A stretch of 64,000 bases of DNA. Origin: Slackia heliotrinireducens DSM 20476 (GTDB lineage: Bacteria > Actinomycetota > Coriobacteriia > Coriobacteriales > Eggerthellaceae). The stretch spans positions 124,001 to 188,000 of the forward strand of contig NC_013165.1 of NCBI RefSeq assembly GCF_000023885.1, in the 5' to 3' direction. Made by a program: the position numbers and the translations under genes. Below, one piece after another: positions 1-64,000 of this stretch (position 1 is its first letter; each line of letters opens with the position of its first letter). Below the pieces are notes generated by a model. It worked only from the letters and a program-made list of their open reading frames with translations. It did not search any database and had not been told where the DNA came from.

Positions 1-1
1 C

Positions 2-514
2 CAGTTCATGAAGCTGTACCCCTGGGACAAGGTGGCAGAAATCCAGGGCGATCACCGGTTCTTCCAGTGCCAGCACTGCTGCACCGACGAGGTGTGGGAT
101 GCCACCGAACCCGTGGCGAAGATGATCGAGGGCATGGGCGAGGGCCTGGCGGTGCCCGCCGACCTGGTGCCGCGTTGCCCCCATTGCGGCGGCGAGGCGT
201 TCCCTTGGGTGCGCGGCTACGGCAACTTCCTGCAGGGCGAGCTGTATGACGAGCAGTACCGGAAGGTGTCCGACTGGCTTAGCGAACATGCCCAGGAGAA
301 GGTGCTGTTCATCGAGCTGGGTGTGGGCCGCATGACGCCCGCGTTCATCCAGGAGCCGTTCTGGGCGCTGGTTTCGCAGCTGCCGCAGGCGAGCTATGTG
401 GGCATCAACAACGTGACGCAGTTTCTGCCGGAGGTCATCGAGGACCGTGGCATCGCCATCCGCGGCGACATCGCCGAGGTGCTGACGGACGTTCGCGCCG
501 AGATGGGACGATAA
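2..514 (+). CDS. SIR2-like protein, C-terminal part (5' end outside window)
   Basis: The reading frame is open from the first bases and the first ATG at 8 is internal to a sirtuin-like core, so the gene almost certainly starts upstream. What remains resembles the C-terminal half of a Sir2-fold protein: a QGDHRFFQC stretch where classical sirtuins carry the catalytic His motif, then two CxxC zinc knuckles (CQHC near residue 24 and CPHC near 58 counting from base 8), then the Rossmann-like LFIELGVGRMTP segment. The catalytic His position appears to be Gln, as in class M (SirTM) ADP-ribosylating sirtuins. A close relative follows after a one-base gap. Function as NAD-dependent ADP-ribosyltransferase or deacylase is inferred only. 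Confidence 0.7.
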   Translation, partial: QFMKLYPWDKVAEIQGDHRFFQCQHCCTDEVWDATEPVAKMIEGMGEGLAVPADLVPRCPHCGGEAFPWVRGYGNFLQGELYDEQYRKVSDWLSEHAQEKVLFIELGVGRMTPAFIQEPFWALVSQLPQASYVGINNVTQFLPEVIEDRGIAIRGDIAEVLTDVRAEMGR

Positions 515-515
515 C

Positions 516-1358
516 ATGCGGGTCGATGATTTGAGGCGCATCCGCCAGGCGCTTGACACCGCCGACCTGGTGCTTATCGGTGCCAGCAACGGGTTGGACA
601 TGGCCGAAGGACTGAACATCTTCGCGCCGGACGCGCATTTTGCCGAAGCTTACGGCGACCTGGCGCAGGCCTGCGGCGCCCGTTCCGTTTTGGAGGGCAT
701 GTACCGCAGCCGCGGCAATCTGGCGCAGGCTTGGGCGTGGCAGGCCCGATTCGCCTGCCGCGAGTGGCTGGACTACAATCCGGGCGCCGTTATGGAGCCG
801 CTGCGCAAGCTGGTGGGCCAAACGGATCACTTCGTGCTGACCTGCAACACGGATGCCCGTTTCATGCGGGCCGGTTTCGACGAGGCCTTTGTCATGCAGA
901 CCGAAGGCACCGTGGCACGCATGGTGTGTTCCGCCAGTTGCTGCGACGAGCGCCATGCATCCGCCGAGGCTGTGCGTGCGCTGGATGCGTCCATTGCGGA
1001 AGGCGCTGTGGACCTGCGGCTCATTCCTGCGTGCCCGCACTGCGGCGCGCCTTTGACCCTGGCCGTCGACGAGATGCGTCTGCAGCATCCCGATTCCGAA
1101 ATCGCAGGTCAGATGGATGTGCTTAGGGACCTTCTCGCGCGTCGTCGTGGCGGCAACATCGTGGTGCTGGAGCTGGGTGTGGGCCTGCGCAACGGCGTTA
1201 TCAAGCAGCTGCTGGCCCGGACGGCGGCGGGCGAGCCGAACCTCACCTACGCCATTTTCAACTACAACCAGGTTGTCTTCCCCCAAGGACTGGAGGCGCG
1301 CTGCGTCGGCGTCGACGGCGACATGGCGCAGGCCTTCGAAACGATGGCGCGCCTGTAA
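516..1358 (+). CDS. SIR2-like protein, second tandem copy
   Basis: A 280-residue sirtuin-fold protein. The N-terminal GASNGLDMAEG (about residues 22-32) corresponds to the NAD-binding glycine loop but lacks the classical GIPDFR. LTCNTDARF (about 109-117) corresponds to the TQNxD motif, followed by MQTEG where the catalytic His is normally found, so the usual His is Gln. One zinc knuckle, CPHC, is seen near 175 and a CC pair near 147. NIVVLELGVGLRN resembles the distal Rossmann strand. The NxD-then-Gln pattern is that reported for class M sirtuins. It begins one base after the preceding sirtuin-like gene ends, so the two are cotranscribed. Substrate is unknown. Confidence 0.7.
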   Translation: MRVDDLRRIRQALDTADLVLIGASNGLDMAEGLNIFAPDAHFAEAYGDLAQACGARSVLEGMYRSRGNLAQAWAWQARFACREWLDYNPGAVMEPLRKLVGQTDHFVLTCNTDARFMRAGFDEAFVMQTEGTVARMVCSASCCDERHASAEAVRALDASIAEGAVDLRLIPACPHCGAPLTLAVDEMRLQHPDSEIAGQMDVLRDLLARRRGGNIVVLELGVGLRNGVIKQLLARTAAGEPNLTYAIFNYNQVVFPQGLEARCVGVDGDMAQAFETMARL

Positions 1359-1383
1359 CTCGTAAGTGCGCCCGATAGCGAAA

Positions 1384-1418
1384 TGGCCCGACCGGCAGGT
1401 GCCGTGTCGGGCCGTTGC
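1384..1418 (-). terminator. Hairpin between convergent genes
   Basis: Perfect 8-bp arms GGCCCGAC (1385-1392) and GTCGGGCC (1406-1413) with an inner CGGCA/TGCCG pairing. Read on the minus strand it is followed by an ATTTC stretch, so it best fits termination of the alcohol dehydrogenase gene ending at 1438. It lies between two convergent genes and may act both ways. Confidence 0.55.
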
Positions 1419-1437
1419 GGTTGCGGGGCGTGAGCTT

Positions 1438-2409
1438 CTACTCGAAGTCGGAGTCCTGGGTGCGCATGACCAGGCGGCCGGGAACGCCAGCGCCGTCCAG
1501 CAGGTCAAGGCCTTCGGGAACCTTGTCCAGAGTGGTTTCGATGGCATTAATGGTGAGGTCACCGGTGGCCATAAGGGCGATGACGTTCTCGATGCTTTCC
1601 TTCGTGCCTCCCACGGAGCCGCGCAGCTCAGTCTGCATGTTGATCAGCGCGTTCGTGTTGACGGTGGTCTCCAGCTTGGTCATGCCGACAACGACGACGC
1701 GGCCGCCGGGCTTTACGGCCAGCAGAGCGTCGGAGGTGGTCGTTCCGGCGCCGGCGAAGTCGACTACCACGTCGAGCTGGTCGTCCTTGAAGTCGAGGAT
1801 GCTGTCGGCCGTCTTGTAGGCGCCCAAAGACATGGCGTCGTCCTTGGCCTGCTGCTTGCGGGTGGCGCAGTAGACCTGGGCGCCCTGCAGCACGGCGATG
1901 CGGGTGGCGACGCGGCCAAGACCGCCGACGCCGATGATGCCGACCTTCGTGCCTTCACGTACTTCGGCACGGTCCACGACGGCATGATAGGAAGTCATGC
2001 CTGCATCGGTGGATGCCGCCGCCTGCACGATGTCCACCGAATCCGGGACTTTGATGAGCACGTCTTCGGGAGCTGCGGTGTAGTTGGCGTAGCCTCCGTC
2101 ACGGGTGTAGCCCTGGGCGGTGCCGTCGATGCCGGAATACATGGGCCAGATGCAGACGCGGTCGCCGACCTTGAAGTTCTTCACATCGTCAGCGATCTCG
2201 ATGATTTCGCCGGCAGTCTCATGGCCCAGGATGCGCGGCGTGCTGATAAGGTTCAACCAACCTGGATCATGCAGTGCGGAAGTGTCGCTGTGGCACAGGC
2301 CGCATGCAAGCACTTTGATCAGGCAGTAACCCGACTTCAGCTCGGGCATGGGCTTCTCGACGAAAACGAGGGGCTCGTCAGTGCCGGTGAATTGCCAACC
2401 TTTAAGCAT
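1438..2409 (-). CDS. Zinc-binding alcohol dehydrogenase (MDR family)
   Basis: A 323-residue medium-chain dehydrogenase that probably oxidises or reduces an alcohol or carbonyl with NAD(P). The N-terminal GroES-like domain has the catalytic zinc ligands Cys (CGLCHSD, near residue 36) and His-Glu (GHETAG, near 63). The Rossmann domain carries VGIIGVGGLGRVAT near 154-168. The four-cysteine structural zinc lobe of classical ADHs is missing: the corresponding segment (about 85-105) contains only one Cys. The start is backed by an AGAGGAGG ribosome site just upstream. It stands alone between convergent and divergent neighbours, so the substrate cannot be inferred. Confidence 0.85.
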   Translation of the reverse strand: MLKGWQFTGTDEPLVFVEKPMPELKSGYCLIKVLACGLCHSDTSALHDPGWLNLISTPRILGHETAGEIIEIADDVKNFKVGDRVCIWPMYSGIDGTAQGYTRDGGYANYTAAPEDVLIKVPDSVDIVQAAASTDAGMTSYHAVVDRAEVREGTKVGIIGVGGLGRVATRIAVLQGAQVYCATRKQQAKDDAMSLGAYKTADSILDFKDDQLDVVVDFAGAGTTTSDALLAVKPGGRVVVVGMTKLETTVNTNALINMQTELRGSVGGTKESIENVIALMATGDLTINAIETTLDKVPEGLDLLDGAGVPGRLVMRTQDSDFE

Positions 2410-2789
2410 GGTATCCTCCTCTGGACGTGATTAATTATTACCATGATTAAAGAATACGCTCGAATAAGTTCGCTTTGGTTAGCTATCTCTCTTCATGGGT
2501 AGGCATTGTTGGGTAAACGGCAAGCGCGCAGGGCAGGAAGCAAAGTTTGGGACACGTGGCCATGCCGTTTGCGGCATGAAGGGATTGGGTGCAAACGTCG
2601 AACGCGCGCTCTCGGCGAGAATCGGCGTTGCCGAACAGTTAACTTGCCTACTCGGCGTTTTCCCAGGTAGAATGGACGCAACCAATAGTTGCGGGAATTG
2701 CGCACTAGAATTGCTGGCGAAACGGAGGGGCTGCCGCTTAGACTTCATGGGGGTCGACCATTGAAACCCAAGCCGAGGAGGAGACGTTC
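2410..2789. other. Intergenic gap between divergent genes
   Basis: This 380-base gap must hold the promoters of the leftward dehydrogenase and the rightward XRE-type gene. Open frames here (for example 2495-2764 forward) have no ribosome site and no recognisable composition. I see no convincing sigma-70 hexamer pair. A GAGGAGGAG ribosome site lies at the right end, just before 2790. Confidence 0.4.
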
Positions 2790-4169
2790 ATGAATTACGA
2801 GGTTGCCGAGCGCTTGGCAGAATTACGGCGCGCCAAAGGATTGAGCCAGGAGGAGCTTGCCCATGAACTCGGTTTGTCGCGGCAGGCCGTTTCGAAATGG
2901 GAGCGGGCCGAAAGTTCGCCCGACACCGACAACCTGATTGCTCTTGCGAAGCTCTACGGGATGACGCTTGACGAGCTGGTCCATGGCCCGGCCGAGGCAG
3001 TTGGCCATGCCGATTCAGGTGACGATGCGGATGCTCCCGATGGTGCTGATGAGTCCCTCGCGGAAGCGTCCGAAACGACGGCTTCGCCAAACGAATCCCT
3101 TCTTAACCAGGCCTCTGGCAGCGGTTCGGCAAACGGAGGTTCCGCCTATGCCCATGCGTCTTCGGCTGGCGATGCTACGGGTCCGCTTCCGTATTCGCCC
3201 ACGCCGCCGGTGGGTTCGGCGACGTATGCGGAGACGGAGGCGCACGTGGCACGCAAGGTCGCAATCGCCGTCGTAGCCACGTTGGCGGTGCTCGGGTTGC
3301 TTGTGGCGCTTGTCACGATGTTGGCGAATCGATCCTCGAGTGTGGCGGATGTTCCGTCGGCCGAAGTGTCCGAGGCGCCCGCAGGCGAACCAACTCGTGT
3401 CGAAACTCCTGATCAAGAGACGGGCGGAGGATTCGTTGCGGCAAACGAGGTGACCAGTCTGTCCATCCGCTGGGTATCGGGCGGTGCGGACATCGTGGTC
3501 GTCAGAGATGAGGAGACGGGCGGCAACATCGAGTTCGACGAAGTTGTCGAGTCGGGAGACAATGCCGAGGCCATGACGTACACGCTTCAAAATGGAAGGC
3601 TGACGCTGTTGTACGGTCAGCCTGGCGCAGCCTACAACATGTGCAACACCAGCTGCGCACCCAAACAGCTGACCGTGAAGATACCCGAGAGCTGTGCATC
3701 CCAGCTCGGCGTCTTCGAGCTTGAAGCAGGAAGCGGACACTACGTAGTTGGGGAAGGCATCGTGTGCAGGGAACTAGACGTGGACGTAGCATCCGGCTCG
3801 GTAAGGATCGGCTCCATCGACGCGGATGACGTGGAGCTGGAAGCCGCAAGCGGCGACCTGTCGGTCGGCGGCATGTTCGGGCTTCTGGATGTGGACGTGG
3901 CCAGCGGAAGCGTCGCCGTTTCGTGCGTCAACGAAGTGCCTTCCCATGTAGACGCCGATATTGCCAGCGGACGGTTTGAACTGCTGCTTCCCGCGGACCG
4001 CGGGTTCACCGCGCGTGTCGAGGTGGGCTCGGGGAACGTGAGTTCGGAGTTTCCTGGCACCACGTCCAGCGGCGGGCGTCATGAGTCTGTGTATGCAGGT
4101 GGTGACGGCAGCGTCAAGGTGGATGCCGAAGTCGCCAGCGGAGAGTTGGTTTTCGGGACCAGCGATTAA
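2790..4169 (+). CDS. XRE-family HTH protein with membrane span and DUF4097-like beta repeat domain
   Basis: A 459-residue fusion. Residues about 5-60 form a Cro/C1-type helix-turn-helix (LSQEELAHELGLSRQAVSKW). A low-complexity acidic and Ser/Pro linker follows, then one membrane segment at about 156-178, then a C-terminal beta-ladder domain resembling DUF4097 putative adhesins. That domain has recurring short A-S-G units (VASGSVRIG, AASGDLSVG, VASGSVAVS, IASGRFELL, VGSGNVSSE, VASGELVFG). The topology would place the DNA-binding end in the cytoplasm and the beta repeats outside, suggesting a transmembrane transcription regulator. The start follows a strong GAGGAGG site. The ligand and target genes are unknown. 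Confidence 0.75.
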   Translation: MNYEVAERLAELRRAKGLSQEELAHELGLSRQAVSKWERAESSPDTDNLIALAKLYGMTLDELVHGPAEAVGHADSGDDADAPDGADESLAEASETTASPNESLLNQASGSGSANGGSAYAHASSAGDATGPLPYSPTPPVGSATYAETEAHVARKVAIAVVATLAVLGLLVALVTMLANRSSSVADVPSAEVSEAPAGEPTRVETPDQETGGGFVAANEVTSLSIRWVSGGADIVVVRDEETGGNIEFDEVVESGDNAEAMTYTLQNGRLTLLYGQPGAAYNMCNTSCAPKQLTVKIPESCASQLGVFELEAGSGHYVVGEGIVCRELDVDVASGSVRIGSIDADDVELEAASGDLSVGGMFGLLDVDVASGSVAVSCVNEVPSHVDADIASGRFELLLPADRGFTARVEVGSGNVSSEFPGTTSSGGRHESVYAGGDGSVKVDAEVASGELVFGTSD

Positions 4170-4194
4170 ATAGAACGTTTCACATCCGATAAAC

Positions 4195-4236
4195 GAAGCG
4201 CGTCGGCGGCTGCGGCTGTCGGCGCGCTTTTCTTTC
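4195..4236 (+). terminator. Rho-independent terminator
   Basis: A GC-rich inverted repeat with arms of about 13-15 bases (AAGCGCGTCGGCGGC against GCTGTCGGCGCGCTT, allowing G-U pairs) is followed by TTTTCTTTC. It lies 25 bases after the XRE/DUF4097 gene. Confidence 0.7.
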
Positions 4237-4398
4237 GGGACGCCGATCCTTGTTTGAGCCGCGTTTCCCCGTGTGACCCACGCTCATCACGGGATGCAAA
4301 ATGGTGTCGATGCGGGCAGGTGCATGGTCAAGCCGCATATGCTGCGCGATAATGGAGCGTAGTCCAAGTTCGCGATGATTTCGAAAGGGTATGCAGCC

Positions 4399-6204
4399 AT
4401 GTCCAAAGAGACGGAAGCCTTCGATGGCGCCGAAGAAACCCGTGCCGACCAGATGCCGTACCGGTTCGACGTCAGCCGATGGGCGCCCTATGTTGTGAAG
4501 GCCGCCATCGCGCTAGGCGTCATTTACCTGGTGGCCAAGGCCGTGCCGAAGGCGACGCCGCTGGCCGCCGGCCTGTGCTGGGCTGTCCTGAGCGCCGTGG
4601 TCGCCATCGGCATCGCGTATCCTTACGTCATTCGGAAGCTCATCAACCGTCACGAGTACGAGCCGGGCGGACGGCTGTCCCAGCTGAACGACGGCAGAAT
4701 CGTTCGCCTGACCATCAGCTTTGTCGCCGCTGCGGTTTTGGTCGCTGGGCTTCTGTTCGAAATCACCAAGTGGGGTGCGGCCGAATGGGCGATCTCCGTG
4801 TTGGCTATTCCGGTGTTTCTCGGCTGTTACCTGCTGGTTTGGCGCATCCTGAAGAAAGAGATCCGCGAGCAGTTCCGTATAGCACGCGCCATCCAGGTGG
4901 CCCGCATTGCGACTGCCGCCTTACTGTGCATCCTCTATATCGCGGTACTCGCGCTTGCTCCGGCCGATACGTTCGCCAACGCCACCGAGGCGTTTCTGGC
5001 ATCGGCCAACCCCTTCGAAGGCTCGCCATCCACGCTGCTCTGCGAAGGCGGCAAACTGGCCGCGCTCGTCAATGGGGTGTTCGCCTACATGATGTCGGCG
5101 GTCGCCCAGGCGTCGTTTAAGGCTTACATCGTGTGGAAGGTGCTGATTGCGGCATCCACGTTCTACAGCATCAGCGCGGTCATGGGGCTGTGCGCTCTCG
5201 AGGCCTCGGAAGTCCGGAGCGAATTCACTTCCATCGATCGGATTACCGACAAGAATGCGCCTCTGGTCAAGCGTTTCGTGGGCGTGGCGCTGCTGCTGCC
5301 GCTGTGCCTGACGGCTCTGTTCGTGGCGGCGGACGGCAAGGCCGCCCAAGTCGCGCAAACCCAGGAATACACTGCGGTTGACCAGTACATCCGCAACCAG
5401 GTGGGCCTGACCGTGTGCGTGATCGACGGCAAGACCTACGATTACGATGCCGTTCAGGACTTTCTCAAACGGCTGGACGCTGATTCGCTCAGCCTGAGCG
5501 AAGAGGCCGCCGCCGAGCTGACGCCGCTCATCAACGAGGCCTTCGACCAGCGCATCGACAACGTGGACGTCTATCTGGACTGGTACTACAGCCTGGAGGC
5601 GGATTACGAATGCCTTGGGCATCTCGTGGACAGCACTGTCGAGGACTTCATGGCCGACCAGCTGGAAGCTTCCCTGAGCGAAGGGGTGGACGACACGCTG
5701 CTCAACGAGCGGGTGGCGTATTGGGCCGAGCAGGCTGAAGCGCTTGAAGCAGCGGCTCATGAGGAGCTTGCCGCCTACGAGGTTGACGTGCCTGAATGGC
5801 TCATCCAGACAAAGCAGGACATCGACATGGAGGCGTTCAACACGTCCTTCAACAGAACCGAGCGCCTTGAGGACATGGGTGTGCGCCTTACGGCCGCTGG
5901 CGTTTCGGCGGTGGTCATAAACCACGTGGTTGCCAAGAAGCTTGTCAGCAAGTTGTCTAAAAAACTCGCTGCTAAGCTGGGCATTTCCTCAGCTGAGAGA
6001 ATCGCGTCGCTAGGGTTTACCGCCGCGGGTCCTTTGGGCGTGGTTGTGAAGATCGGCGCCGACGTTGCGACGACCGTCGTTTTGGACAGCGTGTTCCTGA
6101 CGCTTGATGAGAAGCTGCATCGCGACGAGTATAAGCAGGAGATTATTGCTGGCATCGAAGACCAACGTGCAGAGATGTTGGCCCTGGTGGGCGGCACGGC
6201 TTAA
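4399..6204 (+). CDS. Multi-pass membrane protein of unknown function
   Basis: A 601-residue protein I do not recognise. The start at 4399 is preferred over an ATG at 4375 because GAAAGGG lies about nine bases before it. The N-terminal third has roughly four to five hydrophobic segments (about residues 25-70, 105-125, 128-150, 170-190), with another near 240-270 and near 295-315. A long, mostly acidic and probably extracytoplasmic region follows (about 320-500, rich in Asp/Glu with VYLDWYYSLE). The C-terminus has hydrophobic stretches (LTAAGVSAVVINHVV and GFTAAGPLGVVVKIG) and a short charged tail. It is encoded alone, with a tail-to-tail overlap with the PhzF gene. No enzymatic motif was found. 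Confidence 0.6.
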   Translation: MSKETEAFDGAEETRADQMPYRFDVSRWAPYVVKAAIALGVIYLVAKAVPKATPLAAGLCWAVLSAVVAIGIAYPYVIRKLINRHEYEPGGRLSQLNDGRIVRLTISFVAAAVLVAGLLFEITKWGAAEWAISVLAIPVFLGCYLLVWRILKKEIREQFRIARAIQVARIATAALLCILYIAVLALAPADTFANATEAFLASANPFEGSPSTLLCEGGKLAALVNGVFAYMMSAVAQASFKAYIVWKVLIAASTFYSISAVMGLCALEASEVRSEFTSIDRITDKNAPLVKRFVGVALLLPLCLTALFVAADGKAAQVAQTQEYTAVDQYIRNQVGLTVCVIDGKTYDYDAVQDFLKRLDADSLSLSEEAAAELTPLINEAFDQRIDNVDVYLDWYYSLEADYECLGHLVDSTVEDFMADQLEASLSEGVDDTLLNERVAYWAEQAEALEAAAHEELAAYEVDVPEWLIQTKQDIDMEAFNTSFNRTERLEDMGVRLTAAGVSAVVINHVVAKKLVSKLSKKLAAKLGISSAERIASLGFTAAGPLGVVVKIGADVATTVVLDSVFLTLDEKLHRDEYKQEIIAGIEDQRAEMLALVGGTA

Positions 6205-6986
6205 GGCAGCGGCGCCACGATTTCCGACACGGCGACCAAGGAGGCTTCGCCGCCGATTTCGACGCGGCCTTCGCCCAACGGCCGACAACGCAGATACCCG
6301 CCGCGTTCGGAGGCCTGATAGGCGAGGACTTCGGACTTGCCCAGCTCACGGCACCAGAAGTCTGCAATCTGACAATGGGCCGATCCGCAAACCGGGTCCT
6401 CGGGAATGGCAAGTTTCGAACAGAAGCTCCGCGAGACGCAATCCACGTCCGTGCCGCGGGCCGTGGCGTTCTGGATGCGCCCAGGAATCGTCATGAGCAG
6501 CGTCTGATCGGGGCGCATGGCGCGCACGGTCTCTTCGTCGTCGAACACGCAGATCAAGTCCAGACCCAACACGGCGCGGCTGGGACGTGCGCCGAATGCG
6601 GTGGTCATTTCGTGGGTCACGGGAATCTCGCGCAGCTCATATGTAGGTAGGTCCATCAAGAAGGCGTCGCCGTCGCGGCGGATGACGAGTTCGCCGCCCA
6701 AGGTGTCGAAACGCACCTCGTCAAGGCCGGGTTCGATCTGCTCCATGACGGTATAAGCTGAGGCCAAGGTGGCATGCCCGCACAGTTCCACCTCGCAGCC
6801 GGGCGTGAACCAGCGCAGGTGGTAGCGTCCGTTGCCGCCCACGATGAAGGCCGTTTCCGAGAGATTGTTCTCCCGGGCGAGCAGCATCATGGACTTTTCG
6901 GTGGGCCACGCATCCATCACGCACACGGCAGCGGGGTTGCCGGTAAAAGGCCGGGGCGCAAATGCGTCGACTACGTACTGCTTCAT
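6201..6986 (-). CDS. PhzF-family isomerase/epimerase
   Basis: A 261-residue member of the PhzF family, which has the two-domain diaminopimelate-epimerase fold and isomerises small carboxylic substrates. Family features seen are the N-terminal VDAFAPRPFTGNPAAV, the catalytic Glu in NNLSETAF (residue 44), RWFTPGCEVELCGHATLA (about 58-75) and EDPVCGSAHC (about residue 200). The length is typical or slightly short. Its stop codon overlaps that of the convergent membrane-protein gene by a few bases. The actual substrate cannot be told from sequence. Confidence 0.88.
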   Translation of the reverse strand: MKQYVVDAFAPRPFTGNPAAVCVMDAWPTEKSMMLLARENNLSETAFIVGGNGRYHLRWFTPGCEVELCGHATLASAYTVMEQIEPGLDEVRFDTLGGELVIRRDGDAFLMDLPTYELREIPVTHEMTTAFGARPSRAVLGLDLICVFDDEETVRAMRPDQTLLMTIPGRIQNATARGTDVDCVSRSFCSKLAIPEDPVCGSAHCQIADFWCRELGKSEVLAYQASERGGYLRCRPLGEGRVEIGGEASLVAVSEIVAPLP

Positions 6987-7128
6987 AGGTCCGCCGTTTC
7001 CTCGTCTCGGGTTGTCGCCCCGGTATTATACCGTTTAGATGTCGGTCGGCATATATCCGATGTCACATCGGCCTCCGCGCGTTGCATTTGGCGTGCGCGG
7101 CGGGGTTCAAGAGTGGCTTTCGAAGGCT

Positions 7129-7349
7129 TCGTGCAACGAGAATCTGAATTTCTGTGCACTTAGAGGGATAATCTGTAAACGCGACGCTCTCTTCGAGGCT
7201 TTCGGGGCTGACAGATGAAAAAATAAGAAACACATAATGCGAATCTGTGGCATAAAATTGTCCATCGCAGCGATAGATGCCTCCACATGCGGGCTCGTCG
7301 TGCAGATTATCCCCCTAAGTGCACAGCGACGGCGTTTTTCGTTGCACGA
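7129..7349. repeat. Inverted repeat pair 1 (47-base arms, 127-base AT-rich centre)
   Basis: Arm 7129-7175 is the reverse complement of 7303-7349 at about 38 of 47 positions, including an uninterrupted CTGTGCACTTAG and GGGATAATCTG. The centre (7176-7302) is AT-rich. Confidence 0.8.
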
Positions 7350-7433
7350 CACTCCGTTCGCGACATTGAAGCCACCCCGCGTGCCTTCGCGATCTCCCGC
7401 TGCCCACTCCTTTCGTCGAAATGGGCCTTAGCC

Positions 7434-7591
7434 GCCAAAAAAACAAGTAATGCACGACTTGGGAAGCGAACGTGTCGGTCCCGAAATATGCAGGTGTCTC
7501 TGACCTGATGCTTTAGTAAAGCATTTCCGACGGCATTCCAGTGGTTAGTCTTGAGCGCACTCCAAGTCGTACACTACTTGTTTTTTCTGGC
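7434..7591. repeat. Inverted repeat pair 2 (about 30-base arms)
   Basis: Arm 7434-7462 (core AACAAGTAATGCACGACTTGG without its last base) pairs with 7562-7591 (core CCAAGTCGTACACTACTTGTT without its last base) at about 26 of 30 positions with one gap. The 99-base centre contains a small TGCTTTAGTAAAGCA palindrome. Confidence 0.75.
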
Positions 7592-7687
7592 AGAAAACGG
7601 GGTTTTGGCCTGAAGGAGGCGACCGGGTGGGGATGCGGAGAGGCGCACCTCTGTCAAATTATTTCGACACAGAACCGAGCGAAGGCG

Positions 7688-7805
7688 CTCTAACGCAACT
7701 TTTCTGTCGTTAGAGCGTCGCGAAGGATTCTAACGACACTTTAAGCCCGAAAAGTGTCGTTAGAGCATCGAAGCGATGCCTAATGCAAGAAAAGTGTTGT
7801 TAGAC
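7688..7805. repeat. Three clustered TCTAACG palindromes
   Basis: The middle unit is a perfect 14-bp inverted repeat (TCTAACGACACTTT, 7729-7742, against 7751-7764) with an 8-base loop. The left unit (about 7689-7716) has arms CTCTAACG/CGTTAGAG. The right unit (about 7778-7805) is a degenerate copy containing AAAAGTGTTGTTAGA. Confidence 0.7.
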
Positions 7806-7949
7806 GGTCGGGCGTGCGCTGCGGTCTTTCGGCTTGGGTTGTGCCGATGCGCGGAGCCTCGCGATGCGTACGAAGCGAGCAAGCATATATCATGGTGTGG
7901 TATAACGGGGAACGAACGTTACGTGGGTTTGAGTATGAAAGGAACGTTC

Positions 7950-8924
7950 ATGGTATTGGAGAAGCAGTTCGGAGAGGCCGACGCCCGAGCGGCCCTTCCA
8001 CATCTGAAATTCGACGATAACAAATTTACCCGCGGCATGTGCGAGCTCATCGTGGGCGGCCCCGAGTTCCCAGGTGCAGGCGTGCTGGCCTCGCTGGCTG
8101 CTAACAGCCTTGCGGCGGGCTACGTCACCACCTACACCTGGAAAGATGCGGCTCGGGCCATCCGCGCGAAGCAGCCCTCTATCGTGGTCCGCAAGCCGAA
8201 AGAATTCCTGACTCGCGACCATACGGCAGCGCCGGGCAAGCCGAAGGCAGTGGTCATCGGCTGCGGCCTGTCTCCTGATGATGAAGCCGCCGAGCTGGTG
8301 TTGGCGGCGCTGCAGGTTGAAGTGCCTTTGGTTATGGACGGGGGAGCGCTGGCGTTCATGAATCGGGCCGACGTCAAGGAAGCCCTGGTCACCCGTGCCA
8401 AGAACAAGTTCCCCACGGTGCTCACGCCGCATGCGGGCGAGGCGGCCCGTCTGCTGAAGGCCGAGGCCGAGCGCTGCGCCGAGCAGGAATCCCTTTTCGA
8501 CACCTCCGACCCCTCGTGGCAGTGGGTCCACGAGCGTGGCGAACAGTACGCGGCCGCAGACCCGAAGGCCGATCCGGCGCAGGCCGCGGCGCTGATCGCC
8601 AACGCCTACGGCGCGGTCTGCGTGCTGAAGGGGCCGGACACCTACATCTCGGTTCCCGGCTTCGTGCAAGAATCCGACGAGCACACCGTTCTGGTGGTGA
8701 CGGAAGGCACCCCGGCGTTGGCGAAGGCCGGCACGGGTGACGTGCTTGCTGGTACCATCGGGTCCTTTGTCGCATCGGGCATGGCACTCGAAGCCGCCTG
8801 TTCGCTGGGCGTGTTCCTGCATGCGCGGGCAGGCCGGCTGGCAGGGGAGGCCTTAGGCGAGCTCTGCGTGACGGCCGAGCGAGTGCTGCACTACATTCCG
8901 AAGGCGGTGTGCAGCCTGGCATAG
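7950..8924 (+). CDS. nnrD: ADP/ATP-dependent NAD(P)H-hydrate dehydratase
   Basis: A 324-residue ribokinase-like enzyme that dehydrates damaged NAD(P)HX back to NAD(P)H (nicotinamide repair). Diagnostic motifs are VVIGCGLSPDD (about residues 103-113), LTPHAGEAARLL (about 155-166), VLKGPDTYIS and the C-terminal KAGTGDVLAGTIGSFVASGM carrying the catalytic Asp. The start at 7950 is chosen because GAAAGGA lies six to seven bases upstream. The frame is open further upstream, but there it runs through palindromic repeats. Only the C-terminal (dehydratase) domain of bifunctional Nnr is present; no epimerase domain is fused. An insertion of about 30 residues (AERCAEQESLFDTSDPSWQW) follows the PHAGE motif. 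Confidence 0.85.
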   Translation: MVLEKQFGEADARAALPHLKFDDNKFTRGMCELIVGGPEFPGAGVLASLAANSLAAGYVTTYTWKDAARAIRAKQPSIVVRKPKEFLTRDHTAAPGKPKAVVIGCGLSPDDEAAELVLAALQVEVPLVMDGGALAFMNRADVKEALVTRAKNKFPTVLTPHAGEAARLLKAEAERCAEQESLFDTSDPSWQWVHERGEQYAAADPKADPAQAAALIANAYGAVCVLKGPDTYISVPGFVQESDEHTVLVVTEGTPALAKAGTGDVLAGTIGSFVASGMALEAACSLGVFLHARAGRLAGEALGELCVTAERVLHYIPKAVCSLA

Positions 8925-8965
8925 CGCCAGGTCATACGCCTTCGACCCGGATATGCCTCAGATAT

Positions 8966-9010
8966 GCCGCCGCATCTTCCCTTATATATAGGTAAGGTGC
9001 GGCGGCTTTT
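8966..9010. terminator. Bidirectional terminator
   Basis: Arms GCCGCCGCATCTTCCC and GGTAAGGTGCGGCGGC flank an AT loop and are followed by TTTT on the plus strand. It lies between the convergent dehydratase and carboxymuconolactone decarboxylase-like genes. Confidence 0.8.
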
Positions 9011-9044
9011 CCATGTCGCGTGGCGACGGCGCTTCCGAAAACGC

Positions 9045-9371
9045 CTAGTCGTCCCACACCTCTTTGGCCAGGCGGAACACAGCCCAGCCCTTCGGCCATC
9101 CCACATACATGGTGGCGTGGGTGATGATCGCGGCGATTTCCTCCTTGGTCACCCCGTGGGCCTTCGCGTTCTGCAGGTGGTAGGTCAGGGACGAATCGGT
9201 GATGCCCGACGCCATGAGTGAAACCACCGTGACGATGCACTTGGTTTTGACGTCGATGGCGTCTTCGTTCCACACTTCTCCGAACAGGACGTCGTCGTTA
9301 AGGTGCGCGAACATCGGCGCGAATTCGCCGAGCTGCTCGCGGCCTGCGGTTTGTACGATCTTTTCAGCCAT
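9045..9371 (-). CDS. Carboxymuconolactone decarboxylase family protein
   Basis: A 108-residue all-helical CMD/AhpD-fold protein. The start at 9371 follows GAAAGG with a nine-base gap, and the N-terminal extension in the same frame is not needed. Family signals are FGEVWNEDAIDVKTKCIVTV, then SLTYHLQNAKAHGVTKEEI and the C-terminal ATMYVGWPKGWAVFRLAKEV. The CxxC redox pair of AhpD is absent, so a peroxidase role is unlikely and a decarboxylase or uncharacterised role is more probable. It is monocistronic and shares its upstream region with the divergent htpG. Confidence 0.8.
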   Translation of the reverse strand: MAEKIVQTAGREQLGEFAPMFAHLNDDVLFGEVWNEDAIDVKTKCIVTVVSLMASGITDSSLTYHLQNAKAHGVTKEEIAAIITHATMYVGWPKGWAVFRLAKEVWDD

Positions 9372-9526
9372 GTTGTCCGCCTTTCTGCGATGTTCGAACT
9401 GCTGCAAACCTCAATCGGTCACAACCATTATCAACCTAAACCGCACTTTAAGGGCAAGGGTTGCACGAACTTCGCGGCGCGGGTTACAGCGCGTCAACAT
9501 ATTACGGTTTCTGACGTTGCTTCGGG

Positions 9527-9554
9527 TTGACACCGCACGCTGGAGAACTAGAAT
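9527..9554 (+). promoter_or_regulatory. Sigma-70 promoter of htpG
   Basis: TTGACA (9527-9532), a 16-base spacer and TAGAAT (9549-9554). The predicted transcription start falls at about 9560, inside the CIRCE operator. Confidence 0.65.
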
Positions 9555-9559
9555 CACGA

Positions 9560-9586
9560 TTGGCACTCGAACAACGCGAGTGCCAA
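9560..9586 (+). promoter_or_regulatory. CIRCE operator (HrcA site) upstream of htpG
   Basis: TTGGCACTC, nine bases, GAGTGCCAA: a perfect 9-bp inverted repeat with N9 spacing, matching the CIRCE consensus TTAGCACTC-N9-GAGTGCTAA except for a compensated A-to-G change in each arm. It lies about 30 bases before the htpG start and overlaps the predicted transcription start, the classical repression geometry for HrcA. No hrcA gene is in this window. Confidence 0.9.
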
Positions 9587-9615
9587 CTTATGTGCACATA
9601 TGAAAGGTCGCCGCC

Positions 9616-11541
9616 ATGCGTAAATTCAAAACAGAGAGCAAGAAGCTCCTCGACTTGATGATTAATTCCATCTACACCAACCGCGAAATCTTCCTGCGCG
9701 AGCTCATCTCCAACGCGTCGGACGCTGTGGACAAGCTGTACTTCCGCAGCCTGACCGACTCCGACGTGCAGCTGTCCGCCGACGAGCTGGCCATCGACGT
9801 GGCCTTCGACAAGGATGCCCGCACCATCACCGTGTCCGACTCGGGCATCGGCATGAACAAGGACGAGTTGGAGAAGAACCTGGGCACCATCGCCCATTCC
9901 GGCAGCTTGGATTTCAAGACCGAAAACGCCGAAGGCGAGCAGGCCAGCGCCGTGGACATCATCGGCCAGTTCGGCGTGGGCTTCTACTCCGCGTTCATGG
10001 TGGCCAAAAAGGTGGTCGTGGTTTCGAAGCGCTACGGTGAGGACGAGGCCTGCAGCTGGACTTCCGACGGCGTGGAGGGCTACACCATCGCCGACGCCGA
10101 GCGTGAGAACCACGGCACCGACGTGATCCTGTACCTGAAGGACGATGCAGACGAAGATTCCTATTCCGAGTTCCTGAGCGAATGGAAGCTTAGGGAGCTC
10201 ATCAAGAAGTACAGCAACTACGTGCGCTACCCCATCCGCATGGAGGTGTCCAAGACCCGCACGCTGCCCAAGCCCGAAGACGCCGGCGACGACTACACGC
10301 CGCAGCACGAGCATTACACCGAAATCGAAACCATCAACTCCATGGTGCCTATCTGGAAGCGCAAGAAATCCGAGGTCACCGACGAGGAGTACAACGAGTT
10401 CTACAAGTCCGACTTCCACGATTTCGTCGACCCCTTGCGCACCATGTCGGTGCACGCCGAGGGCATGCTGACCTACGACGCGCTGCTGTTCATCCCTGGC
10501 CGCCAGCCCTACGATTTGTTCTCGCCCGACTACAAGAAGGGTCTGGCACTGTACAGCTCCAACGTGCTCATCATGGAGAAGTGCGAAGACCTGCTGCCCG
10601 ATTACTTCGGCTTCGTCCGCGGCGTGGTGGCCAGCGAGGATCTGACCCTGAACATCTCCCGCGAAACGCTGCAGCACAACACCCAGCTGCGCGCCATCGC
10701 CAAAAAGGTGGAGAAGAAGATCAAGAGCGAACTGGCTGACATGCGCGATAAGGACCGCGACGCCTACGAGGGCTTCTTCAAGAATTTCGGTCGCAATTTG
10801 AAGTTCGGCATCTACTCCACCTACGGACAGGCCGCATCCACCCTGTCCGACCTGCTGCTGTTTTACTCCGCCAAGCAGGAGAAGCTGGTCACGCTGGACG
10901 AATACGTGGACGCCATGCTGGCCGACCAGGAGGCAATCTACTACGCGGCGGGCAACTCCGTGGAGCGTCTGGCCAAGCTGCCCGTGGTCCAGAGCGTGCT
11001 CGACCGCGGATTCGACGTGCTGCTGTGCGCCGAGGACGTGGACGAGCTGTGCCTGCAGTCCATGTTCCAATATAAGGAGAAGGAGTTCAAGAACGTGTCC
11101 GGCGGCAACCTGGGTCTGGAGACCGAGGATGAGAAGGCCGCTGCGGAAGCTGCCGCCAAGGACAACGAAGCCCTGTTCGCAGCCATGAAGGACGCCCTGG
11201 GCGAAAAGGTGACGAAGGTGTCCGTGTCCACGCGCCTGACCACTGCTGAGGCCGCGCCGGCCTGCATTACCGCCGAAGGCCCCGTGTCCCTGGAGATGGA
11301 GAAGCTCTTCGCCGGCATGCCGGTGCCCGAGGGTGGGGAAGCGCCCCGCGCGTCCCGCGTGCTGGAAGTGAACGCAGCCAACCCCGTGTTCGAGGTGCTC
11401 AAGGCCGCCCAGGAGGCGGAAGACGCCGACAAGGTGAAGCTTTACGCCGACGTGCTGTACAACCAGGCGTTGCTGGTAGAGGGCATGCCGCTGGAAGACC
11501 CGGTGGCCTTCGCCAACGAGATTGCCCAGCTCATGAAGTAG
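9616..11541 (+). CDS. htpG: Chaperone HtpG (bacterial Hsp90)
   Basis: A 641-residue ATP-dependent cytosolic chaperone. The N-terminal GHKL ATPase domain shows ELISNASDAVDKL (metal/ATP Glu-Asn), DSGIGMNKDEL, GTIAHSG and GQFGVGFYSAFMVA. The middle domain includes LYSSNVLIMEKCEDLLPDYF, FVRGVVASEDLTLNISRE and the catalytic Arg in this segment. The C-terminal dimerisation domain ends in a short DPVAFANEIAQLMK. It has the normal family length and is preceded by GAAAGG. A strong promoter with an overlapping CIRCE operator indicates heat-inducible control by HrcA, unlike the dnaK operon, which carries hspR. Confidence 0.97.
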   Translation: MRKFKTESKKLLDLMINSIYTNREIFLRELISNASDAVDKLYFRSLTDSDVQLSADELAIDVAFDKDARTITVSDSGIGMNKDELEKNLGTIAHSGSLDFKTENAEGEQASAVDIIGQFGVGFYSAFMVAKKVVVVSKRYGEDEACSWTSDGVEGYTIADAERENHGTDVILYLKDDADEDSYSEFLSEWKLRELIKKYSNYVRYPIRMEVSKTRTLPKPEDAGDDYTPQHEHYTEIETINSMVPIWKRKKSEVTDEEYNEFYKSDFHDFVDPLRTMSVHAEGMLTYDALLFIPGRQPYDLFSPDYKKGLALYSSNVLIMEKCEDLLPDYFGFVRGVVASEDLTLNISRETLQHNTQLRAIAKKVEKKIKSELADMRDKDRDAYEGFFKNFGRNLKFGIYSTYGQAASTLSDLLLFYSAKQEKLVTLDEYVDAMLADQEAIYYAAGNSVERLAKLPVVQSVLDRGFDVLLCAEDVDELCLQSMFQYKEKEFKNVSGGNLGLETEDEKAAAEAAAKDNEALFAAMKDALGEKVTKVSVSTRLTTAEAAPACITAEGPVSLEMEKLFAGMPVPEGGEAPRASRVLEVNAANPVFEVLKAAQEAEDADKVKLYADVLYNQALLVEGMPLEDPVAFANEIAQLMK

Positions 11542-11571
11542 GCTTTCTCTCCATATTTCGACTCGTGGCAT

Positions 11572-11608
11572 GCGGGGCGTCGGGAATGCATTCCGGCGCC
11601 CCGCTTTT
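11572..11608 (+). terminator. Terminator after htpG
   Basis: GCGGGGCG and CGCCCCGC arms with an inner CGGGAATGCATTCCGG pairing, followed by TTTT. It lies 30 bases after the htpG stop. Confidence 0.85.
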
Positions 11609-11628
11609 CGCGTGCTCGGAAAACGTCG

Positions 11629-11662
11629 TGCGGGCATGTGCCCTGAAGGTCACATGCCCGCA
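11629..11662. promoter_or_regulatory. Perfect 12-bp inverted repeat in the leader of the fatty-acid operon
   Basis: TGCGGGCATGTG (11629-11640) and CACATGCCCGCA (11651-11662) are exact reverse complements with a 10-base spacer. No T-run follows, so it is a poor terminator and could be an operator or leader hairpin. It lies about 150 bases before acpP. Confidence 0.5.
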
Positions 11663-11808
11663 AACAACGGCGCATTCGCAAGGGGCGTCTCCATAAAAAA
11701 CCTTCGAAGTGGAACGCGACAGGAACCCTAATGGACCTGCTGAGGAACAGTGGAAGTGAATAATCGAACAACGTAAGCATTTCCAATCAGAAGAGCAAGG
11801 AGACCCCA

Positions 11809-12033
11809 ATGTCTTACGTTGAAGCAATCGCCCAGGTCGTTTCGGAGCGCACGGGATACAAGGCCGAGGACATCACCGCCGACCACACGTTCGCAGAACT
11901 CGGCATCGACTCCCTCGACACAGTTGAGCTCATGATGGCGCTGGAAGATGTTCTCGGTTTCGAAATCGAGCTGGACCAGGCGGTTCGTACCGTAGGCGAG
12001 CTGGACGCCTTCCTGCAGGGCATGCAGGGGTAG
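11809..12033 (+). CDS. acpP: Acyl carrier protein
   Basis: A 74-residue acidic carrier protein. The phosphopantetheine attachment serine is Ser35 in GIDSLDTVEL. It carries acyl chains for the type II fatty-acid cycle encoded immediately downstream and is the first gene of the operon. An AAGGAG ribosome site (CAAGGAGACCCCAATG) supports the start. The next gene, fabK, begins five bases after its stop. Confidence 0.95.
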   Translation: MSYVEAIAQVVSERTGYKAEDITADHTFAELGIDSLDTVELMMALEDVLGFEIELDQAVRTVGELDAFLQGMQG

Positions 12034-12037
12034 GCGC

Positions 12038-12982
12038 ATGATCGCCTCACCTATCTGCGAGTTGCTGGGCATCACCTACCCGGTCTTCCAAGGCGGAATG
12101 GCCTGGATCGCCGACGGAACCCTTGCCGCTGCCGTGTCGAACGGCGGCGGGCTGGGCATCATAGCCGCAGGCAGCTCATCGGGCGAACACGTGCGCGCGC
12201 AGATCCATATAGCCCGATCCATCACATCGCGCCCCATCGGCGTGAACATCATGCTCATGAGCCCGCATGCAGAAGAGGTCGCGAAGGTCGTGGCCGAGGA
12301 GCGCATCGACGTCGTGACCACCGGGGCGGGCAATCCCTCCAAGTTCATGGGTGCATGGCACGAGGCGGGCATCAAGGTGGTGCCTGTGGTCGCGTCGGTG
12401 GCCATGGCTAAACTCATGACGCGCCAGGGCGCAACGGCCCTTATTGCCGAAGGCGGCGAGAGCGGCGGGCATGTGGGCGAGCTCACGACCATGGTGCTGG
12501 TCCCCCAAGTGTGCGACGCCACCGACCTGCCGGTCATCGCGGCGGGCGGCATCGCCGACGGCCGCGGGGTGGCGGCGGCGTTCATGCTGGGCGCATGCGG
12601 CGTCCAGATGGGAACCCGCTTCCTGAGCGCCGAAGAATGCAGAATCCACCCGCGCTACAAGGAGCTCATCCTGAAGGCGACCGACCTGTGCACCATGGTG
12701 ACGGGCAAGCGCCTGGGGCATCCGGTGCGCAGCCTGCGCACGCCTTTCGCGCGAAACTACGCTGCAACGGAATTCAGCGGCGCTGCGGATGAAGACCTGG
12801 AAGGGCTGGCGACGGGTAAATTCCGACTGGCGGTCCAAGAAGGCGACTTCGACGAGGGCTGCTTCTTGTCTGGCCAGGTAGCGGCCATGGTCAAGAAGGA
12901 ACAGCCTGCGGCCGACATCGTGAAAGAAGTTATGGAAGAGGCCGAAGGCGTCCTGAAAGGGGCTTCGTCATGGCTGGCCTAG
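12038..12982 (+). CDS. fabK: Enoyl-[ACP] reductase II, FMN-dependent
   Basis: A 314-residue TIM-barrel flavoprotein of the FabK/2-nitropropane dioxygenase family. It reduces trans-2-enoyl-ACP in the last step of each elongation cycle. Family features are the N-terminal YPVFQGGMAWIADGTLAAA, SNGGGLGIIAAG, the central EGGESGGHVGE (FMN/catalytic region, His near 144) and VIAAGGIADGRGVAAA with GVQMGTRFL. Gene order matches the streptococcal fab cluster, where FabK is the sole enoyl reductase. It would be insensitive to FabI inhibitors such as triclosan, by family knowledge. Its end overlaps fabD by 13 bases. Confidence 0.93.
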   Translation: MIASPICELLGITYPVFQGGMAWIADGTLAAAVSNGGGLGIIAAGSSSGEHVRAQIHIARSITSRPIGVNIMLMSPHAEEVAKVVAEERIDVVTTGAGNPSKFMGAWHEAGIKVVPVVASVAMAKLMTRQGATALIAEGGESGGHVGELTTMVLVPQVCDATDLPVIAAGGIADGRGVAAAFMLGACGVQMGTRFLSAEECRIHPRYKELILKATDLCTMVTGKRLGHPVRSLRTPFARNYAATEFSGAADEDLEGLATGKFRLAVQEGDFDEGCFLSGQVAAMVKKEQPAADIVKEVMEEAEGVLKGASSWLA

Positions 12983-13866
12983 CGTTCGTGTTCTCCGGCC
13001 AGGGCGACCAGCGCCCGGGCATGGGCAAGGACCTTTACGACCAAGGTGGAGCGGCGGCGCGCGTTTTCGACACGTGCGAACGGCTGCGCCCCGGCACCAT
13101 CGACCAGTGCTTTGGCGCGTCGTTGGACGAGCTGAGCCGGACGGAAAACGCGCAGCCATGCCTGTTCGCGATGGAGCTCGCCATGGCGGAAAGCCTTCGC
13201 GAGCAGGGCATAAGCCCTCAGGCGGTAGCAGGCTTCTCGCTCGGCGAGATGGTCGCGGCCACGTTTGCGGGCGTGTTCACGCCGGAGGACGGGTTCGGTC
13301 TCGTATGCACGCGCGGGCGGCTCATGCAGCAGGCTGCACAGCGCTTCGACACGTTCATGGCTGCTGTGGTTAAACTGGATGCATCCCAGGTCAGAAGTCT
13401 GTGCGAGCAGATGCCCGATGTGTATCCGGTCAATTTCAACTGCCCGGGGCAAACCACGGTGGCGGGGTCTTCTCTTCAGCAGGCCGCGTTCATCGAGTCG
13501 GTGCGCCAGGCGGGCGGCCGCGCGATTCCGCTTAACGTGTCGGGCGCGTTCCATTCGCCGTATATGGAAGAGGCCGCAGGCGCATTTGCGAAGGAGCTCA
13601 GGCTCAAGCAGGCCCATCCTGCGAACATCGCGATGTATTCGAACGTGACGGGCGGCCCGTACGGAACGATCGATCCGGTCGATCTGCTGTGGCGCCAGGT
13701 GGCAAGCCCGGTGCTGTGGGAAACCGAGGTGGGTCGCATGATTGACGACGGAATAGACACCTTCGTCGAGATAGGTCCTGGCCACACGCTGACCAACATG
13801 ATCCGGCGGATTTCCTCGGAGGTCCGCGCGGTAAGCGCCGCCGAGTGCAACGTCGCGGAGCTCTAA
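12970..13866 (+). CDS. fabD: Malonyl CoA-acyl carrier protein transacylase
   Basis: A 298-residue acyltransferase that moves malonyl groups from CoA to ACP. The nucleophile is Ser90 in GFSLGEMVA. QGDQRPGMGKDLY near the N-terminus and NVSGAFHSPYME (catalytic His region, about residue 195) are typical, as is the ending IGPGHTLTNMIRR. Normal length. The start overlaps the end of fabK and is supported by AAAGGGG upstream, implying translational coupling. Confidence 0.95.
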   Translation: MAGLAFVFSGQGDQRPGMGKDLYDQGGAAARVFDTCERLRPGTIDQCFGASLDELSRTENAQPCLFAMELAMAESLREQGISPQAVAGFSLGEMVAATFAGVFTPEDGFGLVCTRGRLMQQAAQRFDTFMAAVVKLDASQVRSLCEQMPDVYPVNFNCPGQTTVAGSSLQQAAFIESVRQAGGRAIPLNVSGAFHSPYMEEAAGAFAKELRLKQAHPANIAMYSNVTGGPYGTIDPVDLLWRQVASPVLWETEVGRMIDDGIDTFVEIGPGHTLTNMIRRISSEVRAVSAAECNVAEL

Positions 13867-13910
13867 CGCCCCGACGCGGCGCATTCCAACAACAAAGAAC
13901 GGAGACAGGC

Positions 13911-14627
13911 ATGCTAACTGGGAAAACCGCCCTCGTTACCGGCGGGTCGCGAGGCATAGGGGCCGCAATCGCGCAGCGCCTGGCGTCGCTGGGCGCCAAC
14001 GTGGCGGTGGTCTACGCAGGAAACCGCGAGGCCGCCGAAAAGGTTTGTGACCTATGCGGCACACATGCGCGGGCCTACCGATGCGACGTCTCGAACTGGG
14101 ACGAAGCGAAGGCGACCGTGAAGGCCATCAAAGACGACTTCGGCACGGTCGACATCCTCGTGAACAACGCGGGCGTGACGCGCGACGGGCTGATCGCCAC
14201 CATGCGTGAGGAAGATTACGACGCCGTGCTGGACGTGAACCTGAAAGGCGCGTTCAACATGATTCGCCATTGCACGGGCCTGTTTATCAGGAACCGCGGA
14301 GGCAGCATCGTCAACGTGAGCTCCGTGTCGGGCCTTATGGGCAACGCCGGCCAGAGCAATTACGCAGCCTCCAAGGCGGGGCTCGTCGGCCTGACGAAGT
14401 CCGTCGCCAAGGAGCTTGCGCCCAAGGGCATCCGCTGCAATGCGGTGGCCCCTGGGTTCATCCAGACCGACATGACCTCTGACCAGGAATCCAACGCGCT
14501 GCTCGACGCCATTCCCCTTGGTCGCATGGGGACGCCGGCCGACGTTGCGGACGCCGTGGCGTATCTGGTCTGCGCGCCGTACGTGACGGGCACGGTGCTG
14601 CGCGTCGACGGCGGAATTGCCATGTAG
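13911..14627 (+). CDS. fabG: 3-oxoacyl-[ACP] reductase
   Basis: A 238-residue short-chain dehydrogenase that reduces beta-ketoacyl-ACP with NADPH. It shows TGGSRGIG (10-17), NNAGVTRDG (about 85), the catalytic Ser in NVSSVSGLMGNAGQSNYAASK with Tyr-Ala-Ala-Ser-Lys, and a C-terminal TGTVLRVDGGIAM. The start at 13911 follows GGAGACAGGC. An in-frame upstream ATG at 13845 lies inside fabD and lacks a ribosome site. Confidence 0.95.
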   Translation: MLTGKTALVTGGSRGIGAAIAQRLASLGANVAVVYAGNREAAEKVCDLCGTHARAYRCDVSNWDEAKATVKAIKDDFGTVDILVNNAGVTRDGLIATMREEDYDAVLDVNLKGAFNMIRHCTGLFIRNRGGSIVNVSSVSGLMGNAGQSNYAASKAGLVGLTKSVAKELAPKGIRCNAVAPGFIQTDMTSDQESNALLDAIPLGRMGTPADVADAVAYLVCAPYVTGTVLRVDGGIAM

Positions 14628-14729
14628 GTCTTTTCCAGATTACGGATGCATTTTCAACAAAGCGGCCGGCCGGAATGTCGTTTCGGCAGATGAGGCCGCC
14701 GATCACTATTCAGTCGCAAGGAGCGTGAC

Positions 14730-15968
14730 ATGAAAGAACCAAGAAGGGTCGTGGTAACGGGCTTGGGCGTCGTGAGCCCGCTCGGAAGCGACATGGATAC
14801 GTTTTGGAAGAACGTGACGGACGGGGTGTGCGGCATCGGACCCATCACCCGTTTCGACACGTCGCAATACAAGGCCAAGGTGGCGGCCGAGGTGAAGGAT
14901 TTCGACCCCGCGCAATACCTGAGCACGAACGAGCTGCTGCGCACCGACCTGTACGCGCAGTATGCCATCGGCGCCGCGGAGCAGGCCGTTAGCGAAAGCG
15001 GCATTGTGGGCACGCTGCCTCCCGACCGCTTGGGCGTGTACTTCGGGTCGGGCATCGGCGGTTTGGAAACCGTCTGCTCAGGAGTCGCCAAGCTCAACGA
15101 GCAGGGTCCCCGCCGAGTGTCCTCGCTGATCATCCCCATGATGATTGCGAACATGGCCGCAGGTCTCATCGCCATCCGCTACGACTGCCAGAATGGCGCC
15201 ATGCCGGCGGTCACGGCGTGCGCGACCGGGTCGAACGCCATCGGCGAGGCCGTGCGCACCATCCGCCACGGCTACGCGGACGCCGTCATCGCGGGCGGCT
15301 CAGAGGCATCCATCGTTCCTTTGGGCGTCGCCGGGTTCGTGAACATGCGCGCCCTGTCCACGGCGGACGACCCGATGGCCGCATCCCTTCCCTTCGATGC
15401 GCGCCGTGCCGGATTCGTCATGGGCGAAGGCGCCGGTGCGCTGGTGCTGGAAGAGCTGGAGCATGCGCGCGCCCGTGGAGCGCACATCTACGGCGAGATC
15501 AGCGGATACGGCTCCACCTGCGACGCCTACCACATGACCGCTTCGCACCCCGAAGGCGACGGCGGCAGGCGGGCCATCGCGCAGGCGCTCGAAGAGTCCG
15601 GATACACGGGCGACGAGCGTCTGTACATCAACGCGCACGGGACGGGTACGCCCATCAACGACGCATGCGAAACGCTGGCCATCAAGGGCGCGCTCGGTCA
15701 GGAAAAGGGCCGCGAGGCGCTGGTCAGCTCCACAAAGTCGATGACCGGGCACATGCTGGGCGCAGCGGGCGCCGTTGAGGCGATCGTGTGCCTGAAGGTG
15801 CTGCAGACGGGCATTGTTCCGCCCACCATCAACCTGCTCGAGCCCGATCCGGAATGCGATTTGAACCACGTTGCGCAGACGGCTGTGCAGGCGGAAATCG
15901 ACCTGTGCCTTTCGAACTCCCTCGGATTCGGCGGGCACAATGCAACCTTGGCGTTCAGGAAGGTGTAG
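14730..15968 (+). CDS. fabF: 3-oxoacyl-[ACP] synthase II
   Basis: A 412-residue elongating condensing enzyme. The active-site Cys164 lies in TACATGSNA; the two catalytic histidines are in NAHGTGTPIND (about 303) and STKSMTGHMLGAAG (about 338). The start RRVVVTGLGVVSPLG is family-typical and AAGGAG precedes the ATG. A 102-base gap separates it from fabG; no clear hairpin was found there. No FabH-type initiating synthase exists in the operon. Confidence 0.96.
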   Translation: MKEPRRVVVTGLGVVSPLGSDMDTFWKNVTDGVCGIGPITRFDTSQYKAKVAAEVKDFDPAQYLSTNELLRTDLYAQYAIGAAEQAVSESGIVGTLPPDRLGVYFGSGIGGLETVCSGVAKLNEQGPRRVSSLIIPMMIANMAAGLIAIRYDCQNGAMPAVTACATGSNAIGEAVRTIRHGYADAVIAGGSEASIVPLGVAGFVNMRALSTADDPMAASLPFDARRAGFVMGEGAGALVLEELEHARARGAHIYGEISGYGSTCDAYHMTASHPEGDGGRRAIAQALEESGYTGDERLYINAHGTGTPINDACETLAIKGALGQEKGREALVSSTKSMTGHMLGAAGAVEAIVCLKVLQTGIVPPTINLLEPDPECDLNHVAQTAVQAEIDLCLSNSLGFGGHNATLAFRKV

Positions 15969-15971
15969 ACG

Positions 15972-16406
<435 letters not shown>

Positions 16407-16409
16407 CCC

Positions 16410-16826
16410 ATGGATAGGGAAGAAATTCAGCGCATCCTGCCGCATCGCCCGCCGATGCTGCTGCTAGACGACGTGTCGGAGCGCGATGGCGTGGCGTTGG
16501 GCCATTACCACGTGCGCGGCGACGAGTTCTTCTTGCAGGGGCATTTCCCCGGCAACCCCATGGTCCCGGGCGTCATCCTGTGCGAGATCATGGCGCAGTC
16601 CGCCTGCGCTTTGCTGGAAGACCGCATGTCCGAGGGCGCGCTGTTCGTGTATGCGGGCATCGACAAGGCGAAGTTCAAGAAGAGCGTCCTGCCGGGCGAC
16701 ACCGTGGAGGTGACCTGCAGCCTGAAGCGGGTCATCCACCCGTTCTTCATCGTGGATGCAGAGGCATCCGTCGACGGGAATCTGTGCGCGAGCGCCACGC
16801 TGACCCTGGCCTTGACGGAGGTCTAG
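16410..16826 (+). CDS. fabZ: 3-hydroxyacyl-[ACP] dehydratase
   Basis: A 138-residue hot-dog dehydratase for the third step of elongation. The catalytic His45 lies in GHFPGNPMVPG and Glu59 in CEIMAQ; ILPHRPPMLLLDDV is the usual N-terminus. Without a FabM-type isomerase nearby it is likely to feed only saturated chain elongation. Confidence 0.95.
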   Translation: MDREEIQRILPHRPPMLLLDDVSERDGVALGHYHVRGDEFFLQGHFPGNPMVPGVILCEIMAQSACALLEDRMSEGALFVYAGIDKAKFKKSVLPGDTVEVTCSLKRVIHPFFIVDAEASVDGNLCASATLTLALTEV

Positions 16827-16828
16827 CC

Positions 16829-18136
16829 ATGTTCTCGAAAATCCTGGTTGCGAACAGGGGCGAAATCGCGGTGCGAATCATCCGCGCCTGCAAGGAGATG
16901 GGCATCGCCACCGTGGCGGTGTACTCGGAGGCCGACCGCAACGCGCTGCACGTGTCGCTTGCGGATCAGAGCTGGTGCATCGGCGGTCCCGAGGCGTCGA
17001 ACAGCTATCTTGACGAGAAGCAGATTGTCAGCACGGCGCTTCTGGCGGGTGCCCAGGCCATTCATCCCGGCTACGGGTTCCTGTCCGAAAACGCGCATTT
17101 CGCCAGTCTCTGCCAGCAGAACGGCATCGTGTTCATCGGGCCGGACCCGCAGCGTATGGAGCAGGTGGGCGACAAGGCGACGCTCAAAGAGCTCATGGCG
17201 TCGCACGGATTGCAAGTCATTCCCGGCGCCGTGGAGCTGCACTCCCTTGAGGAGGCGCGGGCCGCGGCCGACCGGATCGGCTATCCCGTCATGCTGAAGG
17301 CTCGTCTCGGCGGAGGCGGACGCGGCATCAGGCTTGTCCAGACCCCGAAGGATCTGGAGGAGAACTGGCAGCAGGCCACGACGGAGGCCTTCAATTCCTT
17401 CGGCGACGGCGGGCTCTATCTTGAGAAGTACATCCATCCCGCGCGCCATGTCGAGCTGCAGATTCTGGCCGACGAGCAAGGCAACGTGGTGTGCCTAGGA
17501 GAACGCGACTGCTCGCTGCAGCGCCGCCACCAGAAGCTCGTCGAGGAATCCCCTTCGCCGGCGGTAAGCCCCGAGCAGCGGGAGCGCATCATGGCGCAGG
17601 CCGTCAAGGCCGTCAAGGCCATCGGATACGTGGGCGCGGGCACGCTTGAGTTCCTGCTGGACGAAGAGGGCACGTTCTGGTTTATGGAAATGAACGTGCG
17701 GCTTCAGGTGGAGCATTGCGTTACCGAGATGCTTACCGACATCGACCTCGTGAAATGGCAGATACGTATCGCAGCCGGCGTGCCGTTGCGCTTCGCCCAG
17801 GAAGACATCAGGCTTACCGGCTCGGCCATCGAATGCCGCATCAACGCGAAGAGCTGCGGCAAGTTGGAGATGATCCACGTGCCCGGCGGGCCCCACGTCA
17901 GGTTCGACACGGCGCTTGCAGAAGGTTCGGAAGTGACGCCGTACTACGACGCCCTGGTCGGCAAGCTGATCGTGTACGCGAAAACCCGCGAGAAGGCGCT
18001 GCGCAAGCTGCGCGCCGCGCTGTGCGAGCTTGTCATCCGCGGGTTCGATACCAATATAGAAGAGCAGCTCAACGTTATATCGGACGAGCGTTTCGTGACT
18101 GGCGAATACGACCTCACGTTCATGGGGAGCAGATGA
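16829..18136 (+). CDS. accC: Acetyl-CoA carboxylase, biotin carboxylase subunit
   Basis: A 435-residue ATP-grasp enzyme that carboxylates biotin on BCCP. It shows FSKILVANRGEIAVRIIRAC at the N-terminus (19 residues), HPGYGFLSENAHFA, the glycine-rich GGGGRGIRLV, FMEMNVRLQVEHCVTE and AGVPLRFAQEDI. The start at 16829 is three bases after the fabZ stop; a longer in-frame ORF back to 16580 overlaps fabZ and is rejected. Its tail is slightly shorter than in E. coli AccC. Its stop overlaps the accD start. Confidence 0.95.
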   Translation: MFSKILVANRGEIAVRIIRACKEMGIATVAVYSEADRNALHVSLADQSWCIGGPEASNSYLDEKQIVSTALLAGAQAIHPGYGFLSENAHFASLCQQNGIVFIGPDPQRMEQVGDKATLKELMASHGLQVIPGAVELHSLEEARAAADRIGYPVMLKARLGGGGRGIRLVQTPKDLEENWQQATTEAFNSFGDGGLYLEKYIHPARHVELQILADEQGNVVCLGERDCSLQRRHQKLVEESPSPAVSPEQRERIMAQAVKAVKAIGYVGAGTLEFLLDEEGTFWFMEMNVRLQVEHCVTEMLTDIDLVKWQIRIAAGVPLRFAQEDIRLTGSAIECRINAKSCGKLEMIHVPGGPHVRFDTALAEGSEVTPYYDALVGKLIVYAKTREKALRKLRAALCELVIRGFDTNIEEQLNVISDERFVTGEYDLTFMGSR

Positions 18137-18993
18137 TGCCAATGGCCCTGATCAATTTCCTTAAGCCGAAAAACCAGCTGGAGCAGGGCGGACGAGCCGC
18201 CGCGACGCACCAGGGCGACGAGATGGAAGCGGAGGAGCTGTGCCCCAATTGTCACAGGTCCGTTCCCGTCAGCAAGCTTTGGGCGGATGATCTGGTCTGC
18301 TCGTGCGGCCATCATTTCCGCATGCGTGCGAGAAAGCGCATCGACCTCATTGTCGACGAGGGGAGCTTCTCGGAGCTGTATGCAGGCCTGCGGGGCGGAA
18401 ACCCGCTGGATTTCCCCGGTTACGACGGCAAGGTCGAACTTGCGCGCCGCGCCAGCGACGAGGTCGAAGGCGTCGTGTGCGGAACGGCGCAGATCGGCGG
18501 TAGCCGCTGCTGCCTGTTCGTCATGGAGTCAGGCTTCATGATGGGCAGCATGGGCAGCGCCGTGGGCGAGAAGATCACCAGGCTTTTCGAATACGCCACC
18601 CAGCGACGCCTGCCTGTTGTGGGATTCACGGTTTCCGGCGGTGCTCGCATGCAGGAAGGCCTGCTTTCGCTTATGCAGATGGCCAAGACCAGCGCGGCGG
18701 TAAAGGCCCACAGCGATGCGGGGCTTCTCTACATCGCGGTTCTTACGGACCCTACGACGGGCGGCGTCACGGCCAGCTTCGCCATGGAGGCCGACATCAT
18801 TCTTGCAGAGCCTGGCGCCACGGTGGGGTTTGCCGGCGCGCGCGTCATCGAGCAGACGACGCACAGGTCGCTGCCGAAGGGCTTCCAGACTGCTGAATTC
18901 GTGCTGGAGCACGGGTTTATCGACAAGATTGTTCCACGCAGCGACCAAAGGGATCTTCTGGCCGCGCTGCTCGAGATGCATCCGGGGAGGTAG
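18133..18993 (+). CDS. accD: Acetyl-CoA carboxylase, carboxyltransferase beta subunit
   Basis: A 286-residue crotonase-fold subunit that, with AccA, transfers the carboxyl group to acetyl-CoA. Candidate starts are the ATGs at 18133, 18136 or 18142, all behind GGGGAG; 18133 gives a 4-base overlap with accC. The N-terminal zinc ribbon has CPNC (37-40), but the second knuckle reads VCSCGHHF, so it is CxC rather than the usual CxxC. MESGFMMGSMGSAVGEK and TVSGGARMQEG are conserved core motifs. Confidence 0.93.
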   Translation: MMPMALINFLKPKNQLEQGGRAAATHQGDEMEAEELCPNCHRSVPVSKLWADDLVCSCGHHFRMRARKRIDLIVDEGSFSELYAGLRGGNPLDFPGYDGKVELARRASDEVEGVVCGTAQIGGSRCCLFVMESGFMMGSMGSAVGEKITRLFEYATQRRLPVVGFTVSGGARMQEGLLSLMQMAKTSAAVKAHSDAGLLYIAVLTDPTTGGVTASFAMEADIILAEPGATVGFAGARVIEQTTHRSLPKGFQTAEFVLEHGFIDKIVPRSDQRDLLAALLEMHPGR

Positions 18994-18995
18994 AC

Positions 18996-19784
18996 GTGAA
19001 CGAAGCGTACGCACGGGTCAGGAAGGCCCGTAACAACTCGCGCCCCACGGGTGGCGAATACATCGACGGAATCTGCGACGGGTTCATCGAGCTGCACGGC
19101 GACAGGAGGTTCGGCGACGACCCGGCCGTCATCGGCGGCGTGGCGAACCTGGGCGAGATGCCGGTCACCGTTATTGCGATCGAGAAGGGCAAAACCGCCC
19201 GCGAGCGCAGCAAACGCAACTCCGGGGCGCCGAACCCCGAGGGCTACCGCAAGGCGTTGCGCCTGATGAAGCAGGCGGAAAAATTCGGCAGGCCGATAAT
19301 CTGCCTGATAGACACGTCGGGCGCCTATTGCGGCATCGGTGCCGAAGAACGCGGGCAAGGCCAGGCCATCGCCGAGAACCTGATGGAGATGAGCACGCTT
19401 TGCGTCCCCGTCGTGTCGCTTGTCGTGGGCGAAGGCGGCAGCGGCGGCGCTTTGGCGCTTGCCGTGGCGGACCGCGTTTGGATGTTGGAGAACGCGGTGT
19501 ATTCGGTCATCTCGCCCGAAGGGTGCGCAAGCATCCTGTGGAAGGATGCGAAGCGGGCCGACCTTGCAGCTGAAAGCCTGAAGCTCACGGCCGCAGACGC
19601 GCTGCGCCTGGGCGTAGTCGAGCAGGTCGTGTCGGAAGAGGACATGGGAAGCGAAGGGTTCTTCGACCGTATCCGCACGCTTCTCCAAGACGAGCTGCGT
19701 GAACTTTTGCAAGACCCCGACCTGGTGTCCAAGCGGTACCAGCGCTTCAGAAGCATCGGTTCGGATTTAGTCGAGGAGGCTTAA
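18996..19784 (+). CDS. accA: Acetyl-CoA carboxylase, carboxyltransferase alpha subunit
   Basis: A 262-residue partner of AccD, starting at GTG behind GGGGAGG, two bases after accD. Core motifs are FIELHGDRRFGDDPAVIGG, NPEGYRKALRLMKQAEKFG, LIDTSGAYCGIGAEERGQG and GGSGGALALAVADRVWMLE. It is shorter than the roughly 320-residue proteobacterial AccA because the N-terminal helical region is missing, as in streptococcal homologues. Its stop codon shares one base with the next start. Confidence 0.94.
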   Translation: MNEAYARVRKARNNSRPTGGEYIDGICDGFIELHGDRRFGDDPAVIGGVANLGEMPVTVIAIEKGKTARERSKRNSGAPNPEGYRKALRLMKQAEKFGRPIICLIDTSGAYCGIGAEERGQGQAIAENLMEMSTLCVPVVSLVVGEGGSGGALALAVADRVWMLENAVYSVISPEGCASILWKDAKRADLAAESLKLTAADALRLGVVEQVVSEEDMGSEGFFDRIRTLLQDELRELLQDPDLVSKRYQRFRSIGSDLVEEA

Positions 19785-21436
19785 TGAGCCTGTATCAGAA
19801 ATACTGCCACGAGGAAGTGGACGAACAGGGGCGTCTTGTCCGTTTCGAGCTGGATTGCCCCGAGGGGTTCAACTTCGGGTATGACGTCGTCGACGTGATG
19901 GCCGAGGAGGACCCCGATAAGACGGCGATGGTGTGGTGCAACGCAGCAGGGGAGGAAAGGGTTTTCTCTTTTGCGGACGTCCGCGAGCACAGCAACCGCA
20001 TCGCGAACGTGTTCCAAGCCGCGGGGCTTTCCCGCGGGATGAAGGTCATGCTTGTGCTCAAAAGGCATTACGACTACTGGTTTACCCTGGTGGCGCTGCA
20101 TAAGCTGGGCATCACGGCGATTCCCGTGACCCACATGCTCACAACCGACGACTACGCGTACCGCCTGCGTGCGGCGTCGGTGGACGCGGTCGTGTGCACG
20201 TCGGAAGGTGACGTCCCCGAACACGTGCTCGAGGCGGCCAGGCAGACGGGCTCGACATGCGCGTTGTGGGTAGCGCGCGGCGATGTGCCCGGTTTCCGCT
20301 GTCTCGAAAACGATGCGGCGCACGCAAGCACGACCCTCGACAGGGTGCCCACGTCGCTGGACGACGTGATGCTGCTGTACTTCACGTCCGGCTCAACGGG
20401 GTATCCCAAGGGTGTCATGCACGACTTCTCCTATCCGTTGGCGCACATCTTCACCGCGCGCCATTGGCAGAAAGCCAGAGAAGGCGGGCTGCACTTCACC
20501 GTTGCGGAAACGGGGTGGGCAAAGGCCGCTTGGGGCAAGATCTACGGGCAATGGCTCGTGGGCAGTGCCGTGATGATCTACGACTTCGATAGCTTCGACC
20601 CCAAGCTTCTGTGCGGCATCATCAACACGTACGGCGTGACCTCGTTCTGCGCGCCGCCGACGGTGTACCGCTACCTGGCGCGCAAGGGCATTCCCGCCAT
20701 GCCGAGCCTGCAGCAGGCGACAACCGCCGGTGAGACGCTTTCGTCCGAGGTGTTCGAGGCGTTCCGCAACAAGGTGGGCATTCCGCTTCGCGAAGGCTAC
20801 GGCCAGACGGAAACCGTGCTTCTGGCGGGCAACTTCGACGAGGCCGACGCGGTAGCAGGGTCGCTGGGCACGTCCAACCCGCTGTTCGACGTCCAGCTTC
20901 GAGGCGAAGACGGGCGTCCCGTGGCCGTCGGCGAAGTTGGTGAAGTGGTAGTTGTGCCTCGGGAGGGGCAGCGCATGATAGGGCTGCTCACCGGTTTTCT
21001 GCATGATGACGAGCGCTATCGCAGCGTGTGGAAGGACGGCGTCTACCATACGGGCGATGCAGCATGGCAAGATGACACCGGACTGTTTTGGTTCTTCGGT
21101 CGTTTTGATGATATCATCAAAACCAGTGGCTACAGGGTTGGCCCCTACGAAGTCGAAAGCGTTCTGTCCAAGCACCCGGCCGTTGCGGAATGCAGCGTCA
21201 TCGGGGTGGCAGACAAGTTCCGCGGGCAGTCCATCAAGGCGTTCGTCGTGCTGGGCGAATCGTACCGGCCGTCCTTCGAGCTTGAACTTGCGATCAGGGA
21301 AGCTGTGAACAGCCAGCTTGCCGAATACAAATGGATTCGCCACGTGGAGTTCGTGGACAAGCTGCCGAAGACCATCAGCGGGAAAATCCGAAAGAACGTA
21401 TTGAGAGACAGGTCTGACACCGCACGTCATGGATAG
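19784..21436 (+). CDS. AMP-forming acyl-CoA synthetase (medium-chain/ACSM-like)
   Basis: A 550-residue adenylate-forming enzyme that would activate a carboxylic acid with ATP to an acyl-AMP and then a CoA thioester. The P-loop-like LYFTSGSTGYPKG (about 198-210), EGYGQTETVL, TGDAAWQDDTGLFWFFGR and the catalytic lysine region LPKTISGKI near the C-terminus are all intact. Its overall pattern resembles the ACSM medium-chain acyl-CoA synthetases. It starts one base inside accA's stop (TAATG), so it is part of the fatty-acid operon. It may recycle exogenous or released fatty acids, or supply starter units; this is inference. Confidence 0.85.
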   Translation: MSLYQKYCHEEVDEQGRLVRFELDCPEGFNFGYDVVDVMAEEDPDKTAMVWCNAAGEERVFSFADVREHSNRIANVFQAAGLSRGMKVMLVLKRHYDYWFTLVALHKLGITAIPVTHMLTTDDYAYRLRAASVDAVVCTSEGDVPEHVLEAARQTGSTCALWVARGDVPGFRCLENDAAHASTTLDRVPTSLDDVMLLYFTSGSTGYPKGVMHDFSYPLAHIFTARHWQKAREGGLHFTVAETGWAKAAWGKIYGQWLVGSAVMIYDFDSFDPKLLCGIINTYGVTSFCAPPTVYRYLARKGIPAMPSLQQATTAGETLSSEVFEAFRNKVGIPLREGYGQTETVLLAGNFDEADAVAGSLGTSNPLFDVQLRGEDGRPVAVGEVGEVVVVPREGQRMIGLLTGFLHDDERYRSVWKDGVYHTGDAAWQDDTGLFWFFGRFDDIIKTSGYRVGPYEVESVLSKHPAVAECSVIGVADKFRGQSIKAFVVLGESYRPSFELELAIREAVNSQLAEYKWIRHVEFVDKLPKTISGKIRKNVLRDRSDTARHG

Positions 21437-23090
21437 AGACAATATAAAACCCGATGCTATCTTGGATCGATCGATCTGCGGCTTTCGCGTATACGCATTG
21501 GGTGAACCTGTCCACGTGACGTACGCCAGCAAGAACCTGTGCGACCTGCTCGGCGTTGCGGCCGCGGAGCTGGAAAGCTCCGATGCGGATGCCTATGCCG
21601 CGCACGTGCACGCCGATGACCAGGAGGTATACGCCGGGCTTGTGGCGAATGCGGGCAAAGGTCCCGGAACATACAGCGCGCAGTACCGTCTGGTGACCGC
21701 CGACGGGCGCATGCTTCATACGAACGACACGCTGACGGTGGAAATGACGGAAGAGGGGGAGCTCTCGGGCTATTCTGTTCTTGCCGACATCACCGAACTG
21801 ACGGGCGAAATCGGCGGCCTGAAGTTTCTCAGCGACACGGTGCCGTGCGGGTTCATCAAATACACGTGCGACACCACCCCGCAAGTCACCTATATAAATC
21901 AGAAGATGCTCGAGATCCTGGGTTTCTCGGAGAAGGACAGGTTCTCGTCGGAATACCTGGAGATGTGCAAGCGGAACATCTTTTTGCTGGTGCCGGTTGA
22001 GGAGCGGCGGAGGTTCGGCCTGTATTTGAAGCTGGTTTACCGCCGCGAGGCGCCGATTGCCGGCGAGATGGCCATGCTGCGCAGCGACGGGACCCCCGCC
22101 TACCTGTTCGGATGGGTCACGAAAACCGTCAACGACCAGGGGGTCGAGGAGTTCCAAAGCGTCTGCATGGACGTTACGGAGCGCCATTTGGACAAAACGC
22201 GGCGGGACGCCGAACGCTACCTGACTGCGCTGTCGGAGGCATACGACCTCATATTCGAATATGATTTGGGAAGCTGCACGGTAAAGTACCTGTTCGGACG
22301 TGGATTCCCCGAACTGCAATGGGTGCAGGGCATCCCCATGAAGATGGACGACGTCACCGACCGCTGGATAGCCAGCACGGTGGACAGGCAGGACCGCGAG
22401 GCGATGCGGGCGTTCTTTTCGGATTTCTTCCAGAACAAACCCATGCCCTCGGGCCGGTCTTCCGTAATCCGTTTCGGGATGCAGTCCTCCGATGGGGAAG
22501 TGCGGCCATGCAGCGGACAGTTCGTCAAGATCGACCAGTTCGTGAGCCTGTTTTGCTGCAAGCGCGGTGCGGATGTCGCATCTGACGGCGCAAAGGGCAA
22601 TCCTTCTGCAGAAGGTGCTTTGCCGGGCGATGCCGACGAGGTGCCGCGCGTCCAAATACGCACCTTCGGATTCTTCGACGTGTTCGTGGACGGCAAGCCC
22701 ATCGCGTTCAGGAACGAGAAATCGAAGGAGCTGTTCGCGCTGCTGGTGGATCGCCGCGGCGGCTTCGTGTCGTCGAGCGAGGCGATATCCTTCTTGTGGG
22801 AGGACGAGCCCGTGAGCCCGGTGACGCTGTCCCGATACCGCAAGGTGGCGCTGCGTCTGAAGAACATCCTGGACGAATACGCCATTTCGGACGTGGTGGA
22901 GAACGTGAACGGTAAACGGCGCCTGGCCACCGAGAAGGTGAGCTGCGATTTGTACGATTACCTGTCCGGACGCGAGGAGTTCGCGCAGCTATTCAAGGGC
23001 AGCTACCTTTCTAATTACAGTTGGGGAGAAACCACGCTGGCGGGGTTGCTGGGAGACGTGTCCCATGCGACCGACCGCAACCCTTCTTAA
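21429..23090 (+). CDS. PAS-domain sensor with C-terminal SARP-type winged-helix DNA-binding domain
   Basis: A 553-residue putative one-component regulator whose start overlaps the acyl-CoA synthetase by eight bases. PAS-like modules are seen at about 15-115 (YASKNLCDLLGVAAAEL, then YRLVTADGRMLHTND) and 125-250 (TYINQKMLEILGFSEKD, and a DVTERH ending). A third, weaker sensory region is at about 255-370. A variable linker leads to a winged helix at about 405-500 (RTFGFFDVFVDGKPIAFRN, then KSKELFALLVDRRGGFVSS and LSRYRKVALRLKNIL), like the DNA-binding end of SARP/OmpR proteins. There is no kinase or receiver domain. Autoregulation of the lipid operon is inferred from position only. Confidence 0.75.
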   Translation: MDRDNIKPDAILDRSICGFRVYALGEPVHVTYASKNLCDLLGVAAAELESSDADAYAAHVHADDQEVYAGLVANAGKGPGTYSAQYRLVTADGRMLHTNDTLTVEMTEEGELSGYSVLADITELTGEIGGLKFLSDTVPCGFIKYTCDTTPQVTYINQKMLEILGFSEKDRFSSEYLEMCKRNIFLLVPVEERRRFGLYLKLVYRREAPIAGEMAMLRSDGTPAYLFGWVTKTVNDQGVEEFQSVCMDVTERHLDKTRRDAERYLTALSEAYDLIFEYDLGSCTVKYLFGRGFPELQWVQGIPMKMDDVTDRWIASTVDRQDREAMRAFFSDFFQNKPMPSGRSSVIRFGMQSSDGEVRPCSGQFVKIDQFVSLFCCKRGADVASDGAKGNPSAEGALPGDADEVPRVQIRTFGFFDVFVDGKPIAFRNEKSKELFALLVDRRGGFVSSSEAISFLWEDEPVSPVTLSRYRKVALRLKNILDEYAISDVVENVNGKRRLATEKVSCDLYDYLSGREEFAQLFKGSYLSNYSWGETTLAGLLGDVSHATDRNPS

Positions 23091-23499
23091 ACCCAGGCAT
23101 CGCCCGGTGCCTAACGGCCTGCCGGTGAGCCCGATAATCTGCATCGCATAGATTGTGCCCCTGTGAATTCTTCGAGGTTTGAAACCTTTGGCGACCGATG
23201 GCCCTCGCCTGGGGACATCGTGGCATTCGCCCGCATAATGCCTGATAAACACCATGAAAAGCCCTGTTCTGCCTTTGGTGCGCCGCCTTGTAGAAGATGA
23301 CGTAGAAAACCCCAAACGGCAACAGTTAAGTAACATGCAAAATAGTTTGTGAGAAAAGTTGACAATGCCCGACTTAGATTTTATATTGCTTGTCGTACAA
23401 GAAGTGCAACCGCTATATGGGTAATAACAGTCGGCGGGTGCGCCCGCCACGTTGCCGCCCCGGGGATGGGACGGCAACACGACCGAAAGGGCTGATTTT
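23091..23499. other. Intergenic region with the dnaK promoter
   Basis: A 409-base gap between the end of the lipid operon and dnaK. A short GGCATCGCCCGGTGCC hairpin lies about 10 bases after the PAS gene but has no T-run. The right part holds a near-consensus promoter. No classical CIRCE or full HAIR element (CTTGAGT-N7-ACTCAAG) was found by eye; the only symmetrical element near the start site is CTTG-TCGTA-CAAG at 23389-23401. Confidence 0.55.
23359..23387 (+). promoter_or_regulatory. Sigma-70 promoter of the dnaK operon
   Basis: TTGACA (23359-23364), a 17-base spacer and TATATT (23382-23387): an almost perfect consensus. A small palindrome CTTG-N5-CAAG overlaps the predicted start site and is a candidate, unproven, HspR contact point. 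Confidence 0.8.
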
Positions 23500-25410
<1,911 letters not shown>

Positions 25411-25412
25411 CC

Positions 25413-26144
25413 ATGGCTCAGGACGACGAGAAGAAGGTCGCCTCTGGAGCACATGAGATTCCGATCGATAGTGCTGACGCGGAGGAGACGGCGAACGCCT
25501 CCTCCGCCCCCGAAGAGGTAGAACCCGAAACCGCAGAAGAGGTCGAGGCCGAGGTCATCGAACCTGAGGCCGAGCCCGAAGCCGCACCGGAGGCTGCCGC
25601 TGAGGAAACCGCGTTCGCGGATGCCGTCGAAGCTGAAGCGCTCGAAGGCGAGGAGGTTCCCACCCTCGACGAGCTGGCTCAGGCGAAAGCTGATGCGGCC
25701 GCGATGCGCGACAGGTACCTGCGTCTGCAGGCCGACTGGGACAACTTCCGCAAGCGCACCGCCGAGCAGAACGCAGAAATGCGTCAGCGCGCGACGGAAC
25801 GCCTGATGGAAGACGTGCTCCCGGTGCTCGACGACTTCGAGCGCGCCATCGCGCATGCTTCCCAGAACGGCGAGACGGGCCTGCTGGACGGCGTGAAGGC
25901 CATCAGTACCAAGCTGAACGAGGTGCTGGCCAAACACGGGTTGGAACCCATCGGCGAACCCGGCGAACCGTTCGACGCCATTGCGCATCAGGCGGTCGCC
26001 ACGGTTCCGGACGATTCGGTTCCCGACGAGACGGTTGCCCAGGTGTACCAGAAGGGATACCGCATGGGCGGCAAGGTCATCCGATCGGCAATGGTGACCA
26101 TCACAACGGGTGGTCCGCGCCGTGAGGCTGAAGACGATAAGTAA
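25413..26144 (+). CDS. grpE: Nucleotide exchange factor GrpE
   Basis: A 243-residue cochaperone that releases ADP from DnaK. The first 85 residues are a long, strongly acidic Glu/Ala tract. The coiled-coil and beta-wing core follows, with LQADWDNFRKRTAEQNAEM, LPVLDDFERAIAHA and a typical C-terminal QVYQKGYRMGGKVIRSAMV. It is longer than the E. coli protein because of the acidic extension. Confidence 0.96.
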   Translation: MAQDDEKKVASGAHEIPIDSADAEETANASSAPEEVEPETAEEVEAEVIEPEAEPEAAPEAAAEETAFADAVEAEALEGEEVPTLDELAQAKADAAAMRDRYLRLQADWDNFRKRTAEQNAEMRQRATERLMEDVLPVLDDFERAIAHASQNGETGLLDGVKAISTKLNEVLAKHGLEPIGEPGEPFDAIAHQAVATVPDDSVPDETVAQVYQKGYRMGGKVIRSAMVTITTGGPRREAEDDK

Positions 26145-26148
26145 CGGT

Positions 26149-26175
26149 AAGCGGGCTTGTCACAGGCCCGCTTTT
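26149..26175 (+). terminator. Intra-operon hairpin with T-run between grpE and dnaJ
   Basis: AAGCGGGC, a 9-base loop, GCCCGCTT and then TT. It may attenuate transcription into dnaJ-hspR. dnaJ has its own strong ATAGGAGGTGG ribosome site just after it. Confidence 0.65.
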
Positions 26176-26198
26176 CATAGATAGGAGGTGGCGTTGTC

Positions 26199-27209
26199 AT
26201 GGCTGGCACACCGGATTACTACAAGACGCTCGGCGTTTCACGCAACGCCACGGATGAAGAGATTAAAAAAGCTTACCGTAAACTGGCCCGCAAGCATCAC
26301 CCCGATGCGGGTGGCGACGAGGCCAAGTTCAAAGAGATCAACGAGGCCTATGAGGTGCTTTCCGACAAGAAGAAGCGCCAGGTCTACGACCAGTTCGGTT
26401 CGACCGGCGGACGCATGCCGGGCGGCTACAGCACGGGCGGGGCGAACCCGTTCGCAGGCATGGGGTCGTGGGCCGACATTCTGGAAAGCATCCGCCACGG
26501 CGAAGGCGCCTTCGGCACGAGCTGGGATATCGGCGATATCCTGAGCGGATTCGGCATGGGCGGTGCAGGCCAAGCGCAGGGCTTCGGCGGTTACGGCGCC
26601 GGAGGCTACGGCACCGGCGGCTACCAGCGTGCCCCGCGTCCCGTGAAGGGCCGCGACATGAACGTTACCCTGAACGTCACGTTCGAGGAGGCGTTCAACG
26701 GCTGCGTCAAGAAGGTCAGCGTGAAGGTGCCGGGAACGTCCACCACTGAAACGCTGGACGTGAAGGTGCCGGCCGGCGCGGTCGAAGGCGGCCGCGTGCG
26801 GTTCCGCGGCAAGGGAGCCGCAGGTCAAAACGGCGGGGAAGCAGGCGACCTGCTCATCACCACCCATGTGGGCGACCACCCGTTCTACACCCGCGACGGC
26901 GCCGACGTGCTGATGGACCTGCCGGTCACGTTCGCCGAAGCTGCCTTGGGCGCAAGCGTTGTGGTGCCTGCTCCCGACGGCACGAAGGTGCGCGTGAAGA
27001 TTCCTGCAGGCACGCAGGACGGACGCCAGCTGAAACTTGCTGGCAAGGGCGCTGCCAACGTGAAGGGCGGCGGCCCTGGCGCTCTCAACATTACGATTCG
27101 CGTGAAGACCCCGACGAGTCTGACCGACGCCCAGCGTGAGGCGTTGGAGCAGCTCAAGACGGCAGACGACCAGGCCGGCGTCAACGTACGAACGCATCTG
27201 GGCGTATAG
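26199..27209 (+). CDS. DnaJ-type cochaperone without zinc finger (CbpA/class B-like)
   Basis: A 336-residue J-domain protein that would stimulate DnaK's ATPase. The J domain spans about 5-70 with HPD in KHHPDAGG. A Gly/Tyr-rich linker follows ([13 protein letters not shown], about 130-145). Two client-binding beta domains come next ([20 protein letters not shown], then [20 protein letters not shown]). The four CxxCxGxG zinc repeats of class A DnaJ are entirely absent, so this is a class B J-protein occupying the dnaJ position of the operon. Confidence 0.9.
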
Positions 27210-27232
27210 AAGGAAGATGGAAGGTGTGTGCG

Positions 27233-27613
27233 ATGGAGGATAGGAACCGACCGCTCTACATGATCGGCGTTGCTGCGAAATTAGCGGGCGTGCACCCGCA
27301 GACCCTGCGTATTTACGAGCAGAAGGGCCTGGTCACGCCTCAGCGTTCCAGCGGCAACACCCGCATGTACTCGCAGGCCGATATCGATCGGCTGGAGCTC
27401 ATCAACGAGCTGACTGCCGAGGGCATCAACCTGGCGGGCGTCATCCGCATTCTGGACCTGAAGGGCCGCCTGGAAGAGCGTGACGAGGAAATCGACTCGC
27501 TGCACAAGAAGGTTCGCCGCCTGGCCGACCGCGTGCATGAGCTGGAAACCCGTGCCGACGTAACCGCCCTGATGCTTCCCGAACCCACCGCCATCCGCCG
27601 CATCGACCGCTGA
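27233..27613 (+). CDS. hspR: MerR-family heat-shock repressor HspR
   Basis: A 126-residue regulator. The N-terminal MerR winged helix reads LYMIGVAAKLAGVHPQTLRI (20 residues, about 8-27) with YEQKGLVTPQRSSGNTRMYS. A helical segment DRLELINELTAEGINLAGV and a Glu/Arg-rich coiled coil (about 75-108) follow. In actinobacteria HspR represses the dnaK operon and clpB at HAIR sites using DnaK as corepressor. The operon order dnaK-grpE-dnaJ-hspR matches Streptomyces. The ATG at 27233 follows GGAAGG; a GTG at 27224 is an alternative. A REP-like repeat starts right after the stop. Confidence 0.9.
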   Translation: MEDRNRPLYMIGVAAKLAGVHPQTLRIYEQKGLVTPQRSSGNTRMYSQADIDRLELINELTAEGINLAGVIRILDLKGRLEERDEEIDSLHKKVRRLADRVHELETRADVTALMLPEPTAIRRIDR

Positions 27614-27614
27614 T

Positions 27615-27678
27615 GTGCCACTAGGGACGTTTCCCAATGACACAAAAATGTGCCACTAGGGACACATTCCACGGGCAC
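27615..27678. repeat. REP-like repeat, copy 1 (hspR-clpB gap)
   Basis: GTGCCACTAGGGACGTTTCC-type sequence followed by TGACACAAAAATG and a second GTGCCACTAGGGACAC. It matches the copies at 30390, 31336 and 62971, with CAC in place of CAG. It begins two bases after the hspR stop. Confidence 0.85.
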
Positions 27679-27713
27679 ATCCACACCAACGACCCCTTGG
27701 AGGGAGAAACGAA

Positions 27714-30389
<2,676 letters not shown>

Positions 30390-30445
30390 TGTGTCAGTAG
30401 GGACGTTTCCTTTTGACACAAAAATGTGTCAGTAGGGACAAATCC
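30390..30445. repeat. REP-like repeat, copy 2 (left of the RAYT gene)
   Basis: GTGTCAGTAGGGACGTTTCC, then TTTTGACACAAAAATG and a second TGTCAGTAGGGACA. The outer TGTGTCA/TGACACA arms can form a hairpin. It begins directly after the clpB stop. Confidence 0.9.
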
Positions 30446-30562
30446 TGCTGGCATCGCCAAAAGCAATAGTGCTTAACATATCGAAGGGCGGTTCGCCAGG
30501 CTTAACGGCCGGCGGACCGTCCTTCCTGTTTTAATGATGGCTGCATGAGGAAGGGGATTGCC

Positions 30563-31300
30563 ATGGCGCGAAGCGCGCGTCAGCAGAGCGAAAGCGGATA
30601 TCACCACGTAATGATGCGGGGGATAGGCCGACAGCTGCTTTTCGAAAACAATGACGAACGAAATGCGTTTCTGGACATCGTTCGGCGGTATCGCGACGCA
30701 ATGAACATTTCCGTAATCGCCTGGTGCCTGATGGACAACCACATTCACCTTCTCTTGAAGGATAACGAAGGGAACCTGAGCAAGGCGATGCAGCGGATCG
30801 CAGTAACGTTTGCCCAGTTCCACAACAAGAACGCCGACCATGTGGGCCATGTTTTCGAGAACCGCTTCAAGAGCAAGCCGATCGAATCCGACGCGCAGCT
30901 GCTCGCGTGCCTTCGCTACATTCACGACAACCCAGCTAAGGCAGGCATATGTGCGGCCGATGTCTACCCGTGGAGCAGCTTTCGTGAATATGTTTGCGGG
31001 GGTGAGCTGACGGACACCGACCTTGTGCTTGACATGCTCGGCGGGCGGGAGGCATTTCTTGATTTTAGCCATGCGGCCGCCAGTGCGTACGACGAACCGG
31101 GCAAGCCGATGCGCATGGCCGACGAGGATGCTCATACGGCAATGCGTACCGTTCTTGGCGAAGCCGGTATGTATGACCTGGAATATGGCTCGAAGGAGAA
31201 AAGAGATGCGGCGCTGCGTATGTTGAAAGGAGCCGGCCTGACGGTGCGGCAAATCGAGCGCCTGACCGGCATAGGGCGCTCAACGATACAACGAGCGTGA
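30563..31300 (+). CDS. REP-associated tyrosine transposase (RAYT, Y1/HUH family)
   Basis: A 245-residue single-strand DNA transposase related to IS200/IS605 TnpA. The HUH motif is HIH (60-62) in AWCLMDNHIHLLL, and the probable catalytic Tyr119 is in LRYIHDNPAKAG. YHHVMMRGIGRQLLF at the N-terminus is RAYT-typical. The C-terminus carries an extra helix-turn-helix (GLTVRQIERLTGIGRSTIQR). RAYTs are single-copy domesticated enzymes thought to spread flanking REP palindromes. This gene is bracketed by the repeat family at 30390-30445 and 31336-31423. The start at 30563 follows GAGGAAGGGG. Confidence 0.92.
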   Translation: MARSARQQSESGYHHVMMRGIGRQLLFENNDERNAFLDIVRRYRDAMNISVIAWCLMDNHIHLLLKDNEGNLSKAMQRIAVTFAQFHNKNADHVGHVFENRFKSKPIESDAQLLACLRYIHDNPAKAGICAADVYPWSSFREYVCGGELTDTDLVLDMLGGREAFLDFSHAAASAYDEPGKPMRMADEDAHTAMRTVLGEAGMYDLEYGSKEKRDAALRMLKGAGLTVRQIERLTGIGRSTIQRA

Positions 31301-31335
31301 GGGCGTGCTCGAATGCGCTGTCGGTTGGGCTGAAG

Positions 31336-31423
31336 ATGTGTCCCCGTTGGCACAAAAATGTGTCAGTAGGACACGTCCCTACTGACACAAAAATGGGACA
31401 GTAGGAAACGTCCCTACTGTCCC
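31336..31423. repeat. REP-like repeats, copy 3 (right of the RAYT gene, double hairpin)
   Basis: Two consecutive hairpins: TGTCAGTAGG paired with CCTACTGACA, and GGGACAGTAGG paired with CCTACTGTCCC, each with short loops, preceded by a partial unit (TGTCCCCGTTGGCACAAAAA). The compensating CA-to-GG and TG-to-CC changes in the second hairpin indicate selection for pairing. It may also terminate the convergent genes on either side. Confidence 0.85.
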
Positions 31424-31429
31424 AAGCGG

Positions 31430-32728
31430 CTATTGCTCTTCGGTCCAGATGACGCTGTTTTCGTCGGGGCACTCCAGGAAGATCTCGTCGCCGGCGGCGT
31501 AGGTGCTGTCGGCGGAGGGCGCGACCATGATCAGGTGGTTGCCGTATGCGTAGGAGCCCAGGGCATAGTCGGGCGCGAACGCCACGACGCCTTCGTCAAG
31601 CAGCAGGTACGGTATCGACCCGTCCCTGATCAGGCTAAAGAAGTTGTCCAGGGCGATTTCAGGCTCATAGATGTCGGAGCCGTACAGGCTGACGAACGTG
31701 CGGCAGGCCTCCTGGGTCATGCTGTCGAGTTCGTCTTGGGAAATCCCCAAATACTCGGCGGCGGTCAGTTCCTCGCCCGTGCTCAAATCTACGATGCGGC
31801 CCGATCGGTAGGTCATGCCGTGTGCGGATCGAGCGCCTATTTCGTATACGTCCGTCACAAAGCTGACGACGCCCGCCCGCTCATCCAGATGACCGACGTA
31901 AATGTTGCTGTTCAGGTAATAAAGGCCGTCGTCGCCGTTTATATGCACGTCATCGGTCAGATACCGCTCTGCAGCCTCCTGCACCGCCACCCGGTTCTCT
32001 TCGTTCAGCTGGTCGATGTGCTTGCTGTAAGCGTCGCAGCTCAGCACGGGGTAGGTGAACGCCGTGTACCACGAGTCCTCGTAGTCGGTCTTGTCGGAAA
32101 TGTCGACGTATTCGGTCACATACGAGCACGCGATTTTGCGGACCGTCTTGTCGCCGATGGTGTAGGTGATCGACGAATCGCCCGTCTCCAGGTCGGCCTC
32201 GTCGAACCCGTCGGGAAGCACCAGTTCCAGGTCGCCCGTGTTATCGGACACATCCACCTTGGTCAGATGCGCGAACCCGCTGAAATCGACGGTGCCTTCC
32301 AGCTCGTTGCCGGAGACGTCAATCCGTTTCGCGTTGACGAACACGTCCAGACCTGTCAGGTCGGTCGCGGGGGTGTCGTCGCTGTCGACGTCGCGGGACA
32401 GGTCGATCTTGGTGACGGCCCCCGCCTCTTTGGAGGTCAGCCTGCCGTTGTCGTTCTCGTCCTGCTTCTCGACGAACTTGATGACCGCCTTGTCGGGGAA
32501 GTTCTCCTCGTTGATGGCAATGCCCGCGAAGAAGTTCTGGTATGCGAACACGCCGACGCCGATGACGATGACCGCACCCAGCACTCCGGCGAGAATGGGC
32601 ACGATGGGCGTCTTCTTCTTGGGCGCAGGCATGGCGGCCGGAGTGGCGGTAACGTTCAAGCGCTTGCCGCAGGAGCCGCAGAACTGCGACCCGTCAGGCA
32701 ACGTGGCTCCGCAATGGGGACAATACAT
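31430..32728 (-). CDS. Zinc-ribbon membrane protein with DUF3298-like C-terminal domain
   Basis: A 432-residue protein. The N-terminus is a short zinc ribbon (YCPHCG at 2-7, FCGSCGKR near 17), then a transmembrane segment at about 42-66 (IVPILAGVLGAVIVIGVGVF). The extracytoplasmic part has leucine-rich-like beta segments (LTGLDVFVNAKRIDVSGNEL, about 123-142) and a C-terminal region resembling the RsiV/DUF3298 fold (TYRSGRIVDLSTGEELTAAE, about 300). Function unknown; a membrane sensor is possible. The upstream region shares a GTTGTACAAC palindrome with the other zinc-ribbon gene at 51821. The ribosome site GGAAGG precedes the ATG. Confidence 0.75.
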   Translation of the reverse strand: MYCPHCGATLPDGSQFCGSCGKRLNVTATPAAMPAPKKKTPIVPILAGVLGAVIVIGVGVFAYQNFFAGIAINEENFPDKAVIKFVEKQDENDNGRLTSKEAGAVTKIDLSRDVDSDDTPATDLTGLDVFVNAKRIDVSGNELEGTVDFSGFAHLTKVDVSDNTGDLELVLPDGFDEADLETGDSSITYTIGDKTVRKIACSYVTEYVDISDKTDYEDSWYTAFTYPVLSCDAYSKHIDQLNEENRVAVQEAAERYLTDDVHINGDDGLYYLNSNIYVGHLDERAGVVSFVTDVYEIGARSAHGMTYRSGRIVDLSTGEELTAAEYLGISQDELDSMTQEACRTFVSLYGSDIYEPEIALDNFFSLIRDGSIPYLLLDEGVVAFAPDYALGSYAYGNHLIMVAPSADSTYAAGDEIFLECPDENSVIWTEEQ

Positions 32729-32758
32729 GGCAATCCTTCCAGACGTTTCGTTGACGAT

Positions 32759-32794
32759 AGTATAGTCTTCGTCGCTGCATTGCGGTTGTACAAC
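32759..32794 (-). promoter_or_regulatory. Palindrome GTTGTACAAC plus TATACT box upstream of the zinc-ribbon gene
   Basis: The perfect 10-bp palindrome lies at 32785-32794. Reading leftwards, 20 bases separate it from TATACT (32759-32764). The same palindrome and a TATAGT box 19 bases on occur at 51752-51786. Confidence 0.5.
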
Positions 32795-32910
32795 ATTCAG
32801 CGTGTTCGCCGCCGCAAGCCGACATGCGCTTGCGCCTTGGGCGAAGGCGTATAATCGTTTCGGTTTGCAGTTCCCATCGAAGGCACCGCGTATTCACAAG
32901 GAGAATCGCC

Positions 32911-34218
32911 ATGGACTCCAGTACCAACGCCAAGCTGTCGGGCCGCACCTGGTTCGTCATCGTCATGATCGCCGCCTGCGGGCAGATCGCCTGGGCCATC
33001 GAGAACAACTTCTTCAACCTGTTCATCCAGGATGCGTTCGGTGCAAGTCTGAACGACGTGGCGCTCATGGTGTCCGCCTCGGCACTTACGGCCACAATTA
33101 CCACGCTGTTCGTCGGCGCCTGGTCCGACCGTCGGGGCAAACGCAAGCTGTTTATTTGTTTGGGGTACATCCTGTGGGGCGCAAGCGTGCTGGTGTTTGC
33201 GGAACTGCAGCGGATCAGCACCTCGCTGGCGGGCGATGTGGCCGCGGCGGCAAGCCTGGGCATCGCGCTCACCATCGTGTTCGACTGCGTCATGACTTTC
33301 TTCGGCAGCGGCGCCAACGATGCCTGCTTCAACGCATGGGTCACCGACATCACCAACGACGAGAACCGCGGCAAGGTGGAAGGCGTCAATTCCGCCATGC
33401 CGCTGCTGTCGATGCTCGTGGTGTTCGGCGGCGCGATGTTCCTCATGTATACCGACGACGCTGGTGTGGTCACCTACGATTACCACACGTTTTTCCTGAT
33501 CATCGGCGCGGTGGTTATCGCCGTGGGCATTGCATCCTTCTTCCTGCTGGACGAATCGCACCCCGAACCGAACCGCGAAGGCGGATATATGACCAACCTG
33601 CTGTACGGCTTCCGCCCGTCGGTCATCGTCGGACATCGACGCCTGTATCTGGTGCTGCTTGGTTACCTGGTGTTCTCCACGGCGCTGCAGGTCTTCATGC
33701 CCTACTACGTTCTGTACCTGCGCCTGCCGAATGTGCTGTCCGACGCATACGTCCTGGTCATGGCGCCAGGCATCGTCATCGCGGCGGTGTTCACCATCCT
33801 GTACGGCCGCCGCGTGGACAAGGTCGGCTTCTCATCGGCGGTGCGCATTCCCTTAGCGCTGTTCGTGGCGGGCTGCATCCTGCTGACGGCGTCGCCCGCA
33901 ATGCCAGTAGTGTTCGCGGGCTCGGTGCTTATGCTGTCGGGCTACCTGGGCGCGGTCGCCTGCTTCGCAGCGGAAATCCGAAACAACACGCCGCTCGACA
34001 ACGTGGGCATGCTGCAGGGTGTGCGCATCTTCATGGTGGTGCTGGTTCCCATGCTGATCGGCCCATGGATCGGCTCGGCGGTCAGCGCGTCCGGCGGCAT
34101 GGTGGGCTTCGGCGTGGCCGGCGACGGTTTCACGCCTTCGAGCATGATCTTCCTGGCAGGTGCGGCGGTTTCGCTCATCTGCATCCCCGTGCTTGTCGCC
34201 GTCAGGCGCACCGAGTAG
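32911..34218 (+). CDS. Major facilitator superfamily transporter
   Basis: A 435-residue membrane transporter with about 12 hydrophobic segments. The MFS signature loop VGAWSDRRGKRKLFI lies at about residues 68-82, and a second-half counterpart YGRRVDKVGFSSAV is near 298. ENNFFNLFIQDAFGASLNDV near residue 31 resembles the SLC45/sugar:cation-like branch, though the substrate cannot be assigned. The start at 32911 follows AAGGAG; the in-frame extension upstream is rejected. It stands alone, convergent with the universal stress protein gene. Confidence 0.85.
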   Translation: MDSSTNAKLSGRTWFVIVMIAACGQIAWAIENNFFNLFIQDAFGASLNDVALMVSASALTATITTLFVGAWSDRRGKRKLFICLGYILWGASVLVFAELQRISTSLAGDVAAAASLGIALTIVFDCVMTFFGSGANDACFNAWVTDITNDENRGKVEGVNSAMPLLSMLVVFGGAMFLMYTDDAGVVTYDYHTFFLIIGAVVIAVGIASFFLLDESHPEPNREGGYMTNLLYGFRPSVIVGHRRLYLVLLGYLVFSTALQVFMPYYVLYLRLPNVLSDAYVLVMAPGIVIAAVFTILYGRRVDKVGFSSAVRIPLALFVAGCILLTASPAMPVVFAGSVLMLSGYLGAVACFAAEIRNNTPLDNVGMLQGVRIFMVVLVPMLIGPWIGSAVSASGGMVGFGVAGDGFTPSSMIFLAGAAVSLICIPVLVAVRRTE

Positions 34219-34266
34219 AAAGCACCGGAGCAGCCCGGCACGCAGGCAACTTTCCTTACATATATA

Positions 34267-34290
34267 GAAAGGGCCGGACGCCTCGGCCCG
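34267..34290 (-). terminator. Terminator of the universal stress protein gene
   Basis: On the minus strand GGGCCG, a 7-base loop and CGGCCC are followed by TTTCTATATA. It lies between convergent genes. Confidence 0.65.
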
Positions 34291-34336
34291 ACCCTTCGAA
34301 ATGCGAATCCTACGCACTTGCGCCGCAGGTCAGCGG

Positions 34337-34771
34337 CTATTTCACAGTCATAACGGGAATGTCCACGTTGTGCAGGATGCCGTAGCTCACGCTACCCAGC
34401 ATGCCGCGAAGCGCTCCCACGCCGCGGCGGCCCATGACAATCAGGTCAACGTTGTGATCCTCGGCATAGCAGATGATGCCCTCGGTGGGGGAATACGACG
34501 GCTCCACCGCGACGACCAGCCCGTCCGTGGAAATGTTGGCCTGCGCCAGCTCGGCGAGCATGGCCTCCTTGGCGGCGTTCACGCGCCTGTTCAGGTACAC
34601 CTCGAAACCGTCGTAATCGCTCAGGCCGGATTCAGCGCCGGCGGCTTCGGCCACGCGCAGCACATGCACGGTCACGCCTTCGACGCCGTCAGCCAAGTCG
34701 ATGGCGGCCTCCAGGGCGTTTACCGCATGTTCGGAGCCGTCGAAAGGAACGAGCAGATTCTTGTACTTCAT
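34337..34771 (-). CDS. Universal stress protein, UspA family
   Basis: A 144-residue single USP domain. LLVPFDGSEHAVNALEAAID at the N-terminus and the ATP-binding signature GRRGVGALRGMLGSVSYGI (G-2X-G-9X-G-S/T) near the C-terminus indicate the nucleotide-binding subgroup. The start at 34771 follows GGAGAGGAG; the longer upstream frame is rejected. It is divergent from the copper operon. Confidence 0.9.
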   Translation of the reverse strand: MKYKNLLVPFDGSEHAVNALEAAIDLADGVEGVTVHVLRVAEAAGAESGLSDYDGFEVYLNRRVNAAKEAMLAELAQANISTDGLVVAVEPSYSPTEGIICYAEDHNVDLIVMGRRGVGALRGMLGSVSYGILHNVDIPVMTVK

Positions 34772-34954
34772 AAGGTCGGTCTCCTCTCCGCCGTATAGAG
34801 GCAGGTTCGATACGCAGGCATCCGCGCAGCCTGCGGGTGCTTCTCTCCGTTGCATAAAGGCGGGTTGAATCGCCAATACGATTGTATGACTTTTTATGTT
34901 GCTTGGCGTGCTTTTTTCGGCATATTCGGGGCGTGTGGCAAAACGGGCTTGCAA

Positions 34955-35003
34955 ATACCCCACGGGGGTATATACTGTTGCATCAGATGCCCCCAGGGGG
35001 TAT
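34955..35003 (+). promoter_or_regulatory. Two CsoR-type operator palindromes before the copper operon
   Basis: ATACCCCACGGGGGTAT (34955-34971) and ATGCCCCCAGGGGGTAT (34987-35003) match the CsoR/RcnR-family operator pattern of a G/C tract flanked by AT-rich arms. Their centres are 32 bases apart, about three helical turns. They end 27 bases before csoR, suggesting autoregulated copper-inducible control of csoR-copA-copZ. Confidence 0.88.
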
Positions 35004-35030
35004 CTGTCCAACCATTACGGAAGGTGTGCC

Positions 35031-35375
35031 ATGGGTGCTGAGAACACAGAGGTTCAAGCCGCTGCCGAGCAGGCGGAACACGGTTGCTGCTGCGGACGCC
35101 ACAAGGATACGGAACGCTCGCAGGAGTTCCAGGCTGATCTGCAGAAACGTCTGAACCGCGTCATCGGGCAGCTCAACGGCGTGAAGCGCATGATCGACGA
35201 TAACCGCTACTGCGGCGACGTGCTGGTGCAACTGGCGGCGGCCGAGGCGGCCATCAAGCGCACGTCGGATATCGTCCTGCGCGACCACCTGGAAACGTGC
35301 GTGACCGAGCAGATCAAGGCCGGCAACACCGAAATCATCGACGAGGTCATGGACCTCATGCGGAAATTCAGGTAA
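35031..35375 (+). CDS. csoR: Copper-sensing transcriptional repressor CsoR
   Basis: A 114-residue all-helical repressor. The Cu(I) ligands fit the Cys-His-Cys pattern: Cys61 (YCGDVLVQL), His86 and Cys90 (DHLETC). The QKRLNRVIGQLNGVKRMIDD segment (20 residues) is the family DNA-binding helix. An extra N-terminal GCCCGRH (18-24) could be an additional metal-binding tail. It starts at 35031 behind GGAAGG, just downstream of two operator palindromes and 84 bases ahead of copA. Confidence 0.92.
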   Translation: MGAENTEVQAAAEQAEHGCCCGRHKDTERSQEFQADLQKRLNRVIGQLNGVKRMIDDNRYCGDVLVQLAAAEAAIKRTSDIVLRDHLETCVTEQIKAGNTEIIDEVMDLMRKFR

Positions 35376-35459
35376 CCACTGGCGGCCGTTTATGGCTGCC
35401 GTTTCTTACGTTGCAGGCCGAACCCCCTGGTCGGCAGCGTTTTTCTGAAAGGACGGGAT

Positions 35460-38177
35460 ATGAAGCAGACATTCGATGTGACAGGCATGTCGTGCGCGGC
35501 GTGCTCGTCGCGGGTCGACAAATGCACGCGCGGCGTCGAAGGCGTCGCGGACGTGGCGGTGAACCTGCTCAAGAACAGCATGGAGGTCGAATACGACCCC
35601 GAGGCAACCCCTGAGCAGATTGCCCGGATCAATGAGGAAATTTCCGCCACCGTGGACAAGGCGGGTTACGGCGCCACGCCCCGCGCCGTGCAGGCCGCGG
35701 CAGGCGGTACGGCAAACGGCAAGTCCACAGCACAGCTCGCCCACGAGGCGGCAACCAAGAACGCCGTCGCCAACGAGAAGCACATGCGCATGCGTCTGAT
35801 TCTGTCCATCGTGTTCTGTGTGCCCCTGTTCTACCTGGCCATGGGCCACATGATGGGTTGGCCGCTGCCGAGCGTCTTCCTCGGGCACGAGCACATGATG
35901 GTCACCGCCCTGGCCGAACTCGTGCTGGTGGCGCCGATTATCTTCATCGATTTCAAATTCTTCAGCAACGGCTTCAAAAGCCTGTTCCACGGCGCGCCGA
36001 ACATGGACTCGCTCATTGCGCTCGGCGCCACGGCGTCCACCGCATATAGCATCGCGAACATGTTCATCATGGCCAACGCCATGGGGCAGGGCGACTTGGA
36101 ATCGGCGCACGAGGCGTTCATGGGGTTGTACTTCGATTCTGCGGGTATGATCTTGACTCTGATCACGCTGGGCAAGTACTTCGAAGCCCGCGCCAAGGGC
36201 CGCACCACCGACGCCATCTCCAAGCTTATGGACCTGGCGCCCAAAACCGCCAACGTGTTGCGTGACGGCGTCGAAACCGAAGTGCCCGTCGAACAGGTGC
36301 GCGTCGGCGACGTGCTGGTGGTCCGCGCGGGTGAGGGTGTGCCGCTGGACGGCGTGGTGCTTGAAGGCAGCGCATCGGTGGACGAATCGGCCATCACGGG
36401 CGAAAGCGTGCCGGTGGACAAGCACGTCGGCGACCCTGTGACCGGTGCCACCATCAACAAGTCCGGTTACTTCACCATGGAAGTCCAGCGCGTCGGCGAC
36501 GACACGGTGCTGGCGGGCATCATCGCGCTGGTCGACGAAGCCACCAGCTCCAAGGCGCCCATTCAGAACATGGCCGACAAGATCGCCGGCATCTTCGTGC
36601 CCGCGGTCATCGGGTTCGCCATCCTCGTCTTCGTGTTGTGGATGCTGCTGGCGGCCCCCTTCGAAACCGCGCTCACCCATGCCATCTGCGTGCTGGTCAT
36701 CTCCTGCCCCTGCGCATTGGGCCTGGCCACGCCCACGGCCATCATGGTGGGTACGGGCCGCGGCGCTTCCAACGGCATTCTCATCAAGTCCGCCGACTCC
36801 CTCGAAACCGCCGGCCGCATCAAGACCGTCGTGTTCGACAAGACCGGAACCATCACCCAAGGCAAACCGGGCGTGGTGGACGTGGCCCCTGCAAATGGCG
36901 TGGCCGCTTCCGACCTGGTGGCTTTGGCCAGCGCCGTGGAGTCCAAGTCCGAACACCCCGTGGCCCAGGCCATTGTGGAATACGCCGAATCTCAAGGCAT
37001 CCAGCCTGTTCAGGACACTGTTTCCGACTTCACCCAGGTGCCTGGCGAAGGCGTGCGCGCCCTTGTGGGCGGACGCACCTGCCTGGCCGGCAACGCCCGC
37101 ATGATGGCTTCCAACCAGGTGGCGCTGGACAATGCCGAAGACGCCGCCGAACGTTATGCCGACGAGGGCGCGACACCTCTGTTTTTCGCGCTGGACGGCA
37201 AACTGCAGGGCATCATAGCCGCAGCCGACGCCATCAAACCCACCAGTGCTCGAGCTATTCGCGAACTGCACGCCATGGGCATCGACACAGTCATGCTCAC
37301 GGGCGACAACGAGCGCACGGCTCACGCCATCCAGAAGCAGGCGGGCCTCGGCAAGGTCATCGCCGGCGTGCTGCCTCAGGATAAGGAGCGCGAGGTTGCG
37401 CGGCTGTCCCAGGAGGGCGGCGTGGGCATGGTGGGCGACGGCATCAACGACGCGCCGGCTTTGGCCCGCGCCGACGTGGGCATCGCCATCGGCGCCGGCA
37501 CCGACATCGCCATCGAAAGCGCCGATCTGGTGCTTATGCGTTCCGACCTGATGGACGTGCCCGCGGCCATCCAGCTGTCTCGCCGTACGCTGCGCACCAT
37601 CAAGCAGAACCTGTTCTGGGCGCTTATCTACAACGTCATCTGCATCCCCATTGCGGCGGGCCTGTTCTCGTGGGCGGGGTTGACCCTCGATCCGATGATC
37701 GGCGCGGCCGCCATGAGCTTCAGCTCGGTGTGCGTGGTTACCAACGCGCTGCGTTTGCGCACGTGGAAGCCGAAATTCGTCACGCCTGAGGAGCCTTCTG
37801 CCCAGGTGACTTCGGTCCAGGCGCCGAAGGCGTCGCCCGCGCTCGAATCGGCCGCGCCCGCGCCCGCGCCCCAGCCTGCGGCGGCCCCTGCACCTGCGGC
37901 GAAGCCCGAACTTCCCACCGAGCCCGAGGACCTTTCCGCACCTGACGGAACTGTCGCCGTGAAAACCCTCGCCGTGAAGGAGATGATGTGCGGCCACTGC
38001 GTGCGATGGGTCACGCAGGCGCTGCAGGATGTAGAAGGCGTGCTGCGTGCAGACGTCAGCCTGAGCAGGGAGAACGCCGTGGTGTACTTGAACCGCGACG
38101 TGCCTGATGACGTGCTGACCGCAGCCACCGACGAACAGGGTTATCCCGCGCAGGTCATAGAAACGCAAGCCAATTAA
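35460..38177 (+). CDS. copA: Copper-exporting P-type ATPase with N- and C-terminal HMA domains
   Basis: A 905-residue P1B-type ATPase. An N-terminal HMA has CAAC (12-15). Eight membrane helices surround the CPC metal site (about 417-419). DKTGT with the phosphorylated Asp is at about 460, and GDGINDAPALARADVG is in the hinge. After the last helices comes an Ala/Pro-rich linker (about 780-830) and a second HMA with MMCGHC near 841-846. A C-terminal HMA is unusual and accounts for the extra length. It would export Cu(I) across the membrane. The ribosome site GAAAGGACGGG precedes it. Confidence 0.95.
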   Translation: MKQTFDVTGMSCAACSSRVDKCTRGVEGVADVAVNLLKNSMEVEYDPEATPEQIARINEEISATVDKAGYGATPRAVQAAAGGTANGKSTAQLAHEAATKNAVANEKHMRMRLILSIVFCVPLFYLAMGHMMGWPLPSVFLGHEHMMVTALAELVLVAPIIFIDFKFFSNGFKSLFHGAPNMDSLIALGATASTAYSIANMFIMANAMGQGDLESAHEAFMGLYFDSAGMILTLITLGKYFEARAKGRTTDAISKLMDLAPKTANVLRDGVETEVPVEQVRVGDVLVVRAGEGVPLDGVVLEGSASVDESAITGESVPVDKHVGDPVTGATINKSGYFTMEVQRVGDDTVLAGIIALVDEATSSKAPIQNMADKIAGIFVPAVIGFAILVFVLWMLLAAPFETALTHAICVLVISCPCALGLATPTAIMVGTGRGASNGILIKSADSLETAGRIKTVVFDKTGTITQGKPGVVDVAPANGVAASDLVALASAVESKSEHPVAQAIVEYAESQGIQPVQDTVSDFTQVPGEGVRALVGGRTCLAGNARMMASNQVALDNAEDAAERYADEGATPLFFALDGKLQGIIAAADAIKPTSARAIRELHAMGIDTVMLTGDNERTAHAIQKQAGLGKVIAGVLPQDKEREVARLSQEGGVGMVGDGINDAPALARADVGIAIGAGTDIAIESADLVLMRSDLMDVPAAIQLSRRTLRTIKQNLFWALIYNVICIPIAAGLFSWAGLTLDPMIGAAAMSFSSVCVVTNALRLRTWKPKFVTPEEPSAQVTSVQAPKASPALESAAPAPAPQPAAAPAPAAKPELPTEPEDLSAPDGTVAVKTLAVKEMMCGHCVRWVTQALQDVEGVLRADVSLSRENAVVYLNRDVPDDVLTAATDEQGYPAQVIETQAN

Positions 38178-38191
38178 GGAAGGGAACAGCA

Positions 38192-38398
38192 ATGCAGAAA
38201 ACCATCAACGTCGAAGGCATGATGTGCGTCAAGTGCGAGGGTCGTGTGACCAAGGCCCTGAACGCGCTCGAAGGAGTCGAGGTCATCAAGGTCAGCCACG
38301 AGGAGAACGTCGCCGTGGTCGAGGCCGCCGACTCCGTGGCAGACCAGACCCTGGTCGACGCTGTCGTCAACGCGGGATATGCCGCGGCTATGGCGTAA
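38192..38398 (+). CDS. copZ: Copper chaperone CopZ-like HMA protein
   Basis: A 68-residue heavy-metal-associated domain with the Cu(I)-binding CVKC (12-15) in EGMMCVKCEGRVTKAL. It would carry copper to CopA. It lies 14 bases after copA behind GGAAGGGAAC. Confidence 0.92.
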   Translation: MQKTINVEGMMCVKCEGRVTKALNALEGVEVIKVSHEENVAVVEAADSVADQTLVDAVVNAGYAAAMA

Positions 38399-38425
38399 CA
38401 ACGCGCCTGAAGAGCTGATTTGTTG

Positions 38426-38453
38426 AAGGGGGTGTGCTTCGCCACGCCCCTTT
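38426..38453 (+). terminator. Terminator of the copper operon
   Basis: AAGGGGGTG, a loop of about 8 bases, then CACGCCCCTT followed by T; it lies 28 bases after copZ. Confidence 0.7.
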
Positions 38454-38488
38454 GCTATGCTGCGTCAAAACTTTTCGAAAGGGGATTC

Positions 38489-38764
38489 ATGTACCAGTTC
38501 CAACCGCGCGGCGTTTGCGCGCGCCTGATCAATTTCGATGTCCGCGACGGCAACGTCCATGACGTGTCGTTTGTGGGTGGATGCAACGGCAACCTGAAAG
38601 CTAACAGCAAGATTATCGAAGGCATGCCTGCTGAGCAGGTTATTTCGATACTCGAAGGAAACGACTGCGCCGGTCGCGGCACCAGCTGCACCGACCAGCT
38701 GACCCAGGCCTTGCGCCTGGCCATTGAGGACCAGTCCCGCAACGCTGCTGCTGTTGCGAACTAG
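38489..38764 (+). CDS. TSCPD domain-containing protein
   Basis: A 91-residue protein of the small TSCPD family, also found at the C-terminus of some ribonucleotide reductases. It shows CARLINFDVRDGNVHDVSF, GGCNGNLKANSKIIEG and GTSCTDQLTQAL (TSCTD in place of TSCPD). Its three conserved cysteines suggest metal binding. The start at 38489 follows GAAAGGGG. It is monocistronic. A 7-bp hairpin (TACCGCC/GGCGGTA, 38769-38793) follows without a T-run. Confidence 0.85.
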   Translation: MYQFQPRGVCARLINFDVRDGNVHDVSFVGGCNGNLKANSKIIEGMPAEQVISILEGNDCAGRGTSCTDQLTQALRLAIEDQSRNAAAVAN

Positions 38765-38830
38765 CTTGTACCGCCAACCAGGCTTCGGCGGTAGAAATCG
38801 CGAGTGCGGTTGTGTTTTACGAGTAATCGG

Positions 38831-38991
38831 CTAGTATTTCGGTTCAGCCAGCAGATAGGGGCGCAGCTGCTCGGGGACGAAGTCTATTTCTTCATCGGCG
38901 CGCTCTTCTGGCGACAGCTCCGGTATCTGCTCATGTAATACCGCCCGTCTTTCATACTCATGTCGCTCTATGCCGCAAAGCCCGGTGGCAA
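38831..38991 (-). pseudogene. Possible C-terminal remnant of a lost gene
   Basis: Reading the minus strand, an open frame ends with a TAG at 38831-38833 and has protein-like composition (for example VLHEQIPELSPEERADEE, then FVPEQLRPYLLAEPKY). It has no usable start codon: the frame continues up into the 3' end of the CapA-like gene. It may be the tail of a gene truncated when its upstream part was lost, or a chance frame. I do not recognise the family. Confidence 0.3.
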
Positions 38992-38997
38992 TGTGCT

Positions 38998-40509
38998 TTA
39001 AGCGGCCTCGGCCTCGGTGGATTCATCGGCTGTGGCTTCGACGTCTTCTTCCGTCGAATCGACCAGGGTCAGCTGCTGGGTGTCTGCTTCGTTGGAGCTC
39101 AATCGGTCGGAGCCGCCCGCCGGCGAGACCTCTTCCCAGTCCACAGGGATGTTCTCGTCAGTCATGACTGCATTCGTGAAGTCGCGGATGTAGTTGTAGT
39201 CGTCGTATTCCTGCGAGTGGACGTTCTCGTTGGATTCCTCCTCACCCATGTTGGCCGCGAAGCGAACCCATGTGTCGCCGCCGTTGGACCACTCGATGGT
39301 GGGGTGCCACATGCAGTTCTGGACGGCGACAGTGCCGTCTTCCTGCGGGACGAAATCGCAGGTGAAAATACCGCTGATGATGGTGTTCGTGATGGTCCAG
39401 CCGCTGACGAAATCCGACAGTCCGTATACCACGGGGATGGTGTTGCCGCTGTCGCCTGTGACGTACTCGGCGGGCTGAATACTGTGGGCGTGCGTGCCGA
39501 TGACCAGGTCGACATCCTCGTCCGCCAGGAACTTCGCGTATTCCAGCTGCTGGCTGTTGATTTCGGTGGAGTACTCGTCGCCCCAGTGCATCGACACGAT
39601 GACCACGTCGGCCACCTCCTGGGCGCGCGCGATGTCGGCGTGCATCAGGTCCTTGTCGAAGACGCATTCGTAATAGTTGTTGGGCATGTCCTCGGGGTTG
39701 GTGTAATAGCTGTTGTCCGCGTAGCAGTACGCCAGAAACGCGAAGGTGATGCCGTTGCGCTCGATCATGTGGACGGTTTCGCGGTCCTCCTGCGTCAGGT
39801 AGCTGCCGCCGATCAGCAGCTCGGGGTAGTTCGCCCACACCTGGTGGCTGCGCTCGATGCCGTAGGCGCCGCAGTCGTACAGATGGTTCGTGCAGAAGTT
39901 GACCAGGTTGAAGCCCAGCGTATTAATGACGGCGGCTTCGTTGTCGGGGCTGTTGAAGCTGGGCCAGCCGGCGATGGCGAATTGGTCGGTGCCGGCCATG
40001 ACGGTTTCCTGGTTGATGTAGCGCAGGTCGAAGGTGTCGATGTAGGGCGCAACCTCACGGTAGAAGGGCAGGAAGTCGTACAGACCGTCGCCGTAATCGC
40101 CGGCGTAGGCATCGGCGATGGCCAGCGAGTTGTCCGAGCCGATCTGGTCGCCCACGGCGCACAGCGTGACCTTGTCTTCGCTGGCGGCCTTGGTGTCGCG
40201 ACCGAGCACTGTGTAGTTGATGCCGCTTTCGGTGGTGCCGTGCACGACGCCGTTCTCGTCGACGGTTTCAGTGGCGCCGTCCAGCTTGTTGCTGAACCGG
40301 TTGCTCTCGGGCTCTGCGGCCTCTTCCTCCGCTTCAGCAGGGGCGTCCGATACGTCGGAATTCAGGATGCCGTGGGATGACCCGAAGACCGACCCGCTGA
40401 CGGGATAGATATCGTTATCAGAAACGCAGTCGTGCAGCGTGATACCCATGACGATGACGAACGCCACGGAAATGGCGGCTACGACGGTGCGCGAAATGAC
40501 GTCTTTCAT
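38998..40509 (-). CDS. CapA family protein (poly-gamma-glutamate synthesis-like metallophosphoesterase)
   Basis: A 503-residue protein with an N-terminal signal/anchor segment (about 5-27) and a long acidic linker to about residue 100. The CapA/PgsA calcineurin-like domain follows: CAVGDQIGSDN, then INQETVM, VNFCTNHLYDCG (Asn-His motif), VSMHWGDEYS and GTHAHSIQPAEY. The C-terminal 50 residues are acidic low complexity. The family is linked to capsule or polyglutamate export; no pgsB/C partner is nearby, so this role is not established. The start at 40509 follows CGGAGGAAAC. Confidence 0.85.
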   Translation of the reverse strand: MKDVISRTVVAAISVAFVIVMGITLHDCVSDNDIYPVSGSVFGSSHGILNSDVSDAPAEAEEEAAEPESNRFSNKLDGATETVDENGVVHGTTESGINYTVLGRDTKAASEDKVTLCAVGDQIGSDNSLAIADAYAGDYGDGLYDFLPFYREVAPYIDTFDLRYINQETVMAGTDQFAIAGWPSFNSPDNEAAVINTLGFNLVNFCTNHLYDCGAYGIERSHQVWANYPELLIGGSYLTQEDRETVHMIERNGITFAFLAYCYADNSYYTNPEDMPNNYYECVFDKDLMHADIARAQEVADVVIVSMHWGDEYSTEINSQQLEYAKFLADEDVDLVIGTHAHSIQPAEYVTGDSGNTIPVVYGLSDFVSGWTITNTIISGIFTCDFVPQEDGTVAVQNCMWHPTIEWSNGGDTWVRFAANMGEEESNENVHSQEYDDYNYIRDFTNAVMTDENIPVDWEEVSPAGGSDRLSSNEADTQQLTLVDSTEEDVEATADESTEAEAA

Positions 40510-41074
40510 GTTTCCTCCGATAATCAAGTCATTGTGCACAGTATACGCTCATCAGGCAGGTTGCGCCGCCCGAACACGTGCTCTGCCCCCGATGCTCATC
40601 TTCGGATGGTCATTTGGGCTACATGCCGATTGGCGGTGTCGCCACTGCGTTTGCGGGGCAGGAAACCTGCCTTTTTGGCCCCGCGAAGCTAGCCGATGTG
40701 CACGAAACCGAGAAGTGTACGCCGACGATCAGAAAACCCCCCCAATTTTTGAAAAGACCAGCGAAAAGATAATATACATATTAATTAATAATGTGGCGTA
40801 ACACGCTCGAGAAATTGTGAGAGCAGGCTCTCAAAGCCCCGATTGTCGTACACTTCTCGGTTTCGTGCACAGAGGGGTGCTCCCGCTAGGCCAATTGGCG
40901 GTATGTGCGGGTGCTTGCGAACGCGCGCGTCAGCGGCTGGCGTCCGCTCGGTTTCGCGCACGTGGGACGACTCTTGGCCGCAACGGCGGTGCGCACGTCA
41001 TGCCGATCAAAGCGTACGGCACTTTTCGGATGGTATACTGGCTGCAACCGATCCCCTACGAGAAGGAGGCGTCT
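40510..41074. other. 565-base divergent intergenic region containing an inverted repeat
   Basis: It lies between the leftward CapA-like gene and the rightward cyclase gene. It holds a perfect 25-bp inverted repeat (40697-40721/40847-40871) around an AT-rich core with a long run of C and an AATATACATATTAATTAATA stretch, and a GAGAGCAGGCTCTC palindrome at 40819-40832. The long forward frame running into the cyclase gene from 40817 has no ribosome site. Confidence 0.6.
40697..40871. repeat. Perfect 25-bp inverted repeat flanking a 125-base AT-rich core
   Basis: The left arm 40697-40721 (begins TGTGCACGAAACCGAG, ends AAGTGTACG) is the exact reverse complement of 40847-40871. Arm content resembles the pairs at 7129-7349 and 7434-7591: each has a GTGCAC/GTGTAC-type core beside AAGT. 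Confidence 0.88.
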
Positions 41075-41830
41075 ATGGCCGCAGGACTTTGGGATGACCT
41101 GGCACGTTTGAAGAAATGCACGTGGGTGGAGCTTTCGCATCCGCTCAACGAGAGCAGCCCGTACTGGGGCGGCATGCCCGACGGGGTGGTGGAGCTGAAC
41201 AAAGTGGTGTTCGACTACGACGAGGAAATCCTGAGCTGCCGTATCCATGTGCAGAAATTCCCCGGCCAGTTCGGCACGCACATTGACTTCCCGTTGCACT
41301 TCGAGGAGGGCCTGGCGGCCTCCGAAGAATACGGGCTGGAGCACATGGCCTATCCGCTGGTGGTTCTGGACATCACGCCGCAGGTGGAGCGGAACTGCGA
41401 ATACGCCGTAACCGTCGATGACATCAAGGCGTACGAGAAGGAATTCGGCAAGATTCCCGAAGGCGCGTTCGTGGCCCTGCGCACCGATTGGTCGAAGCGC
41501 TGGCCGGACAACAACGCCCTCAACAACTTCGATGCCGAAGGCGGCGAGCATTGCCCCGGTTGGTCGATGGAGGCCCTGAAGTTCCTGTACGAGGAGCGTC
41601 GCATCGCAGCCAACGGGCACGAGACCTTCGACACCGATGCCAGCCCGCTGGCCGTCGCCGCAGACGACCTGGCCTGCGAACGGTACGTGCTGGCCAACGG
41701 CCATGTGCAGGTGGAGGTCATGGCCAATCTTGATCTGGTGCCGCAGTGGGGCGCCATCATCTTCGTGGCCTGGCCGCGTATCGAGGGTGCATCCGGCATG
41801 CCCGTCCGCGCCTGGGCCGTGTTCGAATAA
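41075..41830 (+). CDS. Cyclase family protein (kynurenine formamidase-like metal hydrolase)
   Basis: A 251-residue member of the PF04199 cyclase family. ELSHPLNESSPYW at the N-terminus and the metal-binding GQFGTHIDFPLHFEEG (HxxxDxxxH) are diagnostic; later GHETFDTDASP and GAIIFVAWPRIEGASG match the family C-terminus. Substrates of characterised members include N-formylkynurenine and cyclic amides; this one's is unknown. The start at 41075 follows GAAGGAGGC. It is monocistronic. Confidence 0.85.
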   Translation: MAAGLWDDLARLKKCTWVELSHPLNESSPYWGGMPDGVVELNKVVFDYDEEILSCRIHVQKFPGQFGTHIDFPLHFEEGLAASEEYGLEHMAYPLVVLDITPQVERNCEYAVTVDDIKAYEKEFGKIPEGAFVALRTDWSKRWPDNNALNNFDAEGGEHCPGWSMEALKFLYEERRIAANGHETFDTDASPLAVAADDLACERYVLANGHVQVEVMANLDLVPQWGAIIFVAWPRIEGASGMPVRAWAVFE

Positions 41831-41922
41831 AACGCAGGCTTTTGGCCCCGCGCGAGGGTGAGGCGCCTTGATTTTCTTGGCGCAAAAGGCCGTTTTCGGG
41901 ATGAGGGGCGTTCGTCCAGAGG

Positions 41923-42582
41923 CTAGAGCAGCTGTTCTAAGGATTCCACCCAGGCGTCGGCTGTGGCCACGATGGCTTCGCGGTCGCACTCGTTGGCAGG
42001 GTCCAAGGCCGCAAGCACGGGGAAGCCTGCCCGCTTGGCGGTTTGGCAGGCATGCAGGGTGTCTTCGAAAATGAGCGTGTGTTCGCGGCGCGTGCCCAGA
42101 TGCGCCAGGGCCGCTTCGTACACCAAAGGCTCGGTCTTGCTGGCTCCGACCTCGCTGCAGATGAACAGGCCTTCGAACAGGTCGATTACGCCCAGACGCG
42201 TAAGGGCGGCCTCCACCAAGCGCCGCTCCGACGCGGTGGCTACCACCATGGGCGCGCCGGCGCTTTTCATGGTGGAGAACAGTTCGCGGGCGCCTGGCTT
42301 GAGGGGGATCTCGAAGCGGTACGAGTCCACGATGCCGTCGACGACGCCCTCCATAATCTGGTCGATGGTCTCGCTTAGGCCATAAGTTTGCTGCATATAT
42401 TCGGCAGACTGCTCCAGCGTCATGCGGCGGAAGTGGTGCTTGATGTCGTCGTTGGGCACCTTGCCGCGTCTAATCAGGTATTCCTCACCCAAGTTGTTCC
42501 AATAGGGCATGGAATCGAGAAGGGTGCCATCCAAATCGAAGATGGCACCCTGAATGTCTATGTCAATGCCAGGGACGTGCAT
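41923..42582 (-). CDS. HAD-superfamily hydrolase, beta-phosphoglucomutase-like
   Basis: A 219-residue haloacid dehalogenase-type phosphatase or mutase. Motif I is FDLDGTLLDS (nucleophile Asp), motif II VVATASERR, the motif III Lys is in GASKTEPLVYE, and motif IV is IFEDTLHAC. An alpha-helical cap lies between motifs I and II. It begins immediately after the stop of the upstream symporter gene, so both are expressed together. The substrate is not deducible. Confidence 0.88.
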   Translation of the reverse strand: MHVPGIDIDIQGAIFDLDGTLLDSMPYWNNLGEEYLIRRGKVPNDDIKHHFRRMTLEQSAEYMQQTYGLSETIDQIMEGVVDGIVDSYRFEIPLKPGARELFSTMKSAGAPMVVATASERRLVEAALTRLGVIDLFEGLFICSEVGASKTEPLVYEAALAHLGTRREHTLIFEDTLHACQTAKRAGFPVLAALDPANECDREAIVATADAWVESLEQLL

Positions 42583-44160
42583 TTACAGCGGATCGACTTC
42601 CTTCGGATCGAGTTCGTGAAGCTTCTCAGCCGCAGCTTCCGCAGCCAGCTCGCGGTCGGTGGCCGACAAGGGGCTGGGCTTGACGATCGGGTCGATGACA
42701 GCCGGGATGGGCGCTGCAGGCGTGAACAAGCTTACCACAGGAACGACGATCAGGCTCAGGATCATGGCCAAGGCGCCGGCCACGATGGGGCTGCTCAGGA
42801 ACGGAACGATCATGTTGGTGGTGGTGAGGCCCACGCCCAGGATGAAGCTGATCCGCACGGAGGCCTTGCTGATGCGCTTGCTGTACAGACCCCACAGGAA
42901 GGGACCGAGGAAGGAGCCGGCCAGCGCGCCCCAGCTGATGCCCATGAGCTGCGCGATGAACGTGATGGAGCTGTGGTACTGCACCAGGGCGATGCCGGCG
43001 GAGATGACCACGAACACCACGAGCAGGCCGCGGATCCACAGCACGCGCTGCTTCTCGTTCATGTCCTTGACCAGGTTGTCTTCCACCAGGTCAAGGGTGA
43101 GGGTGGACGAAGAGGTGAGCACCAGGGAGCTCAGCGTGGACATGGAGGCGGACAGGACCAGGACCACGACCAGGCCGACGAGCAGCTCAGGCAGGCTGGA
43201 AAGCATCGTGGGGATGATGGAGTCGAAGATCGGCGTGCCGTTCTCGGCGTAGGCGATCTGGTCTGCGTACAGCTCGCCGAAGCCGCCCAGGAAGTAGCTG
43301 CCACCGGCGACGACCAGCGCGAACAGGGTGGAGATGATGGCGCCCTGCTTGATGGCGGGGCCGGACTTGATGGCGTAGAACTTGGTGATCATCTGCGGCA
43401 GGCCCCAGGTGCCCAGGCTGGTCAGGATGATGACCGACAGCAGGCCAACCGGGTCGGGTCCGAAGAAGCTGACGAAGGCGCCTTGCAGGTCGCTTCCCTG
43501 TGCGGGGACCTGCGAAAGGGCAATCTGGGCCTCCATGAAGCCGCCGTTGCTGGCAAGCACGGCACCGATGACGGCGACGATGCCGACAAGCATGATGATG
43601 CCCTGCAGGAAGTCGTTGACCACGGTGGCCATGTAGCCGCCAAGTACCACGTAGATGCAGGTCACGACAGCCATGGCGATGACGCAGACCTCGTAGGGGA
43701 TGCCGAAGGCCATGCCGAACAGGCGAGACAGGCCGTTGTAGACGCTGGCGGTGTAGGGGATCAGGAAGATGAAGATGATGGCGGCCGACGCGATGCGCAG
43801 GCTTTTGCTGGAGTAACGCTTGCCGAAGAACTCGGGCATCGTGGTTGCCTGGAGGCGCTGCGTCATCTCGCGGGTGCGGGGACCCAGGATCCACCAGGCC
43901 ATGAGGCTGCCGATGAGCGCGTTGCCCAGGCCGATCCAGGTTGCGGCCAGGCCGTATTTCCAGCCGAACTGTCCGGCGTAGCCGACGAAGATGACGGCCG
44001 AGAAGTAAGAGGTGCCGTATCCGAACGCAGAGAGCCAGGGGCCGACGTTGCGGCCGCCCAGGACGAAGCCGGCGACGTTGGAGTCTTTTTGTCGGGTCGA
44101 GACGCCGACACCGATGACGATGCCGATGAAGATCAGGACCATCAGAACTTTTGCAATCAT
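42583..44160 (-). CDS. Sodium:solute symporter family transporter
   Basis: A 525-residue SSS-family (PutP-like) secondary transporter with about 13 hydrophobic segments. It shows FVLGGRNVGPWLSAFGYGTS near residue 32 (20 residues), TMPEFFGKRYSSK and PYTASVYNGLSRLF, and in the second half LSASMSTLSSLVLTSSSTL, the conserved Na+-site serines. It likely takes up an organic solute with Na+. The start at 44160 follows AAGGAAAC and an in-frame upstream extension is rejected. It is followed with no gap by the HAD phosphatase gene. Confidence 0.9.
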   Translation of the reverse strand: MIAKVLMVLIFIGIVIGVGVSTRQKDSNVAGFVLGGRNVGPWLSAFGYGTSYFSAVIFVGYAGQFGWKYGLAATWIGLGNALIGSLMAWWILGPRTREMTQRLQATTMPEFFGKRYSSKSLRIASAAIIFIFLIPYTASVYNGLSRLFGMAFGIPYEVCVIAMAVVTCIYVVLGGYMATVVNDFLQGIIMLVGIVAVIGAVLASNGGFMEAQIALSQVPAQGSDLQGAFVSFFGPDPVGLLSVIILTSLGTWGLPQMITKFYAIKSGPAIKQGAIISTLFALVVAGGSYFLGGFGELYADQIAYAENGTPIFDSIIPTMLSSLPELLVGLVVVLVLSASMSTLSSLVLTSSSTLTLDLVEDNLVKDMNEKQRVLWIRGLLVVFVVISAGIALVQYHSSITFIAQLMGISWGALAGSFLGPFLWGLYSKRISKASVRISFILGVGLTTTNMIVPFLSSPIVAGALAMILSLIVVPVVSLFTPAAPIPAVIDPIVKPSPLSATDRELAAEAAAEKLHELDPKEVDPL

Positions 44161-44455
44161 GGTAGTTTCCTTAATCGTTTGCGGTGCAGGGCAGAAGGAT
44201 GCGCCGCTGCGACCGTCTTGTGCCACCCTGGCAGGCCAGGGCCACGAAATGGCAGAAGACGCACGCAGTCCAGCGCACGGCGGAGGCGCACACGGCAATC
44301 TGGTCAGGCATTACGTGCAGCAGCTGACAAGCAACCGTGTGCTAGAGGTATCGATAGGAATAATAGATGTAGGTGGAGGCGAAAGAAAAACCGCACAGCC
44401 CGCGGGCTGCGTTCAGAGACGTGATATGTCGGACGTTTCCTTTCATGTTGGAGGG

Positions 44456-44483
44456 ATTATACTCCAAACTTTAGCGTGCGCAA
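44456..44483 (-). promoter_or_regulatory. Promoter of the symporter-HAD operon with AAACTTTAG direct repeats
   Basis: On the minus strand TTGCGC (44478-44483), a 16-base spacer and a perfect TATAAT (44456-44461). Two copies of AAACTTTAG (44466-44474 and 44488-44496, plus-strand reading) lie 22 bases apart, one inside the spacer and one just upstream of the -35 box, a plausible activator or repressor site. Confidence 0.65.
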
Positions 44484-44597
44484 GTGAAAACTTTAGTCTG
44501 ATGGAGCGAATAACGCACGACGGGGGCAGCTCGGCGCATGCGGTGCTCTGCGAGCGTCGCGAAAGTGCGGAATCCTCGAAAACCATCTGGCAACAAC

Positions 44598-44627
44598 CTG
44601 TCATGAACGCGCAGTAGCAACTATAAT
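44598..44627 (+). promoter_or_regulatory. Promoter of the YtxH-like gene
   Basis: CTGTCA (44598-44603), an 18-base spacer and a perfect TATAAT (44622-44627); the start codon is 64 bases further on. Confidence 0.5.
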
Positions 44628-44690
44628 GGGACCATGTGAATCGGCGTGCCGCGGTGGCGTGACGCCGCGGGCGAAGAATAGGAGGCCATC

Positions 44691-45272
44691 ATGGCAAATA
44701 GGCTTGGAACTCTGCTGGTCGGCGGTCTGGTTGGCGCGGGCATCGCGCTTCTGTATTCTCCGAAGAACGGTGCGGAAAACCGTGCGCTGGTGCTCGAGAA
44801 GGCTAACGCGCTGTGGGGCCAGGCTCAGACCTATGGCGGCCAGGCAGCCGAGCGCGGCCAGGAGTTCTACTCCCAGGCACGCAGCACGGGCGGTCAGACC
44901 TATGCCCAGGTTGCCGAGCGCAGCCAGGCCGTGTACACCGACATCAAGTCCAAGGGCGTTTCCGCATATCAGGCCGTGGCCGAAGGCGCCAAGAAGGCTG
45001 CCGACACGGCAGGTTCGTACGCGAAAGGCACGGCCCAGCGTGTGCAGGAAACCGCGAGCGGCGCTGTGAAGCCCGCATTTTCCGACGAGTCCGACGATCT
45101 GCGCGCCCGCATCGACGAGGCCCGCGAACGCATTGCCGCTCAGGTCGCCAAGAACGCCGAAGAAGCCAAGGCTGCTGCGACCGAGGTCGTCGCCGCTGAG
45201 GCCGAAGAGGTTGCAGCCGAGGCCGAAGAAGTCGCCGCCGAGGCTGCGCCCGAGACGGCTGCAGCCGAATAG
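44691..45272 (+). CDS. YtxH-like membrane-anchored helical protein
   Basis: A 193-residue protein. A single N-terminal membrane segment with the YtxH signature (LLVGGLVGAGIALLYSPKNG, 8-27) precedes a long, alanine-rich, probably coiled-coil region (Gln/Ala/Glu repeats). It ends with an AAEAEEVAAEAEEVAAEA tract, a short direct repeat of EVAAEAE. The YtxH family is small, stress-linked and poorly understood. It lies 81 bases ahead of the PRC-barrel gene, with a hairpin between. The ribosome site TAGGAGG precedes the ATG. Confidence 0.75.
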   Translation: MANRLGTLLVGGLVGAGIALLYSPKNGAENRALVLEKANALWGQAQTYGGQAAERGQEFYSQARSTGGQTYAQVAERSQAVYTDIKSKGVSAYQAVAEGAKKAADTAGSYAKGTAQRVQETASGAVKPAFSDESDDLRARIDEARERIAAQVAKNAEEAKAAATEVVAAEAEEVAAEAEEVAAEAAPETAAAE

Positions 45273-45303
45273 GGCGAACCGTTCGGAACCGTTCGATATT
45301 CAG

Positions 45304-45329
45304 TGGAGGTCGGCTGTGCCGGCCTCCAT
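45304..45329 (+). terminator. Hairpin between the YtxH-like and PRC-barrel genes
   Basis: TGGAGGTCGGC, a 3-base loop and GCCGGCCTCCA, an 11-bp stem with one G-T mismatch, followed by TTCG. The weak T-run suggests partial termination. Confidence 0.45.
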
Positions 45330-45353
45330 TCGCAATGGAGGGATTAACCGCAG

Positions 45354-46499
45354 ATGGCACGACAGAAGCTGATGACCAGCAACGATTTTGAGAAAATCCG
45401 CGTGCTGGGAGGGAAAAAGGGTACCAAGCGCATCGGCAAGGTGAAGACCTGCGTGTTCCATCCACGGGAGAAGCGCTGCATCGGATTCATCGTGAAGCGG
45501 CCCGACGCCGCCATGATGTTCCATCGTAAAGATATCTTCGTGCCGCTGGACGGCTATGATTTCGCCAACGGGCGCATCGTGATTCATCCCGATGCGGAAA
45601 CCTCAGGCGAGGCTTACTGCAAGAAACATGGCATAGACTGGGACCGCTGCATCCTGTGGTCCGGCATGCCCATGATTTCCGAAAACGGCGAAGAGCTGGG
45701 CTACGTGGGCAACATGACCTTCGACGTAGAAACCGGCGAGTTGATTTCCGTGGTCGCGTCCAACGGAGCCACGGCGAAGTACCTGCTGGGCACGCTGGAG
45801 GTGCCGGCCAGTTACGTGAAGGGCTTCCGGACCGGCATCGGCGCGGAGCTTTCCATCGGCGGCAACGCGGGTGGGGAAGAGGAAGAAGTGTTCCACGGCG
45901 CCATCCTGGTGTCCGACGACGTGTGGGAACTGGAGCCGGAGGGCGGCTGGGCGGAATCCGCCGGCGAGGCCGTGGCGAAGGCGAAAGCCAAGGCCAAAGA
46001 CGCGGCCGCCAGCGTCAAGCCGCATACGGATGCGGCCGTCGCAGCTGCAGGCGAGGCCATCAACAAAGGCGCTTATGCCACCGGCAAACAGATAGCCGCC
46101 AGCAAAGGCATGTTCTCTGCGTTCAAGGACGAGTTCCAGAAGGGCCGTGCCGGTGAGGCCAGCGAGCTGGAGGAAGAAGCAGACGAGCCCGGCATGTTCG
46201 CGGCCTTCAAGCAGGAATTCGACAAGGCCCGCGGCAACGAGCCGGAAGAACCCGAGGAAGACGAATACGAGGACGAAGACCTCGAATACGAAGAGGACGA
46301 CATCGAAGAGGATGACCTCGACGAAGACGAGGACGAGGAATACGACGCGGACGATTCCGAGTACGAGTACGAAGTCGACGAGTACGAAGACGACGATGAG
46401 TACGAAGAGGAAGAGCCCGAGCCGAAACCCGCGAAGCCTTCCGCCAGGGGCATGTTCGCAGCCTTCAGGGACGAATACAACAAGGCGTTGAATGAATAA
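45354..46499 (+). CDS. PRC-barrel domain protein with three GMFxAF repeats and acidic tail
   Basis: A 381-residue cytoplasmic protein. Two PRC-barrel-like modules occupy about 5-80 (IGKVKTCVFHPREKRCIGFI) and 105-165 (ENGEELGYVGNMTFDVETGE), followed by an Ala/Lys-rich helix. A short motif then appears three times: GMFSAFKDEFQKGR (about 252), GMFAAFKQEFDKAR (about 280) and GMFAAFRDEYNKAL at the very C-terminus. The last two are separated by about 75 residues of almost pure Glu/Asp/Tyr. The motif could be a short amphipathic binding helix. Its stop overlaps the next gene by eight bases. Function unknown. Confidence 0.7.
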   Translation: MARQKLMTSNDFEKIRVLGGKKGTKRIGKVKTCVFHPREKRCIGFIVKRPDAAMMFHRKDIFVPLDGYDFANGRIVIHPDAETSGEAYCKKHGIDWDRCILWSGMPMISENGEELGYVGNMTFDVETGELISVVASNGATAKYLLGTLEVPASYVKGFRTGIGAELSIGGNAGGEEEEVFHGAILVSDDVWELEPEGGWAESAGEAVAKAKAKAKDAAASVKPHTDAAVAAAGEAINKGAYATGKQIAASKGMFSAFKDEFQKGRAGEASELEEEADEPGMFAAFKQEFDKARGNEPEEPEEDEYEDEDLEYEEDDIEEDDLDEDEDEEYDADDSEYEYEVDEYEDDDEYEEEEPEPKPAKPSARGMFAAFRDEYNKALNE

Positions 46500-47325
46500 A
46501 GAGTCAGAGCACAACGCGGCGCACCGCATCCGCGAAACCATTCAGGCAAAATCGGCGGAAATCAAAGGGCGCGAGGCCGAAGTCGAGGAGAAACTCGACG
46601 TTCGCGTGGTCCATCAGCCCAAAAGCACGCGGCTGACCCAGGCTGACCTGGCAAAACTCGGTCTTATGGCCGTATTCTTCCTGCTTGTGCTGGTTCTGTT
46701 CGTGCTCATGTTGCCCTGGATCAAAGAGCTTACCGAAGTGAGCGGGCGCGAAGAGCTGGTTTCTCAGGTTCGCAGCGCCGGGCCTGTGGGCGTGCTCATG
46801 CTATTGGGTTTGCAATTGCTCCAGATTATCGTGGCGTTCATCCCCGGCGAGGCCGTGCAGATGGTGGCCGGCATGATGTACGGTCCTTTGGGCGGCACGC
46901 TCATCATCCTTACGGGCTGCCTGTTTTCCAGCGCGCTGTTGTTCGCCGTGGTGCATAAGCTGGGCGCACCCTTTGTGCGTGCCATGATTCCCGAAAAATG
47001 GATGGGCAAGCTGGAAGACTTCGAGAACTCCGGCAACAAGCTCGACATCATGGTGTTCGTGCTGTTCCTCATCCCCGGCATGCCCAAGGACGTGCTTACC
47101 TACCTGGTGCCGCTGACCAATATGAAGATGAGCCGGTTCGTGGGGCTGACCACCATCGCCCGCATCCCCGGCGTGGTCATGTCGACTTCGGCCGCCAACG
47201 GGCTGCTGGAGGGAAACTACATGCTTGTTGCCGCAATCTGCGGCGTCATTGCGGTCGTGGCTGTGATCGGCTTCTTCAACCGCGATAGGATCATGGCCGC
47301 ATTCCAAAAGAAGCAGAAAAAGTAA
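46492..47325 (+). CDS. TVP38/TMEM64 (VTT-domain) family membrane protein
   Basis: A 277-residue multi-pass protein of the DedA-like superfamily. A charged cytoplasmic N-terminus (1-50) leads to a first membrane span (about 57-80). The VTT core contains FIPGEAVQMVAGMMYGPLGG (about 122-141), LFSSALLFAVVHKLGAPFV, and FLIPGMPKDVLTYLVPLTNM (F/G-P-x4-Y pattern typical of the family). The family is implicated in lipid scrambling or envelope homeostasis. It overlaps the PRC-barrel gene. Confidence 0.85.
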   Translation: MNKESEHNAAHRIRETIQAKSAEIKGREAEVEEKLDVRVVHQPKSTRLTQADLAKLGLMAVFFLLVLVLFVLMLPWIKELTEVSGREELVSQVRSAGPVGVLMLLGLQLLQIIVAFIPGEAVQMVAGMMYGPLGGTLIILTGCLFSSALLFAVVHKLGAPFVRAMIPEKWMGKLEDFENSGNKLDIMVFVLFLIPGMPKDVLTYLVPLTNMKMSRFVGLTTIARIPGVVMSTSAANGLLEGNYMLVAAICGVIAVVAVIGFFNRDRIMAAFQKKQKK

Positions 47326-47361
47326 GCTCGGCGGTTGCCGACGAATACCGATAGGAGCCCC

Positions 47362-48155
47362 ATGCGTCTCATTTCCTGGAACGTCAACGGCCTTCGTGCC
47401 GCCGTCAAAAAAGGGTTTGAAGAGTCTTTTGCCACGCTGAACGCGGACGTGTTCGCGCTGCAAGAGACCAAACTGCAGGAGGGCCAGATCAGCCTTGACC
47501 TGCCCGGATACTTCCAAAACTGGAGCTATGCCGAAAAGAAGGGTTATTCCGGCACCGCCGTGTTCTCCAAAGAGGAGCCGCTGCAGGTGGTCCACCATGT
47601 GGGTGTGCCCGAGCTTGACCTGGAGGGAGCATCTGCGCCTGCGAGTTCGAGAAATACTGGTTCGTGGACGTGTACACGCCGAACGCGCAGGACGGCCTGG
47701 CCCGCATCGACCACCGCATGGCCTGGGACGCGGCGTTTCGCGAATTCTGCAAGAACCTGGAGGCGGGCCATGTGCCGGCCGGCCTGGGCTATGCCGAAAC
47801 CGCGTCCAAGCCGGTCATCATGTGCGGCGACTTCAACGTGGCTCACAACGAAATCGACCTGAAGAACCCCGGCCCCAACCGCGGTAACGCAGGCTTTTCC
47901 GACGAGGAGCGCGAATCGTTCACCAAGCTGCTGGATGCCGGTTTCGCGGATACCTTCCGCATGCTGCACCCCGACCTGGCGGGTGTCTATTCGTGGTGGA
48001 GCTACCGGTTCAACGCGCGCAAGAACAACGCCGGGTGGCGCATCGACTACTTCCTGGTCAGCGACCAGCTGCGCGAATCCGTGGAGACTGCGAGCATTTA
48101 CGGTGAAGTCATGGGCAGCGACCATTGCCCCGTCGGTCTTGAAATTGCCCTATAG
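47362..48155 (+). pseudogene. xth: Exodeoxyribonuclease III gene with a one-base frameshift
   Basis: Exonuclease III/AP endonuclease split between two frames. The N-terminal part (MRLISWNVNGLRAAVKKGF, with LQETKLQ metal ligand) reads in frame from 47362 to about 47626. The rest (ICACEFEKYWFVDVYTPNAQ, then ICGDFNVAHNEIDL-like and GSDHCPV) is in the +2 frame and ends at 48155. The span is 794 bases; adding one base gives 265 codons, a normal XthA length. The disruption lies near 47626-47633 (EGASAPA where EGRICACE is expected). It may be a real inactivating deletion or a sequencing error, because every catalytic motif on both sides is intact. Confidence 0.88.
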
Positions 48156-48201
48156 GCTATAATTTACCAATTATGCAAGTTTTCATAGGAAGGCCAGGCA
48201 G

Positions 48202-48351
48202 GTGCAGCGCACAAGCGTGAAAGATCGTAAGCGTGCTCGCAACAGGGCGATTGTGTCCCTGCGGGCGGAGCTTATCGTGCTGTGCTCCATTGTCCTCCTA
48301 GGCATTTGGCTGGGCGTCTTGACCGCGTTGGTTAAGCTGGTGATCGGCTAA
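48202..48351 (+). CDS. Small single-span membrane protein (49 residues) preceding trkH
   Basis: A GTG-initiated 49-residue ORF preceded by AGGAAGGCCAGGCAG, ending two bases before the trkH start. It has a basic N-terminus (RTSVKDRKRARNRA) followed by one hydrophobic helix (LIVLCSIVLLGIWLGVLTAL, about 24-43). The size, topology and tight spacing suggest a small TrkH-associated membrane peptide, but no homologue is recognised. A TATAAT box at 48158-48163 may be its promoter, though no good -35 was seen. Confidence 0.55.
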   Translation: MQRTSVKDRKRARNRAIVSLRAELIVLCSIVLLGIWLGVLTALVKLVIG

Positions 48352-48353
48352 CC

Positions 48354-49880
48354 ATGTGGCAGAAGTTCACATTCCGAGACCTTCGCGTTATCGTGAAGTT
48401 CCTGGGCGTGCTGGTTACGTTTTCGGCAGGAGCCATGTGCGTTCCCCTGGTCGTGGCGCTGGCCATGCGCGAATGGAGTTCGGCGACGCATTACATCGTG
48501 GGCATCGGCGTGGCGCTGTGCATGGGTTCGCTCATGCGGCTTGCTTACGTAAAGAAAGCGAAGCTCACCACGCAGCAGGCGCTGGCCGTCACAGGTTTCG
48601 CCTGGCTGCTGTTGGCCGTAACTGGCAGCGTGCCGCTGGCGTTGTCTGGGCATTTCGGCAGCTACCTGGATGCGTTTTTCGAGAGCATGAGCTCGTGGAC
48701 CACGACGGGCGCGTCGCTGGCGCAGGATGTGGACCACATGTCGTTTGCGGACAACACCTGGCGGTTCACCATGCAATGCATCGGCGGCCAAGGCGTGGTC
48801 GTTATCGCGCTGTCGTTGGGCTTGTTCGGGCGCGCGGTGGATTCGTCGCTGTACGAATCCGAGGGCCGCAGCGAGCACGTCATCCCCAACATCATGCAGA
48901 CGACCCGGTTCATCGTGAAGCTTTCCGCCGTGGTGGGCGTGGCCGGATTGATCGTGTTCACAATCCTGTGCCTGGCCATCGGCATGGAGCCCGTGCGTGC
49001 GTTCTTCAACGGTCTGTGGCTTTCGGTAGCGTCGTTCAATACCGGCGGCATGACGTCGATGAGCCCGGGCATCAACTATTACCACTCGCTTGCCATCGAG
49101 CTGGTGGTCATCCTTCTGGCCATGTACGGTTCCATCAACTTCACGCTGCACGGTGAAATCTGGAAGGGCCACATCGTGCCGTTCTTCCAGGACATCGAGG
49201 TGAAAACCAGCGTCGTCTGGCTGACCGTCGCCACTGCCGCTTTTGTGGCAGCGTTGTGCGCGGCGGGCGCGTATGCCGATTACCCCACGCTGGTGCGGCG
49301 CGGCATCTTCACCATTCTGGCCGCATTCACGTCGTCGGGCTTCCAGACCATCAGCCCCAACCAGCTGACGACGGTCGTGTCGTCGGGCGCGCTCATCATC
49401 ATCGTGTTCGTCATGATCATCGGCGGTTCCGCGGGCAGCACCTCGGGCGGTATCAAGATCCTGCGCGTCGGCGTGCTGGGTAAGGAAGTGGTCGCCTACA
49501 TCAAAGACCTGCTGGCTCCGCCGTCAGCCCGCCAGGTGGTCACCTACTACCATGTGGGTCGCCGTCCGCTGGCATATAGCCTGGTCAGGGCTAACCTTGC
49601 CGTGTTCGTGCTCTATGTCGGGGCGTTTTTGATCACAACCATCGCAACCGTGGCGTACGGCTACGACGCCATGCCTTCCATTTTCGAATCGGTGTCGATG
49701 GTTTCCAACATCGGCATGACCGCGGGCATTATCGAACCCGACATGCCCGTCGTGCTGAAGTTCGTGTACATGTTCGACATGTGGGCAGGCCGTCTCGAGT
49801 GGGTTACCCTTATCGCCCTCGCCGTATCCGTGATCATGTCCTTCAAGCCTCGAAAGAAGGTGAAGGGCCGTGTCTACTAA
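48354..49880 (+). CDS. Potassium uptake protein, TrkH/KtrB family
   Basis: A 508-residue K+ channel-like transporter built from four M-P-M repeats. The four selectivity-filter segments are TTGAS (WTTTGASLA, about 121), FNTGGMTS (about 230), TSSGFQTISP (about 329) and SNIGMTAG (about 457). It needs a cytosolic TrkA/KtrA regulator in known systems; none is encoded in this window. Operon: a 49-residue membrane peptide upstream and an exported OB-like protein overlapping its 3' end by 11 bases. Confidence 0.92.
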   Translation: MWQKFTFRDLRVIVKFLGVLVTFSAGAMCVPLVVALAMREWSSATHYIVGIGVALCMGSLMRLAYVKKAKLTTQQALAVTGFAWLLLAVTGSVPLALSGHFGSYLDAFFESMSSWTTTGASLAQDVDHMSFADNTWRFTMQCIGGQGVVVIALSLGLFGRAVDSSLYESEGRSEHVIPNIMQTTRFIVKLSAVVGVAGLIVFTILCLAIGMEPVRAFFNGLWLSVASFNTGGMTSMSPGINYYHSLAIELVVILLAMYGSINFTLHGEIWKGHIVPFFQDIEVKTSVVWLTVATAAFVAALCAAGAYADYPTLVRRGIFTILAAFTSSGFQTISPNQLTTVVSSGALIIIVFVMIIGGSAGSTSGGIKILRVGVLGKEVVAYIKDLLAPPSARQVVTYYHVGRRPLAYSLVRANLAVFVLYVGAFLITTIATVAYGYDAMPSIFESVSMVSNIGMTAGIIEPDMPVVLKFVYMFDMWAGRLEWVTLIALAVSVIMSFKPRKKVKGRVY

Positions 49881-50724
49881 AGTGTCAGCTGTAAAGCTGC
49901 TCGCCGCGTTCGCGCTGGTGGTTGCGGCCGTATGCGTTTGCGCGGCGTGGTTCGTCCCGGCGTTTGCCGACGAGGTCGAAAACGTTGCCCTGACTGACGA
50001 GAACGGATCCGACGGCATGGGCGCGTCTGGTTCGGTGGTTCAGACCGACAGCGAAGACGCCGAAGCCTCCCTGTCCGGGGACGCTTCGGACGAAACCGAG
50101 GACGAGGCGTCCGAAGCTACCGAGGAGACAGGCGTTTCCGCAGAAGGCGACGTGAAAGAAGAGGTCATCGAGGGCGATGCGGCCGAAAAGGCCGAGCAGG
50201 AGGCCGAAACGGAAGCCGCCACGCGTCTTGACGTGGAGGGCAACTCCATCAACGACGGCCAGCTGGCGGACACGTCGTTTCTGTACGACGCGAGCATTTC
50301 CGACCTGAACTCCGCCGACTCTTACTATGACAACCAGAAGGTGCAGGTCCAGGGCGAGGTCGTGGGCGACCCCATCCATCCGCTCGTCGTGGGCGAAGGG
50401 TACGTGTGGATCACTTTGCGCGACCCGGAGACCGGCGATTCGGTCGTGGTGTATATGAGTGAGGACAACCTGGCGCTTATCGACACGTACGGAGCCCACG
50501 GCAAGACGGGTACCACGCTGCTGGTGCTGGGCACGTACCACCTGGACTGCGCCGAGCACTCCGGCGAAAGCGACCTGCATGCCATATCCGTATCCGCAGT
50601 CGAGCCGGGCAGCGAGCATCCCGAGGAATACAAGCCCGGCATGTTCGTGTATCCGCTGTCCGTGGTGGGCCTGGGCGCTGCGCTGGCGCTGCTGTGCTGG
50701 TGGCTGAAGGAGCGGGCGAGCTGA
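49870..50724 (+). CDS. Exported membrane-anchored protein with an OB-fold-like domain
   Basis: A 284-residue protein starting at GTG inside trkH. A signal sequence (VKLLAAFALVVAAVCVCAAW, about 8-27) is followed by an acidic Ser/Glu/Ala region to about residue 125. A compact domain then begins NQKVQVQGEVVGDPIHPLVV (about 157) and continues WITLRDPETGDSVVVYMSE and TTLLVLGTYHLDC, which resembles tRNA_anti/OB folds of exported proteins. The C-terminus has a membrane helix (about 258-278) and a short KERAS tail. Function unknown; cotranscription with trkH and rsgA is likely. Confidence 0.65.
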   Translation: MSTKVSAVKLLAAFALVVAAVCVCAAWFVPAFADEVENVALTDENGSDGMGASGSVVQTDSEDAEASLSGDASDETEDEASEATEETGVSAEGDVKEEVIEGDAAEKAEQEAETEAATRLDVEGNSINDGQLADTSFLYDASISDLNSADSYYDNQKVQVQGEVVGDPIHPLVVGEGYVWITLRDPETGDSVVVYMSEDNLALIDTYGAHGKTGTTLLVLGTYHLDCAEHSGESDLHAISVSAVEPGSEHPEEYKPGMFVYPLSVVGLGAALALLCWWLKERAS

Positions 50725-51698
50725 TGCGGGGCACGGTGGTGAAATTAGACCGGGGCTATCCGCTGGTCAGGTCCGAAGACGGAGTCGAGTGCCGCTGCGA
50801 GCACGCGACGTCGCTGGTCAAAGGCGCGCGGGTGCGTGCGACCACGGGTGATGTGGTCGAGTTCTCCATGCCTGCCGGGCATGATAAAGGCGTGATTGAA
50901 AAGGTGCTGCCGCGCCGCAACGCCTTCGTGCGAAAAGACCCGGCGGAGCGGTCCATTCCGCAGGTTCTGGCGGCTAACTTCGACACGGTCATGGTGGCCG
51001 AGCCGCTGCAAGGCATCAGCATTCGGCGTCTGGAACGCGAGCTGGTGCTGGCTTACAAAAGCGACGCCCAGGTCATCGTGCTTCTGACCAAAGCCGACCT
51101 GATCGAGGACGAGACCGAACTGGCCGAAGTCAGGGGCCTGGTAGAGCGCGTGGCCCAGGGGACCGACGTGCTGGTGATTTCCGCCAACGACCCTGCCAGC
51201 GTGGAGGCCGTGCGGGCGAAAGTGCCCGAAGGGACCGTTGCCATCCTGTTGGGCAAGAGCGGCGTGGGCAAATCGAGCCTGGTCAACCTGCTGGTGGGTT
51301 CCGAAGTGCAGGCCACGGGGTCCATTCGCGAGCGCGACGGACGCGGCCGGCACACGACGGTGTCCCGCGAGATGGTGGAGATTCCCGGGGGCGGCTGCGT
51401 GGTCGACATGCCCGGCATCCGCGGACTTGCGTTGTGGGACGCTGACGAGGGCATCGGCGCTGCGTTTTCCGATGTGGAGGAGCTGGCTGAATCCTGCAAA
51501 TTCCGGGATTGCCGGCACGAGAACGAGCCAGGTTGCGCCGTGCGTGCGGCCATCAAGGCAGGAACGCTGGCGCCCGAGCGGCTGGAAAGCTACCGTCGCT
51601 TGAAAGATGAGACCGAACACCTGCGCAAACGTGACGAAGAGGCCCAGCGCATCCGCAGCCGTACGGGCCATCCGCGCCGACGCCGTCGCAACAACTGA
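50724..51698 (+). CDS. rsgA: Ribosome small-subunit biogenesis GTPase RsgA
   Basis: A 324-residue circularly permuted GTPase that acts late in 30S maturation. Order: OB fold (1-70), G4 LTKADL (about 121), G1 P-loop GKSGVGKSSL (about 177-186), G3 DMPGIRGL, then a zinc-binding C-terminus CKFRDCRHENEPGC (Cys-Cys-His-Cys). The start ATG overlaps the preceding stop (CTGATG) and follows AAGGAGCGGG. The tail is very Arg-rich (TGHPRRRRRNN). Confidence 0.95.
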   Translation: MRGTVVKLDRGYPLVRSEDGVECRCEHATSLVKGARVRATTGDVVEFSMPAGHDKGVIEKVLPRRNAFVRKDPAERSIPQVLAANFDTVMVAEPLQGISIRRLERELVLAYKSDAQVIVLLTKADLIEDETELAEVRGLVERVAQGTDVLVISANDPASVEAVRAKVPEGTVAILLGKSGVGKSSLVNLLVGSEVQATGSIRERDGRGRHTTVSREMVEIPGGGCVVDMPGIRGLALWDADEGIGAAFSDVEELAESCKFRDCRHENEPGCAVRAAIKAGTLAPERLESYRRLKDETEHLRKRDEEAQRIRSRTGHPRRRRRNN

Positions 51699-51751
51699 TT
51701 CGCCGCGCGTTTTCCACTGGTGACACGGCCTGTCGCGCCGTCAGCCAATAA

Positions 51752-51786
51752 GTTGTACAACAAAACCGAGAATTCTTCCGTATAGT
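51752..51786 (+). promoter_or_regulatory. Palindrome GTTGTACAAC plus TATAGT box upstream of the zinc-ribbon operon
   Basis: The perfect palindrome lies at 51752-51761, then 19 bases, then TATAGT at 51781-51786. It is the same arrangement as at 32759-32794 before the other zinc-ribbon membrane protein gene. Confidence 0.5.
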
Positions 51787-51820
51787 GGACATGTGAGAAC
51801 ATCGAAGCGAGGGAGGCGTC

Positions 51821-52465
51821 GTGTATTGCGGAAAGTGCGGAGCTGAGATTCGGCCGGGCGCTGCGTTCTGCCCGGCGTGTGGTGCGGCTGTTCCCGCGCG
51901 TTCTGGGGCGGCGCCTGCGCCGGCGGCCGTCGCGAAACCTGTCACGCCCAAGAGAACGTCGAACCGCAAACCGCTGGGCGGAAGCATCGCCGCGGCGGGG
52001 TTCCTGGCAGCGGTCCTGTTGCTTGCAGCAGCGGTCGCATGGGTGTATTTCCTGGTCAAAAGCACGCCGGATGCCATCGGGTCTTTCGGTATGACCTACA
52101 CGCGCCAGGGTACGGCCAAGGCCGCCATGGCCTTCATGGCTGCGGGTCTTGTGCCCATGCTCCTGTCCTGTTTCGGGTTCCTGCGGTGTGCCGGCGGTCT
52201 GGCCATTGGTGCGGCTGACGCCCATCCGTTCCGTTCCGCCCGCGTGTGGGCTGCATTGTGCCTGGTCATATCATTGGTGTTGCTGGTGGCCTGCATTCTG
52301 ATGCGCGACGTGCACAGCACAGGCAGGTTGATGCTGGTGGCCGCCATTGCCACGTCGTTTCTGTATCCGTCGGGCGTAGGCACGGGGCTTTCGCTCTGCT
52401 CGCTTTTGTGCCTGATTCACGCCGCTTCGAAATCTGCCAACCTTGAAAGGGGGACGATCCGATGA
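51821..52465 (+). CDS. Zinc-ribbon integral membrane protein
   Basis: A 214-residue protein starting at GTG. The N-terminal zinc ribbon is YCGKCGAEI with FCPACGAAV (CxxC pairs at about 3-6 and 18-21). About four membrane segments follow (about 47-71, 96-118, 141-162, 167-190) with short loops. It is the first gene of a three-gene operon; its stop overlaps the next start by four bases (ATGA). Function unknown. Confidence 0.7.
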   Translation: MYCGKCGAEIRPGAAFCPACGAAVPARSGAAPAPAAVAKPVTPKRTSNRKPLGGSIAAAGFLAAVLLLAAAVAWVYFLVKSTPDAIGSFGMTYTRQGTAKAAMAFMAAGLVPMLLSCFGFLRCAGGLAIGAADAHPFRSARVWAALCLVISLVLLVACILMRDVHSTGRLMLVAAIATSFLYPSGVGTGLSLCSLLCLIHAASKSANLERGTIR

Positions 52466-53148
52466 GAAAGTCACCTGTCCTGATAGCCGCCGTTGTGCTG
52501 TTGACCCTGGTCATCGCTGCTGTGGGCGCCGCGTTTCTGCTGAGCGACAAAGCTGCCGACAAGGCCGAGACCATGGTTTCCATCGGTGCCGACGAGAAGA
52601 CGGAAGCGACCGATGCCGAAGAGGGCGAAGCCGGCGAGGCCGAGGCCGCAACCGACGCGGACGACGATGCCGCTTCCTACTACGAGGCGAACTCCGACGT
52701 TCTGGATGTCGTGGCCGCGCAGGATTCCGCCGACACGATGACCGAAGACGAGGTTTTGGGTGAACTGGCGGGCCGCGGGTTTGAAGAATGCGTCGTGACC
52801 TCGGAATACACGATGGACGGGGAGTATGCCCCCGCCACCGAGGTCGCAGGTTATTCGGACGCGCACCCCACGTACAAGGCCGAATACACCACCCCGTCCG
52901 GCGAGCTGTGGGTGCTGTTCGTCTTCGACGGCGTGGTGATGGCGAACCCTACGTCGTACAACTTCGAATCGACCCGCGACGTGCAGACGGTCGTGTCCGA
53001 ATCCGAGAGCGTGGTCGCCTACGACAGCCAAACCAACACGTTCTACCACGTGGTACCCCATGAATCCATGCTGCACGTGGTGCAGGTCGACCGCATCGAC
53101 GCGGCGACTCTGGATGCCCTGACGGTGGAGGAGCTCGATCGGCGATGA
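52462..53148 (+). CDS. Exported acidic protein of unknown function
   Basis: A 228-residue protein with an N-terminal signal/anchor (VLIAAVVLLTLVIAAVGAAF, 6-25). An acidic, Ala-rich linker runs to about residue 78. A globular domain of about 150 residues then contains YKAEYTTPSGELWVLFVFDG and SESVVAYDSQTNTFYHVVPH. No lipobox is seen. It overlaps both neighbours by four bases, so it probably works with the zinc-ribbon protein and the SGNH-VWA protein. No family recognised. Confidence 0.65.
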   Translation: MRKSPVLIAAVVLLTLVIAAVGAAFLLSDKAADKAETMVSIGADEKTEATDAEEGEAGEAEAATDADDDAASYYEANSDVLDVVAAQDSADTMTEDEVLGELAGRGFEECVVTSEYTMDGEYAPATEVAGYSDAHPTYKAEYTTPSGELWVLFVFDGVVMANPTSYNFESTRDVQTVVSESESVVAYDSQTNTFYHVVPHESMLHVVQVDRIDAATLDALTVEELDRR

Positions 53149-55379
53149 GCGAACACATGACACACGAACTGCGCCGTACCTGCGCCTTTTGGATTCTGGC
53201 TTTTGCGCTTGCTGTCACGTGCGCGGCGCTGCAGGCCCAGGACGCCTTCGCCTACGACGAGAACGGCGATCCGGTCGTCGTGTCCATCGGCGACTCCTAT
53301 TCTTCCGGCGAAGGCATCGAACCCTTCTACGACCAGGACCTTCCCATGAAGGAGAAGGTTGAAAGCCAAGACTGGCTCGCCCATAGGTCCGAGCTGTGCT
53401 GGTCGGGGCGGCTGGTTGTGAAAGACGTCGACGGCAACGAGTTCCTCATGAAGGACCATCGTGACACGAACTGGTATTTCGTGGCCTCGTCCGGCGCGGT
53501 CAACGCCAATTTCTACGGCCCGCAATCCAAGCCCTATGTATATGAGGAGACGGTGGGCGCCGGAAACTCATACCACGTCGAAGGGGAGGGGTCGATCATT
53601 CCCCAGGCGGACGTGTTCTACGGCATCGAATCCGGAACAACCGATTACGTCACCGTGACCATGGGCGGAAACGACGTGGGGTTCGTCGACATCGTCACGA
53701 CCGCTGCGATGAACGACATCCCTGTTCTAGAGCGCGGGAACCTGCGGGACAAGCTGGGGAACGTGTGGGGCGAGTTCTACAAGGACCAGGGTGTTCGCGA
53801 CTACCTCAAACTCCTGTACGGGAACATCGCTTACGAGGCGGGGCCGCAGGCGAAGATCATCGTCGCAGGATATCCTGAGCTGATCTCGCGGGAAGGCAGC
53901 GGCTTTCTGTTCAGCGCGGAGGATGCGAAGCTCATCGACGACTCCGTCCAGGCCTTCAACGACGAGATCCAGAACCTGGTGGAAGAATGCCAGCAGGAGG
54001 ACATGAACATCTATTTCGTGTCTGTTCAAGACGAATTCGCAGGTCATGAGGCTTACACGTCCGACGAGTACATCAATCGGGTAAAGATCAACGCGCAGCC
54101 GCAGGACCTGAAGCCTGAGGGTCCGAGCGCTTACTCCGTCCATCCGAACGATAAAGGCGCCGCTGCGTATGCCCGGTGCGTGCAGCGCATGATCGACGAC
54201 ATTCAAGAGTGCGAAGACAACGGCGTCGATCCGCGTACTCTGATGGGCGACAGCAAAGTGGACCCCAACGACGCGTCGAGCAGGCATGTCGTGTTGGCCC
54301 TGGATACGTCCGGCAGCATGGACGGCGAGCCTTTGAACGAGACGAAGACGGCCACGCGGGAATTCGCCAGCACCATTTTCAAGAGCGACGCCGACGTGTG
54401 CCTGGTGAGCTACGACAGCTCCGCGCGCAACGTGATCGACTCGACCGACAACGAGTACGCCCTGAAAGCCGCCGTTCGCGACCTGTCTGCGGGCGGAGGC
54501 ACCAACATCGAGGACGCTTTGCGCGTGTCCTATGAGCGGCTTGAGGGCAGCGGATCGGACAAGCGGATCATCGTGCTGATGAGCGACGGTGAGGCCAACG
54601 AGGGCCTGGTCGGCGACGACCTGATCGCCTACGCGAACGAGATCAAGGACGACGGCGTGACCATCTACACGCTGGGATTCTTCCAGAGCGTGTCCGACAA
54701 GGCCGAATGCCAGCGCGTCATGGAGGGCATCGCCTCGCCCGGGTGCCACTACGAGGTGGACGACGCCTCGCAGCTGCGCTACTTCTTCGGGGACATCGGC
54801 GACGACATCAACGGCACGCGGTTCATCTACGTGCGCATAGCCTGCCCCGTCGACGTGCGCGTCAGCACTCCGGACGGTGTGCTGGACTCCAGCGACGACA
54901 ACCTGAGTACCCGCGCCGATTTTGGATCGTTGACCTTTGAGGAGACCCGCGACGGTGATGGCGAGGCTGACGACGAAGAGGCCGAGGATCGCGTCAAGAT
55001 CCTTCGTCTGAAAGAGGGCGAGCCTTACAACGTCGAGATCACGGGCACGGGGTCGGGCACGATGAACTGCACCGTCGGCTTCGAAGATGAGAACGGCGAC
55101 TATGCTGACCTGCGGGAATTCGAAGACGTTCCCGTGAACCGCAACATGCAGGCCGACATGACCGCCGAGGTTTCCGACATCACGACCCTGAAGGTGGACG
55201 AAGACGGCGACGGCTCCTACGACGTGACCTATGCCGCCGAGGCGAACTCCACCGCCGAAATCATGGACAACTCCCGTGTCGGCTACTACACGGCCCTTGC
55301 CCTGTGCATAGCCGCCCTGGCAGCCGTTATCTTGGGCATCCTGTACACCGCCCATCGCGTGCGAACCATTCGCCGCTAA
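53145..55379 (+). CDS. Secreted SGNH hydrolase fused to a von Willebrand factor A domain
   Basis: A 744-residue, probably cell-surface protein. A signal peptide (about 11-36) is followed by an SGNH/GDSL esterase domain: block I GDSYSSGEG with Ser51, block III GGND at about 174-177 and block V HPNDKGA with His at about 334. A VWA domain then has an intact MIDAS (DTSGSMD at about 387, later SDGEANEG). A beta-rich region with acidic spacer (about 560-710) leads to a C-terminal membrane helix (about 715-738) and basic tail RVRTIRR. The combination suggests an anchored esterase with metal-dependent adhesion. The substrate is unknown. Confidence 0.8.
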   Translation: MSEHMTHELRRTCAFWILAFALAVTCAALQAQDAFAYDENGDPVVVSIGDSYSSGEGIEPFYDQDLPMKEKVESQDWLAHRSELCWSGRLVVKDVDGNEFLMKDHRDTNWYFVASSGAVNANFYGPQSKPYVYEETVGAGNSYHVEGEGSIIPQADVFYGIESGTTDYVTVTMGGNDVGFVDIVTTAAMNDIPVLERGNLRDKLGNVWGEFYKDQGVRDYLKLLYGNIAYEAGPQAKIIVAGYPELISREGSGFLFSAEDAKLIDDSVQAFNDEIQNLVEECQQEDMNIYFVSVQDEFAGHEAYTSDEYINRVKINAQPQDLKPEGPSAYSVHPNDKGAAAYARCVQRMIDDIQECEDNGVDPRTLMGDSKVDPNDASSRHVVLALDTSGSMDGEPLNETKTATREFASTIFKSDADVCLVSYDSSARNVIDSTDNEYALKAAVRDLSAGGGTNIEDALRVSYERLEGSGSDKRIIVLMSDGEANEGLVGDDLIAYANEIKDDGVTIYTLGFFQSVSDKAECQRVMEGIASPGCHYEVDDASQLRYFFGDIGDDINGTRFIYVRIACPVDVRVSTPDGVLDSSDDNLSTRADFGSLTFEETRDGDGEADDEEAEDRVKILRLKEGEPYNVEITGTGSGTMNCTVGFEDENGDYADLREFEDVPVNRNMQADMTAEVSDITTLKVDEDGDGSYDVTYAAEANSTAEIMDNSRVGYYTALALCIAALAAVILGILYTAHRVRTIRR

Positions 55380-55396
55380 AGCAAGTGGTCGCCCGC

Positions 55397-55678
55397 CCGA
55401 CCCCAGGCGGCGCAGCCCGCGCTTTGCCGAAGGCAACAGCGGGCGGCGGGACGGCCCTGTCCCGAGCAAGGCAGCGAAGGGCTGCGCTTTCGCGAAGCGA
55501 ACAGCAGCCCGGCGGGACGGCCTTCGTTCGGGACTCCGCCCTGGAGCCCCGTTCCGACCCCAGGCGGCGCAGCCCGCGCTTTGCCGAAGGCAACAGCGGG
55601 CGGCGGGACGGCCCTGTCCCGAGCAAGGCAGCGAAGGGCTGCGCTTTCGCGAAGCGAACAGCAGCCCGGCGGGACGGC
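55397..55678. repeat. Duplicated 125-base repeat composed of two types of GC-rich palindrome (BIME-like)
   Basis: The two copies are spaced 157 bases apart. Each copy contains palindrome A (outer arms GCCCGC/GCGGGC, first copy 55415-55444) and palindrome B (GGGCTGC/GCAGCCC, first copy 55479-55510). Both have an inner GCTTTnnCGAAGnnAACA core and both are followed by GGCGGGACGGC. Confidence 0.85.
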
Positions 55679-55738
55679 TACCCCAACCTGTTTCAACGGC
55701 GGTGAAGGTGGGGTGATGGCAAAGACAGCGAAAACGGG

Positions 55739-55824
55739 GGAAGGGCCCCAGATGACCCCGCCGCGGAAGCGTAGCGTACTGGCGTACGTGAGCTTCCGCG
55801 GAAGGGGCCAGATGGGGCCCTTCC
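55739..55824. repeat. Long imperfect hairpin between convergent genes
   Basis: Arms of about 33 bases (GGAAGGGCCCCAGATGACCC outward end, and the reverse complement GATGGGGCCCTTCC end) with an inner GCGGAAGC/GCTTCCGC match and a GTAC-rich loop. It lies 24 bases before the end of the leftward HD gene. It may act as a terminator in both directions, although no T-run is evident. Confidence 0.75.
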
Positions 55825-55847
55825 GTCGTTTGCAGCGTCGGCTTGGT

Positions 55848-56450
55848 CTATGCTTCCTGACCGAACGTGTCCCTGTCAGGAGCAAAGCTTTGCATCGCCT
55901 CGATGGTGCGACCGAAGAGAGTGTCGAGGTCCCATCCCAACATCTCGGACCCCTTAGTAATCACCTCGCGGTCGCAGCCGGCAGCGAAGCTCTTGGTCTT
56001 GAACTTCTTGCGCAGCGACTTCACGTTGAAGTCCATCACGCTGTGGGACGGGCGCATGCGGACGCAAGCGCCGATCAGGCCGGACAGCTCGTCGCAGGCG
56101 AACAGGATCTTCTCCATCTGATGCTCGGGCTTGGGCAGCGACTCGTTGAAATCGGAGTTGTGGGACTGGATGCCGCGGATGAGCTCCTCGGAGCCGCCAG
56201 CCTCACGCAGGATGTCGGCAGCGTACACGGTGTGCAGCTCGGGTTCATCGTCATGCTCTTCCCAATCCAGGTCGTGCAGCATGCCGACGATGCCCCAGAA
56301 CTCTTCGTTCTCGGGGTCGAACTCGCGGGCGAAATACTTCATGATGCCCTCGAGGGTTTCGCCGTGCTCGATGTGGAACGGATCCTTGTTATGCTCGTTG
56401 AGCAGCTCGAATGCGCGCTCGCGGGAAATGCCTGCGTCCAGCGTTGCCAT
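55848..56450 (-). CDS. HD-domain phosphohydrolase family protein
   Basis: A 200-residue helical protein with an HD metal site: HIEHGETLEGIMKYFA (His), GMLHDLDWEEHDDEPELHTV (20 residues; the HD pair plus further His) and IQSHNSDFNE. The family hydrolyses nucleotides or phosphate esters, or acts on unknown substrates. The start follows an AGAGAGGAC-type ribosome site. It is monocistronic on the minus strand, 164 bases after the phospholipase-like gene. Confidence 0.82.
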   Translation of the reverse strand: MATLDAGISRERAFELLNEHNKDPFHIEHGETLEGIMKYFAREFDPENEEFWGIVGMLHDLDWEEHDDEPELHTVYAADILREAGGSEELIRGIQSHNSDFNESLPKPEHQMEKILFACDELSGLIGACVRMRPSHSVMDFNVKSLRKKFKTKSFAAGCDREVITKGSEMLGWDLDTLFGRTIEAMQSFAPDRDTFGQEA

Positions 56451-56578
56451 GTTTGTCCTCTCTCGTTGCGGAAACGTCCAGACGATTGTAAGGAATCGAA
56501 CGCGGCCGTGCCACCCCGCGAAGGGGAAATCCTTCGATTCGGCTTGGTCGTTTGGGCCGGCTGTCGGTTCGCCACTGT

Positions 56579-56611
56579 TAAAAAGGGGCGCCGGACGACC
56601 GACCCCCCTTT
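56579..56611 (-). terminator. Terminator of the phospholipase C-like gene
   Basis: On the minus strand AAAGGGG, a GC loop and CCCCTTTTT. Confidence 0.6.
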
Positions 56612-56614
56612 GCG

Positions 56615-57562
56615 TTACTCGGCGGGCTTTCCGCTGAAGTCGAGCCCCTGCGTAATCTCTTGTGCTTGGCTGACGTTGAACCCGGGCGCCAGCATGCGTT
56701 CAATGTTGCTGACGGCAAGGTCTTGGGAGTTGTCGAAAATGTCCCAGAAGCTGTCGGTGCGAACCTCGTCTACGTAGGGGTTCGTCCATGGCAGGTGGTC
56801 GCGGTTGTCGAAGTCGCTGTCGAGCGATGCGCGGTCGCGGTGCGCCATGGCCGCGTAGAAGGACTGGTTGCGACGCAACAGCTTGGTCTCGATGGCACCG
56901 ACAGCGTGGTGGCGGACCTTGTCGGGGGAGTAGAACCCCTTCTGGGTCAGGCGAAAGCGACGCACGGCCTGGGTGAACAGATTATTAGGAATGTCCAGGT
57001 CATAGGTTTGCTTGATTGCGAACGACAGCATGTCGTCGATGATTGAAAGAGTGTGGTCGGAAGCCTTGAGAACCTCTTCGTAGGGCTTGTAGGTGCGGAT
57101 GGTCTTGCCGGTTTTCGTATAGAGCACCATTTCGTCCCAGTCGCGTTCGATTTCCGCGTGGACGTCGCTTCCGTCGGCTTCGGTCAGGCCTTCGACGCCG
57201 GCGTTGCAGATGGCGTATTGCTGGGCGTAGACCAGCGGGTGCATGTTGGAATCCAACGTGTAGTGGCACATGAACCCGGCCGCATAGGCGCGGGCGATGT
57301 CACGGTCGTTGACCGGGCACAGTCCGACAGCGGCGGCCATGGATGCCAGGAGCTTCGACGGCGAGTCATGATGCATGCGGCTGCCCAGCTTCACAAAGTC
57401 GCGGGCGGATTTGTTCGCAAGAACGACCAGATAGAACAAGGGGTCGGGACCCTGGTTGCCGAGCAGGAACGCGTCACGGGCATCCTGTCCGTCGCCGAAG
57501 AACCCGCGGGCCTTGTCGTAGACGTCCTGTCCGAAGAAATCGTGGGTCAACACTGCCGGCAT
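56615..57562 (-). CDS. Zinc-dependent phospholipase C-like protein
   Basis: A 315-residue protein of the bacterial zinc_dep_PLPC type. It begins PAVLTHDFFGQDVY with an early His; LLGNQGPDPLFYL and LGSRMHHDSPSKLL supply metal-binding His/Asp, and GFMCHYTLDSNMHPLVYAQQ carries further His residues. No signal peptide is evident, so it may act inside the cell. The start at 57562 follows GGAGG; the ATG four codons upstream is less well placed. The true substrate is unproven. Confidence 0.8.
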   Translation of the reverse strand: MPAVLTHDFFGQDVYDKARGFFGDGQDARDAFLLGNQGPDPLFYLVVLANKSARDFVKLGSRMHHDSPSKLLASMAAAVGLCPVNDRDIARAYAAGFMCHYTLDSNMHPLVYAQQYAICNAGVEGLTEADGSDVHAEIERDWDEMVLYTKTGKTIRTYKPYEEVLKASDHTLSIIDDMLSFAIKQTYDLDIPNNLFTQAVRRFRLTQKGFYSPDKVRHHAVGAIETKLLRRNQSFYAAMAHRDRASLDSDFDNRDHLPWTNPYVDEVRTDSFWDIFDNSQDLAVSNIERMLAPGFNVSQAQEITQGLDFSGKPAE

Positions 57563-57638
57563 ACGTACCTCCATACCGTTAGACGTTGATGAACGCAGCT
57601 ATGGTACCATTTCAGCGGTCGGTGGATTGGAGGAAAAC

Positions 57639-58244
57639 ATGCACCGCAACCAAGCTGTATATTGGATCTCGCCCGTTGCCACCGTGGTGCTCCTCAGCGT
57701 TGTGTTCGTTCTGCCGATCCTGCTCGACGGCCGCGTAAGCGCGGATGTGCTCGAAACCATGCTGTGGGGCGGGTTCGGGTTCGGCTTCGCAACGGCCGTT
57801 GTCTCGGCTGTCGAGGCCATCGTCATGCAGGTGCGGGCGGGTCAGAACATCTTCGAGGTCATGGCGCTGCAGCGCCGCATCATGCTGTTCATGAAGCTGG
57901 GCCTGATTCCGTTCTTCCTGAACGGCGGGTTGCTGATTGCCGCGATGGTGCTCATAGCCGTGATTCCCGGCGTCATTCTGATCAGCATGGTAGCCGTGCC
58001 GGTCATGGTCGCCCTGGGGTGGCTCGTCATGATGAGCGGCTCGGTGTGGGCCATCTGCTACGTCGCCAACCTGCGCAGGTTCTACATCATATCCGCAGGC
58101 AGAATGACGTTCCATATCGTCATGCAATGCTGTTTCGTGCTGGATGTCATCGACGCCATCGCTTTGTTCTCCCAGGGAAAGCCGTGGGTGAGCCAGATGG
58201 GCATACCGCTGTCACGAATTTATCCGAGGTATCCGATCCGATAG
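57639..58244 (+). CDS. Membrane protein of unknown function
   Basis: A 201-residue protein with about four to five hydrophobic segments (about residues 9-29, 40-60, 85-115, 117-142 and a weaker one near 160-175). It has a basic, Tyr/Pro-containing tail (SRIYPRYPIR). The start at 57639 follows GGAGGAAAAC. No motif suggests a function, and it is separated by about 60 bases from the following transporter. Confidence 0.65.
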   Translation: MHRNQAVYWISPVATVVLLSVVFVLPILLDGRVSADVLETMLWGGFGFGFATAVVSAVEAIVMQVRAGQNIFEVMALQRRIMLFMKLGLIPFFLNGGLLIAAMVLIAVIPGVILISMVAVPVMVALGWLVMMSGSVWAICYVANLRRFYIISAGRMTFHIVMQCCFVLDVIDAIALFSQGKPWVSQMGIPLSRIYPRYPIR

Positions 58245-58307
58245 TCCTCTTGCGCCCCTGAACTGGGGTACAATGCGTCCTGTTCGTGTTTACGCAGGGG
58301 GGTGTCC

Positions 58308-59534
58308 ATGGCTTCGCAGAAGATGACCAAAGCCGAGAAAAGTTGGATCATGTACGACGTCGGCAATTCCGCCTTCGTCTTGCTCTCGACCGCGCTCATC
58401 CCCGTGTATTTCGGATCCATCGCAACGGGCAGCGTCGTGGTGGCCTGGGGCTATGCCGAAACGGTCGCGTCGTTGATCATTGCGCTGGCCATGCCGTTTT
58501 TGGGCAGCCTGGCCGACATGCGCGGCATGAAGAAGAAGTTCATCGTGGGCACGGTGGGAACTGGTGCGGTGGCGTGCATCGCCTTGGGATTCCCGACGAA
58601 CGCCATGGTGTTCTTGGTGATGTACGTCATTGCGGCGGTCATGCTGAACTCGTCGATGGTGTTTTACGATGCGCTGCTGGTGGACGCAACCACCGAGGAC
58701 CGCTACGACGAAGTGTCCAGCCACGGGTACGCCTGGGGATACGTGGGCAGCTGCATCCCGTTCATCATTTGCCTGGCCATCGTGCTGGGGCATGAGTCCA
58801 TCGGCCTGAGCATGGGCGTGGCCATGAAGCTCGCCTTCGCCATCACGGCTGTCTGGTGGGTGGCCTTCACCGTTCCGCTGCTGCGCAACGTGGAGCAGAC
58901 CCACTACAAGAGCCGCCCTGAGCGCATGATGGCCGACACCCTGAAAAGCCTGGTCGAAACCCTGAAGAACATCTGGGCCGACCGCTCGCTGCGCTTTTTC
59001 GTCATCGCGTACTTCTTCTACATCGACGGCGTGCACACCATCATCCGCATGTCCACGAGCTACGGCACCGACCTGGGCATCAGTTCCACGCAGCTGGTGT
59101 TGGCCCTGCTGGTCACCCAGTTCGTGGCGTTTCCGGCCGCCATTATCTACGGCCGTTTGGGCAAAAGGTTCGGCACGAAGAAGATGCTTTTGGTGGGCAT
59201 CGCCGGCTACATGTTCATCACTCTGTTCGCGGCGCTGTTCCTGAAAACCGCCACGGAATTCTGGATTCTGGCCATCATGGTGGGCCTGTTCCAAGGCGGC
59301 ATCCAGGCGCTGTCCCGCTCGGGCTTCGGCAAGCTCATCCCCAAGGACCACGCCAACGAGTACTACGGGTTTTTCGACATCTTCGGCAAATACGCCTCGG
59401 TCATGGGAACGTTTCTGGTCAGCACCATCACCATGCTGACCGGCGCGTCTAGCCTGGGCGTGTTTTCGCTGGTCATCCTGTTTGCCGTTGGGTTCGTCTG
59501 CATGATGCAGGTGGACGGTACCAGGGAAGGATAA
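58308..59534 (+). CDS. MFS transporter, UMF1/Atg22-like family
   Basis: A 408-residue membrane transporter with about 12 hydrophobic segments. The start SWIMYDVGNSAFVLLSTALI (20 residues) matches the W-x-x-Y-D-x-x-N-S-A-F signature of the UMF1/Atg22 branch. FLGSLADMRGMKKKFIVG is the MFS loop, and GLFQGGIQALSRSGFGKLIP with EYYGFFDIFGKYASVMG is typical of the C-terminal half. The branch is linked to amino-acid export, but bacterial substrates are undefined. The start at 58308 follows AGGGGGG. Confidence 0.85.
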   Translation: MASQKMTKAEKSWIMYDVGNSAFVLLSTALIPVYFGSIATGSVVVAWGYAETVASLIIALAMPFLGSLADMRGMKKKFIVGTVGTGAVACIALGFPTNAMVFLVMYVIAAVMLNSSMVFYDALLVDATTEDRYDEVSSHGYAWGYVGSCIPFIICLAIVLGHESIGLSMGVAMKLAFAITAVWWVAFTVPLLRNVEQTHYKSRPERMMADTLKSLVETLKNIWADRSLRFFVIAYFFYIDGVHTIIRMSTSYGTDLGISSTQLVLALLVTQFVAFPAAIIYGRLGKRFGTKKMLLVGIAGYMFITLFAALFLKTATEFWILAIMVGLFQGGIQALSRSGFGKLIPKDHANEYYGFFDIFGKYASVMGTFLVSTITMLTGASSLGVFSLVILFAVGFVCMMQVDGTREG

Positions 59535-59670
59535 GGCCTCCCGTTTCAGCCGTCGGGGCGTTCGCAACGTAACGGACGCATGACATGGGTGACGAAATGG
59601 CAGCGTTTCGCGCATTTGGCCGTTTCGTCCATTAGGATGGAGCCATACGAAAACACGTGAGGAGGCAGCT

Positions 59671-60468
59671 GTGGACGACAATCAAAGATTGACGCCTGAT
59701 GAAGAAATCAAGGCATTGCGTGCGCGTCTTGAGGCTGCCGAAAAGCGCATTGAGGAGCTTTCCGCCGCGCGGGCCATGGCCGCGCCGCAGCCGGAAGCTC
59801 CCGTGGAAGAGGCGGCTCCGCCCGATCCGTTTGCCGCGTACCGCAAGAACACGCCGGTGTCCACGGTTCAATACCAGGACCACACCATCGACGTGCAGGC
59901 CTATATAGACTCGATCAACTCGCAGGCTCCGGCAACGCTTTCCGGATATGCGCCCAAGCCGGCAACGCCCCCTGAACCTCCGCGGCCGGCCCCTGCATAC
60001 AACGCAACTGTCTTTGGCGCTTCGGCTGCAACCCAGCCTGTGCAGCCGGCTCAGCCGCAGGCCCAGCCCGCGCCGCAGCCTCAGCCTGTGCAACCGACGC
60101 AGCAGACCCAGGCTTCGCAGCACGGGGCATACCGTCCGCAGCAGTCGGCCTATCCGCACAACGCGTACGGCACGTATCAGCCCCAGCCCAGGCCTCCGAT
60201 CCAGCCGCTGGCCCACCAGAAGGACCACGTGGCCGCGGGGTTGCTGGGCATCTTCCTGGGCGCGTTCGGCATCCACAAGTTCTATCTGGGATATCACCGC
60301 GCGGGATTCATCATGCTGGGCATCACGCTTTTGGGAAGCCTCATCTCGTTCGGCCTGGCGGGCGCGGTCGTGTGGGTCATCGGCGTTGTCGAAGGCATCA
60401 TGTACCTGGTCAAACCGCAAATCGATTTCGAACGGGAATACGTGTTCAACAACAGGGAATGGTTCTGA
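59671..60468 (+). CDS. TM2 domain-containing protein
   Basis: A 265-residue protein starting at GTG behind GAGGAGG. The N-terminal coiled coil (LRARLEAAEKRIEELSAARA, about 16-35) leads to a long Pro/Gln/Ala-rich linker with tandem PQPQPAQP-like units (about 95-180). The TM2 domain follows (HVAAGLLGIFLGAFGIHKFY, about 187-206, then LGYHRAGFIMLGITLLGSL) with two membrane helices. The function of TM2 proteins is unclear. Confidence 0.85.
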   Translation: MDDNQRLTPDEEIKALRARLEAAEKRIEELSAARAMAAPQPEAPVEEAAPPDPFAAYRKNTPVSTVQYQDHTIDVQAYIDSINSQAPATLSGYAPKPATPPEPPRPAPAYNATVFGASAATQPVQPAQPQAQPAPQPQPVQPTQQTQASQHGAYRPQQSAYPHNAYGTYQPQPRPPIQPLAHQKDHVAAGLLGIFLGAFGIHKFYLGYHRAGFIMLGITLLGSLISFGLAGAVVWVIGVVEGIMYLVKPQIDFEREYVFNNREWF

Positions 60469-60863
60469 CGAGCCTCCCGCCGAAGAAGAAAAGCCATCGG
60501 GGCCGGGCATCCGGCCCTTTCTCATGCGTGTCGAAGGCACCTTTCGCCGAGGGTGGTACAACCAACGGAACCGGACGTGCGGTCCTTTTCGTCGGGCTGC
60601 ATGCACCCAGCTTCGCTCGCGGGCGTCCTTGGAAGCGCGCAACCTCTGGCAGGTGCGGTGTGTTCTCTCATAAACTACGCAGCCGCACCCACCGGCGGAC
60701 GCGCGGTTTCGTCATATGAAGACCGATAGGAGCGGCGGCGGTTCACGACAATCGGGAATGAATCTGCGATATGTGACCCGAATGACGCCGAATTAAGGTA
60801 AACTTGTGAAGACACTATTTGCCAGTCGTAGGGGGTACACCCCAGAAAGGGACGGTGGTTTTC
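60469..60863. other. Intergenic region between the TM2 gene and the EF-G-like gene
   Basis: A 395-base gap. It starts with a terminator (60500-60523). The rest has no supported gene: a 115-residue open frame (60372-60719) overlaps the TM2 gene and has no ribosome site. The promoter of the EF-G-like gene should lie near 60780-60830, but no strong hexamer pair stands out. Confidence 0.45.
60500..60523 (+). terminator. Terminator after the TM2 gene
   Basis: GGGCCGG, a 4-base loop GCAT, CCGGCCC and TTTCTC. Confidence 0.8.
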
Positions 60864-62927
60864 ATGGCAGCTCCTGAGACCCTTCATGTCCGCAACGTTG
60901 TGTTGGTCGGACAGGACGGTGCGGGCAAGACGTCACTGGCAGAGGCAATGCTCTACATTTCCGGCCAGACTCCGCGCATGGGCACTACGCATGATGGAAA
61001 GTCCTACATGGACTACGATCCCGAGGAGATCAAGCGCAAGTTCACGATGAGCACTTCCATCGCGCCCATCCCGTATAACGATTACAAGATCAATCTGCTG
61101 GACACGTCAGGCCATCCCGACTTCATCGGCGACACCCTGGCAACCATGCAGGCCGCCGAAATGGCCATGTTCGTCATCGACGCCGTGGCAGGCCCGCAGG
61201 TCATGACCACGCGCCTGTGGCATGAGGCCGAGAACATGCGCCTTTCCCGCTCCGTGTTCATCAACCACATCGACCGCGAGAACGCGAACTTCGACGTCAT
61301 CATGGCTCAGCTGCACGCTCGCTTCGGCAGCCGTCTGGGCGCGGTCACCATTCCTATCGGCGTCGACCGCGACTTCCGCGGCGTCATCGATGTCCTGCGC
61401 ATGAAGGCGCACTACATCGACGGCAACAACGACCGCATCGAAGACATTCCCGCAGAGTACGCCGACGTGGCGCAGGCCGCCCGCGACAAGCTCTGCGACT
61501 TGGTCGCCGAGGCCGACGACGAACTGATGATGAAATATCTCGATGGTGAAGAGCAGCTGACCCAGGAAGAGCTGGAGGGCCTGTTCGACAAGGCAATCGC
61601 CCAGGAGCTCTTCATCCCCGTGTTCGTGGGCTCCACCATCGTGCTGCAGGGCATCAAGTCCCTTATGGACGACATCTGCACCTACTTCCCGCATCCCACG
61701 GCCCACGGCCCCATCGCCCTGGCCGACGGCGGCGAGATCCTCGTGACCAAGGAAGACCAGCAGCCCGCAGGCTTCGTCTTCAAGACCCTGGCCGACCCCT
61801 TCGTCGGGCGTCTGAGCTTCGTCAAGGTCATCTCCGGCACCTTCGCACCCGGTGTCGAAGTGGTCAATTCCCGCACGCGCAAGAAGGACCGCATCGGCCA
61901 CGTGTACATCATGAAGGGTAAGGAGACTCAGGACGTCAAGAGCGCATTCGCAGGCGACATCATCGTGCTGCCGAAGCTTGACGACGCACGCACCGGCGAC
62001 ACGCTGTCCCATACCGGCGACATCGAAATCGCTCCGCTGCCCTTCCCCGAGCCGCTGTACCCCATCGCCATCGAAGCCAAGGACAAGAAGGAAGAGAGCA
62101 AACTCGGCACCTTCCTGTCCCGCCTGACCGACACCGACCCCACCGTCCGCGTCGAGCGTCTTGAGGAAACCCACCAGACGGTCATCACCACCATGGGCGA
62201 GGCCCAGGTCCAGACCATCCTCAACCGTCTGAAGGAACAGGCCAACATCGAAGTCGACGTGCTGCCCGTCCGCATCCCGTATCGCGAGACCATCACGAAG
62301 ACCGCCGAGGCCCAGGGTCGCCACAAGAAGCAGACCGGCGGCTCCGGCCAGTTCGGCGACTGCTGGCTGCGTCTCGAGCCCAATCCGGGCAAAGGCTACG
62401 AGTTCCTCGACGCCATCAAGGGCGGCGCCATCCCCGGCGGCCTGGTCCCCGCTGTTGACAAGGGCGTTCAGGACGCCATGGCCGAAGGCTTCCTGGCCGG
62501 TTATCCGATGCAGGACATCAAGTGCACCGTGTACGATGGCTCTTATCACCCGGTCGACTCCAACGAAATGGCGTTCAAGACTGCAGCCCGCATCGGCTTC
62601 CGCGCCGCATGCGAGAAGGCCGCCCCGGTCATCCTCGAGCCCATGGTGAACATGAACGTCACCGTTCCCGAAGAGTTCGCGGGCTCCGTCATGGGCGACG
62701 TGGCAACCCGTCGCGGCCGCATCGTAGGCACCGACTCCAACGACGCAGGCGACACCATCATCATGGTTCGCGTTCCTTACGCCGAGGTCATCACCTACGC
62801 CAAGGACCTGCGAAGCCTGTCCCGCGGCACCGGCTCCTACACCATCGAGCATGATGGCTACGAGCAGGCTCCGTACGACGTCCAGCAGAAGCTGGTCGAA
62901 GAGTACCAGGCAAGCCGCAACAACTAA
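60864..62927 (+). CDS. Elongation factor G-like GTPase (EF-G2 type)
   Basis: A 687-residue translational GTPase of the EF-G-like group. The G1 P-loop is GQDGAGKTS (16-24), G3 is DTSGH (canonical DTPGH) and G4 is NHID (canonical NKxD) at about 134-137, a change at the guanine-specificity position. Domains II to V follow, with GRHKKQTGGSGQFGDCWLRL (20 residues) in domain IV and VMGDVATRRGRIVGTDSNDA in domain V. It is not next to rpsL, rpsG or tuf, so it is probably a secondary EF-G rather than the main translocase. The start at 60864 follows GAAAGGGACGG. Confidence 0.87.
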   Translation: MAAPETLHVRNVVLVGQDGAGKTSLAEAMLYISGQTPRMGTTHDGKSYMDYDPEEIKRKFTMSTSIAPIPYNDYKINLLDTSGHPDFIGDTLATMQAAEMAMFVIDAVAGPQVMTTRLWHEAENMRLSRSVFINHIDRENANFDVIMAQLHARFGSRLGAVTIPIGVDRDFRGVIDVLRMKAHYIDGNNDRIEDIPAEYADVAQAARDKLCDLVAEADDELMMKYLDGEEQLTQEELEGLFDKAIAQELFIPVFVGSTIVLQGIKSLMDDICTYFPHPTAHGPIALADGGEILVTKEDQQPAGFVFKTLADPFVGRLSFVKVISGTFAPGVEVVNSRTRKKDRIGHVYIMKGKETQDVKSAFAGDIIVLPKLDDARTGDTLSHTGDIEIAPLPFPEPLYPIAIEAKDKKEESKLGTFLSRLTDTDPTVRVERLEETHQTVITTMGEAQVQTILNRLKEQANIEVDVLPVRIPYRETITKTAEAQGRHKKQTGGSGQFGDCWLRLEPNPGKGYEFLDAIKGGAIPGGLVPAVDKGVQDAMAEGFLAGYPMQDIKCTVYDGSYHPVDSNEMAFKTAARIGFRAACEKAAPVILEPMVNMNVTVPEEFAGSVMGDVATRRGRIVGTDSNDAGDTIIMVRVPYAEVITYAKDLRSLSRGTGSYTIEHDGYEQAPYDVQQKLVEEYQASRNN

Positions 62928-62946
62928 GTTCCGAACGGAACTCCAG

Positions 62947-62970
62947 AAGGGCCCCTTCGGGGGCCCTTTT
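62947..62970 (+). terminator. Terminator of the EF-G-like gene
   Basis: AAGGGCCCC, the stable TTCG tetraloop, GGGGCCCTT and TT: a textbook hairpin 19 bases after the stop. Confidence 0.92.
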
Positions 62971-63027
62971 GTGTCAGTAGGGACGTTTCCTTTTGACACA
63001 AAAATGTGTCACTGGGGACAGATTCAG
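62971..63027. repeat. REP-like repeat, copy 4
   Basis: Begins immediately after the terminator T-run: GTGTCAGTAGGGACGTTTCC, then TTTTGACACAAAAATG and GTGTCACTGGGGACAG. The first 41 bases match copy 2 at 30390 base for base, although the loci are more than 32 kb apart. Confidence 0.9.
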
Positions 63028-63106
63028 GCGGCGGCACCCATCTGCTCCGATTTCGCAAGCACGCGCCCCATACGGGCCGCACTACGTCGACCGGGCTTTG
63101 CCGTGC

Positions 63107-63137
63107 GAAAAAACGGCCCCGCTCAGCAGGGCCAAAA
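63107..63137 (-). terminator. Terminator of ubiE/menG
   Basis: On the minus strand GGCCC, an inner loop, GGGCC and GTTTTTTCG, just after the methyltransferase stop. Confidence 0.7.
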
Positions 63138-63143
63138 ACTCGT

Positions 63144-63896
63144 TTATTTCGTGCCGGTGTGGATGGCGACGATGCCTCCGGCGTAGTTCTTCCAGGTCAC
63201 GTCCTTGAACCCGGCGTCGCGAAGCATCTGGGCGTATTCCTCCTGAGGAGGGAAGGCCCGAATGGAGTCGGCCAGATACACGAAGCTAGGGCGGTCCTTC
63301 GTGAACAGCCAGCCCCAGAACGGAATCATCACCTTCAAATATATATGGTACAGGCCGCGCCAAACCGGATTCGGAGGGGTGGAGAACTCGAGGCATGCAA
63401 AGGTGCCGCTCGGCTTAAGCACGCGGTGCACCTCGGAAAGCGCCTTCATTCGGTCCGGAATGTTCCGGATGCCGTAAGCCATGGTCACCGCGTCGTAAGA
63501 GCAGTCGTCGTAGGGCACGTCCTGCGCGTCCACAACCTCGAAATCGAAGGGGACGCCGTTGTTTTCGCCCATCTGGTAGCGTTTTTTGGCCACCGCGAGC
63601 ATCTCGGGAACGAAATCCGTCAGCTGCACGTGCGCGGGCTTGCGGCGCTGGGCTGCCATGTACGACACGTCGCCCGTTCCGCCGGCCAAATCGAGCAGGT
63701 CCGATTCCGCCGCCAGGTTCGCAGCATCGACCGTCGCTCGCAGCCAGCCTTTGTACAGCCCGAAGCTCGACACGGCGTTGAACTTCTTGTACTGCTCGGC
63801 GATGGCGCCGAAAATGTGCTGAACTCGTTCCTCGGAAACCTCCGCCGGCGCATCCTCTCCGGTTGCGGTGTCCACTACATGGTGCTCTTCGCTCAT
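63144..63896 (-). CDS. menG: Demethylmenaquinone methyltransferase (UbiE/MenG)
   Basis: A 250-residue SAM-dependent C-methyltransferase, the last step of menaquinone synthesis. SAM motif I is LLDLAGGTGDVSYMA (about 67-81). Other family motifs are VSSFGLYKGWLRATV (about 43) and MAYGIRNIPDRMKALSEVHR (20 residues, about 140), followed by VLKPSGTFACLEFSTP. The ending YAGGIVAIHTGTK fits UbiE, which usually closes with GGIVALHxG(xK). A 20-residue acidic N-terminal extension is present. Menaquinone is expected in an anaerobic actinobacterium. Only a weak ribosome site (AGCGG) was seen. Confidence 0.92.
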   Translation of the reverse strand: MSEEHHVVDTATGEDAPAEVSEERVQHIFGAIAEQYKKFNAVSSFGLYKGWLRATVDAANLAAESDLLDLAGGTGDVSYMAAQRRKPAHVQLTDFVPEMLAVAKKRYQMGENNGVPFDFEVVDAQDVPYDDCSYDAVTMAYGIRNIPDRMKALSEVHRVLKPSGTFACLEFSTPPNPVWRGLYHIYLKVMIPFWGWLFTKDRPSFVYLADSIRAFPPQEEYAQMLRDAGFKDVTWKNYAGGIVAIHTGTK

Positions 63897-64000
63897 AGCC
63901 GCTCTTATCTACGTACCTGAATATATAATCGTGGCGGATTTCGTGCCGTCTATGCGTTTTGACGCAACTCAGAAGTATAGCCGAATCTTCTTGCGCTAGA

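Follow-up and report, generated by a model that had tools for sequence, protein, structure and literature searches.

The dyad-type SGNH hydrolases of Streptomyces, represented by the S. rimosus lipase (PDB 5mal) and the S. albidoflavus phospholipase A1 (PDB 4hyq), are described relatives of one part of the system reported here. In dyad-type enzymes the Ser, Asn, and His residues are essential, there is no Asp at the position three residues before the His (H-3), and the His is held by a Ser at H-2 (PMC10779480). The third gene of the locus under study encodes a protein sharing with these enzymes the GDSYSSG block, the GGND block, the Ser at H-2, the lack of an Asp at H-3, and export. However, the Streptomyces proteins are single-domain and secreted, whereas here the hydrolase is fused to a VWA domain, a C-terminal domain (CTD), and a transmembrane (TM) helix, and is accompanied by a dedicated partner gene.

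The overall layout of the protein recalls the CLCA family, the members of which have a similar outline of an extracellular enzyme-type domain, a MIDAS-containing VWA domain, and a beta-rich domain (PMC11231702). In that family the VWA-MIDAS docks on a membrane partner, and CLCA4 is membrane-anchored (PMC11231702). The catalytic domains are unrelated, however, as the N-terminal HEXXH metalloprotease that marks CLCA proteins is replaced in gene 3 by an SGNH domain, and gene 3 scored 34.5 bits against the TIGR00868 model, the cut-off of which is 900.85. Assignment to CLCA was therefore rejected, since the protease domain is absent and sequence similarity is limited to the VWA domain.

A further point of comparison is the PFNA cluster of Bifidobacterium, in which, as in one group of relatives of the present locus (termed clade B), a Ser/Thr kinase occurs together with surface or membrane proteins related to VWA. 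Neither the SGNH-VWA protein nor gene 2 is among the members of the cluster as described (PMC6803598). In contrast to PFNA, no FN3, DUF58, or transglutaminase genes were seen with the operon; inspection by eye of the open reading frames around it (48-60 kb) did not recognize the PFNA set of kinase, FN3, MoxR-type AAA, DUF58, and transglutaminase genes, and clade B has kinase, PP2C, and FHA genes alongside SGNH-VWA instead. Finally, bacterial membrane proteins of the PF13240 type carry a Zn ribbon followed by one or several TM segments, an arrangement also seen in gene 1 and in the gene 2 proteins of L004, L114, L115, and L116, although here this type is associated with an enzyme-VWA platform and with a palindromic element in the promoter.

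The first-pass annotation of the locus knew of no described system with this layout. A search of the open-access literature (subscription literature lay outside it) likewise returned no paper on an SGNH domain joined to a VWA domain, nor on gene 2. The domains are thus known, while their combination, the partner protein, and the regulon appear to be new. Our main reading, to which we attach a probability of roughly 55%, is that the operon specifies an ester hydrolase that is anchored in the membrane, faces outward, is built from two modules, and belongs to a co-regulated cell-envelope module.

The operon and its genomic setting

Slackia heliotrinireducens RHS 1T is an anaerobic coccus isolated from sheep rumen (PMC3035243). 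The window analyzed here, 64,000 nucleotides in length, comprises bases 124001-188000 of the single 3,165,038 bp contig that makes up the source genome. Three open reading frames lie on the plus strand at 51821-52465, 52462-53148, and 53145-55379, and both junctions are 4-base ATGA overlaps, exactly as expected for the overlapping three-gene operon that had been proposed. The overlap and the gene order are seen again in other genera and in another phylum, and for this reason the arrangement is more than chance; chance juxtaposition of the three genes was rejected in view of their recurrent linkage among relatives.

In many Slackia genomes the slot of the operon, in the interval between rsgA and an HD-domain gene, is occupied by a permease-like gene, and the operon therefore looks like a species-specific insertion. 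No SGNH-VWA gene was found in the other Slackia genomes of a 398-genome draw from the class.

The SGNH-VWA protein

Gene 3 (53145..55379, plus strand) encodes a 744-residue SGNH hydrolase-VWA-beta CTD-TM protein with a signal-peptide-like N terminus. The SGNH domain, residues 42-352 (53268..54200, plus strand), was assigned from a residue check and from matches to 5mal (Streptomyces lipase) and 4hyq (phospholipase A1), the closest PDB sequences to this region; the Pfam GDSL models fell below their cut-off in the window copy and above it in L020 and others. The Ser, Gly, Asn, and His that define blocks I, II, III, and V of the SGNH superfamily are present as S51, G117, N176, and H333, and all 14 aligned sequences share these four residues as well as S331. 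The claim of an intact catalytic set is thereby upheld.

The VWA domain, residues 378-553 (54276..54803, plus strand), was recognized by PF00092 (E 1.2e-20) and by Foldseek matches to VWA folds. Its metal site, D387-x-S389-x-S391 with T453 and D481, is complete, as had been noted from the sequence at the outset, and 12 of the 13 SGNH-VWA proteins retain it; the sole degenerate copy, L117, has lost three MIDAS residues. A beta-rich domain common to subtilase-, M4-, and lipase_3-VWA proteins follows at residues 554-706 (54804..55262, plus strand), and a hydrophobic segment at residues 711-739 (55275..55361, plus strand) forms the C-terminal TM helix. The signal peptide and membrane helix described in the first-pass annotation are thus both accounted for, and the architecture is that of a surface-anchored esterase with predicted activity. 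The structural model of gene 3 was too weak for geometry.

The first-pass annotation suggested a surface esterase that might bind host glycan or matrix; binding would then be through the VWA domain, and the bound material would be deacylated. The intact MIDAS, the surface anchoring through the C-terminal TM helix, and the presence of the adhesive SpaC pilus adhesin and Mfa5 among the Foldseek fold relatives would fit such a role. However, VWA domains have many nonadhesive roles, unrelated enzymes are found on this same VWA-CTD platform, and no host-specific evidence was found. An envelope or signaling role is suggested instead by the genomic partners, which are FHA, PP2C, Ser/Thr kinase, and Zn-ribbon membrane proteins, and we regard an adhesin that modifies host material as distinctly unlikely.

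The gene 3 VWA domain also weakly resembles those of CoxE, BatA, and the chelatases. This resemblance, and a ClpB-type AAA gene in the co-regulated cluster described below, could be taken to mean that the VWA domain binds no ligand and instead helps to assemble or activate the enzyme or a different membrane complex, in the manner of MoxR, DUF58, and Bat proteins. The domain is predicted to be extracellular, however, away from any cytosolic AAA protein, and no MoxR gene was found among the listed neighbors, so that this explanation seems very improbable. In the preferred reading, that of an outward-facing hydrolase, the VWA domain would grip a partner or ligand in a metal-dependent manner.

Gene 2 accompanies the SGNH domain

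Gene 2 (52462..53148, plus strand) encodes an acidic protein of 228 residues (pI 4.05), with one hydrophobic segment at residues 1-32, an acidic linker, and an ectodomain at approximately residues 78-228; no Pfam family matched it. It had been described as an exported acidic protein. The acidic character and the predicted outside location of the ectodomain stand, but the protein is better viewed as membrane-anchored, since in several relatives a Zn ribbon precedes the same hydrophobic segment, which argues that the segment is an anchor.

Homologues of gene 2 lie directly upstream of 13 of the 15 SGNH copies, nine of them with the 4-base overlap, and among the 13 is L121, an SGNH protein without a VWA domain. 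The two copies lacking gene 2 are L117, with its degenerate MIDAS, and the stand-alone SGNH protein L118. No gene 2 was found beside the VWA-CTD proteins that carry a subtilase (L022, L120), a thermolysin-like M4 peptidase (L023, L024, L026, L027, L029), or a class-3 lipase (L025). Strong gene 2 matches in the 398-genome draw were confined to genomes with SGNH-VWA, and two more matches at about 1e-6 covered the N-terminal part alone. Given its linkage to the SGNH copies, including the one devoid of VWA, and its absence beside the other enzymes, gene 2 most likely encodes a partner specific to the SGNH domain. The first-pass annotation had called for a co-occurrence survey and had made its proposal depend on conservation of the upstream genes; for gene 2 that conservation is borne out.

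The AF2 model of the gene 2 ectodomain, built from seven sequences, has pLDDT values mostly of 85-98. Neither a fold search against the PDB (best E 0.39) nor a profile search gave a solved relative. The SGNH hydrolase, with its Ser-His dyad-type active site, and the dedicated single-TM gene 2 protein would together make up one module of the proposed system, in which the gene 2 ectodomain probably contacts the SGNH domain and helps it to fold, inhibits it, or activates it. An orphan family thereby gains a testable role as an esterase partner.

A VWA platform with Zn-ribbon partners

Gene 1 (51821..52465, plus strand) has a GTG start and encodes a Zn-ribbon, multi-TM membrane protein of 214 residues, assigned from Pfam, from its hydrophobic segments (about 3-4), and from a homologue in L020. 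Residues 2-23 match PF13240 (Zn_Ribbon_1) above the Pfam cut-off, at E 1e-8. Four M4-VWA genes likewise have a gene for a Zn-ribbon protein with about 3-4 TM segments 6-52 bases ahead of them, the lipase_3-VWA gene has one 10 bases ahead of it, and the subtilase-VWA gene L022 is preceded by a small Zn-ribbon/TM gene; no such gene was found directly before L027 or the Clostridial platform genes. In Clostridia the ribbon occurs at the N terminus of gene 2 (L004, L114, L115, L116) or in the C-terminal tail of gene 3 (L112, L114). Two proteins with no recognized enzyme, L031 and L032, combine Zn ribbon, multiple TM segments, VWA, and CTD in one chain and look like natural fusions. If the TM topology is as drawn, every position of the ribbon (gene 1, gene 2 N terminus, gene 3 tail) would be cytosolic.

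These linkages suggest that a gene 1-type protein goes with the VWA-CTD platform, although the homology, including a profile match of 97.9% between gene 1 and the Zn-ribbon/multi-TM group, leans partly on the ribbon. Conservation of gene 1 with gene 3 is accordingly partial: the closest relative holds a homologue and the same type of gene precedes other VWA-platform genes, but in other loci the ribbon forms part of the gene 2 or gene 3 protein itself.

The 398-genome class draw contained SGNH-VWA in the window genome and in G309, G347, G292, G329, and G337, with fragments in G302. A second draw, of 391 genomes around the Ruminococcaceae MAG G398, contained seven genomes with SGNH-VWA (G398 included, and one copy degenerate). 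Also in this draw, G429 has an SGNH protein lacking VWA, and G703 has a second copy that is SGNH-only. None was found in Actinomycetota outside Coriobacteriia among 396 genomes drawn from the phylum, and the known SGNH-VWA relatives come from Coriobacteriia and Clostridia.

Identity between the window protein and those of clade B (L028, L030, L033) is 38-45% in the SGNH domain, about 30% in the VWA domain, and 11-16% in the CTD, and the window VWA-CTD shares 40-50% identity with its counterpart in proteins carrying other enzymes. The VWA-domain tree has few supported forks and is consistent with platform swapping; the SGNH-domain tree is mostly unresolved and no transfer claims were drawn from it. 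Judged from these comparisons, the VWA-CTD platform has been swapped and is reused with unrelated enzymes. It would form the second module of the system, a display platform of MIDAS-bearing VWA, beta CTD, and TM helix together with gene 1, the ribbon of which probably faces the cytosol. Several unrelated extracellular hydrolases are thus shown to have a common VWA display platform with Zn-ribbon partners. A caspase/gingipain-like enzyme guessed by eye in L119 and L122 gained no support from Pfam or PDB sequences and was dropped. A juxtamembrane motif, written as a regular expression, matched two platform proteins alone.

The digestive-type enzymes on the platform (subtilase, M4 peptidase, class-3 lipase) raise the question of whether the SGNH protein is a scavenging surface lipase or esterase, cleaving lipids of dietary or microbial origin, or else O-acylated polysaccharides, in the rumen while the VWA domain holds the substrate particle. 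Its closest solved SGNH relatives are indeed a secreted Streptomyces lipase and a phospholipase A1, and the sampled carriers include a rumen isolate. Set against this, no transport or fatty-acid uptake genes are present among the open reading frames listed around the operon, and clade B is linked to kinases, PP2C, and FHA. On balance scavenging is an unlikely function. Under the main reading, of a hydrolase within an envelope module, the likely job would be to cleave acyl esters on the cell surface within a program of envelope sensing or remodeling, and the genomic company favors the cell's own envelope as the candidate substrate over dietary lipid or host material.

The clade B clusters around SGNH-VWA also encode a PP2C phosphatase, an FHA membrane protein, and a further VWA protein, and Ser/Thr kinases adjoin them where the contig allows. 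Kinases, PP2C, FHA, and VWA resemble parts of NTP-dependent conflict systems (PMC7159879), and the co-regulated L092 cluster shares this resemblance with the clade B neighbors, so the operon could be imagined to serve in biological conflict or in defense against phages. The PADLOC defense models, however, matched none of the three proteins at E 1e-5, the SGNH-VWA protein is predicted to be extracellular, and neither viral contigs nor plasmids yielded the fused protein, the matches there being free Streptomyces SGNH or archaeal VWA proteins alone. We give a role in conflict hardly any credence.

A palindromic promoter element

The palindrome GTTGTACAAC lies at 51752..51761 on the plus strand, 59 nt upstream of the gene 1 start codon, and forms the -35 region of a putative operon promoter; a -10-like TATAGT follows 19 nt past it (51781..51786, plus strand), in the same geometry as at other Zn-ribbon genes. 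A second perfect copy is found at 32785..32794 on the minus strand, 56 nt upstream of a minus-strand Zn-ribbon gene (31430-32728). Genome-wide, there are six copies of GTTGTACAAC, and in three cases a Zn-ribbon gene begins 56-60 bases downstream.

Promoter statistics were obtained by pattern searches of the genome, in which 33 Zn-ribbon reading frames are present. The relaxed pattern GTTGYRCAAC followed 18-22 bases on by a TANNNT box gave 15 distinct palindromes, and the reversed pattern gave none. Nine GTTGYRCAAC sites stand directly before Zn-ribbon genes, with a near-constant spacing of 19-21 bases to the -10 box, and two more lie inside a cluster of ZnR-FHA, ClpB-type AAA, PP2C, and kinase genes. 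Control of the operon together with the other Zn-ribbon gene through GTTGTACAAC, as put forward in the first-pass annotation, is in keeping with this promoter-linked element at about 15 sites of shared putative promoter geometry, and, as far as pattern searches can tell, the regulatory link appears real. The three genes would then be co-expressed from a promoter with GTTGYRCAAC as its -35 region, and the regulon would take in Zn-ribbon envelope proteins as well as, both here and in relatives, clusters with Ser/Thr kinase, PP2C, and FHA genes.

A broader proposal is advanced tentatively, at less than even odds: that gut Coriobacteriia and Clostridia hold an undescribed modular surface-enzyme system, in which a Zn-ribbon/multi-TM protein and a VWA-CTD-TM platform display interchangeable hydrolases (SGNH, subtilase, thermolysin-like, class-3 lipase). 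In the SGNH version the enzyme would be controlled by an additional membrane partner with a new fold, and expression would be tied in some genera to Ser/Thr phospho-signaling genes through GTTGYRCAAC. The element links about nine uncharacterized Zn-ribbon envelope genes with kinase clusters in gut Actinomycetota, and opens the function of a large Zn-ribbon family to direct test.

The hypergeometric value for the linkage of palindrome and Zn-ribbon genes, 6e-15, carries some circularity, the Y/R positions having been derived from Zn-ribbon genes themselves. Searches around the operon in G309, G347, and the Clostridia gave no GTTGYRCAAC element. The SGNH-VWA cluster of G337 has the only match in that genome immediately before its first gene; in G292, which has five palindromes, one is placed likewise and another precedes a kinase gene. 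The sites in these two genomes are independent of the Y/R choice.

Genomic setting of the operon

The position after rsgA that is occupied by the three-gene operon in S. heliotrinireducens was found to carry a permease-like gene in other Slackia genomes (L132-L135, L137, L139 and L142). Just 3′ of the operon lies a perfect 125-base direct repeat, its two copies (window 55397-55521 and 55554-55678) standing 157 bases apart; a probe made from the repeat core detected no further copies in the 64-kb window.

Variant platform and second VWA proteins

The VWA-CTD platform proteins at L119:5143-7875 and L122:3079-6036 end in a C-terminal Zn ribbon of the cytosolic type, and no family was recognised for their N-terminal domains. 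The SGNH-VWA copy at L117 (genome G526) has lost three residues of the MIDAS metal site and most of the CTD, and it has no gene 2 neighbour, all of these losses falling in the same copy. In clade B clusters a second VWA protein with a TM segment (L028:1912-3918, L033:10487-12610 and L030:769-3033) adjoins the PP2C gene, and its N-terminal region matches no Pfam family.

Zn-ribbon family and promoter-element sites

The S. heliotrinireducens genome gave 42 Zn_Ribbon_1 matches across ~33 reading frames, mostly N-terminal and in membrane proteins; these frames are a large family within a single genome. A pattern search of the same genome located two promoter-like GTTGYRCAAC sites within a cluster (L092, G000:C1:1715183-1723700) that encodes a ZnR-FHA-type protein, a radical-SAM-activase-like protein (a label assigned by eye), a ClpB-type AAA protein, a PP2C, a 999-aa Ser/Thr kinase and one further ORF product. 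Elsewhere (L046, G000:C1:2922252), GTTGTACAAC is adjoined by a near copy, GTTGTATAAC, and a ribbon-helix-helix regulator-like gene begins ~190 bases away.
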